From: Mesorhizobium sp. SARCC-RB16n
GTDB lineage: Bacteria > Pseudomonadota > Alphaproteobacteria > Rhizobiales > Rhizobiaceae
Length of the DNA stretch: 48,438 bases
Assembly (NCBI RefSeq): GCF_008520305.1
Contig: NZ_ML703291.1
Coordinates: 1 to 48,438, forward strand
Reading direction: 5' to 3'
Below are positions 1 to 48,438 of this stretch, in pieces (position 1 is the first letter of the stretch; every line of letters starts with the position of its first letter). The position numbers and the translations under genes are program-made. The notes under the pieces are model-generated. The model worked only from the letters and a program-made list of their open reading frames with translations, searched no databases and was not told the origin of the DNA.

Positions 1-25
1 AACTCCCAAAACGTCATATGCGATT

Positions 26-70
26 CCCCTGCCCTCAAGGGGGAGATGCCCGGCGGGGCAGAGAGGGGCG
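26..70. repeat. Short GC-rich intergenic palindrome before nadD
   Basis: CTGCCC (29-34) and GGGCAG (56-61) form an inverted repeat in a G/C-rich stretch resembling the short intergenic repeats scattered through Mesorhizobium genomes. It ends just before the first ATG of nadD. Membership of a repeat family is an inference from memory; only the inverted repeat is seen directly. Confidence 0.4.
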
Positions 71-79
71 CCTAGCACC

Positions 80-712
80 ATGCTTTCGTCCCCTCAGCCC
101 ACGGCCCTCGCCAGCTACCTCAAGATGCCGCATGCCGAGAAGGGGCTGGCCGTCGGCCTGTTCGGCGGTTCGTTCAACCCACCGCATGCCGGCCACGCCC
201 TGGTTGCCGAAATCGCTTTGCGGCGCCTGGCGCTCGACCAGCTGTGGTGGATGGTAACCCCGGGCAATCCGCTGAAGAATACCAGGGAATTGGCGCCGCT
301 GGTCGAGCGGCTGCAGCTGTCGGAGCGGATCGCCAAGAACCCGAAGATCAAGGTCACCGCCTTCGAGGCGGCACACAATGTGCGCTACACCGCCGACACG
401 CTGGCTCTGGTCAAGGCGCGCAATCCCGGCGTCGACTTCGTCTGGATCATGGGCGCCGACTCCTTGCGTGATTTCCATCGCTGGCAGCGCTGGCGCGAGA
501 TCGTCATGACCTTCCCGATCGCGGTCATCGACCGTCCGGGCGCGACGCTGTCGTTTCTGTCATCGGTTGTCGCCAAGACTTTCGATTACGCCCGCATCGA
601 CGAAGGGGATGCGCCGAGGCTTGCACGGATGAGAGCGCCGGCCTGGACTTTCATCCACGGCCCGCGTTCCTCGCTGTCGTCGAGCGCGATCCGCGAGATG
701 GCGAAGGGATAA
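80..712 (+). CDS. nadD: Nicotinate-nucleotide adenylyltransferase NadD
   Basis: NadD adenylylates nicotinate mononucleotide to deamido-NAD in the cytoplasm, a late step of NAD synthesis. The nucleotidyltransferase signature GSFNPPHAGH lies at residues 30-39 and the second nucleotide-binding motif SSSAIRE near the C-terminus. Length (210 aa) is normal to slightly long. A second in-frame ATG at 125 (MPHAEKGL) would give a 195-residue protein closer to family N-termini, and the first ATG lies right after a repeat, so 125 is a real alternative start. In rhizobia nadD usually follows proA and precedes rsfS and rlmH; here two unrelated genes separate it from rsfS. Confidence 0.95.
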   Translation: MLSSPQPTALASYLKMPHAEKGLAVGLFGGSFNPPHAGHALVAEIALRRLALDQLWWMVTPGNPLKNTRELAPLVERLQLSERIAKNPKIKVTAFEAAHNVRYTADTLALVKARNPGVDFVWIMGADSLRDFHRWQRWREIVMTFPIAVIDRPGATLSFLSSVVAKTFDYARIDEGDAPRLARMRAPAWTFIHGPRSSLSSSAIREMAKG

Positions 713-807
713 GGCCTCTCCGCAGCGGGAAGAGCCAGCGTTTCGGCCGCCCGACATGTCGTTTTTACAGCGGTGTTTTCCCAGCCAATCAGCGATGCTG
801 GCCGGAC

Positions 808-2103
808 ATGGCAATTCAAACCAAGACCCAATTTGCAGTCGATCCTGAACAGGGCAGTGCCCCCACGCCGCTGATCGCGATTGCCAGCGTCATCGTGTCG
901 ATGGCGCTGATTGCCATCGGCAACGGGCTGATGTTCGCCTACATACCCGTCCGGCTCGGTGCGGAGGGGTTCGATCCGACCTGGGCCGGGCTGATCGTCA
1001 CCGGCCTGTCGGCCGGCGGTCTTGCCGGCTGCATCCTGACCGGGCCGCTGGTGCGCAGGGTCGGCCACGCACGCGCCTTCATGGTGCTATCGGCGCTGAT
1101 CGCGCTCTCCAATGCCGCCATCGGCGCCGGGCCGCACCCGCTGCTGTGGATCGGAGCGCGCGCGCTTTACGGCTTTGCCATATGCGGCCTGTTCATCGTC
1201 GCCCAGAGCTGGCTGAACGATGCCGTGGCCAACGCCATACGCGGCCGGGTGATGGCCTTCTTTTATGTCGCCTATGTCGCCGGGCTCGGCGTCGGCTACG
1301 CGACGCTGGCGCTGATCGATATCAAGACAGCGGATGCACCACTGATCGGCATCGTCTTCACCGCCTTGTCGATCCTTCCTGTCGGCTTGACACGTCTGGC
1401 GCAGCCACCGGCGCCGCAAGCGGCCTCGGTGGCACTGCGCCGGGCCTGGCGAATTTCGCCCGTCGGCGTCGCCGGCATGCTGGCGGTCGGCGGCCTGTCG
1501 ATGTCGATTTCCGGTTTCGCGCCGATCCATGCCACGGCCAAGGGCTACAGCCAGGCCGATGTGGCGCTGCTGCTTTCGGTGATGCCGCTCGGCACGCTGA
1601 TCCTGCAGCTTCCGTTGGGCTGGATCTCCGACCGGACCGATCGCCGCTACGTGCTGATCGGGGCATCCGCGCTGGCCGCGGCGGCAGGCATGTTGGCGCT
1701 CGGTTTCGATGGTGGCGCGCTGCCGGCGCTGCTGGTGATCTATGTGTTGTGGGACGGTGCTTCGGAATCGATCTACTCGCTGTCCAGCGCGCATGCCGCC
1801 GACCGCGCCGGCAAGGATGACATGGTGGCGCTATCCAGCTCGCTGCTGTTTGCCTGGTCGCTGGCGGGCTTCATCGTGCCCGGGATCGTGACGGCGCTCT
1901 CCGCCGCCTTCGGCACGCAGGCTTTCATCTATGTGGCTGTTGTCATTGCCTGCGCCTTCTGTCTGTTCGCGCTGTTGCGCGTGTTCATGAGGCAGTCCGT
2001 GCCGCCCACTGAAACTGGCAGCTTTGCACCGATGACGGCGCAGGCGCCGCTGCCGGTGGAACTCGCCTATGCGCCGGACGATGTCCGTCACAGGGACGAC
2101 TGA
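808..2103 (+). CDS. MFS transporter, YcaD-like
   Basis: A 431-residue major facilitator protein of the inner membrane. About twelve hydrophobic segments are visible, with the cytoplasmic loop motif GPLVRRVGHARA after TM2 and its second-half counterpart GWISDRTDRRY after TM8. The N-terminal 20 residues are polar and the C-terminal 30 are cytoplasmic. The pattern resembles the YcaD-like subgroup; the substrate cannot be read from sequence. Its stop codon directly abuts that of the convergent MscS gene with no intergenic base, so no dedicated terminator separates them. Confidence 0.85.
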   Translation: MAIQTKTQFAVDPEQGSAPTPLIAIASVIVSMALIAIGNGLMFAYIPVRLGAEGFDPTWAGLIVTGLSAGGLAGCILTGPLVRRVGHARAFMVLSALIALSNAAIGAGPHPLLWIGARALYGFAICGLFIVAQSWLNDAVANAIRGRVMAFFYVAYVAGLGVGYATLALIDIKTADAPLIGIVFTALSILPVGLTRLAQPPAPQAASVALRRAWRISPVGVAGMLAVGGLSMSISGFAPIHATAKGYSQADVALLLSVMPLGTLILQLPLGWISDRTDRRYVLIGASALAAAAGMLALGFDGGALPALLVIYVLWDGASESIYSLSSAHAADRAGKDDMVALSSSLLFAWSLAGFIVPGIVTALSAAFGTQAFIYVAVVIACAFCLFALLRVFMRQSVPPTETGSFAPMTAQAPLPVELAYAPDDVRHRDD

Positions 2104-2955
2104 TTATTGTTTGCGGGCCTCGGGCGGTGGCGCTTCCGGGGGTGGCAGCGGGATGGAGATGCCCTCGCTGTCGAAGGCCTGCTTGGCGCGCTTGGACATG
2201 TCGATCTGGGTTGCGAAATAGTCCGCCGCCGCGGTCCAGTAGCGCAAGGTGAGCGACACGGTCGTATCCCCGAGTGCGGCCACGAAGGCGATCGGCGCCG
2301 GTTCGCGGCGGATGCGTTTCTCGGCGCCGGCAATGGCAAGCAACGTCTTCTGCGCGCCGTCTATGTCGTTCCAGGAGCCGATGCTGAGCGTGATGTCGGT
2401 GCGGCGCACGCCGTTGCGAGTGAAATTGCGTACCGGCTGGTTCCACAGCGTCGAATTGGGCGCCAGTATGTAGACGCCGTCAGCGGTCCTGAGCTTGGTG
2501 GCGAAAAGGCCGATTTCCTCGATCGAACCGGCAATGGCGCCGACCTCGACGGATTCGCCGATGCGGAATGGCCGCAGCGCGAGCAGCATGATGCCGGCGG
2601 CGATGTTCTGCAGCGTGCCTTGCAGGGCAAGGCCGATGGCCAGGCCGATGGCACCGATCGCCGCGATGATCGATGCGGTCTGCACGCCGAACTGGCCGAG
2701 CACCATGATGACCACGAGGATCAGGATGGCGTAGCGCACGATCTTAGAAAAGAAATGCCGCAGCGTCGCGTCGAAACCGTGGATATGGCCGAGGCCAGCC
2801 GAGATCGAGCGCTCGGCGAGGTTGGCAACGATATAGCCGACCACCAAGAGTATGACGGCGCCGATGGCGGAGAAGGAATAGGAGACGACCAGCGTACTCA
2901 GCTCCGCGAGGCCGGCCTGGACGGTGAGAAGGGTGTTTTGGGGGTCGATCGGCAT
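2104..2955 (-). CDS. Small-conductance mechanosensitive channel, MscS family
   Basis: An inner-membrane channel that opens under membrane tension to release osmolytes. The 283-residue protein has three N-terminal membrane segments. The third is the Gly/Ala-rich pore helix, around residues 85-120 (AAIGAIGLAIGLALQGTL), followed by the MscS beta domain with PFRIGESVEVG and the alpha/beta C-terminal domain. Length matches E. coli MscS (286 aa). The C-terminus ends in a Pro/Glu-rich tail. It converges on the MFS gene with abutting stop codons. Transcription probably starts in the 150-bp gap shared with rsfS. Confidence 0.92.
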   Translation of the reverse strand: MPIDPQNTLLTVQAGLAELSTLVVSYSFSAIGAVILLVVGYIVANLAERSISAGLGHIHGFDATLRHFFSKIVRYAILILVVIMVLGQFGVQTASIIAAIGAIGLAIGLALQGTLQNIAAGIMLLALRPFRIGESVEVGAIAGSIEEIGLFATKLRTADGVYILAPNSTLWNQPVRNFTRNGVRRTDITLSIGSWNDIDGAQKTLLAIAGAEKRIRREPAPIAFVAALGDTTVSLTLRYWTAAADYFATQIDMSKRAKQAFDSEGISIPLPPPEAPPPEARKQ

Positions 2956-3197
2956 GGCGGGATTCCGGTTGGTCGGTCAGCCGATAACCGCTGCAGGGCG
3001 CCTGGGTTCCGATGTTTTTGCGTCTCGCGTGGAACAATATGCCAGTCGGCGAGTTCGCGTGAGTTGGGGCTCCGTCTTGAAACTGCAACGGAACTCTGCC
3101 TATCTAAGTGGTGTCACCTGCTTTCAGGGGTGATTTGGTTGTTCTTGCTGCGAAAGGAAATACACTGAGAACAGCACTGCGGAAGAAGGCCGATATC

Positions 3198-3575
3198 GTG
3201 CCTTCGCCGGCCAGGATCAGCGTAGACGACGCCGTGTCCCGTGCCATCAAGACAGTCCTTGCCAGTCTGGAAGACTCCAAGGCCGAAAATATTGTCTCAA
3301 TCGACATTCAGGGGAAATCGAGCCTCGGCGACTACATGGTCGTCGCGTCGGGTCGATCGCACCGTCATGTCGCGGCTGTCGCCGATCATCTCCTCAAGGC
3401 GCTCAAGGATGCCGGCCTCGGCACGGCGCGCGTCGAGGGACTGTCAGGCGCCGACTGGGTCCTGATCGATTCTGGCGATATCATCGTCCATGTCTTCCGC
3501 CCCGAAGTCCGCGAATTCTACAATCTCGAAAAGATGTGGCAGGCGCCGGACCTCGAGGAAGAGACCCTCCACTAA
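3198..3575 (+). CDS. rsfS: Ribosomal silencing factor RsfS
   Basis: RsfS (RsfA/YbeB/Iojap family) binds ribosomal protein L14 and blocks subunit joining when nutrients are scarce. The conserved core runs from DAVSRAIKTVLASLEDSKAE through GDYMVVASGRSHRH to the C-terminal FRPEVREFYNLEKMW. The start is uncertain. I chose GTG 3198, which has AGAAGG upstream. The frame stays open to GTG 3108, and a CTG at 3165 preceded by AAGGAA could also serve. rsfS followed by rlmH is a conserved pair in proteobacteria. Confidence 0.9.
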   Translation: MPSPARISVDDAVSRAIKTVLASLEDSKAENIVSIDIQGKSSLGDYMVVASGRSHRHVAAVADHLLKALKDAGLGTARVEGLSGADWVLIDSGDIIVHVFRPEVREFYNLEKMWQAPDLEEETLH

Positions 3576-3590
3576 GCCGATATTGTTTCG

Positions 3591-3635
3591 ATGCATGTCG
3601 TGCCCAGAACCGGTTCCCGCTTGGGTGACATGCAT
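3591..3635. repeat. Dispersed palindromic repeat, copy 1
   Basis: Arms ATGCATGTC and GACATGCAT, with an inner CCCA/TGGG pairing around a central ACCGGTT. It lies between rsfS and rlmH. A near-identical element occurs at 12769-12815, so this is a repeat family and not a one-off hairpin. Confidence 0.8.
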
Positions 3636-3656
3636 TAGCGGCTTATAGAGGCGAGG

Positions 3657-4139
3657 ATGAAGATTTCAGTTCATGCCGTGGGCCGAATGAAAGCCGGCCC
3701 CGAGCGGGAGTTGGCCGACCGCTATTTCGAGCGCTTCGCCAAGAGCGGGCCTGCGGTGGGGCTCGAATTCGCCGGGATCACCGAGATCGCCGAGGGCCGC
3801 GCGCAGAACGCCGCCGAGCGCCAGCGCGACGAAGGCTTGCGCCTGCAGGCGCAGCTGCAGCCAGGCACGGCCCTCATTCTGCTCGATGAGCGAGGCAAAA
3901 GCCTTACCTCCCAGGATTTCGCCGGTCGTATCGGACAGCTGCGCGATGCTGGACGCAAGGCGCTGGTGCTCGCCATAGGTGGCGCCGACGGCCACGATCC
4001 GCCACTGCGTGACCAGGCCGAACTGGTGATGTCGTTCGGGGCGCTCACCTGGCCGCATCAGCTGGTGCGCGTGATGCTGGGCGAACAACTCTACAGGGTG
4101 GCGACGATCCTGTCGGGCCATCCCTATCACAGATCCTGA
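3657..4139 (+). CDS. rlmH: 23S rRNA pseudouridine-1915 N3-methyltransferase RlmH
   Basis: A SPOUT-class methyltransferase that methylates pseudouridine 1915 in helix 69 of 23S rRNA on assembled 70S ribosomes. The 160-residue length fits. The SPOUT knot is visible as LAIGGADGHDP and MSFGALTWPHQLVRVMLGEQLYRV, and the C-terminus ends in HPYHRS, as is typical of the family. AGAGG precedes the ATG. Follows rsfS, separated by a palindromic repeat that may act on the shared transcript. Confidence 0.95.
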   Translation: MKISVHAVGRMKAGPERELADRYFERFAKSGPAVGLEFAGITEIAEGRAQNAAERQRDEGLRLQAQLQPGTALILLDERGKSLTSQDFAGRIGQLRDAGRKALVLAIGGADGHDPPLRDQAELVMSFGALTWPHQLVRVMLGEQLYRVATILSGHPYHRS

Positions 4140-4163
4140 ATGCCGCCGGGTCGCACCGAATTT

Positions 4164-4208
4164 AGCCCCAATGCCGCGTAAAATTCACCGTGGGGCTGCT
4201 TTTGCTTT
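4164..4208 (+). terminator. Possible terminator after rlmH
   Basis: AGCCCCA (4164-4170) and TGGGGCT (4191-4197) form a perfect 7-bp stem with a 20-nt loop, followed by GCTTTTGCTTT. The long loop makes it a weak candidate. Confidence 0.4.
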
Positions 4209-4296
4209 GCAAGGCGTTATTGCGAACCCCTTTGGGCGACAGGCGATAACATGGTTGATGATTCGTTAACGAAGCCGCGGATAGAATCGATCGCGA

Positions 4297-5646
4297 ATGT
4301 CTGAAGGCTGGAAATCGACGACGGGCTCATCGACGGGGGGCTCCTGGCGCGCGCGCTGCGGCATCGCGGCGGCGGTGGTGCTCCTGTCGCTCCATGCGGT
4401 GCGGGCCGAAAACACACTCGACAGGGCGCCCGATCCGGACCAGAGCCGTGCCGAATACGAGCAGGTTTCCAAGGAAATAACGCTATCGTCTGAGCGGCTG
4501 GCGAAGCTCGCCGCCGATATCGCTGCGGTCAAAAAGGACCACGCCTCGATCACTGCAGCACTGATCCAGTCGGCGATGACCGAGCAGAAGCTCGGCCAGG
4601 ACATCGAGGATATCGGCGCCAAGCTGGAAGGGCTGAAGGGCCAGCAACAGAAGATCCGCGCCTCGCTGGCGGCGCGGCGCGACGTGCTGGCCGAAGTGCT
4701 GGGAGCTCTGCAGCGCATGGGGCTCAATCCGCCGCCGGCGATCCTGGTCAAGCCGGAGGACGCGCTGTCGTCGGTGCGCAGCGCCATCCTGCTCGGCGCT
4801 GTGGTGCCGGAACTGCGCCAGCAGACCGACAGCCTGTTGGCCGACCTCAAGGAACAAACCCGGGTGACGGCCTCGATCGAGGCCGAACGGGCGCGGCTGA
4901 CGGCGGCGGTCGGCGACCAGACGGCGGAAAAGAAGCGGCTTGGCATGCTGCTGGAAGCCAAACAGAAGCTCGAAGCCGACACGCGGGCCCAGATGGCGGC
5001 CGAGCAGCAGCGTTCCGAGCAATTGGCGGCCAAGGCCAGCAGCCTGAAGGATCTGATCGCCTCGCTCGAAGCGCAGGCCGACAAGACCCGCAAGGCGGCC
5101 GACGCCGCCAAGGCAGCCGATGCGGCAAAGGCCGGCGGCACCGAGCCCGGTGGCGACCAGACGGCGTCGCTGCCGGTGCCCGAAGGCAACAGGTTGACCG
5201 CGGCGGCGCCTTTCTCGGCGCTGCAAGGACAGATCGCCCTGCCGGTCACCGGCCGCATCAAACTCCGGTTTGGCGCCGACGACGGTAACGGCGCCTTGAT
5301 GCTTGGGGACATGGTTGCGACACAATCGGGAGCCATCGTTACCGCGCCGGCGGATGGGAATGTGCTTTATGCGGGGCCTTTTCGCTCCTATGGTCAGCTC
5401 TTGATCCTCAATGCCGGCGACGGTTATCATGTCGTCTTGGCTGGGATGAGCAGAATCAGCGTCGCGACTGGCCAGTCAGTGCTCGCAGGAGAGCCGGTCG
5501 GCGCGATGGGAGAAGCCCGGGTGGCAAGCACCTCGGTTTCGAAGAATGGAAATGCCACGCCGGAGCTCTATGTCGAGTTCCGCAAGGATGGAAAACCCGT
5601 CGATCCGGCCCCATGGTGGGCGGACCGTTTTTCTGGAAGGACGTGA
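4297..5646 (+). CDS. EnvC-like murein hydrolase activator (degenerate LytM/M23 domain)
   Basis: A 449-residue periplasmic protein: N-terminal hydrophobic segment (about 22-37), a long Glu/Lys/Ala-rich coiled coil (about 45-270), a low-complexity Ala/Lys linker, then a C-terminal LytM domain (about 305-430). The LytM fold is recognisable from APADGNVLYAGPFRSYGQ and LILNAGDGYHVVLAG, but the zinc ligands of active M23 peptidases are missing: the first His-x3-Asp is absent and the HxH motif reads LAGMS. EnvC proteins of this type activate cell-division amidases rather than cut peptidoglycan themselves. Followed by ctpA one base after its stop, so the two are very likely co-transcribed. Confidence 0.85.
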   Translation: MSEGWKSTTGSSTGGSWRARCGIAAAVVLLSLHAVRAENTLDRAPDPDQSRAEYEQVSKEITLSSERLAKLAADIAAVKKDHASITAALIQSAMTEQKLGQDIEDIGAKLEGLKGQQQKIRASLAARRDVLAEVLGALQRMGLNPPPAILVKPEDALSSVRSAILLGAVVPELRQQTDSLLADLKEQTRVTASIEAERARLTAAVGDQTAEKKRLGMLLEAKQKLEADTRAQMAAEQQRSEQLAAKASSLKDLIASLEAQADKTRKAADAAKAADAAKAGGTEPGGDQTASLPVPEGNRLTAAAPFSALQGQIALPVTGRIKLRFGADDGNGALMLGDMVATQSGAIVTAPADGNVLYAGPFRSYGQLLILNAGDGYHVVLAGMSRISVATGQSVLAGEPVGAMGEARVASTSVSKNGNATPELYVEFRKDGKPVDPAPWWADRFSGRT

Positions 5647-5647
5647 A

Positions 5648-6979
5648 ATGATGCGGAAACTGTCGCTTCTGTTTGCCGGTGCGCTGATGGGCGCGTCCGC
5701 CATGAGCCTTGTCTATGGCGCACCCGGCTCGGCGGCGAATGCTGCAGGGTCGGAGACCTACAAGCAACTGGCGATCTTCGGCGACATCTTCGAGCGGGTG
5801 CGGGCGCAGTATGTGACCCCGCCCGACGACAAGTCGCTGGTCGAGAACGCCATCAACGGCATGTTGTCCTCGCTCGACCCGCATTCCTCCTACATGAACG
5901 CCGAGCAGGCGCAGGACATGCGCGTGCAGACCAAGGGCGAGTTCGGCGGCCTCGGCATCGAGGTCACCATGGAGAACGACTTGGTCAAGGTGATCACGCC
6001 GATCGACGACACGCCGGCCGCCAAGGCGGGCGTGCTGGCTGGCGACTATATCGCCAAGATCGACGGCGAGGAGGTTCGCGGCCTGACGCTCAACGACGCG
6101 GTCGACAAGATGCGTGGCCTGGTCAATACCCCGATCAAGCTGACCATCCTGCGCCAGGGCGCCGACAAGCCGATCGAGCTGACGGTCGTGCGCGACATCA
6201 TCAAGGTCAAGGCGGTCAAGTTCCGGGTCGAAAACGACATCGGTTACATGAAGATCACTTCCTTCACCGAAAAGACCTATGACGACCTCGAGAATGCCAT
6301 CGACACCATCAAGAAGCAGGTGCCGGACGACAAGCTCAAGGGCTATGTGCTCGACCTGCGCCTGAACCCGGGCGGCCTGCTCGACCAGGCGGTGAGCGTG
6401 TCGGATGCCTTCCTCAAGCGCGGCGAGATCGTCTCGACGCGCGGCCGCGATCCGAAGGACGTCACCCGCTTCGACGCCAAGCCCAAGCAGACCGACGACA
6501 TCAACGGCAAGCCGATGATCGTGCTCGTCAATGGCGGCTCGGCCAGCGCTTCGGAAATCGTCGCCGGCGCGCTGCAGGATCTGCGCCGCGTCACGGTGGT
6601 CGGCACGCAGTCCTTCGGCAAGGGCTCGGTGCAGACCATCATTCCGCTCGGCGAGAATGGCGCGCTCAGGCTGACGACGGCGCTCTATTACACGCCGTCG
6701 GGCAAATCGATCCAGGGCAAGGGCATCACGCCCGATATCAAGGTCGACCAGCCGCTGCCGCCGGAACTGCAGGGCAGGGACCTGACCCGCGGCGAATCCG
6801 ATCTCAAGGGCCATATCAAGGGCGCCGACGAGAGCAAGACCGGTTCCGGCTCGGCCGCCTATGTGCCGCCGGATCCGAAGGACGACCTGCAGCTCATCTA
6901 TGCCGAGCAGCTGCTGCGCGGCCAGAAGACCGATCCGTCCTTCCCGCCCAATCCGGAAAAGGCCGTGCTCAACCAGTAA
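5648..6979 (+). CDS. ctpA: Carboxy-terminal processing protease CtpA, S41 family
   Basis: A periplasmic serine protease that trims protein C-termini. Starting at the ATG at 5648 gives a clean signal peptide (residues 1-22). A PDZ domain lies around 85-170 (GGLGIEVTMEND, GVLAGDYIAKIDGEEV). The S41 catalytic core contains the nucleophile region GGSASASEI (Ser 298-302) and the general-base Lys 325 in SFGKGSVQT. Length (443 aa) is typical. Follows the EnvC-like gene with a one-base gap, as in many alphaproteobacteria, linking peptidoglycan hydrolase control and periplasmic proteolysis. A hairpin terminator follows. Confidence 0.95.
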   Translation: MMRKLSLLFAGALMGASAMSLVYGAPGSAANAAGSETYKQLAIFGDIFERVRAQYVTPPDDKSLVENAINGMLSSLDPHSSYMNAEQAQDMRVQTKGEFGGLGIEVTMENDLVKVITPIDDTPAAKAGVLAGDYIAKIDGEEVRGLTLNDAVDKMRGLVNTPIKLTILRQGADKPIELTVVRDIIKVKAVKFRVENDIGYMKITSFTEKTYDDLENAIDTIKKQVPDDKLKGYVLDLRLNPGGLLDQAVSVSDAFLKRGEIVSTRGRDPKDVTRFDAKPKQTDDINGKPMIVLVNGGSASASEIVAGALQDLRRVTVVGTQSFGKGSVQTIIPLGENGALRLTTALYYTPSGKSIQGKGITPDIKVDQPLPPELQGRDLTRGESDLKGHIKGADESKTGSGSAAYVPPDPKDDLQLIYAEQLLRGQKTDPSFPPNPEKAVLNQ

Positions 6980-7021
6980 GGCCGGCAACCGGTCTGGCCG
7001 GTTGAACGAAGCAATGCGATG

Positions 7022-7054
7022 CTGCCGGGACCGAAAGGTTCCGGCAGTTTGATT
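7022..7054 (+). terminator. Rho-independent terminator after ctpA
   Basis: An 11-bp stem, CTGCCGGGACC paired with GGTTCCGGCAG (one G-T wobble), with a GAAA tetraloop and then TTTGATT. It lies 42 bases after the ctpA stop and probably ends the envC-ctpA transcript. Confidence 0.7.
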
Positions 7055-7166
7055 CGGGGGGCAGGACCAGGCCTTCAGATACGGCGCCAAGGGGCGCCAG
7101 GATTGATGAATTCGTGCATGTCTTCCCGAAGCAGGTCGCCTTCGGACCGTGCACCGGGGACAGGGC

Positions 7167-8348
7167 TTGGCTGATATCGGCAAGGACATCGAACGCCCGC
7201 TTGGACAGACTGTCCGGGCGCCGCGTGCCGCCGGCAAGATCAGCGTAGGCATGGTCGCGGCGAGCGCGGTCGTGCTGGCCGTGGTCGGCGTCTCAGCCGC
7301 GATCGCGCTCAGGGAGAAGCCGTTTCGAAAACCGCAGGAAATAGCCGTTTCGACGCCGAAAGTGACTGCGACGGCCGAGCCCGCCGCGTCGCCTCCCTCA
7401 CTGGCCCCGGCAGCAACGCCAAAGGTGGAGACGCCGGCGAAGTCGGGCGGTCCGCAGATCATTCACGTCCAGACGGAAGAAGGCGATGGCCCTCCCAAGG
7501 CGGCAATCGTCATTCGCGATCCGTCGACGGTCGGCCAGAACCTCAAGATCGCGCATATTCCCGACAGGGCGCTGATCGAAACCAGTGAGACCGGGCCCTT
7601 GCCGATGCGCTCCGCCGATGGCAGGCGGCCGTTCGACGTCTATGCGCGGCCATGGTCCGGCACGCGCGGCGCACGTGTGGCGATCGTCATCGGCGGGCTC
7701 GCGGTTTCACAGACCGGCACCCAGGCGGCCATCGCCAAGCTGCCGGCGGAAGTGACGCTGGCTTTCGCGCCACAGGGCAACAGCATCGGCCGCTGGATGC
7801 AGGCCGCGAGGCAGAGCGGTCATGAGATCGTCATGCAGGTGCCGCTCGAGCCGTTCGACTATCCCAACGTCAACCCCGGCCGCAACACGCTGACGGTGGC
7901 GGCGACCCCTGAAGAGAATCTCAGGAATCTGCACTGGGCGCTGTCGCGGACGACGAACTATACAGGCGTCATGAATTATATGGGTGCACGTTTTTCCTCC
8001 GACGCGGCGGCGATGCAGCCGTTCATGGCCGAGCTTGGCAAAAGGGGCCTCGCCTATATCGACGACGGTTCGTCGGCGCGCAGTCTGGCGCCAGACATGG
8101 CTCTGAAGGACGGCGTGCCCTTCGTCGCCGGCGACACGGCTATCGATGCGGTGCAGGATCGCGGTGCCATCCTGAAGAAGCTCGACGGTCTCGAAGCGAC
8201 CGCGCGTGCCAAGGGTACCGCCGTCGGCATCGGCTCGGCTTTCGACCTGACGGTCGACGCGGTGTCGTCATGGGTGGCCGAGGCCAAGAAGCGCGGCATC
8301 GAGATCGTGCCGATTTCAGCAGTGGCTGTTGATCCGCAAAAAGGATAG
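7167..8348 (+). CDS. Divergent polysaccharide deacetylase family protein (YibQ-like)
   Basis: A membrane-anchored periplasmic protein: one transmembrane helix (about 30-50), a Pro/Ala-rich linker, then a divergent polysaccharide deacetylase domain (IVIGGLAVSQTGTQAAIAKLPAEVTLAF, QVPLEPFDYPNVNPG, NYMGARFSS). The family (Pfam Polysacc_deac_2) retains the NodB-like barrel; its substrate is unknown. I chose the TTG at 7167, preceded by GGGGACAGGG, which begins LADIGKDIERPLGQ and gives 393 aa. GTG 7149 is an alternative. It sits between ctpA and rppH, a conserved rhizobial order. Confidence 0.85.
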   Translation: MADIGKDIERPLGQTVRAPRAAGKISVGMVAASAVVLAVVGVSAAIALREKPFRKPQEIAVSTPKVTATAEPAASPPSLAPAATPKVETPAKSGGPQIIHVQTEEGDGPPKAAIVIRDPSTVGQNLKIAHIPDRALIETSETGPLPMRSADGRRPFDVYARPWSGTRGARVAIVIGGLAVSQTGTQAAIAKLPAEVTLAFAPQGNSIGRWMQAARQSGHEIVMQVPLEPFDYPNVNPGRNTLTVAATPEENLRNLHWALSRTTNYTGVMNYMGARFSSDAAAMQPFMAELGKRGLAYIDDGSSARSLAPDMALKDGVPFVAGDTAIDAVQDRGAILKKLDGLEATARAKGTAVGIGSAFDLTVDAVSSWVAEAKKRGIEIVPISAVAVDPQKG

Positions 8349-8378
8349 CCATCGGAAAACGGCTGGGAAGATTGACTG

Positions 8379-8900
8379 ATGGCAAAGACTGGCAAGGTCG
8401 ACCGCGAAACGCTGCCCTATCGCCCCTGTGTCGGGTTGATGATCCTCAATGGCGAGGGGCTTGTCTGGGTCGGGCATCGCATCGCCGAACCCGACAGCGA
8501 GTTCGCCGGCACGACGCAGCTCTGGCAGATGCCGCAAGGCGGCATCGACATGGGCGAGGAGCCACTGCGGGCGGCGGAGCGGGAGCTGTATGAGGAGACC
8601 GGCATGCGCAGCGTCTCGCTGCTGGCCGAAGCGCCGGACTGGATCAACTACGATCTGCCGGATCATCTCGTCGGCATAGCCTTCAAGGGCCGGTATCGCG
8701 GCCAGACGCAGAAATGGTTCGCGTTCCGCTTCCATGGCGATGCCAGCGAGATCCAGATCAACCCGCCGCCCGGCGGTCACACCGCCGAATTCGACAAATG
8801 GTCGTGGCGGCGGATGCAGGACCTTCCCGACCTCATCGTGCCGTTCAAGCGCAAGGTCTATGAAGATGTGGTGGCGGCGTTCAGCTATCTGGCGGGGTAG
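8379..8900 (+). CDS. rppH: RNA pyrophosphohydrolase RppH (Nudix)
   Basis: Removes pyrophosphate from the 5' end of transcripts, which starts 5'-dependent RNA decay; related enzymes also cleave dinucleoside polyphosphates. The Nudix box starts with GGIDMGEE at residues 54-61 and continues to REL-x-EE-x-GM ending at 76, with all catalytic Glu residues present. [11 protein letters not shown] near the N-terminus and the [16 protein letters not shown] helix near the C-terminus match RppH/IalA proteins. Length 173 aa is usual. Begins 30 bases after the preceding gene. Confidence 0.94.
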
Positions 8901-8972
8901 TCGCTCGCCTCTGGTCGAGATTGCCGCGCCGGTGCGGTGGTCGTATTGAAGGTCGATGCAACGAGGGTCGCC

Positions 8973-10106
8973 ATGAACGACACCGTCAACCGGGCTGCTG
9001 CAAAAACCGTCACCAGCGAGGCGGCAGCCGGAGCGATCCTGACCATCGATCTCGGAGCGATCCGCGAAAACTACCGGCGGCTGAAGGCAAGGCTGGGCGG
9101 CGTGCGCTGCGCCGGCGTTGTCAAGGCCGATGGCTACGGTCTCGGCGCGAGCCAGGTGGCATCGGCGCTGGCGAGAGAAGGCTGCGACGTCTTTTTCGTC
9201 GCGCTGCTGGCCGAAGGCATCGCGCTCCGCAAGGCGATCGGAGCCGGACCTGAGATCTACGTGCTGAACGGACTGCCGCCGGACTCCGAGCCGGAAGCGG
9301 TCGCGTCCAATCTCTGCGCGGTCGTCAACAGTGGCGCGCAGTTGAAAGCCTGGCGCGCGGCGGCACATCGCGTTGGCCGAAAACTTCCGGCCGCTATCCA
9401 AGTCGATAGCGGCATGTCGCGGCTTGGCATGGCGCCAGCCGAAGTCGAGGCGATGGCCGGTGATGCCGCCGCGTTCGACGGTATCGACGTCAGATATGTG
9501 ATGAGCCACCTGGCCTGCGCCGACGAGCCGCACCATCCCGCCAATGAGCAGCAGCGGCTGGCCTTTGAGCGGTTGCGCGCCATGCTGCCCGGGGCGCCCG
9601 CCTCGCTCGCCAATTCCTCCGGCATCTTTCTCGGGCCGCCATACCATTATGATCTCGCTCGCCCGGGCGCCGCGGTCTACGGCATCAATCCGACGCCTGC
9701 TGAGCCCAACCCGATGCTGCCCGTGGTGCGGCTGCAGGCCAAGGTGGCGCAGACGCGTCGCGTCGAAAAAGGCGCCGGCATCGGCTATGGCCATACCTAT
9801 CACGCGGAAGACCCGATGAGCCTGGCGACGATCTCCTTCGGCTATGCGGATGGCTGGCTGCGCCGGTCCGCCTCGGCCGCCTGGTTCGAGGGGGTGCGCC
9901 TGCCCTTCCTCGGACGCGTGTCGATGGATTCGATCATTCTCGACATTTCCGCCCTGCCGCCCGGCAAACTTCGCGAAGGGGATCTCGTCGAACTGCTCGG
10001 TTCTTCGCAAGGCGTCGACGACGCCGCCGGCCATGCGGGCACCATCGGCTACGAAATCCTGGCCAGTCTCGGCACGCGCTTCCACCGGCACTATCTCTGC
10101 AGTTGA
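8973..10106 (+). CDS. alr: Alanine racemase
   Basis: A PLP enzyme interconverting L- and D-alanine, for peptidoglycan synthesis or, paired with DadA, alanine catabolism. The PLP lysine is K51 in GVVKADGYGLGA and the second catalytic residue is the Tyr near 272 in GIGYGHTY. LGRVSMDSIILD and the C-terminal TIGYEILASLGTRFHRHY complete the fold. ATG 8973 has GAGGG upstream; an in-frame GTG at 8937 would add 12 residues. dadA lies 1.4 kb downstream on the same strand with two rnk-like genes between, which suggests alanine use as a nutrient, though a purely biosynthetic role is possible. Confidence 0.95.
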   Translation: MNDTVNRAAAKTVTSEAAAGAILTIDLGAIRENYRRLKARLGGVRCAGVVKADGYGLGASQVASALAREGCDVFFVALLAEGIALRKAIGAGPEIYVLNGLPPDSEPEAVASNLCAVVNSGAQLKAWRAAAHRVGRKLPAAIQVDSGMSRLGMAPAEVEAMAGDAAAFDGIDVRYVMSHLACADEPHHPANEQQRLAFERLRAMLPGAPASLANSSGIFLGPPYHYDLARPGAAVYGINPTPAEPNPMLPVVRLQAKVAQTRRVEKGAGIGYGHTYHAEDPMSLATISFGYADGWLRRSASAAWFEGVRLPFLGRVSMDSIILDISALPPGKLREGDLVELLGSSQGVDDAAGHAGTIGYEILASLGTRFHRHYLCS

Positions 10107-10379
10107 GCGGTTTGGCCGCGCTTGACAAGCGGACGCCTGTCGGCAAGGTTCGGCGCATGAGCAACCTCGCTTATATCAGAACCTTGTTCAGGGTCTGCCC
10201 GATCGCGGGATCGTAGCCCCGGCGCGGCCGCCTTTCGGCGTTCGTCCGTACCGGGGCATCCATACATCCACCCATCGCCATCAAGCCGCACCGCTCTCCG
10301 CGGCTGTCGGCTTTCATCAGGCCGCCGTTAATCCGGCGGCAAGCGCATTCGTTCGATGCGCCTATCCATGAGGTTTGCC

Positions 10380-10796
10380 ATGCAACATGCAACGGGACTG
10401 CGTCCATCAGCCCAGATTCTAATCAGCGACACCGACCATGACAGGTTGACCGGTCTGGCCAGGACCGTGCTCGACCGCGCGCCCGAGACGGCCGAAGACC
10501 TGCTCGCGGAATTGGACCGGGCGGTGATTGCTGAAGCGGCGGCAATTCCGGCCGGCGTGGTGCGAATGGGGTCGACAATCACGGTTCGCGGTGAAGGCGG
10601 TGACGTCAAGCGCATCACGCTGGTCTATCCAGGCGACGCCGACATTGCCGAAAACCGGATCTCGGTACTGACGCCGATGGGAACGGCGCTTGTCGGCGTC
10701 AGCATCGGGCAGGTGGTGTGCTGGAGCGGCCGCGGCGGCCACAAACTGTCGGTGACCGTGGAGGCCGTCGACATGCCCGCCGACGGCGAGCACTGA
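10380..10796 (+). CDS. Rnk-like nucleoside diphosphate kinase regulator (GreA/GreB C-terminal fold)
   Basis: Rnk proteins bind RNA polymerase through a GreA/GreB-like C-terminal domain and were first named for effects on nucleoside diphosphate kinase. The 138-residue protein has a short helical N-terminus and the FKBP-like domain with VVRMGSTITVRG, RITLVYPGDADI, ISVLTPMGTALVG and GQVVCWSG. That pattern is standard for Rnk, which lacks the long coiled coil of GreA. ATG 10380 has GAGGT six bases upstream; in-frame ATGs at 10356 and 10368 are alternatives. The 270 bp before it hold no convincing gene. Confidence 0.85.
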   Translation: MQHATGLRPSAQILISDTDHDRLTGLARTVLDRAPETAEDLLAELDRAVIAEAAAIPAGVVRMGSTITVRGEGGDVKRITLVYPGDADIAENRISVLTPMGTALVGVSIGQVVCWSGRGGHKLSVTVEAVDMPADGEH

Positions 10797-10810
10797 TCGT
10801 GGAGGCGGTG

Positions 10811-11356
10811 ATGAAAAACGGGAGCTGCCGGCTGACGACGAAGGATTTCGCCGTCCTGGAAGTGATGCTCGAGCGCCGACGGGCCTTCGCGGATCCGATG
10901 GTCCGGATGATCGAAGAGAAGCTTTCCAATGCCGGCGTCGTGCCCATCGAGTCGGTCGAACCCGATATCGTGACGCTGAACAGCCGGGTGGTGTTTTGCG
11001 TCGATGCCGGTGCGGCTGAGACGCGCACCCTCGTGCAGAACGAAGTGCGCGGACCGGTCGGCTCCAGCCTGTCGGTGGCAACCAGGCGCGGCCTGTGCAT
11101 GCTCGGCATGGCGCAAGGCCAGACGGCCTCGCTCGAGCATCCCGACGGCAGGCGCGAATCGATCCGGATCAAGGCGGTGCTCTATCAGCCGGAGGCCGCG
11201 CGGCGGGCAGCCGAGGAAAGAGCGGCCGCTGGTGGACGGCGGCCGCACGGGCTGACCCTCGTCTACAGCGCCGACACTTCTATCCAGCCTCTTGGCGAGA
11301 CGGCAGGAATGCGGCAGACAGAGAGAGACGACGACCCCGGTCCGTCGGCGGCGTGA
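10811..11356 (+). CDS. Second, diverged Rnk-like protein
   Basis: A 181-residue protein, probably paralogous to its upstream neighbour. The N-terminal helix pair (CRLTTKDFAVLEVMLERR) and a degenerate GreA/GreB-like domain (IVTLNSRVVFCVDAG, SLSVATRRGLCMLGMAQGQ) can be aligned, followed by a charged helix rich in Ala/Arg/Glu and a low-complexity tail. The hallmark VYPGDADI strand is not conserved. ATG 10811 is preceded by GGAGG and lies 14 bases after the first rnk-like stop, so the two form an operon. Whether it still contacts RNA polymerase cannot be told from sequence. Confidence 0.75.
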   Translation: MKNGSCRLTTKDFAVLEVMLERRRAFADPMVRMIEEKLSNAGVVPIESVEPDIVTLNSRVVFCVDAGAAETRTLVQNEVRGPVGSSLSVATRRGLCMLGMAQGQTASLEHPDGRRESIRIKAVLYQPEAARRAAEERAAAGGRRPHGLTLVYSADTSIQPLGETAGMRQTERDDDPGPSAA

Positions 11357-11467
11357 AGAGCCACGGCGCACGGTTGCGAAGATCAGAATCGATTTTCGCC
11401 GGCGATCGTGTGCAAATCGCAGGTGCAGCCGTGTCCATCGGCATGAAGGACATGGCGTAAGGAGTGA

Positions 11468-12727
11468 ATGATGAAGATCATGGTGCTGGGCGGCGGCGTC
11501 ATCGGGGTGACCACGGCCTATTATCTCGCCGAGGCCGGCCATGAGGTGACGGTGGTCGATCGCCAGAAAGGCCCGGCGCTGGAAACCAGTTTCGCCAATG
11601 CCGGCGAGATCTCACCCGGCTATGCCTCGCCCTGGGCCGGACCCGGCATTCCGCTCAAGGCGATCAAATGGTTGTTGATGAAGCATGGCCCGCTGGTGGT
11701 GCGCCCGGCCTTCGACCCGCATATGTGGACCTGGCTGGTCAAGATGCTGCGCAACTGCACCGCCGAGCGCTATGCCGTCAACAAATCACGCATGGTGCCG
11801 CTGGCCGAATACAGCCGCGATACGCTCAAGGCACTGCGCGAAGCGACTGGCATCAGCTATGATGAGCGGACCCAGGGCACGCTGCAGCTGTTCCGCACGC
11901 AAAAGCAGCTCGACGGCACATCAGGCGATGTCGAGGTGTTGAAGAAGTATGGCGTTCCCTACGAGATACTTGACCAGGACGGTTGTATCGGGGCGGAGCC
12001 GGCTTTGGCCGGCGTGCGCGAGAAGTTCGTCGGCGGGCTGAGGCTGCCGCATGACGAGACCGGCGACTGCAAGATGTTCACCGACAAACTGGCCGAGCTC
12101 TGCGTGGCGCGCGGTGTGAAGTTCGAATACGACATGACCATCTGGCGCGTCATCCGCAGCCGCAACCGCATCGCCAATCTCAGCACAAGCAAGGGTTTCA
12201 AGGTCGCCGATGCCTATGTGATGGCGCTGGGCAGCTACTCGGCGGGCTTCATGCGCCGGATGAAGCGGTCTATCCCCGTCTATCCGGTCAAGGGCTATTC
12301 GATCACGGTGCCGATCAAGGATGCCGCCCTGGCGCCGGTGTCGACGGTGATGGACGAGACCTACAAGGTCGCGATCACCCGGCTCGGCGACCGCATCCGC
12401 GTCGGCGGCACGGCCGAGATTTCCGGCTTCGACCTCAGGCTGCACGAATCGCGGCGCCGCACCCTGGAACACTCGATCGGCGATCTCTTTCCGGGCGCCG
12501 GCGCCATGCGCGAGGCGACCTTCTGGTGCGGGCTGCGGCCGATGACGCCGGATGGACCGCCGCTCATCGGCCGCACCGAACTTTCCAACCTCTTTCTCAA
12601 CACCGGCCATGGCACGCTCGGCTGGACCATGGCCTGCGGCTCGGCCAAGGTGCTGTCCGACATCATCTCGAACCGGGTGCCGGATATCGATGTCCGCGCG
12701 CTGGCGCAGGAGCGCTATTTGAAATAG
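11468..12727 (+). CDS. dadA: D-amino acid dehydrogenase small subunit
   Basis: An FAD flavoprotein that oxidises D-alanine (and other D-amino acids) to 2-oxo acids, passing electrons to the respiratory chain at the inner membrane. The N-terminal Rossmann motif is GGGVIG (residues 8-13), followed by the acidic end of strand 2 (TVVDRQ). [22 protein letters not shown] and the C-terminal [17 protein letters not shown] and [17 protein letters not shown] are diagnostic. 419 aa is normal. TAAGGAG precedes the double ATG. Together with alr this forms the L-Ala to D-Ala to pyruvate route. Confidence 0.94.
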
Positions 12728-12768
12728 CCGCCCGCGCGTCTGGCCGACGCGCTTTGTTCTTTGCTTCG

Positions 12769-12815
12769 ATACATGTCGCTGCCCAAAACCGGGCTCGCTT
12801 TTGGGCGACATGCAT
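12769..12815. repeat. Dispersed palindromic repeat, copy 2
   Basis: Imperfect palindrome with outer arms ATACATGTCG / CGACATGCAT and inner GCCCAAAA / TTTTGGGC. It is clearly the same family as the element at 3591-3635. It fills the gap between dadA and the convergent phospholipase-D-like gene, whose stop codon (12815-12817) overlaps the repeat edge, so the element may also act as a bidirectional hairpin. Confidence 0.85.
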
Positions 12816-14965
12816 CAGAACGCCTGCCTGACCCACGCCTCGTCGAACAGCAGCCGGTAGGCCCACGGGATCGTCACATCAGTGGAAACCGGGTTCGAGT
12901 GGGCGAGGTAGTCGTCATAGACGGGCTTCATCCTGGCGTAGAAGGCGGGGTCGAGCACCACCATACCGTTCTCCGAATCGTGGAAGAAGCTGCGGTTGTT
13001 GAGGTTGACCGATGAAATGGCGACCAGCCTTTCGTCAATCATCATGATCTTGGAATGCAGCACCACGTCAGGCGCCTTGAATTCGCGGATGTCTATGCGG
13101 TCGCCATATTTCTCGACGAACAGCTTGTTGAGCGCGGTGAGGAACCTGCCGCCGATATCGCCCTTGAGGTCGATGCGGCCGACGATGTCGATCTTGACGC
13201 CACGGGCCAGCGCCCGATCGAAGGCCCGGGCGAGACTGGGGGTCAGATTGAGGTAAGGGTTGACGATCTGGATATGGTGCTGGGCGGCGTCGACGAGCTC
13301 GACGAAATAGGCCTCCAGCGCATGGTCATCCTCATAGGGCACCGAAATGAAATGCCGGGCATTGCCACGGGGATGGCCGCCGGCGCGGACCGGAACGGAG
13401 AAGGGCCGCGCCAGGTTGGTGTCGGCGTCGCGCAGCCATATCGTCGACAGATGCGCGGCGAGCGCCTCGACCGCCGCCCGGTCGGCGAACTCGATGTCGA
13501 AGTCGCTCCAGTTCGAATAATAGTTCAGCGAAAAGCCGTCGGTCTTGCCGTATTGCTCGAGGTCCGGGTAGCGCGACAGATCGATCGGCTGGTGGAAAAG
13601 GAAACCGTCATGGATGTTGCGGCCACCGATGATGACGCGCGAGCGCGCGGGGTCCTGCGCCAGCGTCGCCAGCATCTTGACATGATGGACCTTGTGCAGT
13701 TGTGAAAGCTGCTCGTCGATCGGCGCGCCATGGTCCGCCCGCCAGCGGTATTCCTGCAGCTCGACATTGGGGAACTCGGCCGCCAGCCGGTGCAGCATGG
13801 CGTCGTCCTTGTCGCGCTCCAGCACGTCGGTGACCATGATACGCACCTTGGTGCCAAGCGCTGCATGGTGACGGATCAGCCGTTCGATGATGCGCCCGGA
13901 AAAGTCCGCCTTGAATTCGAGCGATGACAGATAGATCAGCTTCAGCCTTGGCGCCTTCGAGAAATCGAGCGGCAATTCCGGATCGCCCTTGTCTATTGCC
14001 GCATCGGGCAGCGGCGCGCCCATCAGCGCCTCGACCTTGGCGTTGAAGCCGTCGCGCGACTTGCGCAGCAGCCTGGGCTCGCCGATCGGCATGGCGCAGG
14101 TCTGCGACAGCCAGCGGCTGGCATAGAAGGCGCGCTGGAGTGCGTCGAGGCCGGCGGCGGGCACCGGGCAGCGCTGGTAGCGGCTGTCCAAGCTGGCAAG
14201 CGCCGGGTCGGCGGTCTCTTCGCGCCGGATGGTGAGCGGCGCGCCGGTGGGCGCAAGGCTGGAGCGGATCCTTGCCGTGCACCGGTTCAGGCTGTCGCCG
14301 GGGAACAGGCTGACTGTGTCGTCCTCGCCGGACAGGCGAAAGCGGAATGCCGCGCCAGCGGCAATGGTGCGTGAGGTTCCGGCGGCGCGGATCGCCAATG
14401 CGCCGTCGCAACTGCCCTCGATATCGGCCGGCTGCCTGCCTGCCTGCCGCACGACGATCTCGGTGCTGCGTGCCTGCAAGCCGGAGAAATCGAAAATCTT
14501 GGGTGCCGAGAGCCGCGCCGCCGCATCGACGTAGAGCGTCTGTCGCGACACCCGCCAGCGGCCGTCGAAATGGCCGTCGCCGCCGCTGCTGCCGGCGGGC
14601 TGCACACGCGCACTGGCGACCGGTCCGGCCAGTTGCAGTAGCGTCGAATATGTCGCCTGGAAGTCGCGGTTCTGGACATCGCGGCGGTTGCGACCGAACG
14701 GGCCGGTGCCGTTGGCACGGTCCATGGCGCCGAGCTGGTTGTTGGCGAGCAGCGCCAGGAACCGTCTTTCGTAGTCGCTGTCGCCGGCATTGCCGAAGAA
14801 CTGCGCCGCCGCGACCCGCGGCCCGGGCGTGACCGCCGACAGGGAGGGCCGCGCGCAAGCCTCCTGTCCCGCCAGGAGGTCGCAGGCATCGCGGCCCGCA
14901 CCGGCACAACCGGCAAGGGCGACAAGCCCGAACAGGGCGAGGATGATGGCCGTGCGGCTATTCAC
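12815..14965 (-). CDS. Phospholipase-D-like lipoprotein with two HKD motifs
   Basis: A 717-residue predicted lipoprotein. Starting at GTG 14965 gives a signal peptide with lipobox LAGC and lipidated Cys 20. Residues 25-330 form an N-terminal region I do not recognise. The C-terminal half is a PLD-superfamily domain with two HxK motifs, HVKMLATL near residue 426 (followed by GGRNIHDG) and HSKIMMIDERLVAISSVNLN near 634. Paired HKD motifs form one active site for phosphodiester transfer or hydrolysis, as in cardiolipin-synthase-like and PLD enzymes. The GTG overlaps the stop of the upstream PLA2-like gene (GTGA), so translation is coupled. The substrate, presumably envelope phospholipid, is an inference. 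Confidence 0.85.
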   Translation of the reverse strand: MNSRTAIILALFGLVALAGCAGAGRDACDLLAGQEACARPSLSAVTPGPRVAAAQFFGNAGDSDYERRFLALLANNQLGAMDRANGTGPFGRNRRDVQNRDFQATYSTLLQLAGPVASARVQPAGSSGGDGHFDGRWRVSRQTLYVDAAARLSAPKIFDFSGLQARSTEIVVRQAGRQPADIEGSCDGALAIRAAGTSRTIAAGAAFRFRLSGEDDTVSLFPGDSLNRCTARIRSSLAPTGAPLTIRREETADPALASLDSRYQRCPVPAAGLDALQRAFYASRWLSQTCAMPIGEPRLLRKSRDGFNAKVEALMGAPLPDAAIDKGDPELPLDFSKAPRLKLIYLSSLEFKADFSGRIIERLIRHHAALGTKVRIMVTDVLERDKDDAMLHRLAAEFPNVELQEYRWRADHGAPIDEQLSQLHKVHHVKMLATLAQDPARSRVIIGGRNIHDGFLFHQPIDLSRYPDLEQYGKTDGFSLNYYSNWSDFDIEFADRAAVEALAAHLSTIWLRDADTNLARPFSVPVRAGGHPRGNARHFISVPYEDDHALEAYFVELVDAAQHHIQIVNPYLNLTPSLARAFDRALARGVKIDIVGRIDLKGDIGGRFLTALNKLFVEKYGDRIDIREFKAPDVVLHSKIMMIDERLVAISSVNLNNRSFFHDSENGMVVLDPAFYARMKPVYDDYLAHSNPVSTDVTIPWAYRLLFDEAWVRQAF

Positions 14966-15405
14966 CCGGCGGCTCCGACCTTCACGGCACTCAGCTGCGC
15001 CGGATCGCGCGGCGGCATGAAACCTTGCGGAAAAACCTTGCAGATAGGAATAGCGAAGGTGGCGATCAGCAGTTCCGCCTCGCTGCGCATCTTGCGGGGC
15101 GCCGTCTTGTCGTCGCGGATTGCCGTCGCCGAGGCGACAAGGGCGCCGTCGCAGTCGCAATGGTTGCGGCGGGCGATGTAGCAGGCGTCATGGGTTCGGC
15201 AAACGGCGTCGAGGCGGTCGACCGGCCGGGCCGACAGATCGCCGGTGCGGGTGCCGGGACCGCAGTAATTGCCGATGACGAAAGGCGAGGCGCGCGCCAT
15301 GGCGTAGCGGATCGGTTTGGGCAATTCGGCTTCCGGCACTTTTGTCCATGGGTTGGCGCATGCGGAGACGAACAGCAGGGTCAGGATGGCAAGAACGGCT
15401 CGCAT
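14962..15405 (-). CDS. Phospholipase-A2-like lipoprotein
   Basis: A 147-residue predicted lipoprotein: ATG 15405, hydrophobic signal, lipobox VSAC with Cys 16. The mature part carries the features of secreted phospholipase A2: a calcium-loop-like GNYCGPGT (45-52), the catalytic His72-Asp73 in VCRTHDACY (68-76), and CDCD (83-86) where Asp86 matches the second catalytic Asp of PLA2. Cysteines 48, 69, 75, 83, 85 and 122 could form disulphides. PLA2 releases the sn-2 fatty acid of phospholipids. The gene is first in an operon with the PLD-like lipoprotein, overlapping it by four bases. Function is inferred from motifs only; bacterial PLA2-like lipoproteins are little studied. Confidence 0.75.
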   Translation of the reverse strand: MRAVLAILTLLFVSACANPWTKVPEAELPKPIRYAMARASPFVIGNYCGPGTRTGDLSARPVDRLDAVCRTHDACYIARRNHCDCDGALVASATAIRDDKTAPRKMRSEAELLIATFAIPICKVFPQGFMPPRDPAQLSAVKVGAAG

Positions 15406-15554
15406 GTCTATCCGCGCCAGCTTTCTGAAAGATTTCCCCACCCGGCGCGCCCACTCCATGGCCGGCGACCGGTGATGCCACACTGGCTGGTTTTGTGGCA
15501 AGGAAAAGGCTGCGTGTTGGGGGGCCTCGCCGTGTTTTTGCCGTGACGGCGCTT

Positions 15555-16436
15555 CTACAGGAAGAGGCCCCGCTCCCGCTCAACCGCTTTGGTAATGAAG
15601 CTGGCGACGATCTGGACGCGACGCAGCGGCCTGACCGATTCGTGATAGACCAGCCAATAGGCGCGACGGATTGGCGCGACCATATCGACGGCCACCAATT
15701 CCGGCATGGAGCGGGCGACGAAGGTGTGCAGGATGCCGATGCCGGCGCCCGAGCGTACGGCTTCGGCCTGGCCGAGCGCCGAGGAGATGGCGAAGCTGGT
15801 GCGCCAGTCCGCGCTGAATTCCGCGGCGTAGTCGAGTGAAGGACTGACTATGAGGTCCGGCACATAGCCGATGAGGGTGTGCTGGCCGAGTTCGGCGGCG
15901 GTTTTGGGCAGGCCATTGGCTTCGGCGTAGGCGCACGACGCGAACAGGCCGAGCGAATAGTCGACCAGCTTTCCCGCCACCAGCCGGCCTTCGGTCGGCC
16001 GCTCGACGGTGATCGCGATATCGGCTTCGCGCCGGGATAGGGAGAAGGAGCGCGGCACCGGCACGAGCTGGATGGTGAGTTCGCGGTGAAGGGCGGTGAG
16101 TTCGCCCAGGCGCTTTGCCAGGAAGGCAACGCCGAAGCCATCGGGTGCGCCGATGCGCACGGTTCCGGACACGTCATCTCCTTCGCCTGATATGGTCGAG
16201 CGGGCGGCGATCATGTCGCCCTCCATGCGCTCGGCGATGTCGAGGAAGCGCTCCCCGGCCGGCGTCAGCTCGCTGCCGGTGGTCAGCCGGCGGAAGAGTT
16301 TCGTCCTCAGGGCTTCCTCGAGGGCCGCGATGCGGCGCGAGACGGTGGCATGGTTGAGCTCCAGCCGCCGCGCGGCGCCAAGGATCTGGCCGGCGCGCGC
16401 CACTGCGAGGAAGATGCGGACGTCATCCCAGTTCAT
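15555..16436 (-). CDS. LysR-family transcriptional regulator
   Basis: A DNA-binding regulator of 293 aa from ATG 16436 (GGAG seven bases upstream); an upstream in-frame start at 16463 would add nine residues. The winged helix-turn-helix occupies residues 1-60 (DDVRIFLAVARAGQILGAARRL, NHATVSRRIAALEEAL), followed by the linker helix and an effector-binding domain of the periplasmic-binding-protein fold (VRIGAPDGFGVAFL). It diverges from mmsA, which by the usual LysR arrangement makes mmsA a likely target. The PLA2-PLD operon downstream on the same strand starts 150 bp after its stop. The effector is unknown. Confidence 0.9.
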   Translation of the reverse strand: MNWDDVRIFLAVARAGQILGAARRLELNHATVSRRIAALEEALRTKLFRRLTTGSELTPAGERFLDIAERMEGDMIAARSTISGEGDDVSGTVRIGAPDGFGVAFLAKRLGELTALHRELTIQLVPVPRSFSLSRREADIAITVERPTEGRLVAGKLVDYSLGLFASCAYAEANGLPKTAAELGQHTLIGYVPDLIVSPSLDYAAEFSADWRTSFAISSALGQAEAVRSGAGIGILHTFVARSMPELVAVDMVAPIRRAYWLVYHESVRPLRRVQIVASFITKAVERERGLFL

Positions 16437-16534
16437 GGGGAGGCTCCGGATGACATTCGTCAACGCCGCGTTATGTGGCGCGCGAGTGAACTCAACTTAA
16501 CAATTCCAGCGAGAGGTGAGCATACCCTATCATT

Positions 16535-16550
16535 TGCGGCAATTGATGCA
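16535..16550. promoter_or_regulatory. Possible LysR binding site between lysR and mmsA
   Basis: The short dyad TGC-N10-GCA with an AATTGAT centre lies in the 225-bp divergent region. LysR proteins often bind such interrupted dyads, but the arms are only three bases, so this is a weak suggestion. Confidence 0.25.
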
Positions 16551-16661
16551 CAGACCTCGGTCGTTATCTATTTTTCGCACAACGGTTGCGTTCTCCCTCG
16601 CGTTGCCTTCGCCGCCGCAAAGGCGGACAATGCCGCCATCACAAACAAAGGGAGAGAAATC

Positions 16662-18158
16662 ATGATCGACTACGGTCATTTCATCGGCGGCAAGCGTGTC
16701 GCCGGCACCAGCGGCCGCAAGCAGGACGTCATGCAGCCGATGGACGGCACCGTGCGGGGCACGGTGGCGCTGGCCTCGCAGGCGGAACTGCGCGCGGCGG
16801 TCGAGAACGCCAAGGCGGCGCAGCCGAAGTGGGCGGCCACCAACCCGCAGCGCCGCGTGCGCGTGCTGATGAAGTTTCTCGAACTGGTCGCCCGCGACTA
16901 TGATGAACTGGCCGAAATCCTGGCGCGCGAACATGGCAAGACCATCGCCGACGCCAAGGGCGACATCCAGCGCGGCCTCGAAGTGGTCGAAGTCTGCATC
17001 GGCGCCCCGCATATGATGAAGGGCGAGTTCACCGATGGTGCCGGCCCCGGCATCGACGCCTATTCGATGCGCCAGCCGCTTGGCGTCGTCGCCGGCATCA
17101 CGCCGTTCAACTTCCCGGCGATGATCCCGCTGTGGAAGATTGCCCCGGCGCTGGCCTGCGGCAACGCCTTCATTCTGAAGCCTTCCGAGCGCGATCCGGG
17201 CGTGCCGATGCGCATCGCCGAACTGTTCCTGGAGGCCGGTCTGCCGGCCGGCATCCTCAACGTCGTCAATGGCGACAAGGAGGCGGTCGACGCTATCCTC
17301 GACGATCCGGACATCAAGGCCGTCGGCTTTGTCGGCTCGACGCCGATCGCCCAGTACATCTATGCGCGCGGCTGTGCGGCCGGCAAGCGTGTGCAGTGCT
17401 TCGGCGGCGCCAAGAACCACATGATCATCATGCCCGACGCCGACATGGACCAGACCGTCGACGCGCTGATCGGCGCCGGCTACGGCTCGGCCGGTGAACG
17501 CTGCATGGCGATCTCGGTGGCGGTCCCCGTCGGCAACGACACCGCCAACCGGCTGATGGAGAAGCTCGTTCCTCGCGTCGAGAGCCTGAAGGTCGGTCCG
17601 TCGACGGACTCGGCTGCCGATTTCGGCCCGCTGGTCACCGCCCAGGCGCTGGAGCGCGTCAAGGGCTACGTCGACACCGGCGTCAAGGAAGGCGCCAAGC
17701 TGGTCGTCGACGGCCGCGGCTTCAGGATGCAGGGTTATGAGGACGGCTACTATATGGGCGGCTGCCTGTTCGACAATGTCACGCCCGACATGCGCATCTA
17801 CAAGGAAGAGATTTTTGGGCCGGTGCTGTCCGTGGTGCGGGCGCCGACCTATGAGAATGCCCTCAAGCTCGCCAACGACCATGAGATGGGCAATGGCGTT
17901 GCCATCTTCACCCGCGACGGCGACGCGGCGCGCGACTTCGCTAGCCGTGTCCAGGTCGGCATGGTCGGCATCAATGTGCCGATCCCGGTGCCGATCGCCT
18001 ACTACACCTTCGGCGGCTGGAAGGCATCTTCCTTCGGCGACCTCAACCAGCACGGCCCGGACGCGTTCCGCTTCTACACCAAGACCAAGACGGTGACCTC
18101 GCGCTGGCCGTCCGGCATCAAGGACGGTGCCGAGTTCGTCATTCCGACGATGAACTAA
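16662..18158 (+). CDS. mmsA: CoA-acylating methylmalonate-semialdehyde dehydrogenase
   Basis: Oxidises methylmalonate or malonate semialdehyde to propionyl- or acetyl-CoA with NAD and CoA, in valine, thymine and inositol breakdown. The 498-residue protein starts at ATG 16662 (AGGGAGAG upstream) with HFIGGKRVAGTSGR. The aldehyde dehydrogenase features are GVVAGITPFNFPAMIPLWK (NAD fold), CFGGAKNHMIIMPDAD, and the nucleophile Cys 281 in GSAGERCMAIS, whose Arg neighbour is typical of the CoA-dependent subfamily. The C-terminus ends FVIPTMN. It is transcribed alone, divergent from a LysR regulator, and followed by a partial duplication of its 3' end and a strong terminator. Confidence 0.95.
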   Translation: MIDYGHFIGGKRVAGTSGRKQDVMQPMDGTVRGTVALASQAELRAAVENAKAAQPKWAATNPQRRVRVLMKFLELVARDYDELAEILAREHGKTIADAKGDIQRGLEVVEVCIGAPHMMKGEFTDGAGPGIDAYSMRQPLGVVAGITPFNFPAMIPLWKIAPALACGNAFILKPSERDPGVPMRIAELFLEAGLPAGILNVVNGDKEAVDAILDDPDIKAVGFVGSTPIAQYIYARGCAAGKRVQCFGGAKNHMIIMPDADMDQTVDALIGAGYGSAGERCMAISVAVPVGNDTANRLMEKLVPRVESLKVGPSTDSAADFGPLVTAQALERVKGYVDTGVKEGAKLVVDGRGFRMQGYEDGYYMGGCLFDNVTPDMRIYKEEIFGPVLSVVRAPTYENALKLANDHEMGNGVAIFTRDGDAARDFASRVQVGMVGINVPIPVPIAYYTFGGWKASSFGDLNQHGPDAFRFYTKTKTVTSRWPSGIKDGAEFVIPTMN

Positions 18159-18204
18159 CCGGACGCTTTCTCTCGTCTGCGCGTCCTCGCCTTCGGCTGC
18201 GGGC

Positions 18205-18264
18205 GCGCTGGCCGGCATCAAGGATAGTGCCGAGTTCGTCATCCCGACGATGAACTAGCCGGAC
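18205..18264 (+). repeat. Partial tandem duplication of the mmsA 3' end
   Basis: About 60 bp that repeats, with a few substitutions and a small deletion, the last codons of mmsA plus the bases after its stop (18101-18164). The copy still reads KDSAEFVIPTMN then a stop in the right reading order but has no start, so it is non-coding debris. The two copies lie about 40 bp apart. Confidence 0.85.
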
Positions 18265-18320
18265 CCTTTTTGTCCGGTCGTCCTCGCCGCAAGGCGGATG
18301 AGAAGATCGAGTGAACCTGA

Positions 18321-18354
18321 GGCCTAAGTCCCCGGACTTGGGCCTTTTGTTTTG
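18321..18354 (+). terminator. Rho-independent terminator after mmsA
   Basis: GGCC-T-AAGTCC paired with GGACTT-G-GGCC (one mismatch) around a CC loop, followed by TTTTGTTTT. It lies after the duplicated 3' fragment, so the mmsA transcript would include that fragment. Confidence 0.8.
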
Positions 18355-18490
18355 CAAACGCTAATGTGATGGAACCGGCGGGGCTCGCGGGACTTAGGGC
18401 TGCAATCCTGCCGTGGAGGAGGCGCGGCAGACAACCAGGGCGCCGACGGCGGCCGGTGGCATTGCATCGTCCGGCGCAAGGAGGTGTCAG

Positions 18491-18796
18491 ATGACACGAC
18501 GTCTTATTGCGACCATGTTCGTTGCGGCGATAGCGATGGGCTCGGGCGCTGCTCAGGCAAATGCGGCCGGGCAATGCGCGGCACGCGCCGATATCGTGAA
18601 AGCGCTCGGCGAGAACTTCCACGAAAGCGAAGCCGGGCGTGGCTTGATCAATCCCAATGTGGTCCTCGAAGTGTTCGTTTCCGACCAAGGCAGCTGGACG
18701 GTTCTGGCTTCCGACACGAAGGGCCAGAGTTGCATCCTGTCGGTCGGCGAAGGCTGGGACAGCTCAACGATCAAGGCGGCCTTGCCGGGCGCCTGA
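18491..18796 (+). CDS. Small secreted protein of unknown function
   Basis: A 101-residue protein starting at ATG 18491, with AGGAGG eight bases upstream. Residues 1-26 form a Sec signal peptide cut near AQANA-AG. The mature 75 residues hold two cysteines (GQCAARAD and QSCILSVGEGW) and a pattern, LGENFHESEAGRGLINPNVVLEVFVS...GSWTVLASDTKG, seen in small periplasmic proteins of rhizobia and relatives. I recognise no enzymatic motif. It stands alone between the mmsA terminator and a convergent GntR gene, 17 bases from its stop. Confidence 0.75.
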   Translation: MTRRLIATMFVAAIAMGSGAAQANAAGQCAARADIVKALGENFHESEAGRGLINPNVVLEVFVSDQGSWTVLASDTKGQSCILSVGEGWDSSTIKAALPGA

Positions 18797-18813
18797 ACTA
18801 TTTGCCTTTGCAG

Positions 18814-19470
18814 TCAGCGCGTCGCGGCCACCTCGGCATGGCCGCGCAGCAGCGCCATCAGTTTCTTGGCGTCCTTGGCGGCGCCTTCCTCGTCGCCGTC
18901 CAGGATGGAGCGGATCAGCGCAACGTGATGCTCAGCAGATTCCGCCAGTCCGGTGTCGGCCTTGTAGCGGAACCAGAAGCGGCGGCTGTGGGTCTGCAGG
19001 GGGGCGGCCAGCCGGGCGGCGAACGGGTTGTCGGCGGCCAGCGCCAGCGCCTCATCGAGCGCCTTGTCGGCCTGGATGAAGGCGAGCACATTGCCTGATA
19101 TCACTGCTTTCTGCATGGCGAGCGCCGCCTCGTGAAACAGATCGGCGGCCTCGCGGGTGACGAAGCGGGCGGCCGAACGGGCGAGCACCACCTCGACGCC
19201 GCGCCGGGCATCGAGCACGCGCAGCCAGTCGCCCGGATGCAGTGGCGCGATCGCAATGCCGGCACGCGGCCGGACATCGAGCAGTCCCTCCCAGGCCAGC
19301 CGCTGGATCGCCTCGCGCACCGGCGTGCGGCCGAGCGCCAGCCGCTCGATCAAGGAACCCTCGGTGACAAAACTCGCCGGGGCCAGTTCGAGCGTCACGA
19401 TCATATGTTCGAGGACACGGTAGGCCTTGGTCGCGGCAGGCTCGGATACGGTGCTTGCTTCTATGGATAT
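18814..19470 (-). CDS. GntR-family regulator (FadR/FCD type), probable hydroxyproline repressor
   Basis: A 218-residue regulator: N-terminal winged helix (SLIERLALGRTPVREAIQRLAWEGLLDVRPRAGI is the recognition region, about 50-85) and an all-helical FCD effector domain that usually holds a metal and a carboxylate ligand. I chose TTG 19470 because AGGAGG lies seven bases upstream. An ATG at 19506 would place the operator inside the coding region. It diverges from a hydroxyproline-type operon whose promoter carries two matching inverted repeats, so it is the likely repressor, comparable to HypR of Sinorhizobium meliloti; the ligand is inferred. Confidence 0.88.
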   Translation of the reverse strand: MSIEASTVSEPAATKAYRVLEHMIVTLELAPASFVTEGSLIERLALGRTPVREAIQRLAWEGLLDVRPRAGIAIAPLHPGDWLRVLDARRGVEVVLARSAARFVTREAADLFHEAALAMQKAVISGNVLAFIQADKALDEALALAADNPFAARLAAPLQTHSRRFWFRYKADTGLAESAEHHVALIRSILDGDEEGAAKDAKKLMALLRGHAEVAATR

Positions 19471-19484
19471 CAAAGGCGGCCTCC

Positions 19485-19505
19485 TGATATATTTAGGATA
19501 TATCA
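19485..19505. promoter_or_regulatory. GntR operator 1 (perfect inverted repeat)
   Basis: TGATATAT, a 5-bp spacer (TTAGG), then ATATATCA: perfect 8-bp arms. It sits just upstream of the GntR ribosome-binding site, where binding would also repress the regulator's own gene. Confidence 0.8.
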
Positions 19506-19519
19506 TAATGGATTCCGTA

Positions 19520-19548
19520 TTGACAGCGGCTTTCCCTGCAGATATACG
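19520..19548 (+). promoter_or_regulatory. Promoter of the hydroxyproline-type operon
   Basis: Consensus -35 TTGACA (19520-19525), 17-bp spacer, -10-like TATACG (19543-19548). Predicted start is near 19555, about 20 bases before the DapA-family ATG. The -10 lies inside operator 2, consistent with simple repression. Confidence 0.7.
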
Positions 19549-19560
19549 TCTGATATATCA
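19540..19560. promoter_or_regulatory. GntR operator 2
   Basis: AGATATAC, 5-bp spacer, ATATATCA. It keeps the geometry of operator 1, with one arm identical and the other matching six of eight bases. Centres are 55 bp apart, about five helical turns, so two dimers would lie on the same face of the DNA. Confidence 0.7.
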
Positions 19561-19575
19561 GATGGAGAAATAGCC

Positions 19576-20469
19576 ATGTGGACCGGAGTTTTCCCCGCCG
19601 TCACGACCAAATTCACCGCCGACGACCGGCTCGATCATGCCGAGATGGAGCGTTGCTTCAGCCTGCAGATGGAAGCCGGCTGCGACGGCATCATCGTCTG
19701 CGGCTCGCTCGGCGAGGGGCCGATGCTGTCGCCTGACGAGAAGATCGAGGTGCTGAAGACCGCGCAGAAGGTCGCAGGCAAGAAGCCGGTCCTGCTGACG
19801 GTCAACGAGGCCGGCACCCGCGAAGCCGCCGGCATCGCCAAGCGCGCCGCCAAGGAAGGCGCCAACGGCCTAATGGTGGTGCCGAGCCCGATCTACCACA
19901 CCAACGCGGAAGAGACGGTGGCGGCGCTGCGGGCCGTCGCCGAGGCCGGCGACCTGCCGGTCATGATCTACTCCAACCGGCTCGCCTACCGCGTCGACGT
20001 CACCGTCGACCAGATGGAAGAGCTTGCATCGGACAAGCGGTTCGTCGCCATCAAGGAATCCTCCGACGACATCCGCCGCTCGACCGAGATCATCAACCGC
20101 CTGGGCAGCCGCTACGACCTGTTCACCGGCGTCGACAATCTCGCCTTCGAGGCGCTGTCGGTGGGTGCCATCGGCTGGGTGGCCGGCCTGGTCACCGCCT
20201 TCCCGCGCGAGACCGTCGCCATCTACCAGCTGATGAAGCATGGTCGTCGCGAAGAGGCGCTCGCCATCTACCGCTGGTTCCGGCCGCTGCTCGATCTCGA
20301 TGTCTCGACCTATCTGGTGCAGAACATCAAGCTTGCCGAAGTGTTCGCCATCAACACCAATGACCGGGTCCGCATGCCGCGCATGCCGCTGTCGGGAGAA
20401 CGCCGCAAGGCGGTCGAGAAGATCGTCAAGGATGCGCTGGCGGTGCGGCCGACGCTGCCGCAGTTCTGA
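19576..20469 (+). CDS. DapA-family lyase/deaminase, probable pyrroline-4-hydroxy-2-carboxylate deaminase
   Basis: A 297-residue TIM-barrel enzyme of the dihydrodipicolinate synthase/N-acetylneuraminate lyase family. The Schiff-base lysine is K160 in FVAIKESSDD; CGSLGEGPMLSPDEK is the substrate loop. The usual YNxP motif reads YSNRLAY, arguing against lysine biosynthesis. With an epimerase and an FAD dehydrogenase downstream, the best fit is HypD, which deaminates and dehydrates pyrroline-4-hydroxy-2-carboxylate to 2-oxoglutarate semialdehyde in hydroxyproline breakdown. GGAG precedes the ATG. First gene of the operon controlled by the divergent GntR. Confidence 0.88.
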   Translation: MWTGVFPAVTTKFTADDRLDHAEMERCFSLQMEAGCDGIIVCGSLGEGPMLSPDEKIEVLKTAQKVAGKKPVLLTVNEAGTREAAGIAKRAAKEGANGLMVVPSPIYHTNAEETVAALRAVAEAGDLPVMIYSNRLAYRVDVTVDQMEELASDKRFVAIKESSDDIRRSTEIINRLGSRYDLFTGVDNLAFEALSVGAIGWVAGLVTAFPRETVAIYQLMKHGRREEALAIYRWFRPLLDLDVSTYLVQNIKLAEVFAINTNDRVRMPRMPLSGERRKAVEKIVKDALAVRPTLPQF

Positions 20470-20479
20470 GGAAAGTTCT

Positions 20480-20614
20480 CTTCTCCCCGTTCGCGGGGAG
20501 AAGATGGCGGCAGCCAGATGAGGGGCAGCGCCCAGGTGACAGGAAATTCCAAGTCGACAGAAGCGGGCCGCCGCCCCGCCCTTCGGGCACCTTCTCCCCG
20601 TGAACGGGGAGAAG
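20480..20614. repeat. RIME-like mosaic repeat with two perfect hairpins
   Basis: Two palindromes with the same 10-bp arms (CTTCTCCCCG / CGGGGAGAAG), one with a TTCG loop (20480-20503) and one with a TGAA loop (20591-20614), flank 87 bp. The layout matches the rhizobial intergenic mosaic elements. It lies between the DapA-family gene and the FAD dehydrogenase and runs to within two bases of the dehydrogenase's conserved N-terminus, so the only usable in-frame starts of that gene lie inside it. Confidence 0.85.
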
Positions 20615-21849
20615 GGACAGACATCGCCATCATCGGCGGCGGCATCATCGGCATCTGCGTGGCGGCCTTCCTTGCCGAGGCTGGGCTTGACGTCACGGTC
20701 TTCGACCGCACCGGCATCTGCGAGGAGACGAGCTCCGGCAACGCCGCCGCCTTTGCCTTTTCCGACGTGCTGCCGCTGGCACACAAGGGCATGATCGGGC
20801 AGCTGCCGAAATGGCTCGCCGATCCACTCGGCCCGCTCAGCATCCCGCCCGCCTACCTGCCGAAGCTGCTGCCCTGGCTGATCCGGTTCTGGCGCGCCGG
20901 CGCGCCAGCGAAATACGAGGCGAGCCTGACGGCGCAGGCCGGCATGATGAAGCTCGCCGAGGCCGAATGGATGGACCTGCTCGATCGTTCCGGCACGCGG
21001 TCGATGCTGCGCGCGGACGGCTCGCTGGAGCTCTACGAAAGCGAGGCGGAATTCCGCGCCTCGCTGTCCGGCTGGGCGGCGCGCGAGCGCTTCGGCATCG
21101 GCTTTCGCCATGTCGAGGGCGAGAACCTTGCGGACTTGCAGCCGGGGCTGTCGCCGCGTTTCGTCAAGGGCACCTTCGTGCCTGGATGGAAGACCGTTGC
21201 CGATCCAAAACTGCTCGGCAAGGCAGTATGGGCTTACGCGCAGTCCAAGGGCGCCCGCTTCGAGATGGCCCGCATTGACCGGGTCACGGCGGATCAGGAA
21301 GGCGCTGTGCTGACGCTGGCCGATGGTTCGACAAGACAAGCCAGGTACATCGTCATTGCCGCGGGCGCCTGGTCGCACCTCCTGGCGCGGCAGCTTGGCG
21401 ATCGCATTCCGCTGGAGACCGAACGCGGCTACAACACGACGCTGCCGGCGAGCGCCTTCGACGTGAGGCGGCAGCTGATCTTTTCCGGCCATGGCTTCGT
21501 CATCACCCCGCTCGAAACAGGCCTGCGCGTCGGCGGTGCAGTGGAACTCGGCGGCATCGAGCGGCCGCCCAATTTCAACAGGTCGAAAGCGCTCTTGCAG
21601 AAGGCGCGGAAATTCCTCCCGGGGCTCGATCCCTCGGGCGGGCGCGAATGGATGGGGTTCCGGCCCTCGCTGCCGGATTCGGTGCCCGTCATCGGCAAGG
21701 CGACCCGAAGCCGGTCGGTGATCTACGCCTTCGGTCATGGCCATCTCGGCCTGACCCAGGCTGCGGCAACCGGGCGGTTGATCAGGGAATTCGTTCTGGG
21801 GCAGACTTCGTCCGTTGATCTGGCCCCCTTCAGCCCACAACGGTTTTGA
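20518..21849 (+). CDS. FAD-dependent D-amino acid dehydrogenase, probable D-hydroxyproline dehydrogenase
   Basis: A DadA-like flavoprotein (443 aa as drawn). The FAD Rossmann motif IAIIGGGIIG begins only at about residue 36; ETSSGNAAAFAFSD and the C-terminal MGFRPSLPDSVPVIGK and FGHGHLGLTQAAATGRL are typical of the family. In this context it most likely oxidises D-hydroxyproline (cis-4-hydroxy-D-proline) to pyrroline-4-hydroxy-2-carboxylate, the HypO step. The first 33 residues are encoded by a repeat element. The codon where homologs would begin (before TDIAIIGG) is GGG, so translation must start inside the repeat, at ATG 20518 or GTG 20536. Confidence 0.85.
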   Translation: MRGSAQVTGNSKSTEAGRRPALRAPSPRERGEGTDIAIIGGGIIGICVAAFLAEAGLDVTVFDRTGICEETSSGNAAAFAFSDVLPLAHKGMIGQLPKWLADPLGPLSIPPAYLPKLLPWLIRFWRAGAPAKYEASLTAQAGMMKLAEAEWMDLLDRSGTRSMLRADGSLELYESEAEFRASLSGWAARERFGIGFRHVEGENLADLQPGLSPRFVKGTFVPGWKTVADPKLLGKAVWAYAQSKGARFEMARIDRVTADQEGAVLTLADGSTRQARYIVIAAGAWSHLLARQLGDRIPLETERGYNTTLPASAFDVRRQLIFSGHGFVITPLETGLRVGGAVELGGIERPPNFNRSKALLQKARKFLPGLDPSGGREWMGFRPSLPDSVPVIGKATRSRSVIYAFGHGHLGLTQAAATGRLIREFVLGQTSSVDLAPFSPQRF

Positions 21850-21863
21850 TCTCGAGGAGCGAC

Positions 21864-22865
21864 ATGGCCAAGAAATCCTTCTTCTGCATCGACGGCCACA
21901 CCTGCGGCAATCCGGTGCGGCTGGTCGCCGGCGGCGGGCCGCTGCTGCAGGGCTCGACGATGATGGAACGGCGCGCGCATTTCCTCGCCGAATATGACTG
22001 GATCCGCACCGGCCTGATGTTCGAGCCGCGCGGCCATGACGTGATGTCCGGCTCGATCCTCTACCCGCCGACACGCGAGGATTGCGACATCGCCATCCTG
22101 TTCATCGAGACGTCCGGTTGCCTGCCCATGTGCGGCCACGGCACCATCGGTACGGTGACGATGGCCATCGAGCACGGTTTGATCAAGCCGAAGACGCCGG
22201 GCGTGCTGCGGCTCGACACGCCGGCCGGCCTGGTCATCGCCGAATACAAGCAGGTCGGCGAGTATGTCGAGGAGGTGCGCATCACCAATGTGCCGTCCTT
22301 CCTTTATGCCGAAGGCCTGACGGTCGACTGCCCCGGTCTCGGCGAGATCACCGTCGATGTTGCCTATGGCGGCAATTTCTACGCCATTGTCGAACCGCAG
22401 GCGAACTATCGCGACATGGCCGATCATTCCGCCGGCGACCTCATCGCCTGGAGCCCGGTGGCGCGGCAGCGGCTCAATGAGAAGTATTCCTTCGTGCATC
22501 CGGAGAATCCCGGGATCACAGGGCTGTCGCACATGCTGTGGACCGGCAAGCCGACGGTCGAGGGCGCGGATGCGCGCAACGCCGTCTTCTACGGAGACAA
22601 GGCGATAGACCGCTCGCCCTGCGGCACCGGCACCTCGGCACGCATGGCGCAGCTTCACGCCAAGGGCAAGCTCAAGGCCGGCGATGCCTTCGTCCATGAA
22701 TCGATCATCGGGTCGCTGTTCAAGGGCAAGGTCGAAAGGGAGGTCGCCGTGGCTGGCAAGCCGGCAATCATCCCGTCGATCGGCGGCTGGGCACGCATGA
22801 CCGGACTGAACACGATCTTCATCGACGACCGCGATCCGTTCGCGCATGGTTTTGTGGTCAAGTAG
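21864..22865 (+). CDS. 4-hydroxyproline 2-epimerase (proline racemase family)
   Basis: Epimerises trans-4-hydroxy-L-proline to cis-4-hydroxy-D-proline by a two-base mechanism. The 333-residue protein has both catalytic cysteines: Cys 90 in PMCGHGTIG and Cys 253 in DRSPCGTGTSARMAQ. That excludes the trans-3-hydroxyproline dehydratases, which lack the first Cys. DGHTCGNPVRL near the N-terminus is typical of hydroxyproline epimerases. ATG 21864 has GAGGAGCG upstream. It is last in the operon, 14 bases after the dehydrogenase, and supplies its substrate. Proline racemase activity is possible but less likely. Confidence 0.92.
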   Translation: MAKKSFFCIDGHTCGNPVRLVAGGGPLLQGSTMMERRAHFLAEYDWIRTGLMFEPRGHDVMSGSILYPPTREDCDIAILFIETSGCLPMCGHGTIGTVTMAIEHGLIKPKTPGVLRLDTPAGLVIAEYKQVGEYVEEVRITNVPSFLYAEGLTVDCPGLGEITVDVAYGGNFYAIVEPQANYRDMADHSAGDLIAWSPVARQRLNEKYSFVHPENPGITGLSHMLWTGKPTVEGADARNAVFYGDKAIDRSPCGTGTSARMAQLHAKGKLKAGDAFVHESIIGSLFKGKVEREVAVAGKPAIIPSIGGWARMTGLNTIFIDDRDPFAHGFVVK

Positions 22866-23199
22866 GAGAATCCTGACCTTGCGGAAAGGAGTGTGACGAA
22901 AAAGCGAACCGTGTCAGGAACGCAACGATTCTTCTCATCACCTAATTTTGACGGTGATTTCTTCGAAACGGAGCGCATTATGCGGTTCAATCGTCAAAGA
23001 CATTGCGTTATGCCAATGGTAGGGTCCGCGATAGTCCAGGGGTTGGGTACGAAAAGGGGCGATCGGGAAGACGTGAGTTGGAAACACGCGCAGCGATCAG
23101 AAAAATCACGTTGCAATCCGGCCTCGAAACTTTACGACTAGGGGAAATACGAAAAGGAATGCGTCTGCATGGGCGACATTCCAGGGGAGCCATGTACAC
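22866..23199. other. Intergenic leader before the liv operon
   Basis: 334 bp without a convincing gene; short frames here have no family resemblance. No strong hairpin-plus-T terminator for the preceding operon and no clear -35/-10 pair was found. It presumably holds the livH promoter and leader. Confidence 0.5.
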
Positions 23200-24102
23200 A
23201 TGCAGTACTTTGTCCAGCAGCTTATCAACGGGCTGACGCTGGGATCGATCTATGGGCTGATCGCGATCGGCTACACGATGGTCTACGGCATCATCGGCAT
23301 GATCAATTTCGCCCATGGCGACATCTTCATGGTGGGCGCCTTCACGGCGCTGATCGTCTTCCTCATCCTCGGCGCGCTGTTTTATTCGGTGCCCGTGGTC
23401 ATCGCGCTGCTGGTCATGATGATCGTGGCGATGCTGCTCACCAGCCTTTACAACTGGACGATCGAGAAGGTGGCCTACCGGCCGCTGCGCGGTTCGTTCC
23501 GGCTGGCGCCGCTGATCACCGCCATCGGCATGTCGATCGCGCTGTCGAACTTCGTCCAGGTGACGCAGGGCCCGCGCAACAAGCCGATCCCGCCGATGGT
23601 CAGCCAGGTCTACAACATCAACGGCGTCAGCGTGTCGCTGAAGCAGATCATCATCGTCATCGTCACTGCTTTGCTGCTGGCGCTGTTCTGGTACCTGGTC
23701 AACAAGACCTCGCTTGGTCGGGCGCAACGCGCCTGCGAGCAGGACCGCAAGATGGCCGCACTGCTTGGCATCGACGTCGATCGCACCATCTCGATCACCT
23801 TCATCATGGGTGCGGCCCTTGCCGCCGTCGCCGGCACGCTGTTCCTGATGTATTACGGCGTCATCGCCTTCTCGGACGGCTTCGTGCCGGGCGTGAAAGC
23901 CTTCACGGCCGCGGTGCTTGGCGGCATCGGCTCGCTTCCGGGCGCCGTGCTCGGCGGGCTCCTGATCGGCTTCATCGAGAGCATGTGGTCGGCCTATTTC
24001 TCGATCGACTACAAGGACGTCGCGGCGTTCTCGATCCTGGCCATCGTGCTGATCTTCCTGCCTTCCGGCATATTGGGCCGGCCAGAAGTCGAAAAGGTGT
24101 GA
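23200..24102 (+). CDS. livH: Branched-chain amino acid ABC transporter permease LivH
   Basis: One of two inner-membrane permeases of the high-affinity branched-chain amino acid importer. The 300-residue protein begins [20 protein letters not shown] and carries the family signature [15 protein letters not shown] near residue 40. About eight hydrophobic segments are visible, and the cytoplasmic coupling loop is [19 protein letters not shown]. The next gene, livM, begins four bases after its stop. The transporter may also take neutral amino acids or proline-type substrates, since rhizobial Liv systems are broad; that is known for relatives, not shown here. Confidence 0.95.
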
Positions 24103-24106
24103 GATC

Positions 24107-25701
<1,595 letters not shown>

Positions 25702-25702
<1 letters not shown>

Positions 25703-27180
25703 TGAACGCGAACGCACAAATGAACGACGCTATCCTGCAAGTCGATCATCTGTCGATGAAGTTCGGCGGCCTGGTCGCTATCGGCGACCTGTCCTTCACC
25801 GCCAGGCGCGGCGAAATCACCGCGCTGATCGGCCCCAACGGCGCCGGCAAGACCACAGTGTTCAACTGCATCACCGGCTTCTACAAGCCCTCGGAAGGCA
25901 TGATCACGCTCAACCGGGCCGACGGTTCCAGCTACCTGTTGGAACGGCTGCCCAACCACGAGATCCCGGCGCGCGCCAAAGTGGCGCGCACCTTCCAGAA
26001 CATCCGCCTGTTCTCGGGCATGACGCTGCTTGAGAACCTGCTCGTCGCCCAGCACAACAAGCTGATGAAAGCGTCTGGCTATACGATCCTGGGCCTGTTC
26101 GGCTTCAGCGGCTACCGCAAGGCCTCGGCCGAATCGGTGGAGCTTGCCAAGCATTGGCTGGAAAAGGCCGATCTCGTCGATCGTGCCGACGATCCGGCCG
26201 GCGACTTGCCCTACGGCGCGCAGCGGCGGCTCGAAATCGCGCGCGCCATGTGCACCGGTCCCGAGCTTCTGTGCCTCGACGAACCGGCGGCCGGCCTCAA
26301 CCCGAAGGAATCGGCGGCTCTCAACGAACTGCTGATGGGGATCAAGCATACGACTGGCACCTCGATCCTCTTGATCGAGCACGACATGTCGGTGGTCATG
26401 CAGATTTCCGACCATGTCGTGGTGCTGGAATATGGCCGCAAGATCTCCGACGGCAATCCGCAGTCGGTGCGCACCGACCCTCGTGTCATCGCCGCCTATC
26501 TCGGCGTCGACGACGAGGAGGTCGAGACCGTGCTCACCGAAGTCGGCGACGAGGACGTCATCGAACAGCTCGATACCGGTCCCGACTCCGCGCATGGCCC
26601 GGGGACATCTTCGTCGTATCTGGCGGGACCGGTGAGCGATACCGTCGGTCACAGTACGGGCGAGCGGGTGACTGTGTCGAAAGGCGCCTCAAAGGCAGCG
26701 CAGGTCGACGCTCGCGCCGCCACCGTGGCAAGCAGGCCTGTCGCACCGACACCGGCGCCGGCCAAGCCCGCCGCGAAGAAAGCGGCGCCAAGGAAAACGG
26801 CTGCCAAGGCACTTGCCGCGAAGGCCGAGGGCGTTTCGAACCGCCTCGCTGCCCCCCGTGGCGGCAAGGCCGACAATCTGACCCGCATCAAGGGCATCGG
26901 TACTGTCAACGAGAAGAAGCTCAACGAACACGGCATCTTCCACTTCGACCAGATTGGTGCCTGGAAGAAGGCCGACGTCGAGGCGGTCGAGGCCTATCTC
27001 GCCTTTGACGGACGCATCGCGCGCGAGGAGTGGGTCAAGCAGGCGAGGCTGCTCGGCCAGGGCAAGGACACGGAATTCTCGCGCCGCGTCGATGCAGGCA
27101 AGGTGACGACCAGCCATGCTTCAGGCAAGGCCGCGAGCACAGGCAAGCCCGTTCAGGGCAAGCGTGGAGGGGGCAAGTGA
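25702..27180 (+). CDS. livG: LivG ATP-binding protein fused to a C-terminal helix-hairpin-helix domain
   Basis: Residues 1-270 are a normal LivG ABC ATPase: Walker A GPNGAGKT (44-51), signature PYGAQRRLEIARA, Walker B LLCLDEPAAGLNP. The protein then continues for 220 residues more than usual LivG (about 255). An acidic stretch (DDEEVETVLTEVGDEDVIEQ) is followed by a low-complexity Ala/Lys/Pro linker (about 310-385) and a helix-hairpin-helix-like domain (about 390-455, TRIKGIGTVNEKKLNEHGI, then HFDQIGAWKKADVEAVEAYL). A similar domain is appended to NuoE and ribosomal L21 in rhizobia. The end overlaps the livF start by one base. No frameshift is evident. Confidence 0.9.
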
Positions 27181-27908
27181 TGGCCACGACAACGCTGCTC
27201 GATATCAAGGGCGTGGAGACCTATTACGGCAACATCCGTGCGCTGAACGGTGTCAACGTCACCGTCAAGCAAGGTGAGATCGTGGCGCTGATCGGCGCCA
27301 ACGGCGCCGGCAAGTCGACGCTTATGATGACCATCTTCGGCGCTCCACGCGCCCGCACGGGCACCATCACCTTCGCCGGGACCGATATCACCCAGTTGCC
27401 GACGCATGAAATCGCACGCATGCGAATTGCCCAGTCACCCGAGGGCCGGCGCATCTTTCCGCGCATGACGGTGATGGAAAACCTGCAGATGGGCGCCAGC
27501 CTCGACAACCTCAAATACTATGGCGAGGATGTCGAGAAGGTGTTCACGCTGTTCCCCAGACTGAAGGAGCGCATCGCCCAGCGTGGCGGGACCTTGTCTG
27601 GCGGCGAGCAGCAGATGCTGTCGATCGGGCGCGCATTGATGGCGCGGCCGAAACTGCTTCTGCTCGACGAGCCGTCGCTGGGCCTGGCGCCGCTGATCGT
27701 CAAGCAGATCTTCGATGCCATCCGCGAGTTGAACCGCACCCAAGGGCTGACCGTGTTCCTAGTCGAGCAGAATGCGTTCGGCGCGCTCAAACTTGCCACG
27801 CGCGGCTATGTCATGGTCAACGGCAATGTGATGATGAGCGGCACCGGCAAGGAGCTGCTTGCCAATCCGGAAGTGCGCGCCGCCTATCTCGAAGGCGGAC
27901 ATCACTGA
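27180..27908 (+). CDS. livF: Branched-chain amino acid ABC transporter ATP-binding protein LivF
   Basis: The second ATPase of the importer, 242 residues from the ATG that overlaps the livG stop. Walker A GANGAGKST, signature TLSGGEQQMLSIGRAL and Walker B LLLLDEPSLGLAP are intact. The N-terminus LLDIKGVETYYGNIRALNGV and the C-terminal PEVRAAYLEGGH are typical. It pairs with LivG to power the LivHM channel. A small membrane-protein gene follows 16 bases later on the same transcript. Confidence 0.95.
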   Translation: MATTTLLDIKGVETYYGNIRALNGVNVTVKQGEIVALIGANGAGKSTLMMTIFGAPRARTGTITFAGTDITQLPTHEIARMRIAQSPEGRRIFPRMTVMENLQMGASLDNLKYYGEDVEKVFTLFPRLKERIAQRGGTLSGGEQQMLSIGRALMARPKLLLLDEPSLGLAPLIVKQIFDAIRELNRTQGLTVFLVEQNAFGALKLATRGYVMVNGNVMMSGTGKELLANPEVRAAYLEGGHH

Positions 27909-27924
27909 GTTCAGGAGACTTCCC

Positions 27925-28272
27925 ATGCAAGGCATTCTCTACGAGGAACCGTCGATCTGGCAGTTCTTCTTCGTCACCTGCCTGCTCGGCGGCTGGGCGG
28001 CCTGGATGACCGGCAAGGCCAGCGCCCAGACATGGCGCAGCTTCATCCAGCTTTTTGCCTATCTGCTCGGGCTCGGTATCGGTATCCGCTTCATCCATCA
28101 TGCGCTGTTCGACGGCACGATGTTCTCGCTGCATTACTATATCGTCGACACAATCGTGCTGATGATACTGGGCTTCGTCGGCTATCAATACACGCGAACC
28201 AACCAGATGGTCACGCAATATAATTGGCTCTACGAAAGAGCTTCGCTTTTGAGCTGGAAACCGAAAGGTTGA
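27925..28272 (+). CDS. Small membrane protein of the liv operon
   Basis: A 115-residue protein with AGGAG ahead of ATG 27925. Three hydrophobic helices are visible: about 13-30 (QFFFVTCLLGGWAAWM), 42-60 (FIQLFAYLLGLGIGIRFI) and 70-90 (YIVDTIVLMILGFVGY). The C-terminus is polar and aromatic. It matches a conserved protein of unknown function (DUF6867-like, by recollection) that sits between livF and the binding-protein gene in rhizobial liv clusters. Its place suggests an accessory role in the transporter; no function is established. Confidence 0.8.
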   Translation: MQGILYEEPSIWQFFFVTCLLGGWAAWMTGKASAQTWRSFIQLFAYLLGLGIGIRFIHHALFDGTMFSLHYYIVDTIVLMILGFVGYQYTRTNQMVTQYNWLYERASLLSWKPKG

Positions 28273-28409
28273 CGTTCATCATAAACGCCGTTTCGGGGAT
28301 GAATCGGCGTGACAAGTGCCTGAAAATGGGCAAACTATGCTTTCTGCGATAAGGGTGGGCATCGCATGAAAGCTTCATCCACGCCCACTCCGTTAATGGG
28401 AGCGTTTCA

Positions 28410-29528
28410 ATGAAAAAGTCACTATTGTCCGCCGTCGCCCTGACCGCGCTCGTCGCGTTCGGCGGCAATGCGTGGGCTGATGTAATGTTCGGTGTTGCCG
28501 GTCCGATCACCGGCCCGAACGCGGCCTTCGGCGCACAGCTGCAGAAGGGCGCCGAAGCGGCCGTCGCCGCGATCAATGCCAAGGGCGGCATCAATGGCGA
28601 GCAGATCAAGCTCGAAGTCGGCGACGATGTCTCCGATCCGAAGCAAGGCATCTCGGTCGCCAACAAGTTCGTCGGCGACGGCGTCAAGTTCGTGATCGGC
28701 CACTTCAACTCGGGCGTGTCGATCCCGGCCTCGGAAGTCTACGCTGAAAACAACATCGTCGAAATCACACCGGCCGCGACCAATCCGAAGTTCACCGAGC
28801 GCGGCCTGTGGAACGTGTTCCGCACCTGCGGACGCGACGACCAGCAGGGCAGCATCGCCGGCGCCTATATCGCCGCGAACTTCAAGGATGCCAAAGTCGC
28901 CGTGATCCATGACAAGACCCCTTATGGCCAGGGCCTCGCGGACGAAACCAAGAAGGCGATGAACGCCGCCGGCATCAAGGAAGTGATGTATGAAGGCGTC
29001 AATGTCGGCGACAAGGACTTCTCGGCGCTTATCGCCAAGATGAAGGAAGCCGGCGTCACCCTGATCTACTGGGGTGGCCTGCACACCGAAGCCGGCCTGA
29101 TCATCCGCCAGTCCGCGGACCAGGGCCTCAAGGCACCGATGATGTCGGGTGACGGCATCGTGACGGACGAACTCGCCGCGATCGCGGGCGACGCCGTCGC
29201 CGGCACGCTCAACACGTTCGGCCCCGACCCGCGGCTGATCCCGGCCAACAAGGAACTCGTCGAGAAGTTCCGCGCGCAGGGTTTCGAGCCGGAAGCCTAC
29301 ACGCTCTACGCCTATGCCGCCGTGCAGGTGGTCGCAGAGGCGGCCGCTGCCGCCAAGACGAACGACCCGCAGGCCGTTGCCAAGGCAATGCATGAAAACG
29401 GCCCGTTCCCCACCGTTCTGGGCGATCTCGCCTATGACGCCAAGGGCGATCCGAAGCTGCCGGGCTACATCATGTACGAATGGAAGAAGAAGGACGACGG
29501 GAAGTATTCCTGGTTCCCGAAGTCGTAA
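28410..29528 (+). CDS. Branched-chain amino acid ABC transporter substrate-binding protein (LivJ-like)
   Basis: The periplasmic receptor of the importer, 372 residues. A signal peptide (1-23, ending GNAWA) precedes a type-I periplasmic-binding fold: [40 protein letters not shown], and the [12 protein letters not shown] hinge region. Two cysteines or fewer are present, as in LivJ/LivK. It has its own 137-bp upstream gap after the small membrane protein, so it may be separately transcribed, which is common for binding proteins made in excess. A strong terminator follows. Confidence 0.94.
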
Positions 29529-29551
29529 TTCATTCGGATACGAAACAAACG

Positions 29552-29583
29552 ATGCCCGGCGCGTTGCGCCGGGCATTTTCTTT
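29552..29583 (+). terminator. Rho-independent terminator after the liv cluster
   Basis: A perfect 11-bp stem, ATGCCCGGCGC / GCGCCGGGCAT, with a GTT loop, followed by TTTTCTTT. It begins 24 bases after the livJ-like stop. Confidence 0.9.
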
Positions 29584-29710
29584 AGCGCCCTGGCAGCGGT
29601 GACCTTCCTGCCAGCTTTCCTTGGTTGGGAAGATCGCATCCAGGATCGAAATTGTCGCCATTGTTCCGTCCGTTCGAACGAATGCGTGCGAGTGTGGGCC
29701 GAATAAATGA

Positions 29711-29730
29711 TTTAAATCGGTTTAAATCGG
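29711..29730. repeat. 10-bp tandem repeat upstream of pyc
   Basis: TTTAAATCGG occurs twice in direct succession, about 80 bp before the pyc start, in an AT-rich patch that stands out from the GC-rich surroundings. It could be a regulator site or part of the pyc promoter; no specific factor can be named. Confidence 0.5.
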
Positions 29731-29812
29731 CGTCGATTTTGTTTGCACTGCAGCATTTTCACGTTAATCATTGCCCCGATTTCCCGTCCCTTCCGCTGCT
29801 GGAGCCCAGTCC

Positions 29813-32800
29813 TTGGCCATCACGAAGATCCTCGTCGCCAACCGGTCAGAAATCGCCATCCGCGTCTTTCGCGCGGCCAATGAGCTGGGCCTCAAAACCG
29901 TGGCGATCTGGGCCGAGGAAGACAAATACTCCCTGCACCGTTTCAAGGCCGACGAGAGCTATCAGGTCGGGCGCGGCCCGCATCTCAACAAGGACATGGG
30001 GCCGATCGAGAGCTATCTGTCGATCGAGGAGGTGATCCGCGTCGCCAGGCTTTCAGGCGCCGACGCCATCCACCCCGGCTACGGGCTGCTGTCGGAAAGC
30101 CCCGAATTCGCCGAGGCCTGCGCGCAAGCCGGCATCACCTTCATCGGCCCGAAGCCCGACACGATGCGCCGGCTGGGCAACAAGGTCGCCGCGCGCAATC
30201 TCGCCATCGAGGTCGGCGTGCCGGTGGTGCCGGCGACCGATCCGTTGCCGGACGACATGGAGGCGGTCAAGGAACTCGCCAAGACGGTCGGCTATCCGGT
30301 CATGCTGAAGGCATCGTGGGGTGGCGGCGGCCGTGGCATGCGCGCCATCCGCTCCGAGGCCGACCTCGCCCGCGAGGTCATGGAAGGCAAGCGCGAGGCG
30401 AAAGCCGCTTTCGGCAAGGACGAGGTCTATCTCGAAAAGCTGATCGAGCGCGCCCGCCATGTCGAGGTGCAGGTGCTTGGCGACACGCACGGCAATGCGG
30501 TGCACCTGTTCGAACGCGATTGCTCGATCCAGCGCCGCAACCAGAAGGTCGTCGAGCGCGCGCCGGCGCCCTATCTCAGCGAGGACCTGCGCCAGGAGCT
30601 TTGCGGCTACGCGCTGAAGATCGCGCGCGAGACCAGCTATATCGGCGCCGGCACAGTCGAATTCCTGCAGGATGCCGATACCGGCAAATTCTACTTCATC
30701 GAGGTCAATCCGCGCATCCAGGTCGAGCACACCGTTACCGAGATGGTGACCGGCATCGACATCGTGAAGGCGCAGATCCACATCCTCGATGGCTTCGCCA
30801 TCGGCACGCCGGAATCGGGCGTGCCGGCGCAGAGGGACATCCGGCTGAACGGCCATGCCTTGCAGTGCCGCATCACCACGGAAGACCCCGAACACAATTT
30901 CATTCCGGACTATGGCCGCATCACCGCCTATCGCGGCGCCACCGGCTTCGGCATCCGTCTCGATGGCGGCACGGCCTATTCCGGCGCGGTCATCACCCGT
31001 TTCTACGATCCGCTGCTGGAAAAGGTCACGGCCTGGGCGCCGACGCCGGCCGAGACGATCGCGCGCATGAACCGTGCCTTGCGCGAGTTCCGCATCCGCG
31101 GCGTCGCCACGAACCTCACTTTCCTCGAAGCGATCATCAATCACCCGAGCTTCGCCGACAATTCCTATACGACGAGGTTCATCGACACGACGCCGGAGCT
31201 GTTCCAGCAGGTAAAGCGCCAGGACCGTGCCACCAAGCTCCTCAACTATCTGGCCGATGTCAGCGTCAACGGCCATCCCGAGACGCGCGGCAGGCCGACG
31301 CCCAAGGCCGACGCGGCGCCACCGGTGGTGCCCTATCTCAACGGCAATGTGCCGAGCGGCGGCAAGCAGAAGCTCGACGTGCTCGGGCCGGAGAAGTTCG
31401 CCGCCTGGATGCGCGAGCAGAAGGAAGTGCTGGTCACCGACACGACGATGCGCGACGGCCACCAGTCGCTGCTCGCCACCCGCGTGCGCACGCATGACAT
31501 TGCCGGCATCGCCGGCACCTATGCGCGCGCCTTGCCGCAGCTGCTGTCGCTCGAATGCTGGGGCGGCGCCACTTTCGACGTCGCCATGCGCTTCCTCACT
31601 GAGGATCCGTGGGAGCGGCTGTCGCTGGTGCGGGAAGCAGCCCCCAACCTGTTGCTGCAGATGCTGCTGCGCGGCGCCAACGGTGTCGGCTACACCAATT
31701 ATCCCGACAATGTCGTGCAGCATTTCGTCAAGCAGGCAGCAGCGGGCGGCGTCGACCTGTTCCGTGTCTTCGACTGCCTGAACTGGGTCGAGAACATGCG
31801 CGTCGCCATGGACGCCGTGGGCGCCGAGGGCAAGCTGATCGAAGCGGCGATGTGCTATACCGGCGACATTCTCGATCCGGCGCGGGCCAAGTACGACCTG
31901 AAATATTACGTTGGGCTCGCCAGGGAATTGCAGGCAGCCGGCGCCCATATCATCGCGGTCAAGGACATGGCCGGCCTGTTGAAGCCGTCCGCCGCGCGCG
32001 TGCTGTTCAAGGCGCTGCGCGAGGCGACCGACCTGCCGATTCATTTTCACACCCACGACACATCGGGCCTGTCGGCGGCAACCGTGCTGGCGGCGGTGGA
32101 AAGCGGCGTCGACGCTATCGACGCGGCGATGGACGCCTTCTCCGGCAACACCTCGCAGCCATGTCTGGGTTCGATCGTCGAAGCGCTGAAGGGCACCGAA
32201 CGCGATCCGGGCCTCGATCCGCAATGGATCCGCAAAATCTCGTTCTACTGGGAAGCCGTTCGCAACCAGTACGCCGCCTTCGAGAGCGACCTGAAAGGTC
32301 CGGCTTCCGAGGTGTACCTGCACGAAATGCCGGGCGGACAGTTCACCAATCTGAAGGAACAAGCCCGTTCGCTGGGGCTGGAGACACGCTGGCACGAGGT
32401 GGCGCAGACCTATCATGACGTCAACCTGATGTTCGGCGACATCGTCAAGGTGACGCCGTCCTCGAAGGTCGTCGGCGACATGGCGCTGATGATGGTGAGC
32501 CAGGACCTGACCGTTGCCGATGTCGAGAATCCGGCCCGGGACATCGCGTTCCCGGACTCGGTCGTCTCGATGCTGCGCGGCGACCTCGGCCAGTCCCCTG
32601 GCGGTTGGCCGCAGGCGCTGCAGAAGAAAGCACTGAAGGGCGACAAGCCGATCACGGCGCGACCCGGCTCGTTGCTGAAGCCGGCTGACCTCGAGAAGAG
32701 CCGCAAGGAGATCGAGGACAAGCTCGAGCGCAAGCTGTCGGAATACGAGTTCGCCTCGTGGCTGATGTATCCGAAAGTGTTTTCCGACTTCGTCGCCGCG

Positions 32801-33271
32801 CAGGAAACCTACGGCCCGGTCAGCGTTCTGCCGACGCCGACCTATTTCTACGGCATGAAATCGGAAGACGAGATTTTCGTCGACATCGAAAAGGGCAAGA
32901 CGCTGGTCGTGCGCTGCCAGGCGTTCGGCGATGTCGATGACAAGGGCATGGTCACCGTGTTCTTCGAGCTCAACGGCCAGCCGCGGCGTGTGAAGGTGCC
33001 CGACCGCGCGCACGGCGCTTCCGCCGCCAAGGCGCGCCGCAAGGCCGAGCCCGGCAACGAGGCGCATATCGGGGCGCCCATGCCGGGTGTGGTTTCGGCG
33101 CTCGCGGTCGCCGCCGGCCAGGCGGTCAAGGCCGGCGACGTGCTGCTCTCTATAGAAGCGATGAAGATGGAGACGGCGCTGCACGCCGAGCGTGACGGTA
33201 CGGTTGCCGAGGTGCTGGTCAAGGCCGGCGACCAGATCGATGCGAAGGATCTGCTGATCGCGTTCAACTGA
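29813..33271 (+). CDS. pyc: Pyruvate carboxylase
   Basis: Biotin enzyme making oxaloacetate from pyruvate, bicarbonate and ATP (anaplerosis). From TTG 29813 (LAITKILVANRSEIAIRVFR) the product is 1152 aa, matching rhizobial Pyc; GGAG lies upstream. Starting at 29771 would add 14 atypical residues. Domains in order: biotin carboxylase (ATP-grasp loop KASWGGGGRGM, then FIEVNPRIQVEHTVTE), carboxyltransferase (TDTTMRDGHQSLLATR, HFHTHDTSG metal-binding His pair), and C-terminal biotin carrier with biotinyl Lys 1118 in EAMKMETA. Single-gene unit, followed after 160 bp by gapR. Confidence 0.96.
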   Translation: MAITKILVANRSEIAIRVFRAANELGLKTVAIWAEEDKYSLHRFKADESYQVGRGPHLNKDMGPIESYLSIEEVIRVARLSGADAIHPGYGLLSESPEFAEACAQAGITFIGPKPDTMRRLGNKVAARNLAIEVGVPVVPATDPLPDDMEAVKELAKTVGYPVMLKASWGGGGRGMRAIRSEADLAREVMEGKREAKAAFGKDEVYLEKLIERARHVEVQVLGDTHGNAVHLFERDCSIQRRNQKVVERAPAPYLSEDLRQELCGYALKIARETSYIGAGTVEFLQDADTGKFYFIEVNPRIQVEHTVTEMVTGIDIVKAQIHILDGFAIGTPESGVPAQRDIRLNGHALQCRITTEDPEHNFIPDYGRITAYRGATGFGIRLDGGTAYSGAVITRFYDPLLEKVTAWAPTPAETIARMNRALREFRIRGVATNLTFLEAIINHPSFADNSYTTRFIDTTPELFQQVKRQDRATKLLNYLADVSVNGHPETRGRPTPKADAAPPVVPYLNGNVPSGGKQKLDVLGPEKFAAWMREQKEVLVTDTTMRDGHQSLLATRVRTHDIAGIAGTYARALPQLLSLECWGGATFDVAMRFLTEDPWERLSLVREAAPNLLLQMLLRGANGVGYTNYPDNVVQHFVKQAAAGGVDLFRVFDCLNWVENMRVAMDAVGAEGKLIEAAMCYTGDILDPARAKYDLKYYVGLARELQAAGAHIIAVKDMAGLLKPSAARVLFKALREATDLPIHFHTHDTSGLSAATVLAAVESGVDAIDAAMDAFSGNTSQPCLGSIVEALKGTERDPGLDPQWIRKISFYWEAVRNQYAAFESDLKGPASEVYLHEMPGGQFTNLKEQARSLGLETRWHEVAQTYHDVNLMFGDIVKVTPSSKVVGDMALMMVSQDLTVADVENPARDIAFPDSVVSMLRGDLGQSPGGWPQALQKKALKGDKPITARPGSLLKPADLEKSRKEIEDKLERKLSEYEFASWLMYPKVFSDFVAAQETYGPVSVLPTPTYFYGMKSEDEIFVDIEKGKTLVVRCQAFGDVDDKGMVTVFFELNGQPRRVKVPDRAHGASAAKARRKAEPGNEAHIGAPMPGVVSALAVAAGQAVKAGDVLLSIEAMKMETALHAERDGTVAEVLVKAGDQIDAKDLLIAFN

Positions 33272-33433
33272 GAGCTCGCAAGGAACGGGCAGGCTGTCGG
33301 CTTCTGTCGGCAGCCCTTGGCGAGCCGTTCGATAACAGCTTGACCCGCCGGCCCCGGTCGGGCATCGAACCGCTGAAATTCGCCGCGGCACGTTCCCCGA
33401 GTCGCGGCGCGGAACCGATCTTTGGAGAAAAAC

Positions 33434-33694
33434 ATGGCCGACGATATCACCGAGACCAGCCAGACTGTTGCCGCCGGCCAGCTGCGTGCCTTGATCGAGC
33501 GCATCGAGCGGCTCGAGGAAGAAAAGAAGACGATTTCCGACGACATCAAGGAAGTGTTCGCCGAGGCCAAGGGCACCGGCTTCGACACCAAAGCAATTCG
33601 CACCATCATCCGTCTGCGCAAGAAGGACCAGGCCGAGCGCCAGGAGGAGGATGCCATCCTCGATCTGTACATGGCCGCGCTCGGCATGGTGTAA
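33434..33694 (+). CDS. gapR: GapR-family nucleoid protein (DUF2312)
   Basis: An 86-residue protein with GGAG upstream of ATG 33434. The sequence [39 protein letters not shown]...[12 protein letters not shown] is the conserved core of DUF2312, the family of Caulobacter GapR. GapR is an essential nucleoid-associated protein that encircles overtwisted DNA ahead of forks and RNA polymerase and stimulates topoisomerases. The long N-terminal helix dimerises as a coiled coil and basic residues line the DNA channel. Rhizobia often carry more than one copy, so this one need not be essential. Confidence 0.85.
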
Positions 33695-33753
33695 GAGCCT
33701 GTAAGGGCTCAGCAACGGTCTTGACCTGGGTGATGCTGGAGCGGCATCGAACC

Positions 33754-34203
33754 ATGAGCGAATTCGACTTCGGCGGCCGTCGCGCCTCGGAATTCCACCA
33801 TCGCGGCTTCTGGTCGTTGTTCGCCGAACGGCATCCGGAAGAAAGAGTTCGGCTGGCGAGGCGCGGACCCTGGTTCTGGCAGCGCGGGCTGCCCGACTTC
33901 GCATTGGTCCTTTCCATGTATGTCGCGCCGGCGCAGAACCATGTCGGCGTCTTCTTCGGCCGCAACGAGAAGTTCGGCGCCACGCAAAGCTGGTCGCGGC
34001 TAAAGCCGTTCCAGCCGGCGATCGAAGACAGGCTGCGGCTGAGGCCGGAACAAAGCTGCGAAGGCCTCGGCATCAATTCGATGTGGCGGGTCAATTGCTT
34101 TGCCGAGGACAACTGGCCGGCGATGACCGACTGGCTGGTGACGGAATGCTCGCGTGTCGAACGCGCCGTTGTCGCAGTCCTGCGGAACGCGGCACGGCCG
34201 TAA
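33754..34203 (+). CDS. Conserved hypothetical protein
   Basis: A 149-residue soluble protein without signal or membrane segments. It is rich in Trp/Arg/Phe (GFWSLFAERHPEER, RGPWFWQRGLPDF) with a central FARLVLSMYVAP-like beta region, and HVGVFFGRNEKFGATQSW then WRVNCFAEDNWPAMTDWL. The strand pattern recalls small restriction-like or DUF4268-type domains, but I cannot assign a family with confidence. An upstream in-frame ATG at 33733 is possible. It follows gapR by 59 bases, after a short GAGCC/GGCTC hairpin without a T-tract. Confidence 0.65.
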   Translation: MSEFDFGGRRASEFHHRGFWSLFAERHPEERVRLARRGPWFWQRGLPDFALVLSMYVAPAQNHVGVFFGRNEKFGATQSWSRLKPFQPAIEDRLRLRPEQSCEGLGINSMWRVNCFAEDNWPAMTDWLVTECSRVERAVVAVLRNAARP

Positions 34204-34245
34204 ATCTGGTCGCCCGCCCGCTCGCTTATGCAGGAGATTCCGCTT

Positions 34246-34755
34246 TCAGCCCGGCCGCTGCTCATCACGGCCGATTTCATCCAGATGTTGCTGCAGGGCC
34301 AGATTATCGAGCGATGCTATCGGCAGATTTGCCAGCAATGCGATGCGGTTGCTCATCATGCGATAGGTGTCGGCGAAAGCGAGATGCTGCTCGGCGTCCG
34401 TGCCGCCGGCCTGGGCAGGATCCGGCACCGCCCAAAGCGCGGTCATCGGATGGCCTGGCCAGACCGGACAGCTTTCATTCGCCGCGCTGTCGCAGACTGT
34501 GAAGACGAAGTTCATCTCCGGCGCGCCAGGTCCGGAAAATTCGTCCCAGCTCTTCGAGCGGGCGAACGAGGTGTCGTAGTTCAGGCTCTCCAGCAGCTGA
34601 ATTGTATAGGGGTTGACGGTGCCTTTCGGTCGTGCGCCCGCGGAATAGGCCTTGAAGCGGCCAGCTCCGATCCGGTTCAAGATGGCTTCACCCATGATCG
34701 AGCGGGCCGAGTTGGCGTTGCAGAGAAAGAGAACGTTGTAGACCTGGTCGCTCAT
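34246..34755 (-). CDS. arsC: Arsenate reductase ArsC, low-molecular-weight phosphatase type
   Basis: A 169-residue cytoplasmic enzyme of the LMW protein-tyrosine-phosphatase fold. The P-loop is CNANSAR (Cys 12 to Arg 18) followed by Ser 19. The two further redox cysteines of thioredoxin-coupled ArsC are present in TVCDSAANESCP, and the general-acid Asp in AVPDPAQA. That supports arsenate reduction rather than plain tyrosine phosphatase. ATG 34755 has GGAGGGG six bases upstream. No arsR, acr3 or arsB is adjacent, unusual for an ars gene. Confidence 0.88.
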   Translation of the reverse strand: MSDQVYNVLFLCNANSARSIMGEAILNRIGAGRFKAYSAGARPKGTVNPYTIQLLESLNYDTSFARSKSWDEFSGPGAPEMNFVFTVCDSAANESCPVWPGHPMTALWAVPDPAQAGGTDAEQHLAFADTYRMMSNRIALLANLPIASLDNLALQQHLDEIGRDEQRPG

Positions 34756-34798
34756 GCCGAACCCCTCCATGCTTGCGTTGCGAATAATAGAATACGAT

Positions 34799-35269
34799 AT
34801 GGGTCACAGTTCTGTGATCGTACAGGTTCGGGCGGCGGATTTCTCCATCATCCGCGTCGATTTTCGCGATGTCCCGCCGTCGATACGGTCGAAACCCCGG
34901 TGCTCCACAAGCGAGGCCCGATTGATTGACGACTTTGATCCGGCGGCCGGCGTTTCTGGGAAGACGGGCCGCAAAGCCGGCTTCTTTCGCTCGCGCTGGT
35001 GCGGCGAGGTGTCCCTCGACCAGTTGTTCTGGCGGGACATGGTCTTCGTCGCCACCGCCATCAGCATCGCGTCATCGATAACAGCGCTCATCCTGCTCAT
35101 CCTCAAGATGCCGCTCGCCCTGGTGCTGGCGATACATTTCGCGCCGGTGCCCTACAACATCTTCCTGACATGTGCCGTCTGGCGGACCGCCGAGAAGGCC
35201 GGTGGCGCCAAGGCGTCGATGATGATGCTGGGGTCGGCACTCTGGCTGATCGCCACCGTCGTGGCTTGA
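34799..35269 (+). CDS. Small inner-membrane protein of unknown function
   Basis: As drawn, 156 residues. The C-terminal 90 hold three hydrophobic segments (MVFVATAISIASSITALILL, MPLALVLAIHFAPVPYNIFL and MMMLGSALWLIATVVA). The first 40 residues look unlike coding sequence of this family; a TTG at 34922 with GCGAGG upstream (LIDDFDPAAGVSG) is a good alternative start. No enzymatic motif is visible. It diverges from arsC and converges on msrB, with a bidirectional terminator between. Confidence 0.6.
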   Translation: MGHSSVIVQVRAADFSIIRVDFRDVPPSIRSKPRCSTSEARLIDDFDPAAGVSGKTGRKAGFFRSRWCGEVSLDQLFWRDMVFVATAISIASSITALILLILKMPLALVLAIHFAPVPYNIFLTCAVWRTAEKAGGAKASMMMLGSALWLIATVVA

Positions 35270-35296
35270 CGAGCCGGGCAGTTGCGCGCTCTGCCA

Positions 35297-35326
35297 ACAA
35301 AAAAGGCGGCCGAAGCCGCCTTTTCG
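35297..35326. terminator. Bidirectional terminator
   Basis: AAAAGGCGGC, a CGAA loop, then GCCGCCTTTT: a perfect stem with A-tract and T-tract on opposite sides. It lies between a membrane-protein gene (+) and msrB (-), and works in both directions. Confidence 0.92.
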
Positions 35327-35342
35327 TACCGATCGAAAGATC

Positions 35343-35747
35343 TCAGGCCGCCGGCTCGAATTTCAGCGCCACGCCGTTGATGCAATAGCGCAGGCCGGTC
35401 GGCGGCGGGCCGTCCTCGAAGACATGCCCGAGATGGCTGCCGCAGTGAGAGCAGTGGCATTCGGTGCGGACCATGCCGTAGCTGCGGTCGACGGTGTTCT
35501 CGACCGAGCCCGGCACCGGATCGTTGAAGCTCGGCCAGCCGGTGCCGCTCTCGAATTTCAGCGTGGACTGGAACAGCGGCTGGTCGCAGCCGGCGCAGGA
35601 AAAAGTGCCGGCGCGCTTCTCATAGAGCAGCGCGCAGCTTCCCGGCCGCTCGGTGCCATGGTTGCGCATGACCGCGTATTGTTCCGGGGTCAGCCGGGCG
35701 CGCCATTCGGCATCGGAGCGGGTGACGGGGTAAGTGTGGGTGTCCAT
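35343..35747 (-). CDS. msrB: Peptide-methionine (R)-S-oxide reductase MsrB
   Basis: Repairs methionine-R-sulfoxide in proteins using thioredoxin. The 134-residue protein has the structural zinc site (Cys 51 and 54 in CAGC, Cys 99 and 102 in CSHC), the substrate-pocket SGTGWPSF, and the catalytic Cys 122 in [14 protein letters not shown] lies upstream of the ATG. No resolving Cys is evident near residue 67 (FESGTGW), a natural variation within the family. It is apparently transcribed alone. Confidence 0.96.
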
Positions 35748-35851
35748 TTGATCTCCTCAGCCTTGGCGGCTCGTTCTTGGTTGCAACCGGATATTCGCCT
35801 GAAGATAGGCGTTTGTTACACATCTGCCCAGTCCCGAGCACTTCGGACATC

Positions 35852-37042
35852 TCAATGTTTGCGCGACAATTGCCTGGTGGCGCCTTCCAATCCGGCCAGC
35901 GTTAGCGGGAACATGCGGCCGCCGAAGATGTCGCGGATCATGGTGATGGAATGCGTAAAGCCCCAATTCTTTTCACTCTCCGGATTCAGCCAGACCGCGT
36001 TCGGCCATTGCTGCAGGAGCCGGCCGAGCCAGACGGCTCCTGCCTCGGGGTTCCAGTGTTCCACCGAGCCGCCGGGGTGGGCGATCTCGTAAGGGCTCAT
36101 CGAGGCATCGCCAACGACGATGACCTTATAGTCGGGGCCATATTTGTGAATGAGGTCGAAGGTCGGGATGGTCTCGGCATGGCGGCGGCGATTGTCCTTC
36201 CACACGCCTTCGTAGAGGCAGTTGTGGAAATAGAAATATTCGAGCTGCCGGAATTCGGCGCGGGCGGCCGAAAACAGCTCTTCGACGCTTTTGATGTGAT
36301 CGTCCATCGAGCCGCCGACATCGAAGAACATAAGGAGCTTCACTGCATTGCGGCGCTCGGGCTGCGTCTGCACATCGAGATAGCCGTGCTCGGCGGTGGC
36401 GTGGATGGTGCCGGGCAGGTCGAACTCTTCCTCGGCGCCTTCGCGTACCCAGCGGCGCAGACGCTTCAGCGCGATCTTGATGTTGCGGGTGCCGAGTTCG
36501 ACGGCATCGTCGAAATTCCTGAACTCGCGCCTGTCCCAGACCTTTACCGCGCGACGGTTGCGGCTTTCGTGCTGGCCAATGCGCACGCCTTCGGGGTTGT
36601 AGCCATAGGCGCCAAAGGGCGAGGTGCCGCCGGTACCGATCCATTTCGAGCCGCCCTGGTGGCGGCCTTTCTGTTCCTCGAGCCGCTGCTTCAGCGTCTC
36701 CATCAGCTTTTCGAAGCCGCCGAGCGCCTCGACCAGTTTTTTCTCCTCCTCGGTCAGGTGCTTTTCGGCGAGCCGGCGCAGCCATTCCTCGGGAATGACG
36801 GCGACATCGATGGCGTCCGCGCCGCACAGCGCCTCGATGCCCTTGAAGACATGCGCGAACACCTGGTCGAAGCGGTCGATGTGGCGTTCGTCCTTCACCA
36901 GGGCGGCGCGTGCGAGGTAGTAAAAACCCTCGACGTCGTAGTCGACCAATCCGGCTTCCAGCCCTTCCAGCAGTGACAGATATTCCCTGAGCGAAACGGG
37001 AACACGCGCTGCCTTCAATTCGAGGAAGAAGGGGATGAACAT
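35852..37042 (-). CDS. VWA-domain protein, CoxE-like
   Basis: A 396-residue cytoplasmic protein of the CoxE/YeiN-type VWA family that partners with MoxR AAA+ ATPases, often in metal-cofactor insertion or complex assembly. An N-terminal helical part (FFLELKAARVPVSLREYLSLL) leads to a C-terminal von Willebrand A domain whose MIDAS reads LMFFDVGGSMDDH (DxGxS retained), then FYFHNCLYEGVW and VIVVGDASMSPYEI. The matching MoxR ATPase is 1.2 kb upstream on the same strand, separated by hicAB and a GNAT gene. Confidence 0.9.
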   Translation of the reverse strand: MFIPFFLELKAARVPVSLREYLSLLEGLEAGLVDYDVEGFYYLARAALVKDERHIDRFDQVFAHVFKGIEALCGADAIDVAVIPEEWLRRLAEKHLTEEEKKLVEALGGFEKLMETLKQRLEEQKGRHQGGSKWIGTGGTSPFGAYGYNPEGVRIGQHESRNRRAVKVWDRREFRNFDDAVELGTRNIKIALKRLRRWVREGAEEEFDLPGTIHATAEHGYLDVQTQPERRNAVKLLMFFDVGGSMDDHIKSVEELFSAARAEFRQLEYFYFHNCLYEGVWKDNRRRHAETIPTFDLIHKYGPDYKVIVVGDASMSPYEIAHPGGSVEHWNPEAGAVWLGRLLQQWPNAVWLNPESEKNWGFTHSITMIRDIFGGRMFPLTLAGLEGATRQLSRKH

Positions 37043-37051
37043 GGGCGGCCG

Positions 37052-37456
37052 TTACCTGTGGCCCTCGATCTTTTCTCGTGCGGCGCTGGCGATGAAGGCA
37101 GAGCGCGTCAGGCCGCGGCGGCTGGCCTCCGCATCGATCGCCGCCAGGAGGCCCGCGTCGAGCGACAGGTTGGCTCGAACGGGCCGCCCCGAATCAATCA
37201 GCACCGGAATCATGACGGCGGATTCGCCCGCGGCGCTATCGATCTCGTCCGCTCTCAACAGATCAGCCAGCCTGCGCGCCTTGGGCAAGGAAGCGCCCTT
37301 TGCCAATCGTGCTTCGACCCATTCACGCACAGCCGATGTCGCATCGGCAATCGCCTCTTCGGGGTTTGCGCCGCCACCATGGCAACCGGGAAGATCAGGA
37401 ACCCGCACCCCCCAAACATCGTCCGCGCCGTCGAGAATTCCCACATAGTGTGCCAT
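37052..37456 (-). CDS. hicB: HicB-family antitoxin
   Basis: Neutralises HicA and represses the pair's promoter. The 134-residue protein has the partial RNase-H-like HicB fold (YVGILDGADDVWGVRVPDLPGCHGGGANPEEAI) and a C-terminal ribbon-helix-helix DNA-binding segment (RANLSLDAGLLAAIDAEASRRGLTRS). ATG 37456 has GAGG eight bases upstream and lies 11 bases after the hicA stop. Its likely operator is the 18-bp palindrome at the hicA promoter. It ends nine bases before the VWA gene start region. Confidence 0.9.
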   Translation of the reverse strand: MAHYVGILDGADDVWGVRVPDLPGCHGGGANPEEAIADATSAVREWVEARLAKGASLPKARRLADLLRADEIDSAAGESAVMIPVLIDSGRPVRANLSLDAGLLAAIDAEASRRGLTRSAFIASAAREKIEGHR

Positions 37457-37467
37457 GCGTTCCGTCC

Positions 37468-37695
37468 TCAAACCGATCCGGCGAGCCGGGCGATCGATCG
37501 CGCGACACCAGGCGATTGTTCACGATGCCGCGGCACGATGATCATCACATCAGGCCTTTCCGGATGCTCATATTTCTCATGCTTGCCACCGCCGAGATTT
37601 AGCCAGCCATCGCGCAAAAGCCGCGCGACGATCTTGCGTGTGTTGGTCTCGATCAGAGCATCACGTCCTCTGCCTATGCGCAATATATTGCGCAC
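37468..37695 (-). CDS. hicA: HicA-family toxin (mRNA interferase)
   Basis: A small RNase toxin with the double-stranded-RNA-binding-like fold. The core TNTRKIVARLLRDGW, GGKHEKYEHPERPD (catalytic His) and VMIIVPRHREQSPGVARSIARLAG matches HicA. The frame opens at GTG 37695, but that codon lies inside the promoter palindrome upstream of the predicted transcript start. The real start is therefore probably the CTG near 37656 (IETNTRK), with AGAGGACG before it, giving about 62 residues, the usual HicA size. The toxin gene comes first, antitoxin second, the typical HicAB order. Confidence 0.85.
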   Translation of the reverse strand: MRNILRIGRGRDALIETNTRKIVARLLRDGWLNLGGGKHEKYEHPERPDVMIIVPRHREQSPGVARSIARLAGSV

Positions 37696-37710
37696 GGATG
37701 ACTATTTCAA
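37677..37710 (-). promoter_or_regulatory. hicAB promoter with 18-bp operator palindrome
   Basis: On the minus strand, -35 TTGAAA (37705-37710), 17-bp spacer, -10 TATATT (37682-37687). The -10 is embedded in the perfect palindrome TGCGCAATATATTGCGCA (37677-37694). HicB binding would block RNA polymerase directly. Predicted transcript start is near 37675. Confidence 0.8.
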
Positions 37711-37720
37711 TTGCCAACCG

Positions 37721-38167
37721 TTACAGCAAATCATACTCGATAAAGCCGGTGCGGCGCGCGACGTGGTCGTAGAGCTTGCGCGCGGTGGCGTTGGTTTCGT
37801 GCGTCATCCAGTAGACGTTTTTCACCCCGATCTTGCCGGCCTCCTGCTTCACCGCCTCGATGAGCGCCGCGCCAATGCCCTTGCCGCGCACATCCGGGTC
37901 GGCGAACAGATCCTGCAGGTAGCAATTGTTTTTCTCCGACCAACCGGAGCGGTGGTAGAGATAATGGGTGAGGCCGACGGCCTTGCCGTCGAGTGTGGCG
38001 ATAAAACCCTTCGGCTCGAATTCGCCTTCGGTGAACAGCCGCTTCCAGGTGACGGCATAGACCTCTTCCGGCAGTTTGGTTTCATAGAAGGTCAGATAGT
38101 CGGTCCACAGGCGGCGCCAGTCGGCGTGGTCGGATTGCGTGAGCGGGCGGACAACAATCTCAGACAT
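37721..38167 (-). CDS. GNAT-family N-acetyltransferase
   Basis: A 148-residue acetyl-CoA-dependent acetyltransferase. The acetyl-CoA loop DPDVRGKGIGAALI (Q/RxxGxG/A type) and the downstream VYWMTHETNATARKLYDHVA helix are clear. GGAGGAG precedes ATG 38167. GNAT members can modify small molecules, proteins or aminoacyl-tRNA; the close spacing to hicAB (26 bases) is suggestive, but the long, metabolic-type sequence resembles ordinary small-molecule GNATs rather than the TacA/AtaT toxins. Confidence 0.88.
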   Translation of the reverse strand: MSEIVVRPLTQSDHADWRRLWTDYLTFYETKLPEEVYAVTWKRLFTEGEFEPKGFIATLDGKAVGLTHYLYHRSGWSEKNNCYLQDLFADPDVRGKGIGAALIEAVKQEAGKIGVKNVYWMTHETNATARKLYDHVARRTGFIEYDLL

Positions 38168-38259
38168 TTCATCTCCTCCGAAGGGTTCTGGCCGAAGCTG
38201 CCTTGCTGTTCGGCCGGCGGCAACGGTCCACAAGCGGGGAAAGCGCTGCTGCTGTCTTC

Positions 38260-39099
38260 CTATTGCTGTCTTCTGGCCATGAAGGCCAGACGCTCGAACA
38301 AGTGCACGTCCTGCTCGTTTTTGAGCAGCGCACCGTGCAGCTTGGGCAACGCGTTCTTGGCGTCTGCGCGCAAATCCTCGGGTGCGATGTCGTCGGCGAC
38401 CAGCAGGCGGATCCAGTCGAGCGCCTCGGAGGTCGACGGCTTCTTCTTCAGACCCGGCACGTCACGGATTTCGTAGAATTGGGTGAGCGCCGCGCGCACC
38501 AGGTTCTGCTTGATGCCGGGATAGTGGACGTCGACAATCCTGTGCAGCGTATCGACGTCGGGAAAGCGGATGTAGTGGAAGAAGCAGCGGCGCAGGAAGG
38601 CGTCCGGCAGTTCCTTCTCATTGTTGGAGGTGATGATGACGATCGGGCGGACGGCAGCGCGGATGGTCTCGCCGGTCTCGTAGACGAAGAACTCCATCCG
38701 ATCGAGTTCCTGCAGCAGGTCGTTGGGGAACTCGATGTCGGCTTTGTCGATCTCGTCGATCAGAAGCACGACCTTCTTGCCGGCCGCGAACGCCTCCCAA
38801 AGCTTGCCGCGCTTGATGTAGTTCTTGATGTCGTTGAACCTGACATCGCCGAGCTGGCTGTCGCGCAGCCGCGACACGGCGTCGTACTCGTAAAGACCCT
38901 GCTGCGCCCGCGTCGTCGATTTGACATGCCATTCGATGAGGTCGAGGCCGAGTGCCGCCGCCACCTGCCGGGCAAGTTCCGTCTTGCCGGTGCCGGGCTC
39001 GCCCTTGACCAGCAGCGGCCGTTCCAGCGCGATCGCCGCGTTGACCGCCACCATCAGATCCTTGTCGGCGACATAGGCCGCCGTGCCTTCGAAACGCAT
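38260..39099 (-). CDS. MoxR-family AAA+ ATPase
   Basis: A 279-residue ATPase. Walker A is GEPGTGKTE, Walker B is VVLLIDEIDKAD, and sensor 1 IVIITSNNEKELPDAF; the MoxR lid domain follows (LRRCFFHYIRFPDVDTLHRIV). MoxR proteins act as chaperones with VWA partners; here the partner is almost certainly the CoxE-like protein at 35852. ATG 39099 has GAGCAAAAATG upstream, with a weak ribosome-binding site. An upstream start at 39228 would add a low-complexity N-terminus. Confidence 0.9.
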   Translation of the reverse strand: MRFEGTAAYVADKDLMVAVNAAIALERPLLVKGEPGTGKTELARQVAAALGLDLIEWHVKSTTRAQQGLYEYDAVSRLRDSQLGDVRFNDIKNYIKRGKLWEAFAAGKKVVLLIDEIDKADIEFPNDLLQELDRMEFFVYETGETIRAAVRPIVIITSNNEKELPDAFLRRCFFHYIRFPDVDTLHRIVDVHYPGIKQNLVRAALTQFYEIRDVPGLKKKPSTSEALDWIRLLVADDIAPEDLRADAKNALPKLHGALLKNEQDVHLFERLAFMARRQQ

Positions 39100-39245
39100 T
39101 TTTGCTCCTCGGTTCGTTCCGGGCGACCGTAAGGAGGCCCTCCGGTCGGCGCAAGGGCGGGTCCTGCAAAGGCGATGATGCCAACCGGCGCGGAAAGAGC
39201 GCCGTCTCTCTGGCGCTTGGGCCGCCATCGGCCTATATTGATCGA

Positions 39246-39400
39246 GGCGGTCTGCGCTTCCCGGCAGGAGACACTTTTCCCCGGGGCCTTAACGATCCTT
39301 AGGGAGCTGTCCCTGGGAAGACCCGTGGGTTTTCTCACACGGCACCCACCTACTTTGTAGGCACCCGGGATCGACCTCTCCACCGGTTGTGTGGACCGTC
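39246..39400 (+). ncRNA. ssrS: 6S RNA
   Basis: 6S RNA mimics an open promoter and sequesters sigma-70 RNA polymerase in stationary phase. The outer stem is CCGG-CA-GGAGA (39261-39271) with TCTCC-A-CCGG (39377-39386). An inner stem is CCCGGG (39280 region) with CCCGGG (39364 region), and the central bubble lies between. The position directly before the 5-formyl-THF cyclo-ligase gene is the classic ssrS location. A -10-like TATATT at 39234-39239 would set the 5' end near 39246; the 3' end is approximate. Confidence 0.8.
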
Positions 39401-39496
39401 ACTTGTCGCAAGGCGTCCACCATCCTGGTGGATGATGCGGTGGAAAACATCGCGCTTGAGACCTCACACAGCTCTGACCTTTTCTACCTTGGCCGC

Positions 39497-40084
39497 ATGA
39501 CCTCTCCCAAAGACCTGAAAAAGCAGCTGCGCCTCGAGGCACTCGCTCGCCGCGACGCGCTCGATGAATTCTGGCGAGTCGAGGCAGCGCTCGAAATGGC
39601 GGAAACGGCGCGCGACCATCTGGAGATCAGGCTTGGCCAGATCGTCTCCGGTTTCTGGCCGATGCGCTCGGAGGTCGATGTCAGGCCGCTGATGTTCGCC
39701 TTGCGTGAGCAGGGCGCACGGCTCTGCCTGCCTGCCATTCTCGACAAAACCACCATCGTCTTTCGCGAACTGGTGCGCGGCGCGCCGATGGTCGACATGG
39801 GCTTTGGCACGGTCGGGCCGCACGCGGAGGCCGAAGTTCTCGACCCCTCTGTCATGCTGGTGCCGCTCGCCGCCTTCGACGCGCGCGGCCACCGCATCGG
39901 TTATGGCGCCGGCTATTACGATCGCGCGATCGCGAAGCTCACCGACAAGGGGCATGCGCCCAGGTTGGTCGGCATCGCCTTCGATTGCCAAGAAGTTTCG
40001 CAAGTTCCGGACGAGTCCCATGACGTGGTCATCCCGGAAATACTCACCGAGAGCGGGTTGCGCGGCTTTGCGCCAAAATTGTAG
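39497..40084 (+). CDS. 5-formyltetrahydrofolate cyclo-ligase
   Basis: Converts 5-formyl-THF to 5,10-methenyl-THF with ATP, salvaging a stored folate. The 195-residue protein starts at ATG 39497; an upstream frame would run into 6S RNA and is rejected. Motifs are KKQLRLEALARRDAL (N-terminal basic helix), GFWPMRSEVD, MVPLAAFDARGHRIGYGAGYYDRAI (ATP/folate signature) and GIAFDCQEVSQVPDESHDV. Genes of this family (ygfA) are commonly cotranscribed with 6S RNA, as seems true here. Confidence 0.93.
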   Translation: MTSPKDLKKQLRLEALARRDALDEFWRVEAALEMAETARDHLEIRLGQIVSGFWPMRSEVDVRPLMFALREQGARLCLPAILDKTTIVFRELVRGAPMVDMGFGTVGPHAEAEVLDPSVMLVPLAAFDARGHRIGYGAGYYDRAIAKLTDKGHAPRLVGIAFDCQEVSQVPDESHDVVIPEILTESGLRGFAPKL

Positions 40085-40099
40085 ATAGTTCTTTGAAAC

Positions 40100-40145
40100 G
40101 CATGATCTTTGCCGAAAAGTCATGCAACTTTTCGGGATCAGGCAT
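40100..40145. repeat. Dispersed palindromic repeat of a second type
   Basis: GCATGATC...CCGAAAAGT followed by ACTTTTCGG...GATCAGGCAT, an imperfect palindrome of the kind scattered through rhizobial genomes. It directly precedes the next gene's ATG (40148), so its 3' half occupies that gene's leader. Confidence 0.8.
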
Positions 40146-40147
40146 AG

Positions 40148-40972
40148 ATGAGACTTCTCTTCCTCGGGGACATGGTGGGCAAGACGGGCCGCACCGCGGT
40201 GTGGGAACAACTGCCAGGCCTGATCTCGGATTTCAAACTCGATTTCGTCATCGTCAATGGCGAGAACGCCGCCGGCGGCTTCGGCATCACCGAGGAGATT
40301 TTTCGCGAGACGATCGCGGCAGGCTGCGATGTCGTGACGACCGGAAACCATGTCTGGGACCAGCGCGACGCACTGGCCTTCGCGCCGCGCGAGCAGCGTT
40401 TCCTGCGGCCCTCCAATTTTCCCAAAGGCACGCCCGGGCGCGGTTCCGGCGTCTATATCGCCAAAAACGGAGCGCGCGTGCTGGTCGCCAACATCATGGG
40501 CCGGGTATTCATGCATCCCGAGCTCGACGATCCGTTCCAGGCCGGCGAACGTGAACTCGCCGCCTGTCCGCTCGGCGAGCAGGCTGATGCCGTCGTCATC
40601 GACTTCCACGCCGAGGCAACCTCGGAAAAGATGTGCTTCGCGCATTTCGTCGACGGCCGCGCCAGTCTCGTTGTCGGCACCCACACGCACCAGCCCACAG
40701 CCGATCACCAGATCCTCAATGGCGGCACCGGCTATCTCTCCGACGCCGGCATGTGCGGCGATTATGATTCCTCGCTTGGCATGGACAAGGAGGAACCGCT
40801 CAACCGGTTCCTGTCGAAGGTGCCGAAAGGGCGTTTTGAAGCAGCGACCGGCCCGGCGACATTGTGCGGCGTCGGTGTCGATATTTCCGATCGCACCGGG
40901 CTGACCGAGAAGATCGCGCCGTTTCGTCGCGGGCCGCGGCTGGAAGAAGCGGCTCCATCCTTCTGGTCGTGA
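40148..40972 (+). CDS. YmdB-type metallophosphoesterase (TIGR00282)
   Basis: A 274-residue calcineurin-like phosphoesterase. Metal-binding residues appear in LFLGDMVGKTGR (Asp), VNGENAAGG (Asn/Glu), TGNHVWDQ (Asn-His), DFHAEATSEK and VGTHTHQPTADH. Family members such as YmdB hydrolyse 2',3'-cyclic nucleotides and influence biofilm and sporulation choices in Bacillus; the alphaproteobacterial role is unknown. No clear ribosome-binding site is visible, since the bases before the ATG belong to a palindromic repeat; translation may be weak or coupled to upstream reading. Confidence 0.9.
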   Translation: MRLLFLGDMVGKTGRTAVWEQLPGLISDFKLDFVIVNGENAAGGFGITEEIFRETIAAGCDVVTTGNHVWDQRDALAFAPREQRFLRPSNFPKGTPGRGSGVYIAKNGARVLVANIMGRVFMHPELDDPFQAGERELAACPLGEQADAVVIDFHAEATSEKMCFAHFVDGRASLVVGTHTHQPTADHQILNGGTGYLSDAGMCGDYDSSLGMDKEEPLNRFLSKVPKGRFEAATGPATLCGVGVDISDRTGLTEKIAPFRRGPRLEEAAPSFWS

Positions 40973-41040
40973 CATTGATATGAGGGGTCACAGTACCTAA
41001 TTGCCGGCGACACTGCTCTAGATCGTAGGGGACGACCTCC

Positions 41041-41808
41041 ATGCAGCTCATCGAATTCCTGGCGCCGCATTTTCAATTCGTTTCCGACCCGACCGCCTGG
41101 GTCGCGTTGCTGACGCTGGTGGTGCTCGAGATCGTGCTCGGCATCGACAACCTGATCTTCATCTCCATCCTGACCAACAAGCTGCCCGTGGAGCAGAGAG
41201 CTCGCGCTCGGCGCCTTGGCATTTCGGCTGCGCTGATCATGCGCCTGGTGCTGCTCGCCACCATCTCCGTCATCGTCCAGCTGACGACGCCGGTCTTCAC
41301 CGCGCTCGGCCACGGCTTTTCCTGGCGCGACCTGATCCTGATCGCCGGGGGGCTTTTCCTGGTATGGAAGGCGACCAAGGAGATCCATCACACAGTCGAC
41401 CCCGACGACCATCAGGACACGATGCTGGGCGAAACGCTCAAGATCTCGCTTGCCGGCGCGATCTTCCAGATCCTGCTGCTCGACCTCGTCTTCTCGATCG
41501 ATTCCATCATCACTGCCGTCGGCATGACCGACGAGATCGCCATCATGTATGTCGCGGTCATCGTGGCCGTCACGGTGATGATGCTGGCGGCCGGACCGCT
41601 GGCGGACTTCATCGCCAAGAACCCGAGCATCGTCATGCTGGCGCTGGGCTTCCTCCTGATGATCGGCATGACGCTGATCGCCGACGGCATGGGCTATCAT
41701 GTGCCCAAGGGCTACATCTACGCGGCGATGGGTTTTTCGGCGCTGGTCGAGGGACTCAACATGCTGGCGCGGCGGCGCAAGAAAGCGAAGTCCGGCGACG
41801 GGCGCTGA
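41041..41808 (+). CDS. TerC-family integral membrane protein
   Basis: A 255-residue inner-membrane protein with seven or eight hydrophobic helices. The conserved acidic motifs are [17 protein letters not shown] near residue 27 and [18 protein letters not shown] in the middle, each placing an Asp within the membrane. TerC/Alx/YkoY proteins export manganese or calcium, some loading secreted enzymes with metal; tellurium resistance is the historical name. The leader is too short (68 bp) for a yybP-ykoY manganese riboswitch, and none was seen. Confidence 0.93.
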
Positions 41809-41929
41809 CAGCACAGAGCTCAGCAGGGGCCAGCGCGATCGGTTAGCCAGGGCTGCCTTGCCTGATAGCGAGATGATGCTTCTGATGCGGAAGCTCGGGC
41901 CCGGAATTAGTCCGACCTCGTCGTGGCGC

Positions 41930-42292
41930 TCACCAGGCGTCGGGTTCGCGCACCATGTGAATGATGTTGGCCGGAGTGCTGATCCAGCCGCCACGGAAAT
42001 CCGCACCCAATGGCTCGATGGCATCGCAACGCACAACGCCTGCCTTGGCCAGATGATCCGCGGTGCCTGGAAAATCCTGCGTGAAAGGCTCCAGCCAGAT
42101 CTCGGCTTGGCTCAGCATCGGCGCTTCGTCGATCCACAGCCTGTTGGGGCCGAGCTCGAAGCCGATGGCCGGCGCCTTGGCGGTGAAGGGCTTCAGGCCG
42201 ACGACCTCGCGATAGAAGGCGATCGTCGCCTCATACTGATGCGGCGGCACTTTCATGGCGATGTTGATGCCTCCGGTGATCTTCGCGGTCAT
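41930..42292 (-). CDS. VOC-family (glyoxalase/dioxygenase-like) protein
   Basis: A 120-residue single vicinal-oxygen-chelate domain. The pattern NIAMKVPPHQYEATIAFYREVVGLKPF is the first beta-alpha-beta-beta-beta unit, and GFELGPNRLWIDEA and TPANIIHMVREPDAW the second. Single-domain VOC proteins dimerise to form metal sites and include glyoxalases, fosfomycin-resistance enzymes and bleomycin binders. No substrate can be assigned here. A second, PhnB-like VOC gene lies 50 bases upstream on the same strand. Confidence 0.85.
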   Translation of the reverse strand: MTAKITGGINIAMKVPPHQYEATIAFYREVVGLKPFTAKAPAIGFELGPNRLWIDEAPMLSQAEIWLEPFTQDFPGTADHLAKAGVVRCDAIEPLGADFRGGWISTPANIIHMVREPDAW

Positions 42293-42342
42293 TGCTCACG
42301 TCCTTGTTGGGCTGCTGGTTGGCCGACTCGGCTGCTGTTCCG

Positions 42343-42735
42343 TCAAGGCAAGTTGATCTGCCAGGAAACGCCGAACCTGTCGTTCAGCCAGGCAAAACGG
42401 CGGCTGAAACCATAATTGTCTGGCGGCATCAGGAATCCGCCGTCCTTGGCCAAGGTTTCGACGATGCGCTCCAGTTCCTGTTCGGAGGAACAGTCAACGT
42501 AGAACGAGACGGACGGCGTAAAGGTGAAGGCGTGGTGAACCGGGCTGTTATAGACCATCACCTCCAGGCCGCTGACCGAAATGCGTCCCAGTTTGAGCGC
42601 TCCTTCCGGGCCGCCTTCGCCGGAACGGTAACGTGTGACGTCAAGGACGCTGCTGCCGGGAACGGTCTCGCAATAAAGGGTCATTGCCTCTTCGGCCTTG
42701 CCCTCGAACATCAGGAATGGCGTAACTTTCGTCAT
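42343..42735 (-). CDS. PhnB-like VOC protein
   Basis: A 130-residue VOC-superfamily protein of the PhnB type (KVTPFLMFEGKAEEAMTLYCETVPGSS near the N-terminus, VYNSPVHHAFTFTPSVSFYVDC in the middle, FAWLNDRFGVSWQINLP at the end). The family is often annotated after 3-demethylubiquinone methyltransferase but lacks that activity. It lies between a VOC gene and an SRPBCC gene, 27 bases after the latter's stop, so the three genes are probably one unit controlled by the divergent ArsR regulator. Confidence 0.87.
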   Translation of the reverse strand: MTKVTPFLMFEGKAEEAMTLYCETVPGSSVLDVTRYRSGEGGPEGALKLGRISVSGLEVMVYNSPVHHAFTFTPSVSFYVDCSSEQELERIVETLAKDGGFLMPPDNYGFSRRFAWLNDRFGVSWQINLP

Positions 42736-42762
42736 TGCGGGCCTGCGTCTTTCCTATTGTGC

Positions 42763-43245
42763 TCAAATGTTGTTTTCGCTGGCGGGCTCGCCCTTCATCT
42801 CGCTGCGGTAATACCCGTCGCGCAGGTTGATGCCGTATTCGACATAGGCCTTCATGCAGGCCAGCATCTGCGACCAGCCCTCGCAATTCAGGTAGGACTT
42901 CTTCAAGCCGACCGCGTCTTCCTGCCAGCCGCTCTCGGCGATGGTGACGAAGGTGCCGCCATCGTCGAGCGGCTCGAAATTCATCTCGATACGGGTCTTG
43001 TAGGCGGGCTTGCCGTCGGCGTCGGAGGCATCCCAGCGCAGCACGATGCGGCTGTCCTCGACCACTTCGTCGACCTCGACCGGCACCTTGCCCCACCAGA
43101 CGACACCGGCACCGGCCACCAATGGTGCGCTGGCGCCGCCGATGGTGGTGAAATAGCCGCTGAGCTTCTTCGGATTGACAACCGCGTCGAAGACTTCGGC
43201 GACCGGCTTGCCGATGCGCCCTGAAACACTGAATCCAAGAGACAT
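42763..43245 (-). CDS. SRPBCC (AHSA1-like) domain protein
   Basis: A 160-residue START-like helix-grip protein related to the Aha1 C-terminal domain. FSVSGRIGKPVAEVFDAVVNPKKLSGYFTT opens the fold, and IEMNFEPLDDGGTFVTIAESGW and a long C-terminal helix (GWSQMLACMKAYVEYG) close it. AAGGAG lies eight bases before ATG 43245, which favours it over the GTG at 43251. Such genes are repeatedly found next to ArsR-type regulators; the ligand is unknown. It is the first gene leftward from the shared operator. Confidence 0.88.
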   Translation of the reverse strand: MSLGFSVSGRIGKPVAEVFDAVVNPKKLSGYFTTIGGASAPLVAGAGVVWWGKVPVEVDEVVEDSRIVLRWDASDADGKPAYKTRIEMNFEPLDDGGTFVTIAESGWQEDAVGLKKSYLNCEGWSQMLACMKAYVEYGINLRDGYYRSEMKGEPASENNI

Positions 43246-43261
43246 ATCCACAGCTCCTTGC

Positions 43262-43303
43262 TTGATCGCGACAACGATATGTTATATAAACATAACATGT
43301 CAA
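43262..43303. promoter_or_regulatory. Overlapping divergent promoters with ArsR operator
   Basis: Operator ATGTTAT-N6-ATAACAT (43279-43298), perfect arms. Rightward: -35 TTGATC (43262-43267), 17-bp spacer, -10 TATAAA (43285-43290), with the predicted start at the arsR ATG (43297). Leftward: -35 TTGACA (minus strand, 43298-43303), 18-bp spacer, -10 TATCGT (43274-43279). One bound dimer would block both. Confidence 0.75.
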
Positions 43304-43620
43304 GCCGATCGCAGGACGACAATGTTTTCAAGGCGCTGGCGCATCCACGCCGGCGCGAAATCTTGGATCGGTTGAAAGATGAGCCAAAGACCACCGGCAT
43401 GCTGTGCGATGCCTTTCCCGACATCGACCGCTGCACCGTCATGCTGCATCTCAAGGTGCTGGAGGAGGCAGATCTGATCGTCGCGCGTCGTGACGGACGC
43501 GAGCGCTGGAACCATCTCAATGCGCTGCCGATCAAGCAGATCCACGACCGCTGGATCAGCCAGTATGCCGGCCATGCGCTCAGCATCATTGACCGGCTGA
43601 AGTCCGATCTGGAAGCATAG
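43297..43620 (+). CDS. ArsR-family transcriptional regulator
   Basis: A 107-residue winged helix-turn-helix repressor. VFKALAHPRRREILDRLKDEPKTTGML opens the fold and RCTVMLHLKVLEEADLIVARRDGRERWNHLN is the recognition helix and wing. Two cysteines (MLCDAFPDIDRCTV) occur but not in the CxC arrangement of arsenic sensors, so a non-metal signal is likely, as in the SdpR/AHSA1-linked branch. The ATG lies inside the operator and at the predicted transcript start, so the mRNA may be leaderless. It diverges from the SRPBCC gene. Confidence 0.9.
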   Translation: MSSRSQDDNVFKALAHPRRREILDRLKDEPKTTGMLCDAFPDIDRCTVMLHLKVLEEADLIVARRDGRERWNHLNALPIKQIHDRWISQYAGHALSIIDRLKSDLEA

Positions 43621-43818
43621 GCACGGCCGGGATCGCCGCAGCACGGCGCGGCTGGACGAATTGAGCCGATTTATCTATAAGCCGGCCATTCCGACAAAGA
43701 GCGCCGTACGTTCTCTGGACGCATCAGGACGTTCTGAATTTTTGAATTCGAGCCTTTTGCAAAGGCGAGGTGACGCATCTCGCGGCAAGACGCTCTAGCC
43801 GAACACGACAGGGGTGCC

Positions 43819-44568
43819 ATGGCTGGCCATTCACAGTTCAAGAACATCATGCACCGCAAGGGCCGACAGGACGCGGTGCGGTCGAAAATGTTTTCCAAGC
43901 TGGCGCGCGAAATCACCGTTGCCGCCAAGAGCGGGACGCCCGATCCATCGATGAACCCGCGCCTGCGCTTGGCGATCCAGAACGCCAAGGCGGTGTCGAT
44001 GCCGAAGGACAACATCCAGCGCGCCATCAACAAGGCCTCGATGGGCGATGCGGAGAACTACGAAGCCGTGCGCTACGAAGGCTATGGGCCGGGAGGCGTC
44101 GCCGTGATCGTCGAGGCACTGACCGACAACCGCAACCGTTCGGCGTCCAATGTCCGCGCCGCCTTTACCAAGGCCGGCGGAGCGCTTGGCGAAACCGGAT
44201 CGGTGTCGTTCATGTGGGACCGCGCCGGCGAAATCTACTATCCGGCCTCGGCCGGCAGCGCCGACAAGGTCATGGACGCGGCCATCGAAGCCGGCGCGGA
44301 CGATGTCGAATCGGACGAGGAAGGCCACACGATCTATTGCGCCTTCGAGAGCCTCGGCGAGGTGTCCAAGGCGCTTGAAGCCTCGCTTGGTGAGGCCGAA
44401 TCGGTCAAGGCGATCTGGAGGCCGCGGAACAATGTCCCGGTCGACGAAGAGCGGGCGCAGTCGCTGATGAAGCTGGTTGCGACGCTTGAGGACGATGACG
44501 ACGTGCAAAGCGTGTACGCCAACTTCGAGGTCGATGACGAAACCTTGGCCAAGCTCAGCGCGGCGTAA
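43819..44568 (+). CDS. YebC/PmpR-family regulator
   Basis: A 249-residue TACO1-type protein. [20 protein letters not shown] starts the conserved N-terminal region; [25 protein letters not shown] and [22 protein letters not shown] are hallmarks. Members have been described as DNA-binding regulators and, more recently, as factors that help ribosomes through difficult stretches such as poly-proline. In many rhizobia ruvC follows yebC; here a SelW-like gene does, 18 bases after the stop. Confidence 0.95.
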
Positions 44569-44585
44569 GCGAAGCCCGATCCGAG

Positions 44586-44882
44586 ATGAGCAAAGCTCAG
44601 TTGCCCGCCATCCGCATCACCTACTGCACGCAATGCCAGTGGTTGTTGCGTGCCGGCTGGATGGCGCAGGAGCTGCTCTCCACCTTCGCGACTGATCTCG
44701 GTGAGGTGACGCTGGTGCCGGGCACCGGCGGCATCTTCACCATTTCGTGCAACGATGTGCTGGTCTGGGACCGCAAGCGCGACGGCGGCTTCCCGGACGC
44801 GGCGAAACTCAAGCAGCTGGTCCGCGACGTGATCGATCCGGATCGTGATCTCGGTCATGCCGATCGCAAGGCGAAGAGCTGA
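44586..44882 (+). CDS. SelT/SelW/SelH-family (Rdx) protein
   Basis: A 98-residue thioredoxin-like fold protein with the redox motif CTQC near residue 14 (ITYCTQCQWLLRAGW). GEVTLVPGTGGIFTISCNDVLVWDRKRDGGFPDAAKLKQLV is the typical remainder. In eukaryotes the second Cys is selenocysteine; here both are cysteine, as usual in bacteria. A thiol-redox role is inferred from the fold. It is probably co-transcribed with yebC. Confidence 0.92.
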   Translation: MSKAQLPAIRITYCTQCQWLLRAGWMAQELLSTFATDLGEVTLVPGTGGIFTISCNDVLVWDRKRDGGFPDAAKLKQLVRDVIDPDRDLGHADRKAKS

Positions 44883-44906
44883 GATCCTCCCGCCAAAGCA
44901 GGCCTG

Positions 44907-45068
44907 TCATTTGCCGCGCCTCTTTCCGAACACAGCACCAATCCCGGCGCCGATTGCTATGCCCATGCCGATGCCGACGGCTGGGTCATCCATCGCCGCG
45001 CCAAGGGCAGCGCCGATGCCGACGCCGATCGCAATGCCGACGGCCATGATCGAATAGGGATCGTTCAC
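44907..45068 (-). CDS. Small glycine-rich membrane protein
   Basis: About 53 residues from GTG 45068, with GGAG eight bases upstream; an ATG at 45101 would add 11 residues. Two Gly/Ala/Ile-rich helices (IMAVGIAIGVGIGAALGAAM and GIGMGIAIGAGIGAVFG) are joined by DDPAV, with a basic tail KRRGK. The glycine-zipper pattern suggests tight helix packing in the inner membrane. Similar proteins are scattered in bacteria without known function. Confidence 0.65.
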   Translation of the reverse strand: MNDPYSIMAVGIAIGVGIGAALGAAMDDPAVGIGMGIAIGAGIGAVFGKRRGK

Positions 45069-45131
45069 CGCTCTTCTCCCGAGAATGCTCGTGGCCGCCA
45101 CAACGCCCGGATGCGGCGGCCCGGAAACCTG

Positions 45132-45611
45132 TCAACGCGCGGCGAACCAGAAAGATGCCATGGCCGCGATGGCGGTGACGGTACGGACGTGGTTCCACAT
45201 CACCCAGTCCCTGAGATAGTCGGTCCAGACTGCGGCGCCATTGCTGCTGGCCGGATCTACCGCGGCCAGCGCATCGTTGAGCGGCACGTTGAAGACCATG
45301 GTGACGATCGGGTTGCCGACGAGATAGATCAGCGCACCGGCCAGAAGCCAGAACGAACCCGGCTGGCTCCAGCCGATGATGGCGCCGGCGATGAGCAGGA
45401 GGCAGACAAGGCCGGTGCCGAAGAGCGCGGTCATGAACATCGGCGTGATGACGGTGATGCTGATCGAGTTCATGGCGGCGATGCCACCGGCGGCCGGCAG
45501 GCGGGCGAGCGCCGGCATGACGAAATTGGAAAAAGCGAAGAAGACGCCGCCGACGATGCCCGAGCCGATGGCTGCGAGGAAAATCAAGGTGGGAAGAAGT
45601 TTCGTGACCAT
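45132..45611 (-). CDS. DUF1772 (anthrone-oxygenase-like) membrane protein
   Basis: A 159-residue protein with four transmembrane helices (LPTLIFLAAIGSGIVGGVFF, TVITPMFMTALFGTGLVCLL, FWLLAGALIYLVGNPIVTM and VRTVTAIAAMASFWFAA). FAFSNFVMPALARL and FNVPLNDALAAVDP between helices are DUF1772 hallmarks. Some fungal relatives are anthrone oxygenases; the bacterial function is open. ATG 45611 begins one base after the stop of the NmrA-like gene, so the two are translationally linked and share control by the divergent TetR. Confidence 0.88.
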   Translation of the reverse strand: MVTKLLPTLIFLAAIGSGIVGGVFFAFSNFVMPALARLPAAGGIAAMNSISITVITPMFMTALFGTGLVCLLLIAGAIIGWSQPGSFWLLAGALIYLVGNPIVTMVFNVPLNDALAAVDPASSNGAAVWTDYLRDWVMWNHVRTVTAIAAMASFWFAAR

Positions 45612-45612
45612 G

Positions 45613-46440
45613 TCAGTTGCTCCAGATGCCGCTAGCGGCGGTTTCATTTGCATAGGCGGAAAAGTCTCTCGGCTGGCGGCCAAGCACGCGCTGGATGCCG
45701 TCGGCGAGGGACTCGTTGCGGCCGTCGAGCACCTGCGTGAACAGTTCGCTGAGCAGCCAGGGGAATTCGGGCGGCAGTTCGTGCGCGGCCACCGCGGCGG
45801 CGAACTCCTCATGCGAAATCCTGACAAAGCGGATGTCGCGCCCTGCCGCCTTGGCGATTTCGGCGACCGCGTCGGCGAAGCTCAGCAAGCGCGGTCCGGT
45901 CAGTTCATAAAGCTGGCCGAGATGTCCTGGCTCGGTAAGCACGGCAAAGGCGGCGTCGGCGATGTCGCCGGCATCGACGAAGGGTTCGCCGACATTGCCG
46001 ACCGGCAACGCCACCTCGCCCTCGGCCAAGGATTCGATGAGGAAGCCTTCGGAGAAGTTCTGCGAGAACCAGGCGCAGCGCAGGATCGTCCAGTCGGCGC
46101 CCGAGGCCTTCAGCATGTCTTCCGCGCGCTGGGCTTCCGTCTCGCCGCGGCCGGACAAAAGCACCAGCCGGGTGACGCCATTGGCCACCGCAAGCCGGCA
46201 GAAGGCGCCGACGGCTTCGGCGGCGCCCGGCACGGCCAGGTCTGGATAGTAGCTGATGTAGATGGCGCCGGCGCCTTGCAGGGCCGGTGCCCAGGTGGCG
46301 GGCACTTCCCAGTCAAAGCGTGGGGTGCCCGAGCGTGAGCCGATGCGCACCGGCATGCCGTGCGCGGTCAGCCGCTCGGCGAGACGGCGGCCGGTCTTGC
46401 CGGTGCCGCCCAGGATCAGGATTGGTTTGGTGTCGGTCAT
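45613..46440 (-). CDS. NmrA-like NAD(P)-binding protein
   Basis: A 275-residue Rossmann-fold protein of the atypical short-chain-dehydrogenase group. The dinucleotide motif GGTGKTGRRLAERL starts at about residue 11. YYPDLAVPG, LVLLSGRGETEAQRAEDMLKASGADWTILR (where the usual active-site Tyr-x3-Lys is absent) and FVDAGDIADAAFAVL follow. Members act as redox sensors or NADPH-dependent reductases (quinone oxidoreductase 2 type). ATG 46440 gives the expected N-terminus. It is in an operon with the DUF1772 gene and divergent from a TetR regulator. Confidence 0.9.
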   Translation of the reverse strand: MTDTKPILILGGTGKTGRRLAERLTAHGMPVRIGSRSGTPRFDWEVPATWAPALQGAGAIYISYYPDLAVPGAAEAVGAFCRLAVANGVTRLVLLSGRGETEAQRAEDMLKASGADWTILRCAWFSQNFSEGFLIESLAEGEVALPVGNVGEPFVDAGDIADAAFAVLTEPGHLGQLYELTGPRLLSFADAVAEIAKAAGRDIRFVRISHEEFAAAVAAHELPPEFPWLLSELFTQVLDGRNESLADGIQRVLGRQPRDFSAYANETAASGIWSN

Positions 46441-46463
46441 GGTGATTTCCTCTCTCTTAAAAC

Positions 46464-46529
46464 ATGAGTAATCCTCATATTTGCAAAACGTGATAAACCC
46501 TCGTATTTTGTGAGTCAAGCTATACGAGG
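46464..46529. promoter_or_regulatory. Inverted repeats in the TetR divergent region
   Basis: Two dyads in the 120-bp gap: ATGAG-N5-CTCAT (46464-46478) and CCTCGTAT-N15-ATACGAGG (46499-46529, perfect 8-bp arms). CTCATAT and CTCGTAT also resemble each other as half-sites. These are the natural candidates for binding by the adjacent TetR regulator. Confidence 0.6.
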
Positions 46530-46562
46530 CGATTTTGCCCGGCGCGTTTGTTGGAGACAGTC

Positions 46563-47192
46563 ATGGAAGGCACACCGGCCAACGAGCAGATCGCTTCGCC
46601 GCGGCGGGCACCGAGCCAGCAGCGCAGCCGCGAGCGGGTCGAGCGCATGCTGGCCGCCGCTTCTGCACTGATTGCCGAGCAAGGCAGCGATGCCATGCGC
46701 ATGGGGGAAGTCGCGGAACGGGCTGGGGTATCGATCGGGTCGCTCTACCAGTTCTTTCCGGACAAGCGGGCGATCGTCTGGGCGCTGGCCGAACGCTATA
46801 CGGTGGAAAGCCAGGCCTGCATCTCGGCGACGCTCGCCGGCGTCAGTGATGCGGAAGGGCTGGCCCAGGCGTTTTCAGAGCTGGTCGATATCTACTACGG
46901 GCTGTTCCTGGCCGAGCCGGTGATGCGCGACATCTGGTCGGGCACACAGGCCGACAAGGCGTTGCGCGAACTCGAGCTTGCCGACAGCCGCGCGAACGCG
47001 GAATTTCTCATCGCGGTCCTCAAACGCCTGCGGCCCGATGCCGATCCGGTGGCGCTCGACACGACGGCATTCCTGGTCTGGCAGATGGGCGAGGCGGCCA
47101 TGCGACTGGCGATCTCGGTCGAGCGGCAGGAGGGCGACAGGCTGGTCGCCGCCTACAAGCGCATGGCGCTGAGGGAATTGCTGGGCAAGTAG
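46563..47192 (+). CDS. TetR-family transcriptional regulator
   Basis: A 209-residue repressor. The N-terminal DNA-binding domain is clear (RVERMLAAASALIAEQGSDAMRMGEVAERAGVSIGSLYQFFPDKRAIV, shown here only to mark positions about 25-70); the C-terminal ligand domain is helical and variable. ATG 46563 has GGAG six bases upstream and is preferred over the TTG at 46548. It is divergent from the NmrA-like/DUF1772 operon and probably controls it and itself through the inverted repeats between them. Confidence 0.9.
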   Translation: MEGTPANEQIASPRRAPSQQRSRERVERMLAAASALIAEQGSDAMRMGEVAERAGVSIGSLYQFFPDKRAIVWALAERYTVESQACISATLAGVSDAEGLAQAFSELVDIYYGLFLAEPVMRDIWSGTQADKALRELELADSRANAEFLIAVLKRLRPDADPVALDTTAFLVWQMGEAAMRLAISVERQEGDRLVAAYKRMALRELLGK

Positions 47193-47226
47193 GTGCCTTG
47201 AACATCACAAGGCATGGCAATGCCCT

Positions 47227-47691
47227 TCAGCGATCTATCGGCTCCGATGCTTTCGCGGACAACTGCTTCAGGACATCCACGAAATCATCAAAGCGCTCCT
47301 TGCCCACCTCTGCCGACCATTGCTCATGCAATTGGCGGAGGCATTGGAAAATCGCCGCGACCACGCCATGGCCCCGCGGTGTCAGATAGACCAGCCGGCG
47401 ATCGCTGCCGGCGGCGGAGCGGCGCTCGACATAGCCCAGGTCCTCAAGCTGGCTGAGTAGGTAGTTGACGGCCTGTCGTGACATTCGTTTCTGCCGCGCC
47501 AGTTCGGATGGCCTCGTGCCATCGGGCAGGGGAAACGAGAAGACGGCAAAGTGCGCTTCCTGGAAGTCGACAAATCCCGCGTCGTGAATGGCTTGCAACA
47601 TGCGGTCGCGTACATGCTGCCAGACAACGCGCAGCAGCGCGCCGAAGAACGGAGGGCCGGGCATCGAATTCGTGGTCGGGGGGATTGACAT
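47227..47691 (-). CDS. MarR-family transcriptional regulator
   Basis: A 154-residue winged-helix repressor. The DNA-binding part is TRPSELARQKRMSRQAVNYLLSQLEDLGYVER with the wing AAGSDRRLVYLTPRG; flanking helices form the dimer interface (FFGALLRVVWQHVRDRMLQAI). MarR proteins typically bind phenolic or oxidative signals. It diverges from a cupin gene, with two nearly identical inverted repeats between the start codons, a textbook arrangement for control of both genes. Confidence 0.92.
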   Translation of the reverse strand: MSIPPTTNSMPGPPFFGALLRVVWQHVRDRMLQAIHDAGFVDFQEAHFAVFSFPLPDGTRPSELARQKRMSRQAVNYLLSQLEDLGYVERRSAAGSDRRLVYLTPRGHGVVAAIFQCLRQLHEQWSAEVGKERFDDFVDVLKQLSAKASEPIDR

Positions 47692-47695
47692 GTTT

Positions 47696-47734
47696 GTAAA
47701 GTCGCTTTACCTGTTGATGTAAAGTTACTTTACA
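47696..47734. promoter_or_regulatory. Two MarR operators between marR and the cupin gene
   Basis: GTAAAGTCGCTTTAC (47696-47710) and TGTAAAGTTACTTTACA (47718-47734): the same GTAAAG/CTTTAC arms with 3-bp spacers. Centres are 23 bp apart, about two helical turns. Confidence 0.82.
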
Positions 47735-47749
47735 TTATGGAGGATGGAA

Positions 47750-48169
47750 ATGGAAGCGGTACAAAGCGACATCGTCCGGATCGGGCAACTCGAACTGCGT
47801 TTTCTTGTCGGCGAAGCCGGCGCCACAGTGTTCGAGTTCACTGTGCCGTCGCGGGCGCGCGTTCCCGCCCCGCATCATCACCGGGAGGCCGACGAACTCC
47901 TCTATGGCCTTGAGGGCACGCTCACTGTCATCGTCGACGGGCAAAAGCGTGAGATACGCGCCGGCGATGCCATATTCATTCCCCGAGGGGCGGTGCACCA
48001 TCACGAGAACCTGCACGACGATACGGCAAAGGTCCTGGCGAGCATGACGCCAGGCACGATTGGACGCCGCTATTTCGAGGAAATCGCCGAAGTGGTGAAC
48101 GTGCCGGGCAAACCGGACCTCGCCAAGGCAGGCGAGATCATGCTCCGCCACGGGCTGATCCCCGCCTGA
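47750..48169 (+). CDS. Cupin-domain protein
   Basis: A 139-residue single-domain cupin. The metal-binding motif 1 is PAPHHHREADELLYGLEGTL (His, His, Glu ligands) and motif 2 GDAIFIPRGAVHHHEN. The C-terminal 40 residues form an added helix (GTIGRRYFEEIAEVVNVPG). GGAGG lies upstream; ATG 47750 gives proper spacing, while ATG 47744 is too close to it. Small cupins include dioxygenases, quercetinase-like enzymes and sensors. The divergent MarR suggests a response to an aromatic or oxidative signal; the substrate is unknown. Confidence 0.9.
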   Translation: MEAVQSDIVRIGQLELRFLVGEAGATVFEFTVPSRARVPAPHHHREADELLYGLEGTLTVIVDGQKREIRAGDAIFIPRGAVHHHENLHDDTAKVLASMTPGTIGRRYFEEIAEVVNVPGKPDLAKAGEIMLRHGLIPA

Positions 48170-48325
48170 TTTATTCTCAGCAGCCGCAAGTTCAGCCTAG
48201 CGATGACGTGTCCGCTTCAAGGGCAGTCGATGCGGGAACTGCTGCCTGAACAAGGCTAGCGGCCAGATGGCTGCGAAGCATGTCCCATCACAGGCAACCT
48301 ATGGTCAACAAAAAACCCGCCTCGA

Positions 48326-48438
48326 TGAACTGACCCCGTAAAGTTGGACGGTTCATTGAGCTTGTAGATTTAAGGGCTGGGTCCTGTATTGCACGGGGGC
48401 CAGTCCTTTCAGTTTCAGTTTGATGCGGCGGTGGTTGT
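48326..48438 (-). mobile_element. IS3-family insertion sequence, truncated by the window end
   Basis: The terminal sequence TGACCCCGTAAAGTTGGAC (from 48331) followed by the 3' end of a transposase read on the minus strand marks one end of an IS3-type element. The exact boundary (48326-48331) is uncertain because the other end lies outside. Confidence 0.8.
48353..48438 (-). CDS. IS3-family transposase OrfB, C-terminal fragment
   Basis: The last 27 codons and stop: NHRRIKLKLKGLAPVQYRTQ, then PLNLQAQ. The pattern (asparagine/histidine-rich NHRR, LKGLAPVQYR) is the conserved C-terminus of IS3-group integrase-type transposases that carry the DDE domain upstream. The gene continues past the window, so integrity cannot be judged. 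Confidence 0.85.
   Translation of the reverse strand, partial: NHRRIKLKLKGLAPVQYRTQPLNLQAQ

Follow-up and report, generated by a model that had tools for sequence, protein, structure and literature searches.

Overlapping genes for predicted PLA2-like and PLD-like lipoproteins in Mesorhizobium: a candidate envelope module for phospholipid cleavage

The locus and its two products

The window analysed here is the whole 48,438-nucleotide stretch of DNA from Mesorhizobium sp. SARCC-RB16n. It carries two overlapping genes on the reverse strand: one for a small phospholipase A2 (PLA2)-like protein, P0001, and one directly downstream for a phospholipase D (PLD)-superfamily protein, P0002. The initial annotation, made from the letters alone, had described them as a coupled two-gene module with lipoprotein signals, and the motifs, the profile matches and a genus-wide co-occurrence show that this module is real. 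Coordinates and strand are confirmed, and the sequence shows the GTGA overlap, both lipoboxes, the calcium-loop-like stretch, the HD dyad, the CDCD stretch and both HxK motifs. The features are as follows.

12815..14965, (-): PLD-superfamily lipoprotein gene, 716 aa (P0002), GTG start
13004..13057, (-): PLD motif 2, HSKIMMIDERLVAISSVN, residues 637-654, complete
13616..13684, (-): PLD motif 1, HxK...GGRN, residues 428-450, without Asp
13961..14905, (-): PLD N-terminal region, residues 21-335, with conserved Cys 28, 37, 186, 229, 266 and 290; without known match
14906..14917, (-): PLD lipobox LAGC, residues 17-20
14962..14965, (-): GTGA stop/start overlap of the PLA2 and PLD genes
14962..15405, (-): PLA2-like lipoprotein gene, 147 aa (P0001), ATG start
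15148..15150, (-): Asp86 of CxCD, candidate for the second catalytic acid
15187..15192, (-): His72-Asp73 dyad
15250..15270, (-): calcium-loop-like NYCGPGT, residues 46-52
15358..15369, (-): PLA2 lipobox VSAC, residues 13-16
15476..15500, (-): upstream dyad TGCCACA-N11-TGTGGCA, 71 bp from its nearer end to the PLA2 start

P0001 matches the Pfam profile PF00068 with an E-value of 1.9e-5 and 25.6 bits, under the 32.1 cut-off, and the same profile is matched by 37/37 members of the PLA2 alignment A4 (E<=0.01). N46, C48, G49, G51, D66, H72 and D73 are invariant in all 37 rows, as are six Cys besides the lipobox Cys. Of the two Asp residues in the CDCD stretch the initial annotation had singled out Asp86, and this is the one conserved: D86 is kept in 68/69 PLA2 copies, the remaining copy falling in an assembly gap, while D84 is Ala or Gly in eight of the 68 readable copies. 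Because D84 varies and D86 is kept, D86 is the candidate catalytic acid. In four of six distant exported PLA2-like relatives from the same taxonomic order, the position of Asp86 is Asn (3) or His (1). The CxCD of P0001 resembles the CxCD of solved PLA2s, in an alignment whose aligner score for that piece is below zero. An Asp directly before the lipobox Cys is a poor fit to a lipobox, and such an Asp (LSDC or LADC) is found in 17/69 PLA2 copies; lipidation may therefore fail in those 17.

P0002 matches Pfam PLDc_2 well above its cut-off of 27 (66.5 bits, E 2.7e-18), and this profile is matched by 33/33 members of the PLD alignment A5 (E<=0.01). The Pfam matches to PF00068 and PLDc_2 place the motifs of the two proteins beyond chance. 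Across 14 PLD rows, with identity down to 28%, the invariant positions are H428, K430, GGRN447-450, H637, K639, D644, S652 and N654. Both HxK motifs of the PLD superfamily reported by the initial annotation are thus present and motif 2 is complete, but motif 1 lacks the Asp of a full HKD: its position is Leu435, invariant in 33 rows. The N-terminal region of about 300 residues, previously called unrecognised, deserves that description, its best PDB sequence match being no better than E 0.77. Six Cys beyond the lipobox Cys are invariant in the P0002 family (19 rows), and C28 and C37 are found in at least 90% of 33 rows. Based on the lipobox signal peptides and, in each protein, on six conserved Cys in addition to that of the lipobox, both are predicted to act outside the cytoplasm.

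Both genes are under purifying selection. The median dN/dS against the window copy, which is common to all pairs, is 0.126 for PLA2 and 0.218 for PLD (68 pairs each). In the window the pair is directly flanked by a LysR gene and dadA, and no phospholipid genes were found among its scanned chromosomal neighbours.

Relatives of the two proteins

P0001 shares with the secreted PLA2 superfamily (PF00068, with PF08398 and PF05826) a CGxG calcium-loop-like stretch, the HD dyad, a candidate CxCD acid, its richness in Cys and an export signal. It differs in its short H-to-D spacing (14), its lipoprotein signal, its score under the Pfam cut-off and the coupling of its gene to a PLD gene. A proven bacterial PLA2 described in PMC11525133, TtaP of the typhoid toxin islet, has H70/D85 and a spacing of 15, close to that of P0001. 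P0001 resembles TtaP and the group XIV PLA2s in being a small bacterial protein with a His, an adjacent Asp and a second Asp, 15 residues on there and 14 here, but TtaP is a DUF1353 protein without an overt signal sequence, whereas P0001 has an export signal and gave no DUF1353 match at E<=1. PLA2-like proteins from Methylobacterium and from Gram-positive plasmids (20 plasmid records) show 33-48% identity over 33-73% of P0001, and many of these plasmid proteins are annotated as 'phospholipase A2 family protein'.

P0002 belongs to a rare exported PLD family. Like the PLD superfamily and the cardiolipin synthases (PF13091, TIGR04265) it has two HxK motifs, SxN and an RSF..DxE stretch; unlike them it has an N-terminal Cys-bearing region, a lipobox, a motif 1 without Asp and sub-equivalog scores. 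A relative, P0003, is encoded on a plasmid of Bdellovibrio sp. HAGR004. At 28% identity it has four Cys (invariant in 14 rows) in common with P0002, and as with P0002 its partner gene encodes a lipid enzyme. There an acyltransferase/condensation protein, carrying a PlsC-type acyltransferase domain, is the partner in place of the PLA2; the two genes overlap by one base (TAATG) as against GTGA here, and the signal of P0003 is not a lipobox, unlike that of P0002. With lipid-enzyme partner genes in two settings, a PLA2 here and an acyltransferase in Bdellovibrio, a lipid is the suggested substrate of the PLD-like protein.

P0002 could instead be a transferase, similar to cardiolipin or phosphatidylserine synthase, or a nuclease, in which case the two proteins would not jointly degrade one lipid. 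Weak profile matches to phosphatidylserine synthase, cardiolipin synthase, the nucleases Nuc and NucT and DISARM DrmC point that way. Scored against curated cut-offs, however, P0002 falls far short for the serine transferase (46.7 of 314 bits), for cardiolipin synthase TIGR04265 (43.4 of 290) and for DrmC NF038319 (41.2 of 133), and both the lipid-enzyme partners in two settings and the best PDB profile match, 7e0m, which is labelled a phospholipase, speak for a lipid enzyme. We therefore consider the transferase or nuclease assignment rather unlikely, though it deserves to be kept in mind. A role as a defence system was dropped, the DrmC matches being far under the NCBIfam cut-off.

Distribution and loss of the pair

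Near full-length PLD was found in 57/90 Mesorhizobium genomes examined, and in all 57 the PLA2 gene lies directly upstream on the same strand, the gap between the matched ends running from -1 to 41 bp; one of these upstream PLA2 genes (in genome G002) has a frame break. At the level of named loci, 69/70 are in the paired state. The neighbour search proposed with the initial annotation thus found a pairing that is not confined to one strain: it is genus-wide and extends to a second genus. In that other genus (genome G418) the pair has an ATGA overlap and a different downstream gene, and a LysR gene again adjoins it. Among the open-access papers listed, judged by titles and abstract starts, none dealt with paired PLA2/PLD lipoproteins.

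Mapped on the LysR gene tree, presence and absence of the pair require 13 changes, at least 12 of them forced by starred branches; we interpret them as a single gain with about 12 losses. PLD remnants are present in 4/30 pair-less loci. Altogether the pair is widespread in Mesorhizobium and nearly always retained or lost as a unit. LysR may be the pair's own regulator: although its gene stays behind in 31/31 pair-less genomes, a LysR gene adjoins the pair in G418 too; dadA lies within 1.5 kb of LysR in 24/30 pair-less loci. The dyad upstream of PLA2, exact in 40/70 pair loci versus 0/30 pair-less loci, is operator- or promoter-like in its sequence.

A phage origin was considered and rejected, since P0002 had no match in 50,697 phage records (E<=1e-15) and none was confirmed in viral contigs. 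P0001 matched one viral contig, over 33 residues. A plasmid origin was likewise set aside, the sole plasmid record for P0002 (E<=1e-20) being the one distant Bdellovibrio protein.

The two genes may also be coupled without a common substrate, as two envelope enzymes that chance ancestry has kept within a single transcription unit. Each family does occur elsewhere without the other: no PLA2-like frame was found near the PLD-family gene in five fetched stretches with distant members, and PLA2-like proteins likewise occur elsewhere without the PLD. Against chance, the stop/start overlap is retained in its NTGA form in 68/70 loci, the pair is lost as a unit, and the second genus has the pair with a different downstream gene. 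This explanation is accordingly thought quite improbable.

A proposed role in the cell envelope

We are led to propose, with middling confidence, that the pair is an accessory, envelope-anchored phospholipid-cleaving module of Mesorhizobium. Lipidation, envelope location, enzyme class and translational coupling are predicted from sequence features. A lipid substrate common to both proteins, and a role in scavenging or remodelling, are suggested by their association. Under this proposal a two-gene accessory operon would give rise to two lipoproteins seated in the cell envelope and dismantling phospholipids, with translational coupling keeping PLA2 and PLD in step. The PLA2-like protein would bind calcium through Asp73 and the NYCGPGT loop, and its His72 and Asp86 would carry out hydrolysis of the sn-2 acyl ester. 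In the PLD-like protein the two HxK motifs would take the reaction through a phospho-histidine intermediate, with removal of the head group. Acting on one lipid, the two would yield lysophosphatidic acid, a free fatty acid and a head group such as choline or ethanolamine, and these products could serve the reuse of exogenous or mislocalised phospholipid. As a precedent, PMC4574555 reports phosphatidylcholine use in an organism with three PLDs.

If true, this would give a plant-symbiont genus a dedicated envelope device that couples PLA2-type and PLD-type activity on one lipid, and would offer a testable genetic handle on rhizobial phospholipid handling outside the cytoplasm, with the natural pair-less Mesorhizobium relatives available as controls. 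It would also mark out a small, so far uncharacterised PLD family whose N-terminal region is unrecognised, and would add bacterial lipoproteins to the range of PLA2-like enzymes.

A synthetic relay is conceivable in place of degradation, if very improbable. A lysophospholipid made by the PLA2 (e.g. lysophosphatidylglycerol) would be the acceptor when the PLD carries out a transphosphatidylation; the products would be lipids resembling lysocardiolipin or bis(monoacylglycero)phosphate, and the acyltransferase partner in Bdellovibrio would be the reacylating counterpart.

Rather than scavenging, the module may target the cell's own outer membrane, for quality control or remodelling of phospholipids in the wrong leaflet. 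Both P0001 and P0002 resemble envelope lipoproteins, and neither has an Asp right after its lipobox Cys; under the E. coli rule, the lack of an Asp directly after that Cys favours the outer membrane. The tree argues otherwise: with about 12 losses of the pair while LysR (31/31) and the nearby dadA (24/30) persist, the pair is not a core envelope function. A dedicated own-membrane role is considered unlikely on this account.

The accessory phospholipid-cleaving module proposed above can also be set against a harmful one, in which phospholipases displayed on the surface would, on contact, damage the membranes of competitors, predators or hosts. PLA2 and PLD activities are both able to harm membranes, and the pair's distribution is accessory and patchy. 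In addition, 37/70 paired loci encode a divergent exported protein between LysR and PLA2; some 190 aa long and without a Pfam match, it could in principle protect the producer. This protein is absent from the window, however, and is found full length in 4/30 pair-less loci, so it is not tied to the pair. The window also showed no immunity-like or secretion gene from LysR to dadA, which counts mildly against a competitor target, and both lipoboxes argue for anchoring. Contact damage thus has little probability in our judgement. A type VI lipase effector with an immunity gene was rejected, the window neighbours being LysR and dadA with no immunity or secretion gene. The divergent exported protein was likewise rejected as an obligate third member, since it occurs in only 37 of the 70 paired loci, is missing from the window and is found whole or in pieces in 6/30 pair-less loci. 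Extra genes near the pair vary among the other loci, and an S41 peptidase is encoded at window positions 5546-6979.

The gene pair and its distribution

The initial annotation described two overlapping lipoprotein-type genes sharing GTGA, and both lipoboxes, the motifs and the overlap are present in the sequence. In the overlap, the stop codon of P0001 (phospholipase A2, PLA2-like) and the start codon of P0002 (phospholipase D, PLD, superfamily) lie in common. P0001 runs from a signal peptide with VSAC at its end through NYCGPGT and CRTHDACY to CDCD. P0002 runs from LAGC to two PLD halves through about 315 residues without a recognised domain, the 300-residue unrecognised region noted initially. 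Against Pfam, P0001 matched PF00068 (E 1.9e-5) and PF08398 (E 2.3e-4) weakly, both under the cut-off, and P0002 matched PLDc_2 firmly (E 2.7e-18). In GC3 the two genes resemble three neighbour genes.

Features of the window at and around the pair
15405-14962, minus strand: P0001 gene, PLA2-like, 147 aa, ATG start, from sequence
14965-12815, minus strand: P0002 gene, PLD, 716 aa, GTG start, from sequence
15555-16463, minus strand: LysR gene, upstream of the pair
11468-12727, plus strand: dadA, downstream of the pair and convergent
8937-10106: alr
15476-15500: dyad TGCCACA-N11-TGTGGCA, near end 71 bp upstream of the PLA2 start

The alr-dadA interval holds a 212-aa frame (10718-11356) without a Pfam match at E<=1e-8, yet with matches of 53-92% identity in 7 of 20 regions compared.

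The initial annotation named a pairing unique to one strain as grounds for refuting its reading. The pairing is not unique: among 150 related genomes (90 of them of one genus), PLA2 was found beside PLD in most genomes of that genus, and it was also found in loci from named records and in a different genus. Near full-length P0002 matches occur in 57 of the 90 genomes (one, G068, cut by a contig end). In all 57 a PLA2 match shares the contig and the strand with the P0002 match, the matched ends being -1 to 41 bp apart; in G002 the N-terminal part of PLA2 falls in a different frame. PLA2 matches occur in 59 of the 90, one (G040) a scrap, and genome G020 has PLA2 with a broken PLD. No genome of the 90 has full-length PLD without a PLA2 match, and 32 have a whole copy of neither gene. 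In the named set, which shares species with the genome set and is not independent of it, 66 of 70 loci with a P0002 relative are Mesorhizobium (best 92% identity) and 69 of 70 are paired, the exception being a 41% relative in a Rhodobacteraceae MAG. The paired loci include an assembly gap inside PLA2 (L190), a PLA2 frame break (L153) and an internally deleted PLD (L194); the PLD match is short at the C-terminus in L160 and in L182, the latter at a contig end. With the window counted, the start codon lies in a -1 NTGA overlap in 68 of 70 pairs (GTGA 42, ATGA 25, TTGA 1), missed in L190 and L194. In G418, a genome of a different genus in the same family, the paired genes overlap by ATGA; a LysR gene lies on the upstream side, and on the downstream side a Rieske oxygenase gene takes the place of dadA.

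History and possible regulation of the locus

Within the genus, 31 genomes lack a PLA2 match, and every one of them keeps the LysR gene. Among the 30 loci recovered from these, dadA lies within 1.5 kb in 24, and short PLD scraps remain at the pair site in four (G048, G029, G035, G060). A midpoint-rooted tree joined 100 LysR genes, 70 from loci with the pair and 30 from pair-less loci, and in it the window LysR is nested among Mesorhizobium genes. On this tree the pair's distribution takes 13 changes, where shuffling gives 26 on average, and well-supported branches force at least 12 of the 13. Because the deepest branches are without the pair, its history was read as a single gain followed by about 12 losses, a reading that depends on placing the root at the midpoint and on the tree of a single gene. 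The number of changes could have been inflated by recombination at the locus, and the G418 pair could reflect an older origin or transfer. Given this patchy loss, the pair is an accessory trait. Median dN/dS against the window copy, in pairs that all contain that copy and are not independent, was 0.126 for PLA2 and 0.218 for PLD (68 pairs), 0.061 for LysR (99), 0.147 for dadA (87) and 0.109 for aldehyde dehydrogenase (94). Both PLA2 and PLD genes are under purifying selection, weaker on PLD than on the neighbours.

A divergent frame of about 190 aa, partial in some cases and apparently exported, occupies the LysR-PLA2 interval in 37 of 70 paired loci, for example L164:2709-3278 and L161:3789-4358, both minus strand. 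Two scanned copies had no Pfam match. The frame is in neither the window nor G418, and occurs whole or as a piece in 6 of the 30 pair-less loci, 4 times at full length. In all but five loci (L182 stops short of dadA) PLD and dadA lie less than 250 bp apart. Locus L154 holds an AraC-type regulator and an FAD oxidoreductase gene in this interval; two other loci carry a further gene pair there:
L157, 7115-7872, minus strand: TacA-type antitoxin/GNAT gene pair (scanned; similar frames in L158)

The exact dyad was found in 40 of 70 paired loci, comprising 18 of the 34 with LysR more than 700 bp away and 22 of the remaining 36, and in none of the 30 pair-less LysR loci. When six genomes were searched with up to one mismatch, five had exactly one exact dyad each, at this operon, and G037 had none; G022 had one additional one-mismatch site, and a reversed control pattern gave 1 or 2 sites in three of the six. 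With three mismatches allowed, the window gave two matches (both strands of one site) against 0.98 expected, not above chance. The case for the dyad thus rests on its conservation at the site and on the absence of the exact pattern from the pair-less LysR loci.

Conserved residues and probable envelope location

Across 37 PLA2 rows, six of them distant relatives (28-34% identity), the residues N46, C48, G49, G51, L65, D66, C69, H72, D73, C75, C83, C85, L89, A110 and C122 are invariant. Within the CDCD landmark noted initially, D86 is kept in all 68 readable copies, whereas D84 becomes Ala or Gly in 8 of them. Four of the six distant relatives carry Asn or His in place of D86, so the position is not universal. 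With 14 residues, the H72-D86 spacing of P0001 comes close to that of H70 and D85 in TtaP, the bacterial PLA2 of the typhoid toxin islet; the TtaP D85A mutant lost activity (PMC11525133).

In the PLD family (14 rows, down to 28% identity), the invariant residues are C186, C229, C266, C290, H428, K430 and GGRN447-450 on the N-terminal and motif 1 side, and H637, K639, D644, S652, N654, R658, S659, F660, D663 and E665 on the motif 2 side. Position 435 of P0002, the site of Asp in a full HKD motif, is Leu in 33 of 33 rows.

Besides the lipobox Cys, each protein has six Cys. Those of P0001 (48, 69, 75, 83, 85, 122) are invariant in 37 rows; those of P0002 (28, 37, 186, 229, 266, 290) are invariant in 19 rows, and in 33 rows the last four remain invariant, with 28 and 37 at 90% or more. 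Such a Cys content would be expected of proteins outside the cytoplasm. The lipobox of 69 PLA2 copies reads VSAC in 25, LSDC in 16, LSAC in 12, LSGC in 11 and otherwise in 5. Asp before the lipobox Cys is unusual, so predicted lipidation is less certain in the 17 copies that have it (LSDC 16, LADC 1), where processing may have changed.

Relatives beyond the genus and possible function

At E<=1e-25 the PLD family was found in 10 of 397 order-level genomes (7 in the genus) and in 1 of 385 class-level genomes; at E<=1e-20 it was found in 11 of 398 phylum-level genomes, two of them with partial PLDc matches. No PLA2-like frame lies near the PLD relative in stretches of 12-18 kb from genomes G102, G175 and G1108, the Rhodobacteraceae MAG and a Bdellovibrio plasmid. 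On that plasmid (pBdHAGR1 of Bdellovibrio sp. HAGR004, L238:7851-11644), the PLD relative, whose signal is not of lipoprotein type, overlaps the following gene by a single base (TAATG). The protein of that gene combines a PlsC-type acyltransferase domain (E 2.3e-12) with a condensation domain; both genes are annotated hypothetical. They are possibly a lipid-recycling pair of a predator. Members of the PLD family thus directly abut, in two settings, lipid enzymes of opposite sense; this is the best evidence here for a PLD that acts on lipid, and it depends on one Bdellovibrio record.

By enzyme class, P0001 is probably a PLA2, and P0002 is rather likely, with somewhat less assurance, a lipid-acting PLD. 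The two may jointly act on one lipid in a scavenging or remodelling role; PMC4574555 offers a precedent in phosphatidylcholine use by an organism with three PLDs. A pair serving as a weapon is less likely, because immunity and secretion genes are missing in the window. Both superfamilies are already known, and a search of the open-access literature, in part among best matches only, found no paper on a PLA2-PLD lipoprotein pair.

Small exported PLA2-like proteins were also seen in genus g88 of the order (for example loci L119, L120, L124) and on Methylobacterium plasmids; a genome can have several such matches (G397 has 6), and some have Asn at the second catalytic Asp. A PLA2-like domain bearing NYCGPGT and HD, with a parvovirus-like layout, was also seen on a viral contig (L195:3872-4312).
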